Of a stretch of DNA of 35,096 bases, positions 1 to 35,096 are shown piece by piece. Positions within the stretch are counted from its first letter, which is position 1; the number at the start of each line of letters is the position of its first letter. Location of the stretch: positions 1 through 35,096 of the forward strand of contig JAFUVB010000097.1 in assembly GCA_017471245.1 (NCBI GenBank). Reading direction: 5' to 3'. Source of the stretch: Prevotella sp. Lineage in GTDB: Bacteria; Bacteroidota; Bacteroidia; Bacteroidales; Bacteroidaceae. The translations under genes were made by a program, and so were the position numbers. Under the pieces are notes generated by a model. The model worked only from the letters and a program-made list of their open reading frames with translations. It searched no databases and was not told the DNA's origin.

Positions 1-1389
1 ACAACACTGGAAAGCGTCACGTTATACCAGGAGAACGTCACCATCAAATCTTCTGCCTTCTCGGGGTGCACAGCGCTGAATTCGGTAAGTCTCCCTAACA
101 TTACTAATCTGGAAATCGATGGGCAGGCCTTTAAGGATTGCACCAGCCTGAAAACCTTCTACACCAACGGCTGCAATGTAAAGGTCGGCGGCGGTGCCTT
201 CGAAGGCTCTGGCCTGGAGACCTTCCAGAACTCAAGTTCCACCCCCTATGTCACCAAGATCACGCTGGACACATATGCCTTCAACGGCGCAACGAACCTG
301 AAGACATTCGCTATCTACGACTCGGCGACGGCCTGCGACATTCCACTTCGTGCCTTCCTGGACTGCACCGCGCTGGAGTCGTTCATCGCATTGAATACAG
401 GCGAAATCGATAACGGTGCCTTCAGCGGATGCACTGCGCTGAAATCGTTCTACGCCCTTCAAGGCATCAGCAAAATCGGTAACGGAGCCTTCAGCGGATG
501 CTCCAGCCTGGAAACCTTCACACTGCCTTCCAACAGCAGCCTCAGCGCTTCGCCAGAATACAATGCCTTCGACAATTGTGACAACCTGAAGTATATCGAC
601 CTGCGCAACGCCTCCTTTACTCAGTGTGGCGACATCGGCGTTCCCGACCATACCATGCTCTACCTGCCCAGCAACTGCAGTATCTGGAGGACGTATAACG
701 TCATCGTGGACGGACAGTGCAAGGACTGCCGCTTCTATGAGGGAAAGGCCACAGGGTTCGCCGACAAGTTCACCGCAGAAAAGGTGACCTACGACCGCAC
801 CCTCGATGCCGAGAGGCTCTACACCGTATGCCTGCCCTACGTGAAGAAGCAGGACGGATGGAAATACTACACCATGAAGAAGGTGGAGGGAACCACCGTG
901 GAGTTTGAGGAAGTGGCACAGGACGACCTCAAGGCCGACGAGCCCTACATCGTCTACACAGGCGCCAAGGGCGGAAACCTCGGCAATGCCGCCAGCACGC
1001 AGGTGGGCGGATCGGAAAGCAGGAAGCAGTGGGACAAATACAGTCTGCAGGGAAACTTCGGCAAGACCATCGATGCCGCCTATCTGGAAAAAAACTACAC
1101 CAAGTCGGACCTCTACATCCTGCAGAGCGACAAGAAGTGGAAAATCTACGACGGCACGCAGGAAGGCGTCAACATCCCGCCGTTCCGCGCATTCATCTAC
1201 ACCGACAAGGGCACCGGCGCCAAGGCGCTGTTAGCCTCTGACTTCGGCGACGGAACCACCGCCATTGAGAACATCCGCACCATAGGAAAGGACGGCTCGG
1301 AGCAGTGGTTCGACCTGCAGGGCCGCCGCATCGACGCTCCCAGAAAGGGCATCAACATCGTGAACGGAAAGAAAGTCATCATCAAATAA
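1..1389 (+). CDS. BspA-like leucine-rich-repeat surface protein, 3' part
   Basis: The reading frame is open from the first base, so the start lies upstream of the window; an internal ATG at 391 is not the start. The first ~210 visible residues are repeats of the type 'AF.GCTALKSF..', that is, the BspA/Treponema pallidum LRR (LRR_5) pattern with AFSGC and AFKDC motifs. They are followed by a ~200-residue non-repeat domain and a tail 'WFDLQGRRI...KGINIVNGKKVIIK'. That tail closely resembles the end of the LRR protein at 27912-29615, so it is probably a shared export or anchoring signal (inference). The family is secreted or surface-exposed and often binds host or matrix proteins. A small gene follows after 15 nt, probably co-transcribed. 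Family assignment is firm; ligand unknown. Confidence 0.88.
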   Translation, partial: TTLESVTLYQENVTIKSSAFSGCTALNSVSLPNITNLEIDGQAFKDCTSLKTFYTNGCNVKVGGGAFEGSGLETFQNSSSTPYVTKITLDTYAFNGATNLKTFAIYDSATACDIPLRAFLDCTALESFIALNTGEIDNGAFSGCTALKSFYALQGISKIGNGAFSGCSSLETFTLPSNSSLSASPEYNAFDNCDNLKYIDLRNASFTQCGDIGVPDHTMLYLPSNCSIWRTYNVIVDGQCKDCRFYEGKATGFADKFTAEKVTYDRTLDAERLYTVCLPYVKKQDGWKYYTMKKVEGTTVEFEEVAQDDLKADEPYIVYTGAKGGNLGNAASTQVGGSESRKQWDKYSLQGNFGKTIDAAYLEKNYTKSDLYILQSDKKWKIYDGTQEGVNIPPFRAFIYTDKGTGAKALLASDFGDGTTAIENIRTIGKDGSEQWFDLQGRRIDAPRKGINIVNGKKVIIK

Positions 1390-1404
1390 TAGGAGAACAG
1401 CATC

Positions 1405-1578
1405 ATGAAGAAAACATATTTGGCACCCGGGATAAAGACACTCTGCATGGAAGAGACAGCCATCATGGCAGGAAGCAACTTATTCTTGGAACTGGACAGC
1501 AATAACCAGCCCACAGAGCCCGCACAGGCTCCGCGCTTCCGCGTGGACAACGACTCGGACATACAATTCGACTTCTAA
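1405..1578 (+). CDS. 57-aa small protein, precursor-like
   Basis: ATG at 1405 with a clear AGGAGA ribosome binding site at 1391-1396; stop TAA at 1576-1578. The product starts MKKTYLAPGIKTLCMEETAI, then MAGSN, then an acidic, Pro/Gln/Asp-rich tail ending DIQFDF. It has no hydrophobic signal segment. The layout (short basic start, conserved-looking middle, 'AGS' step, variable polar tail) is common to unnamed small proteins of Bacteroidales and resembles a leader plus core, but no maturation enzyme is nearby. It lies 15 nt after the LRR gene and before a terminator, so it is the last gene of that unit. The good RBS, spacing and terminator support translation; function unknown. Confidence 0.72.
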   Translation: MKKTYLAPGIKTLCMEETAIMAGSNLFLELDSNNQPTEPAQAPRFRVDNDSDIQFDF

Positions 1579-1597
1579 GATACATACCTTTTCCACG

Positions 1598-1640
1598 AAT
1601 GAGGGTGCCGCCGCAAAGCGCGCACCCTCATTGCTTTTTC
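1598..1640 (+). terminator. Rho-independent terminator
   Basis: An 11-bp perfect stem, AATGAGGGTGC (1598-1608) pairing with GCACCCTCATT (1622-1632), is followed by GCTTTTTC. It ends the LRR/small-ORF unit. The region from here to 1821 holds no gene that I can support. Confidence 0.85.
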
Positions 1641-1821
1641 AGATAACGACAACACAAGAGCCTACTCCAGGAACTCTCGACTTTTCGTTATTCATCCTCG
1701 GTGATTATAGCGATGCTTTTGGTGCTTAGGATCGGCGACAAACCGAGGCATTGCGGCACATTTCAGTAATGGCGATACAATAAAAAGACAGCCGGAACGT
1801 TTTGTAAAAAAACGACAAGCA

Positions 1822-2427
1822 ATGAAAACAAGAATGATTCTCTTATCTCTCTGCGCATGTTTCTGCATACAGATGAGGGCGCAATGGGGCTACGGCGTGA
1901 AGGCAGGCGTTGTGTATTCGAAGCAAAGTGTCGGCTACGACATGGACATTGATTCAAAATGGGGACTTGCCGCCGGAGGAATCGTCACCTATTCGCTGAG
2001 CGACCATTTCGACCTTCAGGGAGAACTCTATTATGCCAACCGCGGATACAAGATCACGATCTATACGGACATGGGAGCAGAGAAGGCGCACGACTGGGTG
2101 TTCTCTTACCATTATATTAATATGCCGCTGCTGTTGAAATGCTTCCCCACGGGGAAAGGATTCTACCTGCTGGCCGGTCCCGAACCGGAATATCTGGCCG
2201 ACATGAAGAATACCATCAAGAACTGGAAGCCGGAAGAGCCGGTTGACGATACAGAATGGAAAGAGGGGCACACGCGATGGGGCTGCTCGCTTGTGGGCGG
2301 CATCGGTGCCATCATGAACAACGGCATCTTTGTAGACCTGAGATACAACTACGGGCTGACAAGCGCCCTGAAGGACGGGAAGTCGAAAAACCGAAGCCTG
2401 GAACTGAGCGTCGGCTACATGTTCTGA
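1822..2427 (+). CDS. Outer-membrane beta-barrel protein (PorT/OmpW-like)
   Basis: 201 aa. A signal peptide (residues 1-21, hydrophobic stretch then MRAQ) precedes alternating aromatic/polar strands such as YGVKAGVVYS, FDLQGELYYANRGYK, INMPLLLKCF, FVDLRYNYGL and LELSVGYMF. The C-terminal residue is Phe, as expected for a BamA-assembled barrel. Length and pattern match the small 'porin family/outer membrane beta-barrel' proteins of Bacteroidota (OMP_b-brl_2 type), which have eight to ten strands and mostly unknown roles. Monocistronic: a terminator lies upstream, and the 3' end overlaps the end of the convergent PatB gene by 13 bp. Confidence 0.82.
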   Translation: MKTRMILLSLCACFCIQMRAQWGYGVKAGVVYSKQSVGYDMDIDSKWGLAAGGIVTYSLSDHFDLQGELYYANRGYKITIYTDMGAEKAHDWVFSYHYINMPLLLKCFPTGKGFYLLAGPEPEYLADMKNTIKNWKPEEPVDDTEWKEGHTRWGCSLVGGIGAIMNNGIFVDLRYNYGLTSALKDGKSKNRSLELSVGYMF

Positions 2428-3581
2428 AGTCCTTCGGCCACCCGGCGCAGCCCTTCTTCGAGCACTTTCCTGGGACAAGCGAGGTTGATTCGCACGAAAG
2501 GCTTGAGGTGTTCGCCATACATTTCCCCGTCGTTGAGCCACACTCGGTGCTCGCGATACAGTCGTTCCACGATTTCAGACGACGACATGGCCAGCACGGA
2601 GCAGTCTACCCATGCCAGATACGTGCCTTCCAGCGTCACCACGGGGAACTTTGGCAGATTGTTTTCGAAGAACTGGCAAAGGAATTTGTAGTTTTCGTGA
2701 ATATAAACATTGAGTTGCAGGAGCCATTCTGCGCCCCCGTCGGTATAGGCGGCCTCTGTGGCGATGACACCGAAGGGATTCACGTCGCACACTTCATGCA
2801 GGTTGATGGCGCGGTCGATGCGTTCCCGTTTCTCCGGATCCTTCGCGATGATGTTGGCAATCTGCAATCCCGCTATGTTGAACGCCTTGGTGGGAGCCAC
2901 GCACGTGGCACTGCCTTTGAGTAAATCCTCTCCAAGTGAGGCAAAAGGTGTGTATTCGTGTCCCGGCATCACGAGTTCGCAATGTATTTCATCTGAAACG
3001 ACGAACACGTTGTGGCGCATGCATATTTCGCCCATGAGTTTCAGTTCGTCTTTCTTCCACACGCGGCCGGCGGGATTGTGAGGATTGCAGAGCACAAACA
3101 AGCGCACACGGCTGTCGGCGCATTTCTCTTCGAAATCATCCCAGTCTATTTCGTATGTCCGGTTCTGATAAATCAGCCGGTTTTCCTCCACCAAGCATCC
3201 CTGATTACGTATGCTTGAGAAGAAGCAATTGTATACGGGCGTCTGCACCAGCACCTTGTCGCCGGGCAACGTGAGTGCACGTATAATGGCCGAAATGGCA
3301 GGAACCACGCCCGAAGTATAGATGATGTCTGCAGGAGTCACCCCTTCGAGTCCGTGCCTCTGCCTAAACCATCCAATCACCGATTCATAATAACTCTGCG
3401 GCACATACGTATAGCCAAAAATGGGTTGTTCGATGCGCCGCCGAAGGGCATCGGTAATAGCGGGATAGGTGGGGAAATCCATGTCGGCCACCCACAGGGG
3501 GATGATGCCCTCTTCTGCCTCGTCCCATTTCACGCAGTTGGTATTCCGCCTGCTAATAATCTGGTCGAACTGATATTCCAT
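2415..3581 (-). CDS. patB: PLP-dependent C-S lyase/aminotransferase, MalY/PatB family
   Basis: 388 aa, fold type I class I/II aminotransferase, full length for the family. Visible signatures: PLWVADMDFP near residues 28-37, CNPHNPAGRVW near 165-175 (cofactor-binding Asn), VSDEIHCEL near 195-203 (Asp197), and the Schiff-base lysine Lys232 in APTKAFNIAGLQ. PatB/MalY proteins act as cystathionine beta-lyase-type enzymes, cleaving C-S bonds of cystathionine or cysteine to give H2S, ammonia and pyruvate; some were annotated as aminotransferases. It lies 36 nt downstream of the DUF3737 gene on the same strand and is probably co-transcribed. Exact substrate cannot be told from sequence; the symbol is a family label. 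Confidence 0.88.
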   Translation of the reverse strand: MEYQFDQIISRRNTNCVKWDEAEEGIIPLWVADMDFPTYPAITDALRRRIEQPIFGYTYVPQSYYESVIGWFRQRHGLEGVTPADIIYTSGVVPAISAIIRALTLPGDKVLVQTPVYNCFFSSIRNQGCLVEENRLIYQNRTYEIDWDDFEEKCADSRVRLFVLCNPHNPAGRVWKKDELKLMGEICMRHNVFVVSDEIHCELVMPGHEYTPFASLGEDLLKGSATCVAPTKAFNIAGLQIANIIAKDPEKRERIDRAINLHEVCDVNPFGVIATEAAYTDGGAEWLLQLNVYIHENYKFLCQFFENNLPKFPVVTLEGTYLAWVDCSVLAMSSSEIVERLYREHRVWLNDGEMYGEHLKPFVRINLACPRKVLEEGLRRVAEGLQNM

Positions 3582-3617
3582 AAAGAGAAAAGTAATGATA
3601 AACAGCCATGAAGCGGC

Positions 3618-4475
3618 CTATTCCGCCTTGGCGTTGCGCTCGATAATCTCGCAGTTGGCGGGCATTTTGATATGTTCGTCGATGGTAATGCTGCCCACAG
3701 AGTCCACGACAATCCTTCCCGTGCGCGGGTTTTTGATATTGGTAACGCTGCCGATGATGCATGCCTCCACGTCGGAATCCTCAAACATGCGGTCGCAGTC
3801 GGCCCCAAACGTGCAGTCTTCCATCTTCAGGTTCTTCACATAGCACAGCGGCTGCTCGCCCGTGATGTGGCAGCGCACCAGCGAAAGGTTGTTGGAATGC
3901 CATCCCAGGTATTCGCCGTTGATCTCGCTGTCGTATACTGTGACGTTCTCGCACTCCCAGAAAGAATCCTTGGTGGTGATCTTTGCGTTGCGCACCACCA
4001 CGTCCTTGCAATACTGGAACACATATTTTGAGTCGCACTCCAGCCCGTCCACTTCCACTTGGTCGCAGAACATAAAGGGATAAGTGCCTTCGTGGAGCGT
4101 TAGGTTTTTCACTTTCAGTCCGCTGATGCGCCAGAACGTCTCGTCGGCATCGTTGATCACGACGTTCTCGAGCGTCAGATTCCTCATCTCGCGGAACAGT
4201 TTCGGCGCATCGATGACGGTATCCTTCATCACCATGTCGTTGGAATACCAGATGGCAGAGCGGCTGCCCACCTCGAAATAGCAGTTGGTAATGAGCGAAC
4301 CGTCTACATGCCACCAGGGATATTTCCCTATGAAGCGGCATCCGTCGGCCTCTATGTTGCGGCAGCACTTGATGCCCGACTCGCCCTCGGTGATGGTTAC
4401 CTGTTCCAAACGTGTATCCTGAATGGCAAACAAAGGGCGCTCGCCTCCGAATTCCTGATTCTTGATTAAATCCAT
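3618..4475 (-). CDS. DUF3737 family right-handed beta-helix protein
   Basis: 285 aa from ATG at 4475 (MDLIKNQEF). An upstream in-frame start at 4586 would lie before the TAnnTTTG box at 4515-4522, so it is rejected. The protein is built of ~20-residue beta-strand rungs such as 'NLTLENVVINDADETFW', 'VVVRNAKITTKDSFWEC' and 'NLSLVRCHITGEQPL', typical of a pectate-lyase-like beta-helix. I recognise the family as DUF3737, which has no known activity; no catalytic residues can be assigned. No signal peptide is visible, so it is probably cytoplasmic. It is first gene of a likely two-gene unit with patB. Confidence 0.85.
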   Translation of the reverse strand: MDLIKNQEFGGERPLFAIQDTRLEQVTITEGESGIKCCRNIEADGCRFIGKYPWWHVDGSLITNCYFEVGSRSAIWYSNDMVMKDTVIDAPKLFREMRNLTLENVVINDADETFWRISGLKVKNLTLHEGTYPFMFCDQVEVDGLECDSKYVFQYCKDVVVRNAKITTKDSFWECENVTVYDSEINGEYLGWHSNNLSLVRCHITGEQPLCYVKNLKMEDCTFGADCDRMFEDSDVEACIIGSVTNIKNPRTGRIVVDSVGSITIDEHIKMPANCEIIERNAKAE

Positions 4476-4514
4476 AATAAATAAAAATGATGCTTTCTTT
4501 TTTTGTTTCCGCTG

Positions 4515-4522
4515 CAAAGTTA
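4515..4522 (-). promoter_or_regulatory. Bacteroidota -7 box (TAACTTTG) for DUF3737-patB
   Basis: On the minus strand TAACTTTG matches TAnnTTTG and lies 40 nt before the chosen ATG at 4475. No convincing TTTG -33 element is seen at the expected distance. Confidence 0.5.
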
Positions 4523-4613
4523 CAAAAGAAAAATGAAACCGCCATACCCATATTACTGCTTTATCAACCAAAATCACGGTTATCATCTTTTTTATGATAA
4601 AGAATGTGAAAAG

Positions 4614-4645
4614 TTTCTCGCTAAGAAATAGTTTTTATACTTTTG
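4614..4645 (+). promoter_or_regulatory. Bacteroidota promoter for the MORN-GH25 gene
   Basis: TTTC (4614-4617), 20 nt, then TACTTTTG (4638-4645). It is divergent to the minus-strand promoter at 4515. The -7 box overlaps a possible TTG start at 4643, which therefore cannot be the translation start; the ATG at 4697 is used instead. Confidence 0.6.
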
Positions 4646-4696
4646 CATTCATATTCAGGTGCATATCGCCGCACGGCGGGGCACCATCAGAAAGAA

Positions 4697-6394
4697 ATGA
4701 AGAAAGAAAGAAACGATTATCGTGGCAGACGACAGGCAGCGCGGACGATTGCCGTGCTGCTGTTTGTTATATTTGCCGCCGCCGTCATACGCCCCCTGCT
4801 GCCCATGACCGACAGCCAGCAGCAGCGCAACCAGGTCTACGTGGACCACAGTTGGGCATACGCCCTGACGGTGAACGGCAAACCCGTGCTCTATCTGCAA
4901 GATATCACCGCCGCCGACTGGAGCAGCCGCCCCTTCTCAACCACCAGCGACTCGCTGGTTTGCAGCCATCGCATGCAGCAAGGCGTATGGACCGACCGCT
5001 GGATGCTCATTCCTTCGTGCCGCGGACGCATCCGCCTGCCCGACACGGCACCCCACGCCGTGACCGACAGCATGAGCAGAACGGCAAAGGAATGCGTGGA
5101 AAAGCAGAAGGAATACTACGGTCAGCGGCTCCGCATCCTCACCCATGCCACGATGGAAACCGACGACTACCTCACCGTGCACAACGTTACCGATGAGGGC
5201 TACAACACCATTGCCACCTATGCCACCTACATCCTGGAGTGGAAAAAGATGACGGCGCGCGCACTGGCAGCCCTGCAGCAAATCGAAGAAACCGACTCCG
5301 TGGGGTTCATCATCACGCAACACTTCCATGCGCTGATGCCCACTGACTCGGCAACGACCGACACCCTTGCCTGTCATCTCACCGCCCTGAAGCGCGGCCA
5401 CGACATCACCGTGCAGACAAACGACAAGAAAACGCCCCGAAACGCGTTTGCCCACTATCTGAGCAAACCGGGAGAACAGCCGCCCGCACCGCAGCCGCCC
5501 AGCGAATACGACGGCGAATACAGCAACGGAAAGCGTGAAGGCCACGGCATTCTCTCGCTGCCCGACGGCACCTATTATAACGGTATGTGGGCCGATGACA
5601 TGCGCAACGGCTTCGGATTTGCCATCGACACGCTGGGCAACCTGCGCGTGGGCGAATGGAAAGACGACCGTTTCCAAGGCGAGCGCCTCACTTATACCAG
5701 CGACCGCATCTATGGTATCGACATCTCGCGCTATCAGCACGACATCGGAAAGAAGCATTATGCCATCAACTGGAGCAAGGTTCGCATCGCCCATTTGGGC
5801 AACAAGAGCAGCAAACGCATCAGCGGCACCGTTGACTACCCTGTTTCTTTCTGCTACATCAAGTCAACCGAGGGAACCACCATCCACAACAAATACTTCG
5901 CTTCCGACTATTCCAGCGCCAAGAAATACGGCATTCGCACGGGCGCTTATCACTTTTTCTCCACCAAAAGCGGCGGAACGGCCCAGGCCAACTATTTCCT
6001 GAAAAGCACATACCTAAGGAAAGGCGACCTGCCACCAGTGCTCGACGTGGAGCCATCGGCCAGTCAGATCAGAGCAATGGGCGGAACGGCGGTGCTTTTC
6101 AGCAATATTCGCGCGTGGCTTCGTGTGGTTGAGCAGCGTTGCGGTGTGAAACCGATTCTCTATGTGGGGCAAACCTTCGTGAACAAATACCTGGTGGATG
6201 CGCCCGACATCAAGCGCGACTATCAAGTATGGATAGCCCGCTACGGCGAATTCAAGCCCGACGTGAAACTGGCGATATGGCAACTGTGTCCCGACGGCAG
6301 GGTTAGCGGCATCCACGGTGCCGTTGACATCAACGTGTTCAACGGTTATGGCGATCAGTTTGATGAGTTTTTAGAGAACAGCTGCATCCCATGA
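4697..6394 (+). CDS. Membrane-anchored MORN-repeat GH25 lysozyme
   Basis: 565 aa from ATG at 4697 (MKKERNDYRG). One N-terminal membrane segment (about residues 13-33, AVLLFVIFAAAVI) is followed by a ~230-residue unassigned domain, then two to three MORN repeats from Tyr271 (YDGEYSNGKREGHG, YYNGMWADDMRNGFG, RVGEWKDDRFQGE), then a GH25 domain. GH25 landmarks: GIDISRYQ with Asp342, YIKSTEGTT, GAYHFF, LDVEP with Asp450 and Glu452, and WQLCPDG.VSGI..AVDINVFNG near the end. GH25 enzymes are N,O-diacetylmuramidases that hydrolyse peptidoglycan; with this anchor it would act in the periplasm. MORN modules usually mediate protein or lipid contact, so the enzyme may be positioned at a membrane site (inference). 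Confidence 0.88.
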   Translation: MKKERNDYRGRRQAARTIAVLLFVIFAAAVIRPLLPMTDSQQQRNQVYVDHSWAYALTVNGKPVLYLQDITAADWSSRPFSTTSDSLVCSHRMQQGVWTDRWMLIPSCRGRIRLPDTAPHAVTDSMSRTAKECVEKQKEYYGQRLRILTHATMETDDYLTVHNVTDEGYNTIATYATYILEWKKMTARALAALQQIEETDSVGFIITQHFHALMPTDSATTDTLACHLTALKRGHDITVQTNDKKTPRNAFAHYLSKPGEQPPAPQPPSEYDGEYSNGKREGHGILSLPDGTYYNGMWADDMRNGFGFAIDTLGNLRVGEWKDDRFQGERLTYTSDRIYGIDISRYQHDIGKKHYAINWSKVRIAHLGNKSSKRISGTVDYPVSFCYIKSTEGTTIHNKYFASDYSSAKKYGIRTGAYHFFSTKSGGTAQANYFLKSTYLRKGDLPPVLDVEPSASQIRAMGGTAVLFSNIRAWLRVVEQRCGVKPILYVGQTFVNKYLVDAPDIKRDYQVWIARYGEFKPDVKLAIWQLCPDGRVSGIHGAVDINVFNGYGDQFDEFLENSCIP

Positions 6395-6472
6395 GGATGA
6401 ATCATGAAGCAAAATCTCCACAAACAACATCAAGAACTTTACCCCTAACGTGAAATAAAAAACGGAGACATC

Positions 6473-6721
6473 TGTCGCTGCGCGTAAGCCGTTGACTTAC
6501 AACGCATTTCAAAAATCTATCCGTTACCCGCTGCGTTACCTGCTGCGTTACCAACTGAGCAAGTTCTATGCTCAACGTTCAATGGTCTATGTTCAATTGT
6601 CGATGGTCAATGATCAATGGTCAATGTTCAATGGTCAATGAAAATACGCAGCGGGTAACGCAGCAGGTAACGCAGCAGTTTTTATAAACAGTTGTAAAAC
6701 AACGACTTATGCGCAGCGACA
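6473..6721. repeat. ~250-bp nested near-palindrome with direct-repeat loop
   Basis: Outer arms of 31 nt (6473-6503 and 6691-6721) are inverted copies with four mismatches. Inner arms contain tandem GCAGCAGGTAAC-type units; a 23-bp perfect stem pairs 6530-6552 with 6653-6675. The ~95-nt centre is a minisatellite of TCAATGG/TCAATGT variants. The element sits between the convergent ends of the lysozyme gene and the OmpA-like gene, where no ORF is credible. It may be a folded 3' end or a non-autonomous mobile element. Confidence 0.8.
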
Positions 6722-6768
6722 CATTGATTCCATTTTACTAATAGGGAGGGTGGCATCAGCACATTTCG

Positions 6769-6851
6769 AAAACCTATGGTTTTATCTCTCAAAACATAAG
6801 GTTTTAAAGCTCAAAAGCATAGGTTTTGAAGGTCAAAACCTATGCTTTTGA
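6769..6851. repeat. Four 22-bp-phased palindromic repeats, copy A of a dispersed family
   Basis: Fifteen-base units AAAACCTATGGTTTT (6769), AAAACATAAGGTTTT (6791), AAAAGCATAGGTTTT (6813) and AAAACCTATGCTTTT (6834) start 22, 22 and 21 nt apart. The last two form a perfect 19-bp inverted repeat (6811-6829 with 6833-6851) with a 3-nt loop. It lies just after the 3' end of the minus-strand OmpA gene. The same unit recurs at 26339-26397. Confidence 0.8.
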
Positions 6852-6876
6852 AAGATGTATTCAGGAAAAATGCTGT

Positions 6877-7731
6877 TTATTCCTCTGGAGCCTGGTCGAT
6901 CAAATCCATGAACTGGTCGAGCTTCGGCGTAATGATGATCTGCGTGCGACGGTTGCGCTGCTTGCCCACTTCGGTGTTGTTGCTTGCCAACGGGTTATAT
7001 TCGCCGCGGCCTCCAGCGGTGAGTCGCTTAGGATCAACGCCGTAGTTGTTCTGCAGATACTGCACTACGCTGCTGGCACGCAGGCATGAAAGATCCCAGT
7101 TGTTGCGGATGTTCTCGCGCGAAATAGGCACATTGTCGGTGTTTCCTTCCACCAGCACGTCATAATCCTTATAGTCCATGATGATCTTTGCTATCTTCGA
7201 GAGGGTCTCGGCAGCACGGTCGTTGATCTCGTAAGAGCCTGTCTGATAGAGCATATTGTCAGCCAGCGAGATGTAAACCACGCCCTTGAGCACCTGCACA
7301 TCCACCTCTTTGAGTTCTTCCTTGCTCAAAGAACGGGTCAGGTTGTTGGTGAGCACCATGTTCAGCGAGTCGCTCTTCGACTTCAGTTCGGTGAGATGGC
7401 GGATGTATTGGTTGCTCTCGTTGATCTGATCCACAAGCTTTTCAATGCTCACGTTGTTCTGGTTTGCATTGTTAAGACTCTTGTCGAGCGAGCGCTGCAA
7501 TGCGGTATAAGCCTTCTTTTGCTGTGCCAGCTGCTCCTCAAGCGATGTTACGCGCGCATTGGCTGCTGCCAGCTGCTCCTTTGCCACCTGATAGTTGGTG
7601 TTCAGTTCCTTATTCTCATTTTGCAGACTTTGGTTGTCAAGGCGACAGTTGTCCAAGTCTTTCTTCAGCGCACAGCTGCTCATGAGCATTGCTCCGGCAG
7701 CCACGGTGACCATTAAAACCGTTTTCTTCAT
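6877..7731 (-). CDS. OmpA/MotB-domain lipoprotein with coiled coil
   Basis: 284 aa from ATG at 7731, chosen because AAAGG lies 10 nt upstream; an in-frame ATG at 7749 has no such site. The lipoprotein signal MKKTVLMVTVAAGAMLMSSC gives a lipidated Cys20. Residues ~25-110 form a heptad-rich coiled coil (NQSLQNENKELNTNYQ, VTSLEEQLAQQKKAY). The C-terminal ~130 residues are an OmpA-like peptidoglycan-binding domain: VLVEGNTDNVPIS, LSCLRASSVVQYL, RLTAGGRGEYNPLASN, QRNRRTQIIITP. Such proteins tether the outer membrane to peptidoglycan across the periplasm. It is convergent with the lysozyme gene, which acts on the same polymer, though nothing shows joint regulation. Confidence 0.9.
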   Translation of the reverse strand: MKKTVLMVTVAAGAMLMSSCALKKDLDNCRLDNQSLQNENKELNTNYQVAKEQLAAANARVTSLEEQLAQQKKAYTALQRSLDKSLNNANQNNVSIEKLVDQINESNQYIRHLTELKSKSDSLNMVLTNNLTRSLSKEELKEVDVQVLKGVVYISLADNMLYQTGSYEINDRAAETLSKIAKIIMDYKDYDVLVEGNTDNVPISRENIRNNWDLSCLRASSVVQYLQNNYGVDPKRLTAGGRGEYNPLASNNTEVGKQRNRRTQIIITPKLDQFMDLIDQAPEE

Positions 7732-7993
7732 TTTCTTATTACCTTTCATTCTTTAGTTAATACTCAAGTTATTTGGCGGAAACGAAGCCTGCACGGCAAC
7801 GAATCCGCCTGCAATTATAACGCAAAATCACGAATTAGACCGCAAAAAACCGGCAAAGTTGCAAATGTTTATGGAATTTTAACCACCCCGTCTTCGTGCT
7901 TATCTTATGTTAACATGCCGATGCCACGGTCTTCGTTCCGAACAACATCGGCAGAAAATCTGTGTGAAAGTCGCTGCTTTGAGAATTTTTTGC

Positions 7994-8001
7994 TATCTTT
8001 G
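7994..8001 (+). promoter_or_regulatory. Bacteroidota -7 box (TATCTTTG) for the M1 peptidase
   Basis: TATCTTTG lies 24 nt before the ATG at 8026. No TTTG at the normal distance; one at 7978-7981 is only 12 nt away. It excludes the upstream in-frame start at 7915. Confidence 0.5.
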
Positions 8002-8025
8002 CACCAACTAACCAAAGATGGAATC

Positions 8026-10362
8026 ATGAACACGAAACAAATCTGCATGTTGATAACAGTCTGGCTGTGGGTGCTTTCCGCAGCGGCACAGGTGGAAGTG
8101 GAAGACGGAGTAAGCCAGAAACTGGCGCAATATAGGGCGGAACATGTGAGCAACGTGGGCTATCAGCTGACGTTCAACATACCTGAACAGAGGGAGCAAA
8201 GCGTAGGTTTCTGCGAAGTGATCACCTTCAGCTACAACGGAAAAGAGGCGCTGCAGATCGACTTTCAGGGCGAAGTGGCGAGCTGCAAGGTGAACAAACG
8301 GCAACTGAAAGCCGTGGACTATCGCGACGAGCACATCATCATCCCGAAGAAATACCTGCGCAAAGGCACCAACAGTGTGGAGATAACGGGCAGCAGCCTC
8401 GACAAAGCACTGAACCGACAGCACGACTATCTCTACACGCTCTTTGTGCCTGACCATGCGCGGAGCGTGTTCCCATGCTTCGACCAGCCCGATGTGAAGG
8501 CGCGATACATGCTGAAACTGTCGGTGCCTGAACACTGGGAAGCCATCAGCAACGGCGCCTGCCGGCAGCAATCATCAGCAAATACCTATCAGTTTGCTGA
8601 AACCGAGCCGCTGCCCACCTATCTCTTCTCGTTCACGGCGGGCAAGTTCCACAAACAGACTGCCGTGCGCGACGGGCGCCAGATGACCGCCCTCTACCGC
8701 GAAACCGACCCCAAGAAGGTGGCACAGCTGCAGATTGTGTTCGACGAGATTGCCCTCTCGCTGCGCTGGTTGGAAGAATACACGGGCATCCCCTACCCTT
8801 TCTCCAAGTATGATTTTGCCATCCTGCCCGGCTATCAGTTCGGAGGCATGGAGCATCCGGGATGCATCCAATACCGCGACCGCACGCTCTTCCTCGGAGA
8901 AAACCCCACGCCCGACGAGGAACTCAGCCGCTTGCAGCTGCTGGCTCACGAAACATCGCACATGTGGTTCGGCGATCTGGTCACCATGCGCTGGTTCAAC
9001 GACGTGTGGACAAAGGAGGTATTCGCCAACTTCATGGCCGACAAGATAGGGCGCGAACAGTTTCCCGACATCAACCACGACCTGAGTTTCATCAAGTCGC
9101 ACTATATTCCCGCCCTCGCCACCGACCGCACCGAAGGCACGCACCCTATACAACAACCGTTAGATAACCTGAAAAATGCCGGACTGCTCTACGGAAACAT
9201 CATCTATCACAAGGCTCCCATCATGATGCGCAAGCTGGAAGAGCAGATGGGAGATGCACCTTTCCGCCGCGGACTGCAGCAATACCTGCGCCGGTTCTCC
9301 TACGGCAATGCCACGTGGGACGACCTCATTGCCATCCTCGACAATGAGAATCCGCAGGCAGGCATCAAGGAGTTCGACCGCCAATGGGTGAAATCGAAGG
9401 GCGTGAACATCATTGACGCGGATGCTTCCGACGGCAAACCGCTGCCCAACACCGACGGTATGGGCTATGCCCGATATCGGTTTGCCGACAGCAATGCTGT
9501 TACTCAGTATGTAAATCGGTGGGACGAATTGTCGACGGAACAGAGCCGCATGGCAGCCGCCATGATACTCTACGAGAACTATCTGATGCACAAGGCTCCC
9601 GCCGACCTTACGTTCACGGGCGTGTGGATGCTCGCCGCCTCGGAAGGAAACGAGCTTACACTGTCGGTATGCGCCAACATCCTGAGCCACGTGATGCGCC
9701 ATTTGCCCTCTAATCAGCGGCAAGAGATGGAGAAAATACTATGGAAAACCATGCAGGAGCACCCCGTCAGGTCGTTCCGCCAGCAGTTGCTGCGCACGCT
9801 CTGCACCAATGCCACCACGCCGGAACTCGTCGACAGCATTCAAAACATCTGGGAACAGGCATCCAACCCGCTGCTCACCGAGCGCAACTACATCAACACC
9901 GCCTACCATCTCGCCATGATGCGCCCCGCCCGTTGGCTGGAAATCATCGCCAAGCAGCGCGCCCGCCTCAAGAACGAGGATGTGATTCGCGAGTTTGATT
10001 TCGTGAGCCGGGCATGCAACCCCGACGCTGATGTGCAAAAACAATTGTTCGAATCGCTGCTGAAAAAGGAGAACCGTGCCATCGAACCATACGCCGCCAA
10101 CATGCTCTCACTGCTGAACAGCTCTCTGAGAGAGCCGCATAACAACCGCTTCATCACCCCCGGACTGGAAGTTTTAGAGGAAGTGCAGCGCACAGGCGAC
10201 ATATTCTTCCCCCTCGACTGGTGCAATGCCCTGCTCTCAGGTCATCGCTCAGCCGAAGCCCGACAGATGGTGCAGCAGTTCATCAACGCTCATCCCGACT
10301 ATCCGGAACCGCTCCGCAACAAGCTCCTTCAGGCTGCATTCATGTTGCTCAACGGGGAGTAG
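8026..10362 (+). CDS. M1 family zinc aminopeptidase, secreted
   Basis: 778 aa from ATG at 8026, which places a classical signal peptide (about residues 1-22, LITVWLWVLSAAAQ) at the N-terminus. The zinc site is intact: His308-Glu309-Thr-Ser-His312 and the third ligand Glu331 in NDVWTKEVFANF. The exopeptidase motif, usually GAMEN, reads GGMEH (273-277), a variant with Gly for Ala and His for Asn. The N-terminal saddle domain and C-terminal helical ERAP1-like region are present, so length is normal. It would remove N-terminal residues from peptides in the periplasm. Single-gene unit. Confidence 0.92.
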   Translation: MNTKQICMLITVWLWVLSAAAQVEVEDGVSQKLAQYRAEHVSNVGYQLTFNIPEQREQSVGFCEVITFSYNGKEALQIDFQGEVASCKVNKRQLKAVDYRDEHIIIPKKYLRKGTNSVEITGSSLDKALNRQHDYLYTLFVPDHARSVFPCFDQPDVKARYMLKLSVPEHWEAISNGACRQQSSANTYQFAETEPLPTYLFSFTAGKFHKQTAVRDGRQMTALYRETDPKKVAQLQIVFDEIALSLRWLEEYTGIPYPFSKYDFAILPGYQFGGMEHPGCIQYRDRTLFLGENPTPDEELSRLQLLAHETSHMWFGDLVTMRWFNDVWTKEVFANFMADKIGREQFPDINHDLSFIKSHYIPALATDRTEGTHPIQQPLDNLKNAGLLYGNIIYHKAPIMMRKLEEQMGDAPFRRGLQQYLRRFSYGNATWDDLIAILDNENPQAGIKEFDRQWVKSKGVNIIDADASDGKPLPNTDGMGYARYRFADSNAVTQYVNRWDELSTEQSRMAAAMILYENYLMHKAPADLTFTGVWMLAASEGNELTLSVCANILSHVMRHLPSNQRQEMEKILWKTMQEHPVRSFRQQLLRTLCTNATTPELVDSIQNIWEQASNPLLTERNYINTAYHLAMMRPARWLEIIAKQRARLKNEDVIREFDFVSRACNPDADVQKQLFESLLKKENRAIEPYAANMLSLLNSSLREPHNNRFITPGLEVLEEVQRTGDIFFPLDWCNALLSGHRSAEARQMVQQFINAHPDYPEPLRNKLLQAAFMLLNGE

Positions 10363-10384
10363 CGATACAAAATCACCCGATTGA

Positions 10385-10416
10385 TTTGGTCGTTTCAAAA
10401 AAAAACACTACTTTTG
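10385..10416 (+). promoter_or_regulatory. Strong Bacteroidota promoter for the RNA/MBOAT unit
   Basis: TTTG (10385-10388), 20 nt including an A-run, then TACTTTTG (10409-10416): both boxes match the consensus with ideal spacing. Transcription should start near 10423, nearly 380 nt before the MBOAT start codon. Confidence 0.75.
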
Positions 10417-10422
10417 CACCAT

Positions 10423-10740
10423 CCACACGCCGATAGCCCCTTGCAAAAGGGATGGTTGGCAGGGGATACATATATGTTTAAAGCGTTTACTTAGCGCTTC
10501 GGTTTTGACTACTCAGAACTTCGCAAACTCTAAGATCTGTCAAAGACCAAGCAACAGTAGATGCTCATGGGTATGTAATTGACAGCCCTCATTGTGTCTT
10601 TCCAACGCAGTGAGGCTGAAGATATACATATCGGCGTGGGTGTTTGCGTTGCTCGTTCTTGACAGATTGGGCAATGCGAAGGCCTTGAGTAGCGGGACGA
10701 GTAACAGGTTCAGGCTCCCGCGCTTTTCGTATATGTCGGT
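10423..10740 (+). ncRNA. Candidate structured RNA or long 5' leader
   Basis: No plus-strand gene exists here, but the transcript can fold extensively. A long-range helix pairs 10535-10555 with 10648-10667 (ATCTGTCAA with TTGACAGAT, continuing through AGCAAC/GTTGCT). It encloses a hairpin, CAGCC-TCATTG with CAGTGA-GGCTG (10583-10618). A 5' stem-loop spans 10429-10460, AAGCG/CGCTT lies at 10481-10499, and GCGGGA/TCCCGC at 10692-10721. A consensus promoter directly precedes it. I cannot name an Rfam family. It could be a cis leader regulating the MBOAT gene or a separate small RNA; no clear terminator is seen before 10802, which favours a leader. Confidence 0.5.
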
Positions 10741-10801
10741 CATACATTATTAATGTGTTCTCGTCGGGGAGCTACGGGAATGAGAAAGACAAGAGAGCAC
10801 C

Positions 10802-12250
10802 ATGCTTTTCAATTCTTTTGAGTTCATGTTATTCCTTCCTATCGTATTCCTTCTCTATTGGAAGGTGTTCAAGAAACTGTCTCAGCAGAACCTGCTCATC
10901 GTAGTAGCAAGCTACATTTTCTACGGATGGTGGAACTGGCGATTTCTGTTTCTCATCTTGATAACCACCCTATTCAGTTATGGAAGCGGACTGGCAATAG
11001 AGCATTTTCAGGGTGACCGCCATCGGCAGAAGATGGTCAGCATCGGCAATATTATTCTTAACGTAGGGATTTTGGGCATCTTCAAATATTACAATTTCTT
11101 TGTCGAGAGCCTCCAAGAATTGCTGTCGTTAACAGGAATACACCTTGACTGGCCCACGATGAACATCATTTTGCCGGTAGGCATCAGTTTCTACACGTTT
11201 CAGGCTCTTAGCTATTCTATCGACGTTTATCGTGGAAAGATTCAGGCAACCCATGACCTTGTGGCATTTTTCGCCTTTATCAGCTTTTTCCCACAGTTGG
11301 TGGCTGGTCCGATAGAGCGCGCAACGAACTTGCTTCCTCAGTTTATCAAACCACGGATGTTCGACTATGATACAGCCGTAGACGGATGCCGGCAGATACT
11401 GTGGGGATTTTTCAAGAAATGCCTGATAGCAGACGTATGCGCCATGTCGCTGAATAACATCTGGATGGATTATCAGCACCAGAGCGGGCTGGTGCTTCTG
11501 AACGGTGCCATCCTGTTCACTTTTCAGATTTACGGTGACTTTTCGGGCTACTCCGACATTGCTATCGGCACGGCTAAATTATTTGGAATCCGGTTGCTCA
11601 ACAACTTCAACTATCCTTATTTCTCGCGCAGCATTCCCGAATTCTGGCGGCGATGGCACATCTCGCTGATGACATGGTTTCGCGATTACATCTATTTTCC
11701 ATTAGGAGGAAGCCGTTGTCCGAAATGGAAAACCATCCGCAACACGTTCATCGTGTTTGGAATAAGCGGTATATGGCATGGAGCCAATTGGACTTTTGTG
11801 AGCTGGGGGCTGTATCATGCGTACATTCTGTCGGCGTTCATCTACTTCGGTATCCATACAAAGCACGACCATCCCGCGGCATACGGTCATCTGCTTCCCA
11901 ACCGAAAAGAAGCTACGCAAATGCTTTACACCTTCATCCTCGTCGCCATCGGGTGGATTATATTCCGAGCCGAATCCCTCCCACAGGCATGGGACTATAT
12001 CAGTCGGATATTCACAGCCTTCACAGATGCTGGTCCCAAAATCTCTTATCAGAAACGCCCATACTTGTTTATCTTTGTCATGCTGGTCATAGAGTGGCTG
12101 CAACGCACACGCCCCCACGGTCTATACATGCCTGCTGACAGCTCGATCTTTTCGAAACAACCAGTCAGATGGTGCCTTTACATCGTAATGATCCTAACCA
12201 TTATGCTCTTCAAAGGTGCACAAGGAGAGTTTATTTATTTCCAATTCTAA
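10802..12250 (+). CDS. MBOAT family O-acyltransferase (AlgI-like)
   Basis: 482 aa polytopic membrane protein. It starts with MLFNSFEFMLFLPIVFLLYW, characteristic of the AlgI/DltB/PatA branch. Landmarks are PVGISFYTFQALSYSIDVYRG, QLVAGPIERA, FWRRWHISLMTWFRDYIYFPLGG (His286) and SGIWHGANWTF with the invariant His326. These proteins move acetyl (or other acyl) groups across the inner membrane onto extracytoplasmic polysaccharides. It is followed after 24 nt by an SGNH-like protein that is probably its partner. No polysaccharide synthesis genes are adjacent, so the acceptor is unknown; peptidoglycan or a capsule made elsewhere are both possible. Confidence 0.92.
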   Translation: MLFNSFEFMLFLPIVFLLYWKVFKKLSQQNLLIVVASYIFYGWWNWRFLFLILITTLFSYGSGLAIEHFQGDRHRQKMVSIGNIILNVGILGIFKYYNFFVESLQELLSLTGIHLDWPTMNIILPVGISFYTFQALSYSIDVYRGKIQATHDLVAFFAFISFFPQLVAGPIERATNLLPQFIKPRMFDYDTAVDGCRQILWGFFKKCLIADVCAMSLNNIWMDYQHQSGLVLLNGAILFTFQIYGDFSGYSDIAIGTAKLFGIRLLNNFNYPYFSRSIPEFWRRWHISLMTWFRDYIYFPLGGSRCPKWKTIRNTFIVFGISGIWHGANWTFVSWGLYHAYILSAFIYFGIHTKHDHPAAYGHLLPNRKEATQMLYTFILVAIGWIIFRAESLPQAWDYISRIFTAFTDAGPKISYQKRPYLFIFVMLVIEWLQRTRPHGLYMPADSSIFSKQPVRWCLYIVMILTIMLFKGAQGEFIYFQF

Positions 12251-12274
12251 TCAACCAAAAACCGACAAAGGAAT

Positions 12275-13234
12275 ATGAAACAGTTCATTCAGAAAACAAC
12301 ACTGCTCTTCTGCATCATCGCTGGCATTGTCGCAGCACTGATTATACTGCCGCCACGGAACCAAGAAAGCGGATATATCGAATACATGAAGAAAATCGGA
12401 ATGGTGATGAACACGCCCTCAAAGCGAGTCATCTTTGTAAGCGGCAGCAGCCTTAACACGGCTCTCGACTCGCAAATGATGGAAGATTCACTGCACATCA
12501 ACGTTGTGAACTATGGTCTGAACGCTGGTATCGGTCTAAAATTCTGGCTCGATGACGTGACTCCCTATGTGCGAAAAGGCGATATCGTGGTAGTTGCTCC
12601 CGAATATCCGCAATTCTTCAACGATGTAATGTATGGCAATCCCGAAACGCTCGGCCCGCTGATGTACTACTCAAACATGCGGAACATCACGAAAATGAAC
12701 CTTAAACAACTGCTCAATGTGATAAAAGGCATCCCTTCCATCATCAATTCGAATGTAATCGGAGCCATCGGAAAGAAGCGGCAAGCACCACAGAAGCATT
12801 CAGGAGCGAACCCATCAGAATTTAAATCCGAAAGAACGCCATCCCCACTCCCGCCCCACCAAGCAGAAAACAACTTCAAGCCAACATGGGAATATAAGAG
12901 ACCGCTTGTGGTTGATGAAGATTTCGGGAACTATTTCGTCCAGAAAATCAACGAAATGAAAGCCCAAGGTGCCACAGTCTTGATTGTTCCTTCCGTAATC
13001 CGCGCCACTGCTTTTGCCCGCGAACGTATCAATGCATACGCCATTGATGCCTTTCTCCGGAAGCACGGTCTTGCATATCACTCTAAGCCTGAGCTGCATG
13101 TCGTTCCCGATGAGGATGCATCGGATACCGATTACCACACAAACTATTATGGTAGAATTAGAAACACCCAAGTGCTCATCAACGAAATTCGACCCTACAT
13201 CTGCCGAATCACTTGTTGTGCGGGCAGCTTTTAA
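12275..13234 (+). CDS. SGNH-hydrolase-like membrane-anchored partner of MBOAT
   Basis: 319 aa with one N-terminal membrane anchor (residues ~8-26). A nucleophile-type motif FVSGSSLNTALDS places Ser58/Ser59 after a beta-strand, and near the C-terminus TDYHTNYYGR gives Asp286-Tyr-His288, the usual SGNH catalytic pair. The order and spacing resemble AlgJ/AlgX and DltD-type partners that complete acyl transfer in the periplasm. A Pro/Lys/Ser-rich stretch near residues 168-205 looks like a flexible insert. The C-terminus ends ICRITCCAGSF. Co-transcription with the MBOAT gene is likely from the 24-nt gap. Function is inferred from motif and context; overall similarity to named families could not be checked. 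Confidence 0.75.
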   Translation: MKQFIQKTTLLFCIIAGIVAALIILPPRNQESGYIEYMKKIGMVMNTPSKRVIFVSGSSLNTALDSQMMEDSLHINVVNYGLNAGIGLKFWLDDVTPYVRKGDIVVVAPEYPQFFNDVMYGNPETLGPLMYYSNMRNITKMNLKQLLNVIKGIPSIINSNVIGAIGKKRQAPQKHSGANPSEFKSERTPSPLPPHQAENNFKPTWEYKRPLVVDEDFGNYFVQKINEMKAQGATVLIVPSVIRATAFARERINAYAIDAFLRKHGLAYHSKPELHVVPDEDASDTDYHTNYYGRIRNTQVLINEIRPYICRITCCAGSF

Positions 13235-13523
13235 ACGTCCATGCAGCACTGATTCCACCAAGAATATGTATCTTTCCCCAAATAACCAGCATGATTTGAA
13301 CAAGTGCAAATTATGATTTAAACTTCATAAAAAACCATAAGGATCTCATATAAACAATGTAATGATGCAATTTTGATATTGTAGCATAGACAAACGGAAT
13401 CCCGCGCGGCCGCCTCCATACAGTTTTCTTCACCCAGTTCGGAAAGAGTTTATATCAAAATTTTGCTGTATCACCAAAAAGCATTATCTTTGCACTCTGA
13501 ATGATATATAATAAGGTATAGCA
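13235..13523 (+). other. Intergenic region holding the purL promoter
   Basis: AT-rich. Besides the promoter at 13462-13492 and an AAGG ribosome binding site near 13513, I see no gene, strong hairpin or repeat. Confidence 0.6.
13462..13492 (+). promoter_or_regulatory. Bacteroidota promoter for purL operon
   Basis: TTTG (13462-13465), 19 nt, TATCTTTG (13485-13492); the ATG follows 31 nt later. No purine riboswitch-like fold is seen in the short leader. Confidence 0.75.
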
Positions 13524-16500
13524 ATGATATTTTTCTTTAAGACTCCATCACGAAACGTGATAGCTACCGAGGTTGATCACCAGCTGGATCAACAGGAAAT
13601 CAATGAACTATGTTGGCTCTATGGCGAGGCAGAGCTATTAACAGACAATGAGCTGCAGGGCTTTTTCGTTGGTCCGCGCCGCGAAATGATCACCCCATGG
13701 AGCACCAATGCCGTGGAGATTACGCAGAACATGGGAATGAAAGGCATCTCACGCATAGAGGAATACTTTCCTGTTGAAAACAAGGATGCTGAGCATGACC
13801 CGATGCTGCAACGCATGTATGAGGGCCTCGGTCAGGACATTTTCACCGTGAATATCAAGCCTCAACCCATTCAACACGTTGAAAATCTGGAGGAATACAA
13901 CGAAGCCGAAGGACTCGCCCTGTCACCTGAGGAAATTGAATACCTGCATAAAGTGGAGAAAGAACTGAACCGCCCACTTACCGACAGCGAGATATTCGGC
14001 TTCGCACAGATCAACTCTGAGCACTGCCGCCATAAGATTTTCGGCGGCACGTTCATCATCGACGGTGAGGAAAAGGAGTCGAGCCTCTTCTCGATGATTA
14101 AGAAAACGACGCAAGAGCACCCACATCACATACTCTCTGCCTATAAAGACAACGTGGCGTTCTCGCGCGGACCGATTGTAGAACAGTTCGCACCGTCAGA
14201 CCAGTCAACAGCCGACTGGTTCCAAGTGAAGGATATTGAGAGCGTCATTTCGCTGAAAGCCGAGACGCATAACTTCCCAACTACCGTGGAACCGTTTAAT
14301 GGTGCATCGACAGGAACGGGCGGAGAAATCCGCGATCGCATGGGTGGAGGAACCGGTTCATGGCCTATTGCGGGAACAGCAGTGTATATGACAAGCTATC
14401 CGAGAATAGCGGAAAGAGACTGGGAGCATCTGTTGCCCGTGCGAGAGTGGCTCTATCAGACTCCCGAACAGATCCTGATCAAAGCCTCGAATGGTGCCAG
14501 CGACTTCGGAAACAAGTTCGGACAGCCGCTCATCTGTGGAAGTGTGCTCACATTTGAGCATCAGGAAGAAGCCAACGGCGAGTCAGTCGCCCCCACAAAG
14601 TATGCCTACGATAAGGTGATTATGCTTGCTGGCGGTGTGGGTTACGGCAAAAGGCGAGACTGCTTGAAGAAAAAACCGCAGAAAGGCAACAAAATTGTGG
14701 TTGTGGGTGGCGATAACTATCGCATCGGACTGGGTGGCGGCAGTGTGTCGTCGGTAGATACCGGCCGCTACAGCAACGGTATTGAACTGAATGCCGTGCA
14801 GCGTGCCAACCCCGAAATGCAGAAACGCGCCTACAACCTGGTGCGCGCCTTGGTGGAGGAAGATAACAATCCCGTGGTGAGCATCCACGACCACGGCAGC
14901 GCCGGACACGTGAACTGCCTTTCAGAACTGGTTGAGGAGTGCGGCGGCGAGATAGATATGACGAAGCTGCCCATTGGCGACAAGACCCTTTCTTCGAAGG
15001 AAATCATCGCCAACGAGAGCCAGGAGCGCATGGGACTGCTCATCGACGAGAAGCACATTGAGCATGTGCGCCGCATTGCCGAGCGCGAGCGCGCCCCGCT
15101 CTATGTGGTTGGCGAGACCACGGGCGATGCCCATTTCTCGTTCAAGCAGGGCGACGGCGTGAAGCCTTTCGACCTTGACGTGGCTCAGATGTTTGGCCAT
15201 TCGCCCAAGACGGTGATGGTTGACAAGACCGTGGAGAGGCACTATCAGAACGTGGAATACCAGCAGGAGAAACTCGAAGAATACGTGGAGCGCGTGCTGC
15301 AACTGGAAGCCGTGGCCTGCAAAGACTGGCTCACCAACAAGGTGGACCGCTCTGTGACGGGCAAGATTGCACGCCAGCAGTGCCAGGGAGAGATACAGTT
15401 GCCGCTGAGCGACTGCGGTGTGGTGGCGCTCGACTACCGCGGAAAGAAAGGCATAGCCACCGCTTTGGGCCATGCGCCCCAGGCCGGACTGGCATCGCCA
15501 GAGGCCGGAAGCGTGCTGTCGGTGGCCGAATCGCTCACCAATATCGTATGGGCACCGCTGTCAGAGGGGCTGAAAAGCGTGAGCCTTTCTGCCAACTGGA
15601 TGTGGCCCTGCCGCTCTCAGCAGGGCGAAGATGCCCGCCTCTACCGCGGCGTGAAGGCCTTGAGCGACTTCTGTTGCGAGATTGGCGTGAACGTGCCCAC
15701 AGGAAAAGACTCGCTCTCCATGAGCCAGCAGTATCCCAACGGCGAGAAAATCATCTCTCCGGGAACCGTTATCGTGAGCAGCGGAGGCGAGGTAAGCGAC
15801 GTGCGCAAGGTGGTTTCGCCCGTCATCGTCAACGACAAGAACTCGTCCATCTATCATATCGACTTCTCATTCGACCAGCAACGCCTGGGCGGAAGTGCCT
15901 TTGCGCAGTCACTGGGCAAGGTGGGCGACGACGTTCCCACGGTGAAGAATCCCGACTATTTCGTAGATTGCTTCAACGCCGTGCAGGAATTGATACGCCG
16001 CGGATGGGTGATGGCAGGCCACGACATCAGCGCCGGCGGCCTTATCACCACGCTTCTTGAAATGACGTTTGCCAACAAACGGGGCGGCATGCACATCAAT
16101 CTGCACAACCTGGGCGGCGACGACGTGGTGAAGAACCTGTTTGCCGAGAATCCAGGCGTGGTGATCCAAGTGTCCGACCAGCACAAATTCGAACTGAAAG
16201 ACCTGCTGGAAGACATGGGCGTGGGCTTTGCAAAGATTGGCTATCCCACTCCCAACGAGCGCACGCTCGTGGTGAAGAAAGACGAAAAAGAATACTGCTT
16301 CGACATCGACCAGATGCGCGACGTGTGGTATAAGACCAGTTATCTGCTCGACCGCAAGCAGAGTTTCAACGGCTGCGCCGAGGCACGCTTCAAGAACTAC
16401 AAGCATCAGCCGCTGGAAATGAAGTTCAACCGCGGCTTCACAGGTAAACTTTCCAACTACAGAATCTCTGCCGACCGCCGCAAGCCCACAGGTATCAAGG

Positions 16501-17252
16501 CCGCCATTATCCGCGAAAAGGGAACCAATGGCGAGCGCGAGATGGCCTATTCGCTCTATCTGGCAGGCTTCGACGTGAAGGATGTGATGATGACCGACCT
16601 GATTACCGGTCGCGAAACGCTGGAAGACATCAACATGATTGTGTTCTGCGGCGGCTTCTCCAACAGCGACGTGCTGGGCAGTGCCAAGGGTTGGGCAGGC
16701 GCATTCCTGTATAACCCCAAGGCCAAAGAGGCCCTCGACAAGTTCTATGCCCGCGAAGACACGCTCTCGCTCGGCATCTGCAACGGCTGCCAACTGATGG
16801 TGGAACTGGGACTTACCGGTGCCAAGGGAGCCAAGATGCTGCACAACGACTCGCACAAGTTTGAGAGCAAGTTCATCTCACTGCAGATTCCGGAGAACAA
16901 GAGCGTGATGTTCGGTTCGCTGAGCGGCAACAAACTCGGCCTGTGGGTGGCACACGGCGAGGGCAAGTTCCATCTGCCCGAGAGCGAAGACCAGTATCAC
17001 ATCATTGCCAAATACAACTATCCCGACTATCCAGCCAACCCCAACGGCAGCGATTACAATGTGGCCGGCATCTGTTCTGCCGACGGAAGGCACCTGGCCA
17101 TGATGCCTCATCTGGAGCGAGCCATATTCCCCTGGCAGTGCGCATGGTATCCGCTCAACCGCCGCATGGACGAAGTGACGCCGTGGATTGAGGCATTTGT
17201 CAATGCGCGCAAATGGATTGAGGAGAAGACAAGCAAGAACGAAAAGGCCTAA
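13524..17252 (+). CDS. purL: Phosphoribosylformylglycinamidine synthase, single-chain
   Basis: 1242 aa, the large fused form that combines the PurS-like, synthetase and glutaminase parts (separate PurS, PurL and PurQ in many Gram-positives). It catalyses the fourth step of de novo purine synthesis: FGAR + glutamine + ATP to FGAM. Visible signatures: FGFAQINSEHCRHKIF, SLKAETHNFPTTVEPFNGASTGTGG and IRDRMGGGTGS in the first AIRS-type half, HDISAGG in the second, and a C-terminal class I glutaminase with nucleophile Cys1086 in GICNGCQLM and a His in MPHLERAIFPWQ. First gene of a probable four-gene unit: 12 nt separate it from chrA. Its own promoter lies just upstream. Confidence 0.97.
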   Translation: MIFFFKTPSRNVIATEVDHQLDQQEINELCWLYGEAELLTDNELQGFFVGPRREMITPWSTNAVEITQNMGMKGISRIEEYFPVENKDAEHDPMLQRMYEGLGQDIFTVNIKPQPIQHVENLEEYNEAEGLALSPEEIEYLHKVEKELNRPLTDSEIFGFAQINSEHCRHKIFGGTFIIDGEEKESSLFSMIKKTTQEHPHHILSAYKDNVAFSRGPIVEQFAPSDQSTADWFQVKDIESVISLKAETHNFPTTVEPFNGASTGTGGEIRDRMGGGTGSWPIAGTAVYMTSYPRIAERDWEHLLPVREWLYQTPEQILIKASNGASDFGNKFGQPLICGSVLTFEHQEEANGESVAPTKYAYDKVIMLAGGVGYGKRRDCLKKKPQKGNKIVVVGGDNYRIGLGGGSVSSVDTGRYSNGIELNAVQRANPEMQKRAYNLVRALVEEDNNPVVSIHDHGSAGHVNCLSELVEECGGEIDMTKLPIGDKTLSSKEIIANESQERMGLLIDEKHIEHVRRIAERERAPLYVVGETTGDAHFSFKQGDGVKPFDLDVAQMFGHSPKTVMVDKTVERHYQNVEYQQEKLEEYVERVLQLEAVACKDWLTNKVDRSVTGKIARQQCQGEIQLPLSDCGVVALDYRGKKGIATALGHAPQAGLASPEAGSVLSVAESLTNIVWAPLSEGLKSVSLSANWMWPCRSQQGEDARLYRGVKALSDFCCEIGVNVPTGKDSLSMSQQYPNGEKIISPGTVIVSSGGEVSDVRKVVSPVIVNDKNSSIYHIDFSFDQQRLGGSAFAQSLGKVGDDVPTVKNPDYFVDCFNAVQELIRRGWVMAGHDISAGGLITTLLEMTFANKRGGMHINLHNLGGDDVVKNLFAENPGVVIQVSDQHKFELKDLLEDMGVGFAKIGYPTPNERTLVVKKDEKEYCFDIDQMRDVWYKTSYLLDRKQSFNGCAEARFKNYKHQPLEMKFNRGFTGKLSNYRISADRRKPTGIKAAIIREKGTNGEREMAYSLYLAGFDVKDVMMTDLITGRETLEDINMIVFCGGFSNSDVLGSAKGWAGAFLYNPKAKEALDKFYAREDTLSLGICNGCQLMVELGLTGAKGAKMLHNDSHKFESKFISLQIPENKSVMFGSLSGNKLGLWVAHGEGKFHLPESEDQYHIIAKYNYPDYPANPNGSDYNVAGICSADGRHLAMMPHLERAIFPWQCAWYPLNRRMDEVTPWIEAFVNARKWIEEKTSKNEKA

Positions 17253-17264
17253 GCACAGAGGAAA

Positions 17265-17807
17265 ATGAACATCTACTGGGACACGTTCCGCACCTTTTTC
17301 AAGATTGGCATGGTCACCTTTGGCGGTGGCTATGCCATGATACCTATCATCCAAAGGGAAGTGGTGGAGAATCATAAATGGACCACCGAGCAGGAATTGC
17401 TCGATCTCATTGCCATCGCACAAAGCTGTCCGGGCGTTTTCGCCATCAACATCAGCATCTTCATCGGCTATAAGCTGCGGAAAGTGAAGGGAGCGATATG
17501 CACATCGCTCGCCACAGCACTGCCCTCGTTCATCATCATCCTGCTCATTGCCATGTTCTTTCATCGTTTTGAGGAGAACCACGTTGTGCAGGCAATCTTC
17601 CGAGGCATACGCCCTGCGGTGGTAGCACTCATCGCCGTGCCTACCTTCAATCTGGCAAAGGCAGCAAAAATCAATCTTGCCAACTGTTGGATTCCCATCG
17701 GCTGCGCCCTCGCTATATGGGCGATGGGAGTGTCTCCCATAATGATCATTCTCATTGCCGGCATTGCCGGATACGTCTACGGCAAGTATATCGAGCCTAC
17801 TGAATAA
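17265..17807 (+). CDS. chrA: Chromate transporter-type protein, half 1
   Basis: 180 aa, a single CHR domain. It begins with the conserved FFKIGMVTFGGGYAMIP and PIIQREVVE, then AIAQSCPGVFAINISIFIGYK and several membrane helices (LPSFIIILLIAMFF; IRPAVVALIA). This is the short-chain (half-size) form; two such proteins with opposite topology normally work as a pair. The CHR family is named for chromate efflux, but many members have unproven substrates. It starts 12 nt after purL and is followed 39 nt later by the second half. Confidence 0.9.
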   Translation: MNIYWDTFRTFFKIGMVTFGGGYAMIPIIQREVVENHKWTTEQELLDLIAIAQSCPGVFAINISIFIGYKLRKVKGAICTSLATALPSFIIILLIAMFFHRFEENHVVQAIFRGIRPAVVALIAVPTFNLAKAAKINLANCWIPIGCALAIWAMGVSPIMIILIAGIAGYVYGKYIEPTE

Positions 17808-17846
17808 GGAAAGCAACCATGTGAAGAATTAAAGACAAAGATCAAC

Positions 17847-18422
17847 ATGCTTTATTTGTATCTGTTTATCACATTCTTTGAAATCGGACTCTTCGGGTTC
17901 GGAGGCGGCTATGGAATGCTTTCGCTCATTCAGAACGAAGTGGTGTACCACTGGCACTGGATGAACACAGCCCAGTTCACCGACATCGTTGCCATCAGTC
18001 AGATGACTCCCGGACCGGTAGGCATCAATAGTGCCACCTATTGCGGATATACCGCGGCCATCAATGCCGGATATAGCATGCCGATGGGGATATTAGGCAG
18101 TTTCACGGCAACCTTTGCCCTGGTGCTTCCATCGCTGATACTGATGATCCTTATCAGCAAGATGTTCATGAAATACATGAAGACACCGCTCGTTAAAAGT
18201 ATCTTTACAGGACTTCGCCCCGCCGTGGTGGGTCTTCTCGGAGCTGCAACACTCATGCTGATGACACCTGAAAACTTCTCCACACCCAAAATCAATCCGT
18301 GGCAGTTTGGTGTGAGCTGTTTCCTCTTCATCGCAACATTCATCGGAACGAAATACTTTAAGATCAATCCTATCAGGATGATTGCCTACAGCGCATTCGC
18401 CGGGCTCATCCTGCTCTACTGA
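17847..18422 (+). CDS. chrA: Chromate transporter-type protein, half 2
   Basis: 191 aa, the second CHR half: FFEIGLFGFGGGYGMLSLIQNEVV, AISQMTPGPVGINSATYCGY, LPSLILMILISKMF and LRPAVVGLLGAATLMLM. It shares the GFGGGYGM.. and TPGPVGIN-type motifs with its neighbour, so the pair probably arose by duplication and forms a heterodimer in the inner membrane. The gap of 46 nt to rmuC suggests the same transcript. Confidence 0.9.
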   Translation: MLYLYLFITFFEIGLFGFGGGYGMLSLIQNEVVYHWHWMNTAQFTDIVAISQMTPGPVGINSATYCGYTAAINAGYSMPMGILGSFTATFALVLPSLILMILISKMFMKYMKTPLVKSIFTGLRPAVVGLLGAATLMLMTPENFSTPKINPWQFGVSCFLFIATFIGTKYFKINPIRMIAYSAFAGLILLY

Positions 18423-18468
18423 GAATCATCGGAAAAACATTGTGTTCTCCAAGAAAAACAACTAAGAA

Positions 18469-19860
18469 ATGGCATACGACATACTCTTCCTTATCATCGG
18501 ACTGCTCGTGGGAGCTGTTATCTGCTGGTGGATTGCATCGACAAAACAGAAAAAATCCAACGACCTTTCACAGAGAACAATCGGCGACCTGAATGTCAAA
18601 CTGTCGGCGTATGAAACAGAACTGCGTATCACTAAAGAGCATCAAACTGCCGACAAGACAAAGATTGCCAGTCTGGAAACGGAAATCGACACTTTGGAAG
18701 ACGAGAACCGAAGCCTAAACGCTGCTGTCGTCGCGCAGAACAAGGAGATTGAACTGAAAGAAAAACAACTGATTGCCGCAGATGAACGCATTCAGAAAGA
18801 GATGCAGATGGTGCAGGAGCGCATGACAAACATCACTACTGAACTGCTGAAGGCACGTTCCACCGAACTGGAAAAAAGCAACACGCTACAGCTGGGCAAC
18901 GTGGTGAAACCCCTGCAAGAGCAGATTCAAAACCTACAGGAGCTTGTACATGCCACTCGTGAGAACAATGTGCGCAACACAGAATCGGTGAAAGCGCAGA
19001 TAGAGAACATGATGAAACGCTCAAGAGAGATGAGCGATGAAACCACACGCCTTGCCAATGCCCTCACGCATCGTTCAAAATTCCAAGGTGACTTGGGCGA
19101 AACGGTTCTTGACAATGTACTTTCCAGTGCTGGTCTGCGAGAAGGAAGAGACTACGAGATGCAGGAATTCATCCGCACTGAAACAGGACAAGTGGTGACC
19201 GATGAGGATACTGGGCATCGCCTTCAGCCTGATGTCATCCTGCATTTCCCCGACAAGAAGGATGCCATCATCGATTCCAAGCTATCGCTTACTGCTTATA
19301 TGCAGTATGTAAATGCTGATGACGAGCGGCAGCGCGACATTGCCCTTAACATGCATCTTGACAGTGTGCGAAAGCATGTGGACGAACTGGCACGGAAAGA
19401 CTATTCCAAATACATAGAAAAGCCAAACACCACCTTCGACTTCGTCATCATGTTCATGCCATTCGAGGGTGCTTTCCAGGCTGCAATGAATGCCGACCCG
19501 CAGCTCTGGTCGTATGCTTTCAACAAAGGAGTGTGCATAGCCGGAGAACTGAACATTTCTGTTATTCTCCGCATGATCAAGCTCTCTTGGACTCAGTTTG
19601 AACAGACCAAGAACCAGCAACAGGTGTTCAAGGCTGCTGATGAACTGATCCAGCGCATCGGACTCTTGCACGACCGTGTTGTCACAGCACAGAAGAGTCT
19701 CGATGCCACACAGGACAAGTTCGAGGATATTATGAAATCCATTGATGGAAGACAGGGTATCACCACGTCGGCACAGAAGATTGTCGCCTTGGGAGCCAAA
19801 GACGACAAGCGCATCCCACGCTCCATTGAGCAGGAAATCCAGCAAGATGAAGAATCTTGA
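18469..19860 (+). CDS. rmuC: DNA recombination protein RmuC
   Basis: 463 aa. An N-terminal membrane helix (IIGLLVGAVICWWIA) and a long coiled coil (residues ~30-200) precede the conserved RmuC nuclease-like core: KFQGDLGETVLDNVLSSAGL, LQPDVILHFPDKKDAIIDSKLSLTAY, FVIMFMPFEGAFQAA and INVSVILRM-like ISVILRMIKLSW. RmuC limits rearrangements at short inverted repeats in E. coli; the core resembles restriction-endonuclease folds. Interesting in a window so rich in inverted repeats, but it is a common housekeeping gene. Last gene of the purL unit, convergent with the amylase gene 46 nt away. Confidence 0.93.
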   Translation: MAYDILFLIIGLLVGAVICWWIASTKQKKSNDLSQRTIGDLNVKLSAYETELRITKEHQTADKTKIASLETEIDTLEDENRSLNAAVVAQNKEIELKEKQLIAADERIQKEMQMVQERMTNITTELLKARSTELEKSNTLQLGNVVKPLQEQIQNLQELVHATRENNVRNTESVKAQIENMMKRSREMSDETTRLANALTHRSKFQGDLGETVLDNVLSSAGLREGRDYEMQEFIRTETGQVVTDEDTGHRLQPDVILHFPDKKDAIIDSKLSLTAYMQYVNADDERQRDIALNMHLDSVRKHVDELARKDYSKYIEKPNTTFDFVIMFMPFEGAFQAAMNADPQLWSYAFNKGVCIAGELNISVILRMIKLSWTQFEQTKNQQQVFKAADELIQRIGLLHDRVVTAQKSLDATQDKFEDIMKSIDGRQGITTSAQKIVALGAKDDKRIPRSIEQEIQQDEES

Positions 19861-19906
19861 GCTTGATTTCGTCAGTACTCTAATTCCAGATTTGTATCCA
19901 AGAACT

Positions 19907-21883
19907 TTAGTATTCCAGAACAAGCGTTTGGCGCGGACTGAGTTTTAAGTCATTTGTCAGGCTATACATCTTTCCAGTAATGACATCCTCAGCCTCTGTC
20001 TGATCGGGATCAAAGAGTTCCGCATAGCGCGACATCTCCATAACAGCAGGCTTAGAGGTTCCGTTAAGAATGGTCATCACTCCGTGACGATGCCAACGAC
20101 GAGCCACCACATAAACACCTTTATAAGGAATGAACTGCGTTTGATAACCGCGGATAATCGTTTCGTTACCTTTGCGCCAGTGGAGCAGTTTGCTCAGCCA
20201 ATCGAACATACTGTTCTCCGCCTTCGTGCGCCCTTCTGCTGTGAAAGCATTGTGCTTGTCACCAGGGAAACCGCCAGGGAAGTCTTTGCGCACGTTGCCA
20301 TCGGTCACTTCCTTCGTACCGTTCATCAGCACTTCAGTTCCGTAATAGAGTTGCGGAATGCGCTTCACGGTGAGCAACAAGGCAAGAGCCTGCTTCAGCA
20401 TAGCTGTATCTTTGCCGTTTTCCAGGAACCGGTCGGTATCGTGATTATCAATGAATGCCATCACATGGTCTGGATCTTCATACAGATAGTCGTAGCAGAA
20501 CGAGTTATAAAGTCTGTTCCATCCTTCCCACCATTCATCGGTTTCTTCTTTCTTTGCTTTGGAGAGCTTGTCGAAGAACGAGAAGTCCATCACTGTTTTC
20601 AGGTATGAATTGTCGGCAGACAATCTTGAATTCTTCTGCCAAGAGGCAGTATAGGCAGGCTCCGTTACCCACGTCTCACCAACCACGTTGAAGTTCGGGT
20701 ACTCCTCATCGAGTGTTTTCATCCATCGAGCCATTCCTTTTGCATCGGCATAAGGATAGGTATCCATACGTATTCCGTCGATACCAACTGTCTCAATCCA
20801 CCAGATTGAGTTCTGAATCAGATAGGTCATCACATGTTCGTTGCGCTGGTTCAGGTCGGGCATTGAGGGAACAAACCATCCGTCTACTGTTTCTTTCAGG
20901 TCAATCTTCGATGCATACGGATCCTTCACCGGTGTCAGTTTGTAGCTTGTCTGCAAGTATTTGCTCTTGGCCGGTTCCGTTCCGTCGGCATTTGCAGTGA
21001 ATCCCGTCATGGGATCACGCCCGCTTGATTGTTTCTCGTTGAGCCATTCCGGGCAGTTCAGCCAATCCTTTGTTGGCATGTCAGCCACCCAAGGATGCTC
21101 AAAGCCGCAATGATTAAAGATCATATCCATCACAATCTTCAGTCCGTGAGCATGTGCCTCGTCTGTCAATCGCCGATAGTCAGCATTGGTTCCAAAGCGC
21201 GGATCCACCCGATAATAGTCTGTGGTGGCATATCCATGATATGTGCTGAAGCCGTTGCTGTCGGGCGAATTGTTCTCCAATACCGGTGTGAACCATAGCG
21301 CAGTCACTCCCAGCTGGTTGAAGTAATCCAGGTGCTGACGTATTCCTTCCAAATCGCCGCCATGACGGAGCGATGGCTGGCTACGGTCAACCACGTAATT
21401 GTTCATCTTTTCTGCTTCTGTCAAAGCCTTCGCCTTCTTGCCTGTTTTCTGCTGCCCTGCTCCCGGCAGATACTTGCCGCTACAAGCAAAGCGGTCGGGC
21501 ATCAGCATGTAGAGCACATCAGCATTGCTGAATCCTATGCGCTTGTCGCCAGCCATCTCGCGAGCCTTCAACTGATAGGTAACCTTGGTCTTGTCAAACA
21601 TCAGCACCATCTCTCCCGGTTTCGCATCCTTCAGGTTCAGATACACCAGCAGGTAGTTTGGCGAATCCAATCGCACCACGTCGGTTATCACCACACCAGG
21701 ATAGTCGGTTGACACGTTCTCAACACTCTTCACATCCTTTCCATATACCATCAGCTGTAGCTGCGGATTCTTCATACCCACGTACCAGTCGGTGGGATCG
21801 ATACGCGTTATCTTCAGTTTACTTGCTGCACTCATCATCAATGACATACCGAAGAATAAACAAAAAAACAATACTCTTTTCAT
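19907..21883 (-). CDS. susA: GH13 alpha-amylase/neopullulanase, SusA-like
   Basis: 658 aa from ATG at 21883 (MKRVLFFCLFF), which gives a signal peptide and has AAAGGAA 7 nt upstream; the in-frame ATG at 21949 lacks both. An N-terminal immunoglobulin-like starch domain (YVGMKNPQLQLMVYGKD) precedes the GH13 barrel. Conserved regions: VMDMIFNHCG (252-260), GIDGIRMD with nucleophile Asp374, VVGETWV with acid/base Glu403, and FIDNHDTDR (His481, Asp482). Close in layout to periplasmic SusA/neopullulanase, cleaving alpha-1,4 bonds of maltodextrins or pullulan. Third gene of the minus-strand operon with GH97 and pullulanase; 77 nt from the pullulanase stop. The symbol is by likeness. Confidence 0.9.
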   Translation of the reverse strand: MKRVLFFCLFFGMSLMMSAASKLKITRIDPTDWYVGMKNPQLQLMVYGKDVKSVENVSTDYPGVVITDVVRLDSPNYLLVYLNLKDAKPGEMVLMFDKTKVTYQLKAREMAGDKRIGFSNADVLYMLMPDRFACSGKYLPGAGQQKTGKKAKALTEAEKMNNYVVDRSQPSLRHGGDLEGIRQHLDYFNQLGVTALWFTPVLENNSPDSNGFSTYHGYATTDYYRVDPRFGTNADYRRLTDEAHAHGLKIVMDMIFNHCGFEHPWVADMPTKDWLNCPEWLNEKQSSGRDPMTGFTANADGTEPAKSKYLQTSYKLTPVKDPYASKIDLKETVDGWFVPSMPDLNQRNEHVMTYLIQNSIWWIETVGIDGIRMDTYPYADAKGMARWMKTLDEEYPNFNVVGETWVTEPAYTASWQKNSRLSADNSYLKTVMDFSFFDKLSKAKKEETDEWWEGWNRLYNSFCYDYLYEDPDHVMAFIDNHDTDRFLENGKDTAMLKQALALLLTVKRIPQLYYGTEVLMNGTKEVTDGNVRKDFPGGFPGDKHNAFTAEGRTKAENSMFDWLSKLLHWRKGNETIIRGYQTQFIPYKGVYVVARRWHRHGVMTILNGTSKPAVMEMSRYAELFDPDQTEAEDVITGKMYSLTNDLKLSPRQTLVLEY

Positions 21884-21960
21884 ACATTTTCCTTTTAATT
21901 GATTCTCATGTTTGCGAAGACATCGCCCAAAAGTTTTCGAATACATCACCCATAAGCGGT

Positions 21961-23919
21961 CTACTGCTCATACATAATCAGTGCCGACTGCGGGGAGACG
22001 GATATCTTGCGACCGAAAGTCTTGCTGGTTGACTGCTCATTGATTTCCCCATCTTTGCATACGATGGTATACATACCCTTGGGAACACCCACCGTAACCG
22101 TTTCGCGGTTAGCATTGAGAATGACAATAATATTTCGCCAGTCATCACGCCCGGCATAGTTCTTCAGCCGGAATGCCACTACATTCTGAGGAGCATCGAG
22201 GAATTCCAGATGCTTGCGAACCAGATGGGCATCGCCTAAACGGAATGCCGGATGATGATTGCGCAACTGGATGAGGTCGCAGTAATAGCGGAACACCTGC
22301 GGATACTTCTCCAACCGACTCCAGTCGAGACTGTTAATACTGTCAGGAGAATTAAAACTGTTGTGAACTCCCTTTTTGTCGCGTAGAATCTCTTCACCAC
22401 TAAGCATGAACGGAACACCTTGAGAGGTGAACACTGCCGTCTGTGCCAAGAGGTCGAGACGGATTAATTCGTCTTGCTGCTGAGTGCTTAGGGACGAGAA
22501 CCAGGAGGCGTGGCTGCCTTTCAGCGAAGGAATGCTTGCCATAAGTCGGTCAACCAAACACATGTCGTCGTGACAACTCACGTAGCAAATCATCTGCGTT
22601 GGCTCTTCTGCCCACGGCTCTTTGCTATAGTTCACTTTCGACATGTCAACCTGAGGATGACTGATTCCACCCACAATGCCGAACTTAATGCTCTCCTCAG
22701 AACCTGGAATACCTGCCAAGAATGCACCCTTCGTATCATCAGAGAACGGACCTCGCAGACCATCGCGCAGCTCATCGGAGAAGGCGGCAATGCGCGGCAT
22801 CTCGCCAATATTAGCCTTCATACCCAGTTTTTCCTGCGGATAGGCGCAACTCCCGGCACTCCATCCTTCGCCATATACGAAGAAGTTGGGATCAATCTTA
22901 TCGAGTTCCTCACGCACGATGTTCATCGTCTCAATGTCGTGAATGCCCATGAGGTCGAATCGGAAGCCATCCACGCGATAGGTGTTTGCCCAATATTTCA
23001 CCGACTCAACGATGAAACGGCGCATCATGGGCTGCTCCGATGCCGTCTCGTTTCCGCAACCAGAACCATTGCTATAGGTTCCGTCTGCATTCTTGCGGAA
23101 ATAATAGTCGGGATAGGTCTTCTGGAAATTGCTGCCGTTGATATCGAAAGTGTGGTTGTAAACCACATCAAGGATGACGCGGATACCGGCTTTATGCAAA
23201 GCCTGCACCATCTGCTTGAATTCGCGAATGCGCGCCTTCGGATCTTTGGGATTGGTGCTGTATGAACCTTCCGGCACATTGTAGTTCAGCGGATCGTAGC
23301 CCCAGTTATACTGCGGTGCTTCTGTTATGCTCTCGTCAACAGAGGCATAGTCGAAAGAAGGAAGGATGTGCACGGCATTCACTCCCAATGTCTTGAGATG
23401 ATCGATGGCTTTCTGCTCGGTAAGGGCAAGAAACTTGCCTTTGTGCTTAATGCCAGATGAGGGGTCGATGGAGAAATCGCGGTGATGAAGCTCGTAAATT
23501 ACCAGATCTGCGGGCGACTTCGTTACAGGTCGCTGGTCGCAGCACCAGTCGTCGGGATCGGTTTCTATCAGATTCAGGATAGTTCCACGGCGTCCGTTCT
23601 CTCCTACTGCCTTTGCAAAAACGCCCGGACACTCGCCCCTGCCTATATCGAAGGTGTAGAACCTGCCGCGCAGATCACCCTTGATGTTTGCAGTCCAGAT
23701 CTGCTTGCTGGCATCATAGGTCATCTTTACCGTCTTCAATGCCTTTCCGCCCACGCCATCCTTATAGAGACGCACTTTCACGCTTTTAGCGTTTGCAGGC
23801 GCAAAGAGGTTGAAGGTTGTTTCTTCTGGGTTTAGCACCACTTCATTGAACTTGAAATCTTGGCTCATCATCGGGATAGTAATCAGGAAAGCCATTCCCA
23901 TCAATATCAGCTTTTTCAT
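21961..23919 (-). CDS. pulA: Type I pullulanase (GH13, debranching)
   Basis: 652 aa with signal peptide (MKKLILMGMAFLITIPMMSQ). An N-terminal CBM48-like domain (TTFNLFAPANAKSVKVRLY) precedes the barrel. The type I pullulanase marker YNWGYDP is at 204-210. Other GH13 regions are VILDVVYNHTF, VDGFRFDLMG with nucleophile Asp322, FFVYGEGW with acid/base Glu351, and VSCHDDMCLVDR. It hydrolyses alpha-1,6 branch points. It is second in the operon, 29 nt after GH97. Exported to periplasm or surface; no lipobox is seen. Confidence 0.92.
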   Translation of the reverse strand: MKKLILMGMAFLITIPMMSQDFKFNEVVLNPEETTFNLFAPANAKSVKVRLYKDGVGGKALKTVKMTYDASKQIWTANIKGDLRGRFYTFDIGRGECPGVFAKAVGENGRRGTILNLIETDPDDWCCDQRPVTKSPADLVIYELHHRDFSIDPSSGIKHKGKFLALTEQKAIDHLKTLGVNAVHILPSFDYASVDESITEAPQYNWGYDPLNYNVPEGSYSTNPKDPKARIREFKQMVQALHKAGIRVILDVVYNHTFDINGSNFQKTYPDYYFRKNADGTYSNGSGCGNETASEQPMMRRFIVESVKYWANTYRVDGFRFDLMGIHDIETMNIVREELDKIDPNFFVYGEGWSAGSCAYPQEKLGMKANIGEMPRIAAFSDELRDGLRGPFSDDTKGAFLAGIPGSEESIKFGIVGGISHPQVDMSKVNYSKEPWAEEPTQMICYVSCHDDMCLVDRLMASIPSLKGSHASWFSSLSTQQQDELIRLDLLAQTAVFTSQGVPFMLSGEEILRDKKGVHNSFNSPDSINSLDWSRLEKYPQVFRYYCDLIQLRNHHPAFRLGDAHLVRKHLEFLDAPQNVVAFRLKNYAGRDDWRNIIVILNANRETVTVGVPKGMYTIVCKDGEINEQSTSKTFGRKISVSPQSALIMYEQ

Positions 23920-23948
23920 TCGGTTAATGATGTTAAGAACGTGTTTTA

Positions 23949-26210
<2,262 letters not shown>

Positions 26211-26230
26211 TCAGTTGTTGAATGATATGG

Positions 26231-26238
26231 CAAAGGTA
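26231..26238 (-). promoter_or_regulatory. Bacteroidota -7 box (TACCTTTG) for the GH97 operon
   Basis: On the minus strand TACCTTTG fits TAnnTTTG, 26 nt before the start codon. No good -33 box is present at 19-21 nt, which would fit an activator-dependent promoter. Confidence 0.55.
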
Positions 26239-26293
26239 TGAATTTTTTTTGAAACTTGAATCAACGACTTCACATTATATATAAATTGAATGA

Positions 26294-26305
26294 GCAATCG
26301 ATTGC
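26294..26305. promoter_or_regulatory. LacI-type operator candidate upstream of GH97 operon
   Basis: Perfect 12-bp palindrome GCAATCGATTGC. It shares GCAA-N-CG-N-TTGC with the site upstream of malQ at 34514. It lies ~56 bp upstream of the -7 box, compatible with activation. Confidence 0.5.
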
Positions 26306-26338
26306 AAAAAGTGATGAGGGTGCAACAATCTTAAGTGC

Positions 26339-26397
26339 AAAAACATAGGTTTAAACTATTGAAAGCATAGGTTTTATCAATCAAAAGCGTATGTTTT
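26339..26397. repeat. Three 22-bp-phased palindromic repeats, copy B
   Basis: AAAAACATAGGTTTA (26339), GAAAGCATAGGTTTT (26361) and AAAAGCGTATGTTTT (26383) start exactly 22 nt apart, the same unit and phase as at 6769-6848. Confidence 0.75.
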
Positions 26398-26491
26398 AGC
26401 ATTGCTATTCAGCATACATGGCATGTGATTGCCATCAGGGCGCGTTAATAATTTGTAAAAAACACAAAAAGGTTTAGACGCTTTGTCAGGG

Positions 26492-26559
26492 CATAAAACC
26501 TTGGCATTGGAAAAACCGGAAATTTGCTTTTTCGGTTTTTCCAATGCCAAGGTTTTATG
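26492..26559. repeat. 27-bp perfect inverted repeat in a divergent intergenic region
   Basis: Arms 26492-26518 and 26533-26559 are perfectly complementary, each built around AAAACCTTGGCATTGGAAAA, with a 14-nt loop. It lies between two divergent genes, so it is not placed as a terminator for either. The intergenic region 26205-26674 holds this, copy B repeats, the operator candidate and two promoters, but no gene. Confidence 0.8.
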
Positions 26560-26596
26560 AGGCTATTCTGAGGTTTTATGAGGTTAAGAACCAACC

Positions 26597-26628
26597 TATG
26601 GTTAGTCCAGAAATTATCGCTAACTTTG
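26597..26628 (+). promoter_or_regulatory. Bacteroidota promoter for the UDG-like/FtsZ-C-like gene
   Basis: TATG (26597-26600, one mismatch to TTTG), 20 nt, TAACTTTG (26621-26628). The ATG at 26675 follows 46 nt later. Confidence 0.6.
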
Positions 26629-26674
26629 CAATCAAGAAACGGAAATAGATCCGTTTCTGTAAACAATAAACAAT

Positions 26675-27700
26675 ATGAAAACAACGAAATCATTTTTTAA
26701 TCCCTTTATAGGGAAAGATTTTGAAGAACATCGGGTTATGATACTCGGTGAGGCACATGTTTGTGGAGAATGTTCATGCGAAGAATGCATGAAACACAAA
26801 GACTCATTGTGTCAAAATGGGCATGTTGCGATAGTTAAGGAGCACATTGCAACAGGTTGCGTGAAAACATACAGGAATCTTGAGAAAGAGTTCCTTGGAG
26901 AAGCAATCAATGATAAATCAGAAAGAGAGCGCTTCTGGAACCGTTTCTTGTTCACAAATCTGCTTCCGATAGCCATGCCGCGTGGCGGACAGGCTCCAGA
27001 AGAGAAATACTATACTGATGATTGCCGGGAACGGTTCCTCAACCTCATCAAGACTTATCATCCAAAGTATCTGATTGTTCTGGGAGAAAGGACCTTCAAT
27101 CATCTATCTGGGGATGAGAGCGACATGTGGCAAAAAGAGAAAGTAGAAACATGCGACGACAAATTCAACATTTGGACTTTGAACTACGAGCAACAACAAG
27201 TACGTGTGCTTCAGATCTATCATCCGGCATGGAGGGGGCTGAGTAATGAGCATTCAACCGCCATGATGAAGAGAATCAGATACTTTTTAGATGACACGTC
27301 CCTGCAACAGTTAGATAAAGCCAACAGGAGCGCATTACTGAAAGAGTTCGTAAATGAAAATGCGATCGTAAAATTGACCGAAAAAGAAGTGAATGATTTC
27401 TTTCAATGTGAAGGGCATCTTATTGTAGTAAGAGGCTGTGCGGACAAGATGAAGGAGGCTCTGGAGCAAGCGAAGAACGATAAGCAACTTCAAGGCTACG
27501 ACCTGAAGCAGGCTAAGGGCATGCTCGTTAATATTAGCCTAATTTCTCCTTACAATATAGATTGCATGGAAGCCATGGATCTGCTCAATACATTTTTCAA
27601 CAACTTCGATAGCGACGATTGTAAAATTCTATGGAGCCTGATTCAGAAAGAAGAACAAAACAATAAATTTAAGATTACAATATGCTTTATATTTCCATGA
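26675..27700 (+). CDS. UDG-like domain fused to FtsZ C-terminal-like domain
   Basis: 341 aa. Residues ~8-210 look like the uracil-DNA glycosylase superfamily: VMILGEAH (21-28), RFLFTNLLPIA (90-100), YLIVLGERTFNHL and YHPAWRG (182-188). A cysteine cluster, Cys30, 33, 35, 38 and 46, sits right after the first motif. Residues ~246-341 read like the FtsZ C-terminal domain: KMKEALEQAKNDKQLQGYDL, KGMLVNISLISPYNID, KILWSLIQKEEQNNKFKITI, matching the FtsZ order 'A..AI.SPLL..I.GA.GVLVNIT...I.G...D......VTV.ATG'. There is no GTPase half. The base composition is more AT-rich than its neighbours, suggesting transfer. The stop overlaps the start of a small gene (ATGA). Both domain calls are by eye; the catalytic state and role are unknown. 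Confidence 0.7.
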   Translation: MKTTKSFFNPFIGKDFEEHRVMILGEAHVCGECSCEECMKHKDSLCQNGHVAIVKEHIATGCVKTYRNLEKEFLGEAINDKSERERFWNRFLFTNLLPIAMPRGGQAPEEKYYTDDCRERFLNLIKTYHPKYLIVLGERTFNHLSGDESDMWQKEKVETCDDKFNIWTLNYEQQQVRVLQIYHPAWRGLSNEHSTAMMKRIRYFLDDTSLQQLDKANRSALLKEFVNENAIVKLTEKEVNDFFQCEGHLIVVRGCADKMKEALEQAKNDKQLQGYDLKQAKGMLVNISLISPYNIDCMEAMDLLNTFFNNFDSDDCKILWSLIQKEEQNNKFKITICFIFP

Positions 27701-27888
27701 ATAGCGAATATGCTATACGTATACAAGCGCTTCTCTCCGAGTGCGGAAGCTTGATAGGCGGAGACAGGCTTGCTGGCTTTTGTCTTTGTTGCGCAATTAC
27801 TGCGTGCGAAATAGGAATAATCAATATTGCCATCAGAGTTGTCAAGAAGTTAATAAATAACAGAAAACAAGAGGGAGAAGCGCAATGA
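27697..27888 (+). CDS. 63-aa hydrophobic protein, translationally coupled
   Basis: ATG at 27697 overlaps the TGA of the preceding gene as ATGA; an in-frame start at 27682 is less likely. The product MNSEYAIRIQALLSECGSL has a hydrophobic Cys-rich middle (LAGFCLCCAITACEIGIINIAI), then a basic/polar tail (RVVKKLINNRKQEGEAQ), so it may be a single-span small membrane protein or amphipathic partner. Coupling suggests fixed stoichiometry with the fused UDG-like/FtsZ-C-like protein. No known family recognised. Its last codons form the left arm of the terminator hairpin at 27871-27898. Confidence 0.6.
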   Translation: MNSEYAIRIQALLSECGSLIGGDRLAGFCLCCAITACEIGIINIAIRVVKKLINNRKQEGEAQ

Positions 27889-27898
27889 CTTCTCCCTC
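27871..27898 (-). terminator. Terminator of the second LRR gene, overlapping the small ORF
   Basis: Perfect 10-bp stem GAGGGAGAAG (27871-27880) with CTTCTCCCTC (27889-27898), 8-nt loop. Read on the minus strand it is followed by TTGTTTTCTGTTATTTATT, so it terminates the LRR gene ending at 27912. On the plus strand it has no U-tract but may still slow readthrough. Confidence 0.75.
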
Positions 27899-27911
27899 CT
27901 GTTAGAAAGGG

Positions 27912-29615
27912 CTACTTCATGATTACCTTACGACCGTTCTTGATGTAGACACCCTTGGCAGGTGTGTTCACACGCTGGCCGTTCAGGTTATACACGGGTG
28001 CATCGGCATCCGCCGACTGTCCGTTTTCTATCGTCTCTATTCCGCTCGCTTCGCTCACGATTTCGAAGCCATATATCTTCAGCAGGTCGGTATTCTGCTT
28101 GGCGCGGCTGGCACCCGTGGCCTTGGCTCTATCTGAGTTCATGCCGCCGTAGATATACACCAGCGTCTCCTCGCTCACGTTGTAAGGGAACTTCACTTTC
28201 AGTTTGCCGTCGAGTTCCATCTCTATAGGATCACCGTTGCCAATCTTCACCTTCAACACCATGTTGCCCTGCGTCTCGGCCTCCACCTTTATGCTACCCT
28301 TGCCTTCGTTCACCTTGAACACGATGCCTGTGTAGCCTGCCTTGAAGTCCTCGCCGAAGATGTCCTTGCCATCGATGGCAGAGTCGTCCGTAGGCTTGTT
28401 CACGATGATGCAGCCCTCTGCCGGGTCATACGAGCCGTCGCCGCTACTGATGCTATAGAAGATGTCGCCCACCACGTTGCCATCGAGGTCAGTGTTCTCG
28501 TCAATTTCCGTGCCAATGTTGATGGTCTGTCCCTCGTCAACGGGTGCGATGTCCTCCGGGTCACTGCCTTCGTATTCTACAAATTCACCTATCTCAGGAT
28601 TGTAATACATTATCCTCCAATTCTTTTCTTTTACAGCGGCCACCTGATTCTTGGTCAAGACATTTTGCTCCTTATCGTTGTAAGGATTGAAAGCATAAAA
28701 CATGGTAAAAGATATTATCTCTTCTTGCTGTTCTTTCATACTTTCAATCAATGCATCCATTGCATTGCCTTTGATTTTGTTTCCGTGGCAGTATAATGCA
28801 AAGACCAACGTGTTCGACACATCAAGAGAAGTCAATTGATTGTTTTCGCATCCCAGATATCTCAATTCTGTATTCTTAGACACATCAAGTTCTGTCAGTT
28901 GATTGTTATTGCAATACAAATATCTCAATGCTGCATTATTAGTGACATCAATCGCAGTTATTTGGTTTTCGTAACAATAAAACCTTTCCAACAAGGTGTT
29001 ATTGGAAACATCTAACGAGGTAAGTTGGTTCTCATAGCATACCAAAATCGACAGCGCAGTGTTATTTGAAACATCTAACGAGGTCAGCTGGTTGTTGCTG
29101 CAGTAAAGAGTAGTTAATGCCACATTCTTCGACACGTCAAGTGAGGTCAATTGGTTACCAGAGCAATCGAAATACGAAAGCGCAGTGTTATTTGAAACAT
29201 TAAGCGAGGTCAATTGGTTACCAGAGCAATCGAAATACGAAAGCGCAGTGCTATTTGAAACATCTAACGAGGTCAGCTGGTTGCTGCTGCAGTAAAGAGT
29301 AGTTAATGCCACATTCTTCGACACGTCAAGTGAGGTCAGTTTATTAATGCCACATGACAAAATGGACAGAGCGGGAAAGAACTCAATACCTTTCAAATCA
29401 GCAATATTCTGTGGGTCAATAAACATGGATTTAACACTATTTATCTCCTCTTCCGTCAGCACGCCGTCCTGGCCGTAGTCTTGTGATAAAATCCAGTTGC
29501 GGAAGTTTTCGTCTGGGAAGTTGGTCTCGTTGATAACGATATTGTCGGCCTTCATTTGTTGTGGCAAGACCATCAATGCTGCCGTTGCTAAAAATAGTAA
29601 AACTCGTTTTCTCAT
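27912..29615 (-). CDS. Secreted leucine-rich-repeat protein with shared C-terminal tail
   Basis: 567 aa with signal peptide (MRKRVLLFLATAALMVLPQQ). An EF-hand-like segment (NFRNWILSQDYGQDGVLTEEEI) precedes about ten 21-residue LRRs of the form L..L.C..NQLTSLDVSNNTAL (residues ~85-285). A loop region and a ~150-residue beta-rich domain follow, and the tail is VYNLNGQRVNTPAKGVYIKNGRKVIMK, like that of the LRR gene at 1-1389. The LRR part is Bacteroidales surface/secreted type; ligand unknown. Repeats at the DNA level are nearly identical. It has a consensus promoter at 29915-29946 and a ~300-nt leader with a long palindrome. Codons are AT-richer in the LRR part. Confidence 0.88.
   Translation of the reverse strand: MRKRVLLFLATAALMVLPQQMKADNIVINETNFPDENFRNWILSQDYGQDGVLTEEEINSVKSMFIDPQNIADLKGIEFFPALSILSCGINKLTSLDVSKNVALTTLYCSSNQLTSLDVSNSTALSYFDCSGNQLTSLNVSNNTALSYFDCSGNQLTSLDVSKNVALTTLYCSNNQLTSLDVSNNTALSILVCYENQLTSLDVSNNTLLERFYCYENQITAIDVTNNAALRYLYCNNNQLTELDVSKNTELRYLGCENNQLTSLDVSNTLVFALYCHGNKIKGNAMDALIESMKEQQEEIISFTMFYAFNPYNDKEQNVLTKNQVAAVKEKNWRIMYYNPEIGEFVEYEGSDPEDIAPVDEGQTINIGTEIDENTDLDGNVVGDIFYSISSGDGSYDPAEGCIIVNKPTDDSAIDGKDIFGEDFKAGYTGIVFKVNEGKGSIKVEAETQGNMVLKVKIGNGDPIEMELDGKLKVKFPYNVSEETLVYIYGGMNSDRAKATGASRAKQNTDLLKIYGFEIVSEASGIETIENGQSADADAPVYNLNGQRVNTPAKGVYIKNGRKVIMK
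28797..29346 (-). repeat. 63-bp tandem repeats encoding LRRs
   Basis: Each LRR is a 63-bp unit. An ~87-nt block at 29063-29149 recurs at 29252-29338 (offset 189 = 3 units) with about one mismatch, and a further block at 29150-29210 recurs 63 nt on. Such identity points to recent unit duplication or gene conversion. Confidence 0.85.
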
Positions 29616-29705
29616 ATGTTAATATTTAAATTGTAGATGTTTTCATTCCTCAATACTCTCGGTAAAAGACAGAAAAAGAAAACGTGGACTGATTACTTCG
29701 TCTAC

Positions 29706-29829
29706 GTTACCTGAGGTGTCGCCAAACGCCCTAACATTCATATACGAGTAAAAGCCCACGCCATCGGCGTGAGCATCCTTGCTTTTACTCTTGAATGTTA
29801 CTTTATGTTTTGGCGAAATTTCAGGTAAC
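29706..29829. repeat. 124-bp imperfect palindrome in the LRR gene leader
   Basis: Ends are GTTACCTGA (29706) and TCAGGTAAC (29821-29829). Further matched blocks are TCGCCAAA, TAACATTCA, GAGTAAAAGC, and a central CACGCC-ATC-GGCGTG. Arms are ~58 nt with small bulges. It lies inside the transcript from the promoter at 29915, so the RNA could form one very long hairpin. No target-site duplication is evident. Confidence 0.8.
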
Positions 29830-29914
29830 AAGATTCAAGCGGACGCTTCGATTTCTATATGTCCTTAAAGAGATTTTATGTCATGGGCAAATGGATTTAA
29901 AAGAAATTCAGTTG

Positions 29915-29946
29915 CAAAAATAAGGAAAAAGGACGAAACTTCCAAA
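29915..29946 (-). promoter_or_regulatory. Bacteroidota promoter for the second LRR gene
   Basis: Minus strand: TTTG (29943-29946), 20 nt, TATTTTTG (29915-29922). Start codon is ~300 nt downstream, leaving a long leader. It lies 57 nt after the ATPase stop. Confidence 0.7.
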
Positions 29947-30002
29947 TCATCAGGAACTTTTTTAAGCATTTCCTATGCAAAGCATTGACAAAGCATTGAC
30001 GC

Positions 30003-31280
30003 CTACGCCTTTAGACAGCCGATGGGGACTACGAAGATGCCGTCTGACCGCTGGTATGCATACTGCCCAGCGGCGGTGAGAACCATTAGGAAAGAAGGAT
30101 TCCTCATGCGAGAAGTATCAATGGTTTCAGAAAGAGTTTTCAGAGATTTAACTCCTTCTTCTATCAGTTTCTCTCCACCGAGTTTCACCTCTATCAGGGC
30201 ATAGGTTCCGTTGCGGCGATGCAGAACAGTGTCGCATTCCAAGCCTGAACTGTCGCGGTAGTGATAAAGAATCCCGCCAAGAGATTCTGCAAAGACACGT
30301 AAGTCGCGAACAGCCAAGTCTTCAAAAAAGAGACCAAACGACTCCAAGTCGTTCATCAAGTCATCGGGTCCCAAACCCAAGGCCGCCGTTCCGATGCTTG
30401 GATCGACGAAGTGTCGTGTATCGCTTGTTCGTATAGCCGACTTGCTGCGAATGTTCGGATTCCATGCACTCAAATCCTCTACCACAAAAAGGCGTTTCAA
30501 TGCTTTTATATAGTCGGCAACGGTGTCTTCGTCAAGTGTCTTGGCATCGTTTGACAGCATGTCTGCTTTGATTGTAGCATAAGAGACTTGCTGCGAAATG
30601 TTTCTTGCATACGACCGCAATAAGAGACGTGTTCGGTCAGGATTGCGTTTCACGCCATCTACTCGCTGGATATCGCGTTCAGCCACAGAATCCACATAGT
30701 CGAAAGCCTGATCTAAAGCGATGTTCCCCTCAAGCATTGTTGCCTGCGGCCATCCGCCTCTACAGGTAAGGTAGGCAATATCGCTCAAATCGAGTGGGTT
30801 TGTCTGTGGGGAAAAAGTATTTCCTTCAAACAACTCGCTCAGGCTTACACTTCCGTTAGAATCGCCTGACTCAAATAGACTCATCGGTCTCATTTTAATC
30901 CTGGCAAAACGACCAGTACCGCTATGGGTGGTTTCATCGGCCTGCGGCAATACGGAAGAACCCGTAAGAATGAATTGAGAAAAGGCATTACGCTTATCAA
31001 CCTCACTACGAATACTGTCCCACAGAAGCGGCAAGGTCTGCCACTCGTCTATCAAACGGGGCGTTGCACCCTGCAAAAGGGTTTGCGGACTGATGTCCAT
31101 CATCTGCCGACTTTGATTCAAGACACTGCTGTCTCCTAAGTCAAGCAGACTCTTGGACTGCTGTTTGGCTGTTGTTGTCTTGCCGCACCATTTAGGACCT
31201 TCAATCAGCACGGCTCCTTTCCCTTCAAGTTTGCGTGAAAGAAGTCCGTCCGTAATTCTTGGCTTGTATATTATTTCCAT
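30003..31280 (-). CDS. AAA ATPase with DUF4143 domain
   Basis: 425 aa from ATG at 31280, preceded by AGAAGG at a spacing of 8 nt; the upstream GTG at 31289 is less likely. Walker A GPKWCGKTT (28-36, Lys34) and a Walker B-like PRLIDEWQ (Asp78, Glu79) are seen, then an arginine-containing sensor-like helix region. The C-terminal half (SYARNISQQVSYATIKADM, EDLAVRDLRVFAESLGG, YHYRDSSGLECDTVLHRRNGTYALIEVKLGG) is DUF4143 and looks like a restriction-endonuclease-type fold with a D...EVK motif. This family is common in Bacteroidales and of unclear function, sometimes proposed as mobile or defence-linked. It has its own promoter and a VNTR upstream. Confidence 0.9.
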   Translation of the reverse strand: MEIIYKPRITDGLLSRKLEGKGAVLIEGPKWCGKTTTAKQQSKSLLDLGDSSVLNQSRQMMDISPQTLLQGATPRLIDEWQTLPLLWDSIRSEVDKRNAFSQFILTGSSVLPQADETTHSGTGRFARIKMRPMSLFESGDSNGSVSLSELFEGNTFSPQTNPLDLSDIAYLTCRGGWPQATMLEGNIALDQAFDYVDSVAERDIQRVDGVKRNPDRTRLLLRSYARNISQQVSYATIKADMLSNDAKTLDEDTVADYIKALKRLFVVEDLSAWNPNIRSKSAIRTSDTRHFVDPSIGTAALGLGPDDLMNDLESFGLFFEDLAVRDLRVFAESLGGILYHYRDSSGLECDTVLHRRNGTYALIEVKLGGEKLIEEGVKSLKTLSETIDTSRMRNPSFLMVLTAAGQYAYQRSDGIFVVPIGCLKA

Positions 31281-31306
31281 AATGTCCACCTTCTCTTATC
31301 GGGAAG

Positions 31307-31338
31307 CAAAGATACTGATTATTATTGAATTATGCAAG
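31307..31338 (-). promoter_or_regulatory. Bacteroidota promoter for the AAA/DUF4143 gene
   Basis: Minus strand CTTG (31335-31338), 20 nt, TATCTTTG (31307-31314). The leader is ~20 nt. The VNTR begins 13 nt upstream of the -33 box. Confidence 0.65.
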
Positions 31339-31351
31339 TTTTTTATAACTT

Positions 31352-31489
31352 TTCGGTCGTTTGTGGGAGATTTATTCGGTCGTTTGTGGAGAGTTTGTTC
31401 GGTTGTTTGTGGAGAGTTTGTTCGGTTGTTTGTGGAGAGTTTGTTCGGTTGTTTGTGGAGAGTTTGTTCGGTTGTTTGTGGAAATCTGG
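31352..31489. repeat. 23-bp VNTR, six tandem copies
   Basis: TTCGGT recurs at 31352, 31375, 31398, 31421, 31444 and 31467, exactly 23 nt apart. Each unit is TTCGGT(C/T)GTTTGTGGAGA plus TTTG. The three central units are identical. The unit is not a multiple of three and the ORF across it is not credible, so it is a non-coding VNTR next to the promoter of the ATPase gene. Confidence 0.9.
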
Positions 31490-31524
31490 TACAATTGCTA
31501 ATGAAAAATCTTAGTAAATGAATA

Positions 31525-31561
31525 GTCCCCGCAATCCCCTTCACTTAGGGATTGCGGGGAC
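31525..31561 (-). terminator. Terminator of malQ
   Basis: Perfect 14-bp stem GTCCCCGCAATCCC (31525-31538) with GGGATTGCGGGGAC (31548-31561), 9-nt loop; on the minus strand followed by TATTCATTT. It begins 16 nt after the malQ stop. Confidence 0.85.
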
Positions 31562-31577
31562 CTTGGTGCGAGCCACC

Positions 31578-34367
31578 CTACTTTCGCCCGCTCTGAACGA
31601 TCAACGTGCTCACATCCTCATTGAAGGCATCGGCTGCCATCAGATCCTCGATGTTCATGTGCATGCGGTAGCGCCAGTAGTGCTTGGGGTTGGCAGGGAT
31701 GTTGATGCGCTCGGCATTCTGGTCGGGCAAACGAAGCTTCTCATCAATGGCGAGCCAGTCTTGAATGCTCAATATACAGAGCATGCTGGGCGAAGTGAGA
31801 TGGCGTGAAACGATGTCGCGTGCCAGCCACCCGGGCAGCGGATGAGGAGCTGCATCGCCCCGGTAGAGCATGGTGTTGTAGTACTCCTGTGTTCGGGCAT
31901 TATCTTCATCCCACCACTGACGGAGTGTCGGCATGTCGTGGCTGCTGATGGTGCAGACGCTGCGATAGGGGTTGCGTGACAGATGACCGAACTTGACGGA
32001 GGGATCCTTCGGCATCGACTGGAGTTCCAGCGAGAGGATGCGCAACTCGTTCATCACCCAAGGCACACAGTCGGGCACCATACCTAAGTCTTCGGCACAG
32101 ACGAGCATGCGGGTAGCCTGAACAAGTTTCGGCAATTTCTTCATCGCCTCGCGATACCAGAACTGGTTGTTGCGTCGGTAGAAATAGTCATTGTATATCT
32201 TGTTGAACACATACTTATCGCTGTCGTAGAGGCTCTCGTAGATGAAGTCGAGCTGTGCGGAAATGCGCGGATGGAACTTATCGGGCGAATGGTGATCACG
32301 CACGAAGAGCACGTCGCTGATCAGCGCATAGAGTCCGTCTCGCAGGTCTTGTAGTGAAGAGTGAAGAGTGAAGAGTGAAGAATCGCAAGATCGGCGATCC
32401 GAAGGGGAAAGCCCATTTGCTGCCGCCTTAGAAGATTCTTCGTTTTTCATTCTTAATTCTTCATTTTGATACCACACCTCGATTTTGCGCTGTGTGTTGT
32501 ATTCATCCTTCATCCTGTAGCGGCCATCATGGGTGGGTTCCAAGAACTGCCGCTTCACGTAGTCAGCATCCTCATGGAAGATGCGGTCGAGCGTCCAGTC
32601 CATGATAAACGGCTCGGTGAACAGTTCTTCCTGCCAGTGCAGTCCGTATCCCTCTATTTCCTCGCGGGTCATGGCAAGCGCCGGGGCGAACTGCCCGAGC
32701 AGTCCATGCACGGCATCGATGGGTATTTCCCAGATGCGGAAGAAGCCGAGCACATGGTCGATGCGATAGGCATCGAAGAACTTCGCCATATTCGAGAAAC
32801 GGCGCACCCACCACAAGCAGTCGTCCTTGAGCATCTCGTCCCAGTTGTAGGTGGGGAATCCCCAGTTTTGTCCGTTGGCGGAGAAATCATCTGGCGGTGC
32901 ACCAGCCTGTCCGTTCAAGTTGAAATAGCGCGGTTCTTGCCATGCGTCGCAGCCGTAACGGTTCACTCCGATGGGTATGTCTCCCTTCAGGATAACGCCT
33001 TTCTGTCGCGCATAGTCGTGAACATCGCTCATCTGCGTGTTCAGGATATACTGCACAAAATAGAAAAACGCCACCTCTTTATATATAGCAGTGCGAGGCG
33101 ATGACAATGCGTCGCGGTCGTTTTCGTTCCACACACGATGGTCAGGCCACTGGGTATAGTCGGCTGTGCCGTACTTGTCGCGCAGATAGCAGTATTGAGC
33201 GTATGGCACTAACCACTGTCTGGTTTCCTCAAAGAAACGCTTGAACTTCACCGAAGCCATCATTTTCTTGCCCTCCTGCTCAAACAGCAGACGCAGATAC
33301 TGGGTCTTGGCTGTGTTCACTCGCTCATAGTCGATTTGCGGCAGCGCGTTCAGTTCCTTCCTCAATGCCTCGTATTCTTTTCGTTTCTTCTCATCGTGAA
33401 GCACGGGCAGCGCGCTCAAGTCGGCATACTGCGGATGCAGGGCGAAAATGCTGATGCATGAATATGGATAGGAGTCAGTCCATGTGTGGGTGGTTGTGGT
33501 ATCGTTGATGGGCAGTATCTGCAACACACGCTGGTGGGTTGCAGCAACCCAGTCGATCATTTTCTTCAAATCGCCGAAATCGCCTACGCCGAAACTTGTC
33601 TTACTGCGCAGTGAGAACACCGGCACCAGTGTTCCGGCGCACTTCTGGTTGTAGATGGGGAAGAACGCCTGCGGCAGTTCGTAGACCACGACGTCGCCCT
33701 CGCCCACCACCGGCAGACAGATGGTACGGTTGGAACCACTCTCCCAGATGGGGCTCACATCCTTGTCCTCATCGAGCACCACGAACTTAAACTCAATGAA
33801 TGGGCGCGAAAGTTTTGTGGCGTCGATGTTCACCATCCATTCGTTATACTGATGCTCGGTCATCGCAATGCTCTTCAGGATTTCCCAGCCACCCAGCGCC
33901 GGGTCGTCTCCCACCACAGCGAGGCGCTCGCGCTCACGCAACTGCGGGGCACGCACCTTCAGGCGTATGCATGCAGGATAGTCTTTCACTGTGCTCTTCA
34001 CTGGCGTATGGCGCGCAATGCAGTCGGTGAAGGCACTGCTATAGAGATATGCGTCGTCGGGGATGTCAATCCAATGGTCGTAAATGGTATAGCGCTCCCC
34101 GCGCCCGCTCACCAGTTCGAGCCGGTGGGGAGCCACCAGCCACTCATGGCGACTTCGTCTGGCATTGCTTTCCACACTATAGTAATAGTCTATCACGTTG
34201 CCCACGCTGAATTTTCCATTCAGTTCATACTGCCAGTGGCAGCCGTCGGCTGTATGCATACGATAGGCTGACTCCAAGGCTGCGCCCTGCGCGTCCTTCG
34301 TCATCACGTTCAGCACCAGTTCCTCACCGAACACGGTGTGATACTCTATATTAAAATTCAGTTTCAT
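31578..34367 (-). CDS. malQ: 4-alpha-glucanotransferase with two CBM20 domains (GH77)
   Basis: 929 aa. Two N-terminal starch-binding CBM20-like domains (residues ~1-115 and ~125-235) precede the GH77 barrel (SFGVGDFGDL, RVLQILPINDTT). Catalytic positions: nucleophile Asp537 in YRIDHVLGFFRIW, acid/base Glu759 in CAEDLGMVPDCV, and Asp811 in SSHDMPTLRQWW. The enzyme transfers maltodextrin chains and works in maltose/starch metabolism; no signal peptide, so cytoplasmic. Residues 635-673 are an extra 39-residue stretch that looks like a captured intergenic repeat (see repeat at 32349). A palindromic operator candidate lies ~147 nt upstream of the start. Ends at a strong terminator. Confidence 0.93.
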   Translation of the reverse strand: MKLNFNIEYHTVFGEELVLNVMTKDAQGAALESAYRMHTADGCHWQYELNGKFSVGNVIDYYYSVESNARRSRHEWLVAPHRLELVSGRGERYTIYDHWIDIPDDAYLYSSAFTDCIARHTPVKSTVKDYPACIRLKVRAPQLRERERLAVVGDDPALGGWEILKSIAMTEHQYNEWMVNIDATKLSRPFIEFKFVVLDEDKDVSPIWESGSNRTICLPVVGEGDVVVYELPQAFFPIYNQKCAGTLVPVFSLRSKTSFGVGDFGDLKKMIDWVAATHQRVLQILPINDTTTTHTWTDSYPYSCISIFALHPQYADLSALPVLHDEKKRKEYEALRKELNALPQIDYERVNTAKTQYLRLLFEQEGKKMMASVKFKRFFEETRQWLVPYAQYCYLRDKYGTADYTQWPDHRVWNENDRDALSSPRTAIYKEVAFFYFVQYILNTQMSDVHDYARQKGVILKGDIPIGVNRYGCDAWQEPRYFNLNGQAGAPPDDFSANGQNWGFPTYNWDEMLKDDCLWWVRRFSNMAKFFDAYRIDHVLGFFRIWEIPIDAVHGLLGQFAPALAMTREEIEGYGLHWQEELFTEPFIMDWTLDRIFHEDADYVKRQFLEPTHDGRYRMKDEYNTQRKIEVWYQNEELRMKNEESSKAAANGLSPSDRRSCDSSLFTLHSSLQDLRDGLYALISDVLFVRDHHSPDKFHPRISAQLDFIYESLYDSDKYVFNKIYNDYFYRRNNQFWYREAMKKLPKLVQATRMLVCAEDLGMVPDCVPWVMNELRILSLELQSMPKDPSVKFGHLSRNPYRSVCTISSHDMPTLRQWWDEDNARTQEYYNTMLYRGDAAPHPLPGWLARDIVSRHLTSPSMLCILSIQDWLAIDEKLRLPDQNAERINIPANPKHYWRYRMHMNIEDLMAADAFNEDVSTLIVQSGRK
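32349..32465 (-). repeat. 117-bp repeat-derived in-frame insertion in malQ
   Basis: On the plus strand it starts with four tandem 7-bp GTGAAGA units and ends with ATTCTTAATTCTTCATTTT, the two ends being rough inverted copies. It encodes NEELRMKNEE ... SSLFTLHSSLQ, low-complexity residues typical of spurious translation of a short intergenic repeat. It separates KIEVWYQ from DLRDGLYALISDVLF, which look contiguous in the family. Length 117 is a multiple of three, so the frame is kept. Confidence 0.75.
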
Positions 34368-34718
34368 AGACTGTTGGTTTGGTATTTTTTATAGAATTGT
34401 CCTTGTGGACGACCGGCAATCTCACACGAGAGCCTTCTTTTTCCTGATGCGAAAGTACAAATTTCCGTGCAAAGAGGAAACTTGTGCAAACAAGGAAATA
34501 GCTGTTTTATTGCGCAAACGTTTGCATTCTCTGTTCAGGGCTACCGTCTACCAAGAAAAGTCTCATGCTTTTCTGTCGCTTTGGTGTTGCTAATGTGATA
34601 GTGGATGTTGTTGATGACCAGCCAAGCCATAAAGACCATTGCCCTCCAGTTCGTTGTACTCGAAACCGTCTCAAATCTGCCGGGCGGTATAGATTCTCAA
34701 TTCTGTCTTCAAAGTGTG
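34368..34718. other. Intergenic region upstream of malQ
   Basis: 351 bp, AT-rich, no gene. It contains the operator candidate at 34514-34525 and CTTGTGCAAACAAG (34481-34494), a second short inverted repeat. A weak TACTTTCG (minus, 34450-34457) may be a degenerate -7 box. I see nothing else firm. Confidence 0.55.
34514..34525. promoter_or_regulatory. LacI-type operator candidate upstream of malQ
   Basis: Perfect palindrome GCAAACGTTTGC, the classical LacI/GalR-family form. A related site GCAATCGATTGC precedes the GH97 operon. No regulator gene is in the window. Confidence 0.55.
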
Positions 34719-35096
34719 TCAGTATTTGATTCTGAAATAGTCGAGTGCTGCTTTATACTGGTCTTGCGCCGTCAGGCAGGTGTCGGTCAGGTAGCCGTCG
34801 ATGTGACCCCATTCACGAAGGCCGCGATAGTAGAACATTTTCAACTCATCGGTGATGATAAATGGCACGATGCCGCTGTGCAGGCACTCCTTGAACATGA
34901 TGAGACGCCCCACACGGCCGTTGCCGTCCTGGAACGGGTGAATCTTCTCGAAGCGGACGTGCAGTTCGAGGATGTCCTCCAGCGTGTGCTGCGGCTTAGC
35001 ATTGTACCACTCTAAGAGTCGCTGCATGCTTTCTTGCACCCGTTCCGGCTCACAGGTTGCCTCTCCTCCTACTTCATTTGGCAGACGATTATATTC
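34719..35096 (-). CDS. Fic-domain protein, C-terminal part
   Basis: 125 visible residues; the start lies beyond the right edge, as the frame is open through 35096 (reads EYNRLPNEVGG..), and the GTG at 35039 is internal. The Fic active-site motif HPFQDGNGRVGRLI is complete (HPFx[D/E]GNGRxxR). Fic enzymes transfer AMP or other phospho-groups from nucleotides onto target proteins. The sequence upstream of the motif (LLEWYNAK, EDILELHVRFEKIHPF) is the usual Fic helix bundle. The end after IKY is short, without a winged-helix C-terminal domain. An inhibitory (S/T)xxxE(G/N) helix cannot be judged here. Role unknown; could be a toxin or housekeeping-type Fic. Confidence 0.9.
   Translation of the reverse strand, partial: EYNRLPNEVGGEATCEPERVQESMQRLLEWYNAKPQHTLEDILELHVRFEKIHPFQDGNGRVGRLIMFKECLHSGIVPFIITDELKMFYYRGLREWGHIDGYLTDTCLTAQDQYKAALDYFRIKY

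Follow-up and report, generated by a model that had tools for sequence, protein, structure and literature searches.

A Prevotella gene was found to encode a two-domain protein in which a domain of predicted UDG fold is followed by a C-terminal half of FtsZ that has no GTPase domain and has lost the characteristic residues of the synergy loop. Orphan FtsZ C-terminal domains (FtsZ_C) recur in defence-type islands of other genomes, beside truncated or duplicated versions of other host proteins. Here, we tentatively propose that this protein acts in defence, with the FtsZ piece serving as a decoy for phage inhibitors of FtsZ and controlling a Brig-like glycosylase. The window, that is, the whole stretch of DNA analyzed, comprises 35,096 nt of Prevotella sp. 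contig JAFUVB010000097.1 (assembly GCA_017471245.1), and its features around the gene are as follows.

26492..26559, no strand assigned: strong inverted repeat, terminator-like, upstream of the fusion gene
26621..26628, forward strand: TAACTTTG, candidate for what we take to be the Bacteroidota-type −7 box; not above chance across the window as a whole
26675..27700, forward strand: gene for the 341-aa UDG-like/FtsZ_C fusion protein (P0001)
26675..27310, forward strand: UDG-superfamily domain, aa 1–212, with LGEAH (aa 24–28), FTN (aa 93–95), and HPA (aa 183–185)
26762..26812, forward strand: five-cysteine cluster, aa 30–46, read from the sequence, inside the UDG part
27311..27697, forward strand: orphan FtsZ C-terminal domain, aa 213–341, without a GTPase domain
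27365..27391, forward strand: equivalent of the synergy (T7) loop, IVKLTEKEV, aa 231–239, in which the FtsZ Asn, Asp, and Asp are Lys, Thr, and Glu
27697..27888, forward strand: 63-aa hydrophobic ORF, overlapping the fusion stop as ATGA (27697–27700)
27866..27903, no strand assigned: stem-loop where the small ORF ends, resembling a terminator for the convergent gene

An earlier note, made from the letters of the window, had described a UDG-like domain joined to an orphan FtsZ_C without a GTPase domain, a stop codon overlapping the start of a small hydrophobic ORF, and an AT-rich unit. Both domain calls were right, as judged by profile, fold, and FtsZ homology; aa 1–212 are UDG-like and gave no match to the tubulin/FtsZ GTPase, and the ATGA overlap is present at the positions given above. 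The GC content of the fusion-gene stretch is 0.39–0.42, compared with 0.50–0.54 for most of the 3 kb upstream, and a value of 0.40 is also found at 28.5–30 kb of the window. In the ORF reading of the window, the fusion frame is intact over 341 codons. The nearest large genes all lie on the opposite strand and encode GH97, pullulanase-like, and GH77 proteins for starch use, an LRR protein, and a DUF4143 ATPase; the starch-use genes flank the fusion gene on one side and the LRR protein on the other, with no defence island. The upstream inverted repeat is long and nearly perfect (RNA of 26485–26580, −52.3 kcal/mol, z −12.2), and it is single-copy in the genome except for one 22-bp partial match.

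The tail of the protein, from about aa 213, aligns with a stretch of FtsZ that begins shortly ahead of the synergy loop and extends almost through the globular C-terminal domain. Alone, it scored 20.9 bits with PF12327 (E 4.4e-4), which is below the curated cut-off of 27, and it matched the FtsZ of its own genome at E 2.1e-4. Among PDB sequences, 10 distinct ones matched at E ≤ 10, and eight of these were FtsZ (best E 0.011). A profile of FtsZ only (23 rows, which had been aligned jointly with the orphan tails) gave 43.3 bits, compared with 13.9 bits for the best of 5000 shuffles, and chance resemblance was rejected on this ground. The gene is not a full FtsZ or an FtsZ paralogue either; the two complete FtsZ genes of the genome lie elsewhere, on contigs C105 and C39 (L064:2654–4129 and L002:817–2223). 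A relative, G005, likewise has two complete FtsZ genes. The match of the tail to PHROG 19584 (E 1.9e-4) was set aside, as this profile has matches in 10 of 14 control genomes and fits another gene of the same genome far better. The AlphaFold2 model of the tail is poor (mean pLDDT 42.6, the only other row being part of one distant FtsZ), and the binding face is not visible in it; only the order of helices and strands is compatible with FtsZ. Residue numbers in the tail alignment follow a ruler row that we take to be E. coli FtsZ with its usual numbering. In this alignment, the tail covers all three FtsZ regions contacted by the T7 protein Gp0.4. Of 62 distinct FtsZ rows, 61, 62, and 62 keep the synergy-loop Asn, Asp, and Asp, respectively; the window tail has Lys, Thr, and Glu instead and retains 12 of the 34 FtsZ-invariant columns. 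The earlier suggestion that the tail could engage the division ring or other FtsZ-C-like proteins is compatible with the evidence, but the tail has lost these three loop residues of FtsZ.

Orphan FtsZ_C was detected in at least five other genomes of two genera (the counts are lower bounds, and the P0003 query did not list the orphan of G013). A search of 399 genomes of the family started from a 141-aa orphan, encoded on its own, that had first been noticed in G147. Besides FtsZ genes, the matches listed included near-identical orphans in G147, G1081, and G1167 and, at 53% identity, a copy in G161 that is part of a fusion; all four genomes belong to one genus (g24). The G161 fusion protein has 432 aa: its first 300 residues correspond to a truncated DnaE with Pfam DNA_pol3_alpha and finger matches, and FtsZ_C forms its C-terminal part. 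In the other three genomes, the FtsZ_C gene comes after a DnaE piece of 302–304 aa and, in its longest frame, overlaps this piece. The DnaE pieces are without the PHP region, and the PDIDVDF of housekeeping DnaE, which we take to be the catalytic motif, is RFQFDIE or KFQFDIE. A WYL regulator and a sigma-70 relative stand three genes or fewer before FtsZ_C in G161, G1081, and G1167; the island sigma-70 of G1167 is shortened to 189 aa, and a DUF6946 gene lies within this stretch in G161. All four g24 genomes have a second sigma-70 copy, which in G147 is at the end of another contig, and separate DnaE and FtsZ genes; a housekeeping-type sigma-70 (79% identical to the G161 island copy) is also present. 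In G161, G1081, and G1167, the copies of sigma-70, DnaE, and FtsZ outside the islands are of housekeeping type. The islands L160, L161, and L162 (G161, G1167, and G1081) contain the WYL regulator, an MBL-fold enzyme, the second or shortened sigma-70, DnaE pieces, and FtsZ_C; of these genes, the short contig L074 (G147) shows just two, the DnaE piece and FtsZ_C. A second DnaE piece of 162 aa is present in G161 (L160:2589–3077).

A class-level search of 242 genomes added the orphan of G013 (genus g13), the tail of a 282-aa protein that scored 24.0 bits with the FtsZ profile and matched the other orphans at E 9.7e-7. Its N-terminal part, of unknown family, gave no match to the UDG family. The gene lies in the following island.

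L216:7641–13910: WYL regulator, DnaE piece, MBL-fold enzyme, phosphoesterase, unknown domain fused to FtsZ_C, and small hydrophobic ORF

The WYL regulator and the MBL-fold enzyme of this island are 48% and 38% identical to their counterparts in G161, the phosphoesterase is calcineurin-like, and the DnaE piece has 177 aa. Five orphan rows, two of them near-identical, were compared at the synergy loop. The Asn is Lys or Arg in all five, and both Asp residues are retained in three (including the near-identical two); G013 has Lys, Ala, and Glu. A three-residue deletion is common to the window tail and three g24 rows (two near-identical) and occurs in none of the 62 FtsZ rows. In a tree, the window tail grouped with the three g24 rows at 98/94, with a long-branch warning printed. 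When G013, whose tail has no such deletion in this alignment, was added, it showed no firm grouping with the other orphans, and the orphans were not one clade (two changes; 19% of bootstrap trees united them); a single origin of all orphan tails is therefore not claimed. Two short frames were rejected as orphans because they look like cut FtsZ genes: the contig of the G348 frame ends just past the match, and the match in G475 starts 219 bases into its contig. Two candidate UDG-like neighbors in the islands were also dismissed. L161:9254–9910 matched UDG in Pfam only weakly (E 2.4e-4, under the cut-off), and neither it nor L160:407–1162 gave anything in profile comparison with the UDG family of the window.

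The UDG part (aa 1–220) matched PF03167 at 25.6 bits, above the curated cut-off of 24.3, and the full-length protein scored 24.1 bits, just below it. The α/β fold of UDG was predicted with high confidence across most of aa 11–200. Foldseek ranked MUG and TDG first, and the family-4 UDG from Sulfolobus tokodaii was among the top, tied matches in VIA-align. Gly25, His28, Asn95, His183, and Pro184 are retained. The UDG part belongs to a Bacteroidota family that is apparently mobile, of which 50 named loci were fetched by patterns over W[MK][NK]T[YF]xKF and [GR]YSW..W. An ORF matching the UDG profile is present in 48 of these loci and is near-full in 44, and the frame of L112 is split by a stop. 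Compared with 32 relatives (from 31 of the 50 loci, hand-chosen for near-full frames), the window protein differs at 16 of 31 near-invariant positions, and the divergent UDG part may for this reason be inactive as an enzyme. Five of the 31 columns (aa 62, 63, 65, 68, and 69) are conserved by construction because the patterns selected them, and P0001 retains one of the five. The five-cysteine cluster is a possible metal site; it is not found in all UDG relatives and is absent, for example, from rows L096 and L101.

Members of this family normally have no tail and are sometimes found beside WYL, Leo, or AbiE genes. Among 135 neighbor proteins, PADLOC models matched as WYL (11), LeoA (4), LeoBC (4), and AbiEi (4); these were taken from 143 proteins picked in 48 loci, without the longest proteins and the rows of L108, which resemble those of L106, and the figures come from the 25 most frequent families among 218 in PADLOC and 102 in Pfam, without a control set. 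Housekeeping families also occur among the neighbors. Two of the WYL regulators share 39% and 37% identity with the one in the G161 FtsZ_C island. Locus L067 contains two UDG-family genes (6953–8218 and 8979–9617) with a DUF1232 protein between them, and the first encodes a protein of 422 aa that begins with the UDG-like part and continues into a long C-terminal part of another kind. Two copies are also present in one locus of G005 (L066:7704–8453 and 11496–12314), where a neighboring ORF is presumably SIR2-like, as judged by eye.

The earlier note had proposed phage defence or a DNA-damage checkpoint. The evidence is compatible with the former, and the relatives, with their defence genes and orphan islands, strengthen the link; for a checkpoint, no positive evidence emerged. 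Gp0.4 of phage T7 contacts FtsZ at the synergy loop (residues 199–206) and at residues 262–270 and 292–303 and blocks polymerization, and its site is likened to those of SulA and MciZ; the Gp0.4–FtsZ complex is read out by a defence protein, CapRel-Ebc (excerpts of PMC13423816). Brig1 and Brig3 are UDG-superfamily phage-defence enzymes that excise modified phage bases (excerpts of PMC11078745 and of the preprint PMC13160076, respectively). What we infer in the window, namely, the decoy role, its trigger, a glycosylase activity, and a part for the small protein, would fit together as follows. The N-terminal domain would be the effector, which removes DNA bases, and the C-terminal domain would be a captured half of FtsZ that no longer functions as FtsZ but still presents the face bound by inhibitors, forming a built-in bait. 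Docking of a phage inhibitor on the tail would free or redirect the glycosylase, and abasic sites would arise in the DNA of the phage or the cell. The small hydrophobic protein may tether the complex to the membrane, or it may itself act as a further effector. The Lys or Arg in place of the synergy-loop Asn in all five orphans is as expected of a bait that is kept out of filaments, and the small hydrophobic ORF after the G013 fusion, which mirrors the arrangement in the window, also speaks for the model. Against it, we count that the fusion is a singleton, that no defence island surrounds it, that 16 of 31 UDG positions are changed, that the tail is poorly modelled (pLDDT 42.6), that the small proteins of the window and G013 show no similarity to each other, and that phage records, viral contigs, and genome contigs yielded no relative of the fusion (the two contig searches find close relatives only).

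Orphan FtsZ pieces beside gutted host proteins in defence-like islands may likewise be virus bait. Phages attack both DnaE-type and sigma-70-type proteins, and the DnaE piece and extra sigma-70 that accompany orphan FtsZ_C could extend the decoy idea to these targets. With more reserve than for the window protein itself, we suggest that Bacteroidales possess a class of immune genes made from gutted essential proteins (FtsZ without its GTPase, DnaE without its motif, and extra or shortened sigma-70). These genes would provide integrated decoys for the proteins by which phages take over the host; they would be wired into defence islands linked to WYL regulators, and the decoy in the window would be joined directly to a UDG-type glycosylase.

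Alternatively, the orphan domain could be dominant-negative, binding the exposed GTP face of FtsZ via the synergy loop, capping filaments, and stopping division, and the UDG part would damage DNA at the same time. This would make the unit a growth-arrest module of the abortive-infection or toxin–antitoxin kind, with the small membrane protein as a partner. The domain is indeed the half of FtsZ with which one subunit docks onto the next, both Asp residues are kept in three of the five orphan rows (two of them near-identical), and the second sigma-70 and DnaE piece of the g24 islands could act as dominant negatives in the same way. The altered synergy loop disfavors capping: the nearly invariant Asn, Asp, and Asp of FtsZ are gone from the window tail and from G013, and the window tail keeps only about a third of the invariant columns (12/34). 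We consider this reading unlikely. As far as the sequence goes, an FtsZ piece that is unable to hydrolyze GTP and has Lys or Arg for Asn would suit a bait better than a working cap.

The small ORF raises the possibility of a toxin–antitoxin pair, in which the hydrophobic protein would be the toxin and the UDG–FtsZ_C protein its regulator or antidote. The ATGA-coupled, two-gene layout with a small hydrophobic second protein agrees with this, and G013 repeats the gene order, with a 94-aa hydrophobic ORF (hydropathy 2.11) 9 bp downstream of its FtsZ_C fusion. The most hydrophobic 19-residue stretch of the window ORF has a mean hydropathy of 2.15, and an alternative in-frame ATG at 27682 would give a product of 68 aa instead of 63. 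BLASTP detected no similarity between the window and G013 small proteins, and the window ORF had no family match at the usual thresholds and no convincing relative in 151 genomes of the family (best other E 0.003). In the 48 UDG-family loci, no ORF of <100 aa with a mean hydropathy of ≥2 is listed directly downstream; hydrophobic ORFs lie directly upstream in a few (e.g., 97 aa in L105 and 102 aa in L117), and longer ones lie downstream in L090, L117, and L120. These points against a conserved pair make it distinctly improbable.

Another reading, which we find very doubtful, is that the tail only brings an ordinary glycosylase to the division ring, where it would survey septal DNA or DNA entering at the membrane. 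The predicted UDG fold, the homology of the tail to FtsZ, and the adjoining hydrophobic ORF are all in keeping with such targeting, but the synergy loop is altered, UDG relatives without a tail are the rule, and the G161 fusion joins FtsZ_C to a DnaE piece that lacks the catalytic motif and has no need of such a tag.

The UDG–FtsZ_C fusion was seen in one genome only, in one of 201 and one of 200 genomes in two sets that may overlap, and the three-part unit of UDG part, FtsZ_C, and small ORF was found only in the window. The earlier note had treated the unit as a single conserved module, and this did not hold: no ORF matching the orphan FtsZ_C profile was found in the 50 named UDG-family loci, and the longest tail among the 44 near-full frames was 20 aa. 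One of the outcomes that the note had named as refuting its reading, homologues with the UDG-like part alone, an unrelated tail, and no small ORF, is thereby partly borne out. The fusion had no match in phage records, and PADLOC gave none for the fusion or the small ORF. Searches that find close relatives only gave nothing for P0001 in the viral or genome contigs, and the UDG alignment and P0003 gave nothing in the viral contigs. Six plasmid records matched weakly, in the UDG part only (best E 3e-3), and a phage or plasmid origin of the fusion was set aside on these results. Two E. coli plasmids, of 2.1 kb (L032, NZ_CP070912.1) and 3.7 kb (L033, NZ_CP069652.1), each carry a weak UDG-family “hypothetical protein” as one of two and one of four annotated genes, respectively. 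A contig of the viral collection has an FtsZ-type gene (L176:1468–2589) 39% identical to FtsZ of the window genome, and this contig may be host DNA. A chance fusion or decaying gene without function, as the single occurrence, the 16 changed UDG positions, and the lack of convincing relatives of the small ORF might suggest, is the least probable reading, considering the intact 341-codon frame, the confidently predicted UDG fold over most of aa 11–200, and the recurrence of orphan FtsZ_C with other partners.

UDG-type phage defence and FtsZ-dependent sensing are each already known. In the literature searched, we found neither a UDG–FtsZ_C fusion nor orphan FtsZ_C that recurs together with a gutted DnaE and an additional sigma-70, and PMC12409349, returned by a search on decoys and host mimicry in bacterial immunity, does not contain the word FtsZ. 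Even without a bait role, a GTPase-less FtsZ half that recurs beside other gutted essential proteins was not found described there. Brig1 and Brig3 share the UDG-superfamily fold with the window protein, and relatives of both occur near defence genes; the best structural match of Brig1 is the same S. tokodaii family-4 UDG (PMC11078745). The likeness is one of fold and of the setting of the relatives. The neighbors differ, and the excerpts on Brig1 and Brig3 describe neither an FtsZ-derived tail nor a coupled small hydrophobic protein. FtsZ itself (PF12327) is homologous to the tail over the synergy-loop region and C-terminal domain, whereas the tail is without the GTPase domain, has the Lys/Thr/Glu loop and the three-residue deletion, and scores below the Pfam cut-off. 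The Mza defence system, whose mzaA is called a sigma factor in the excerpt of PMC9523054, also has a sigma-70 relative in a defence locus. In G161, the island sigma-70 is matched by the MzaA model of PADLOC, although any RpoD may match this model, and the window unit has no sigma factor. A similar idea is that of CapRel-Ebc, a defence protein that reads phage attack on FtsZ via the synergy-loop face (PMC13423816). CapRel uses the FtsZ of the cell and is a fused toxin–antitoxin, whereas the window protein has the FtsZ piece built in and a UDG effector fold; its Pfam matches are UDG and FtsZ_C, with no toxin–antitoxin family among them. If the tail is a bait, phage FtsZ inhibitors would be indicated as common triggers, and the question could be tested with one gene. 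Such a bait would also show directly that bacteria, like plants with their integrated decoys, incorporate parts of phage targets into proteins of immunity, and the wider class, if true, would comprise bacterial counterparts of the integrated decoys of plant NLRs.
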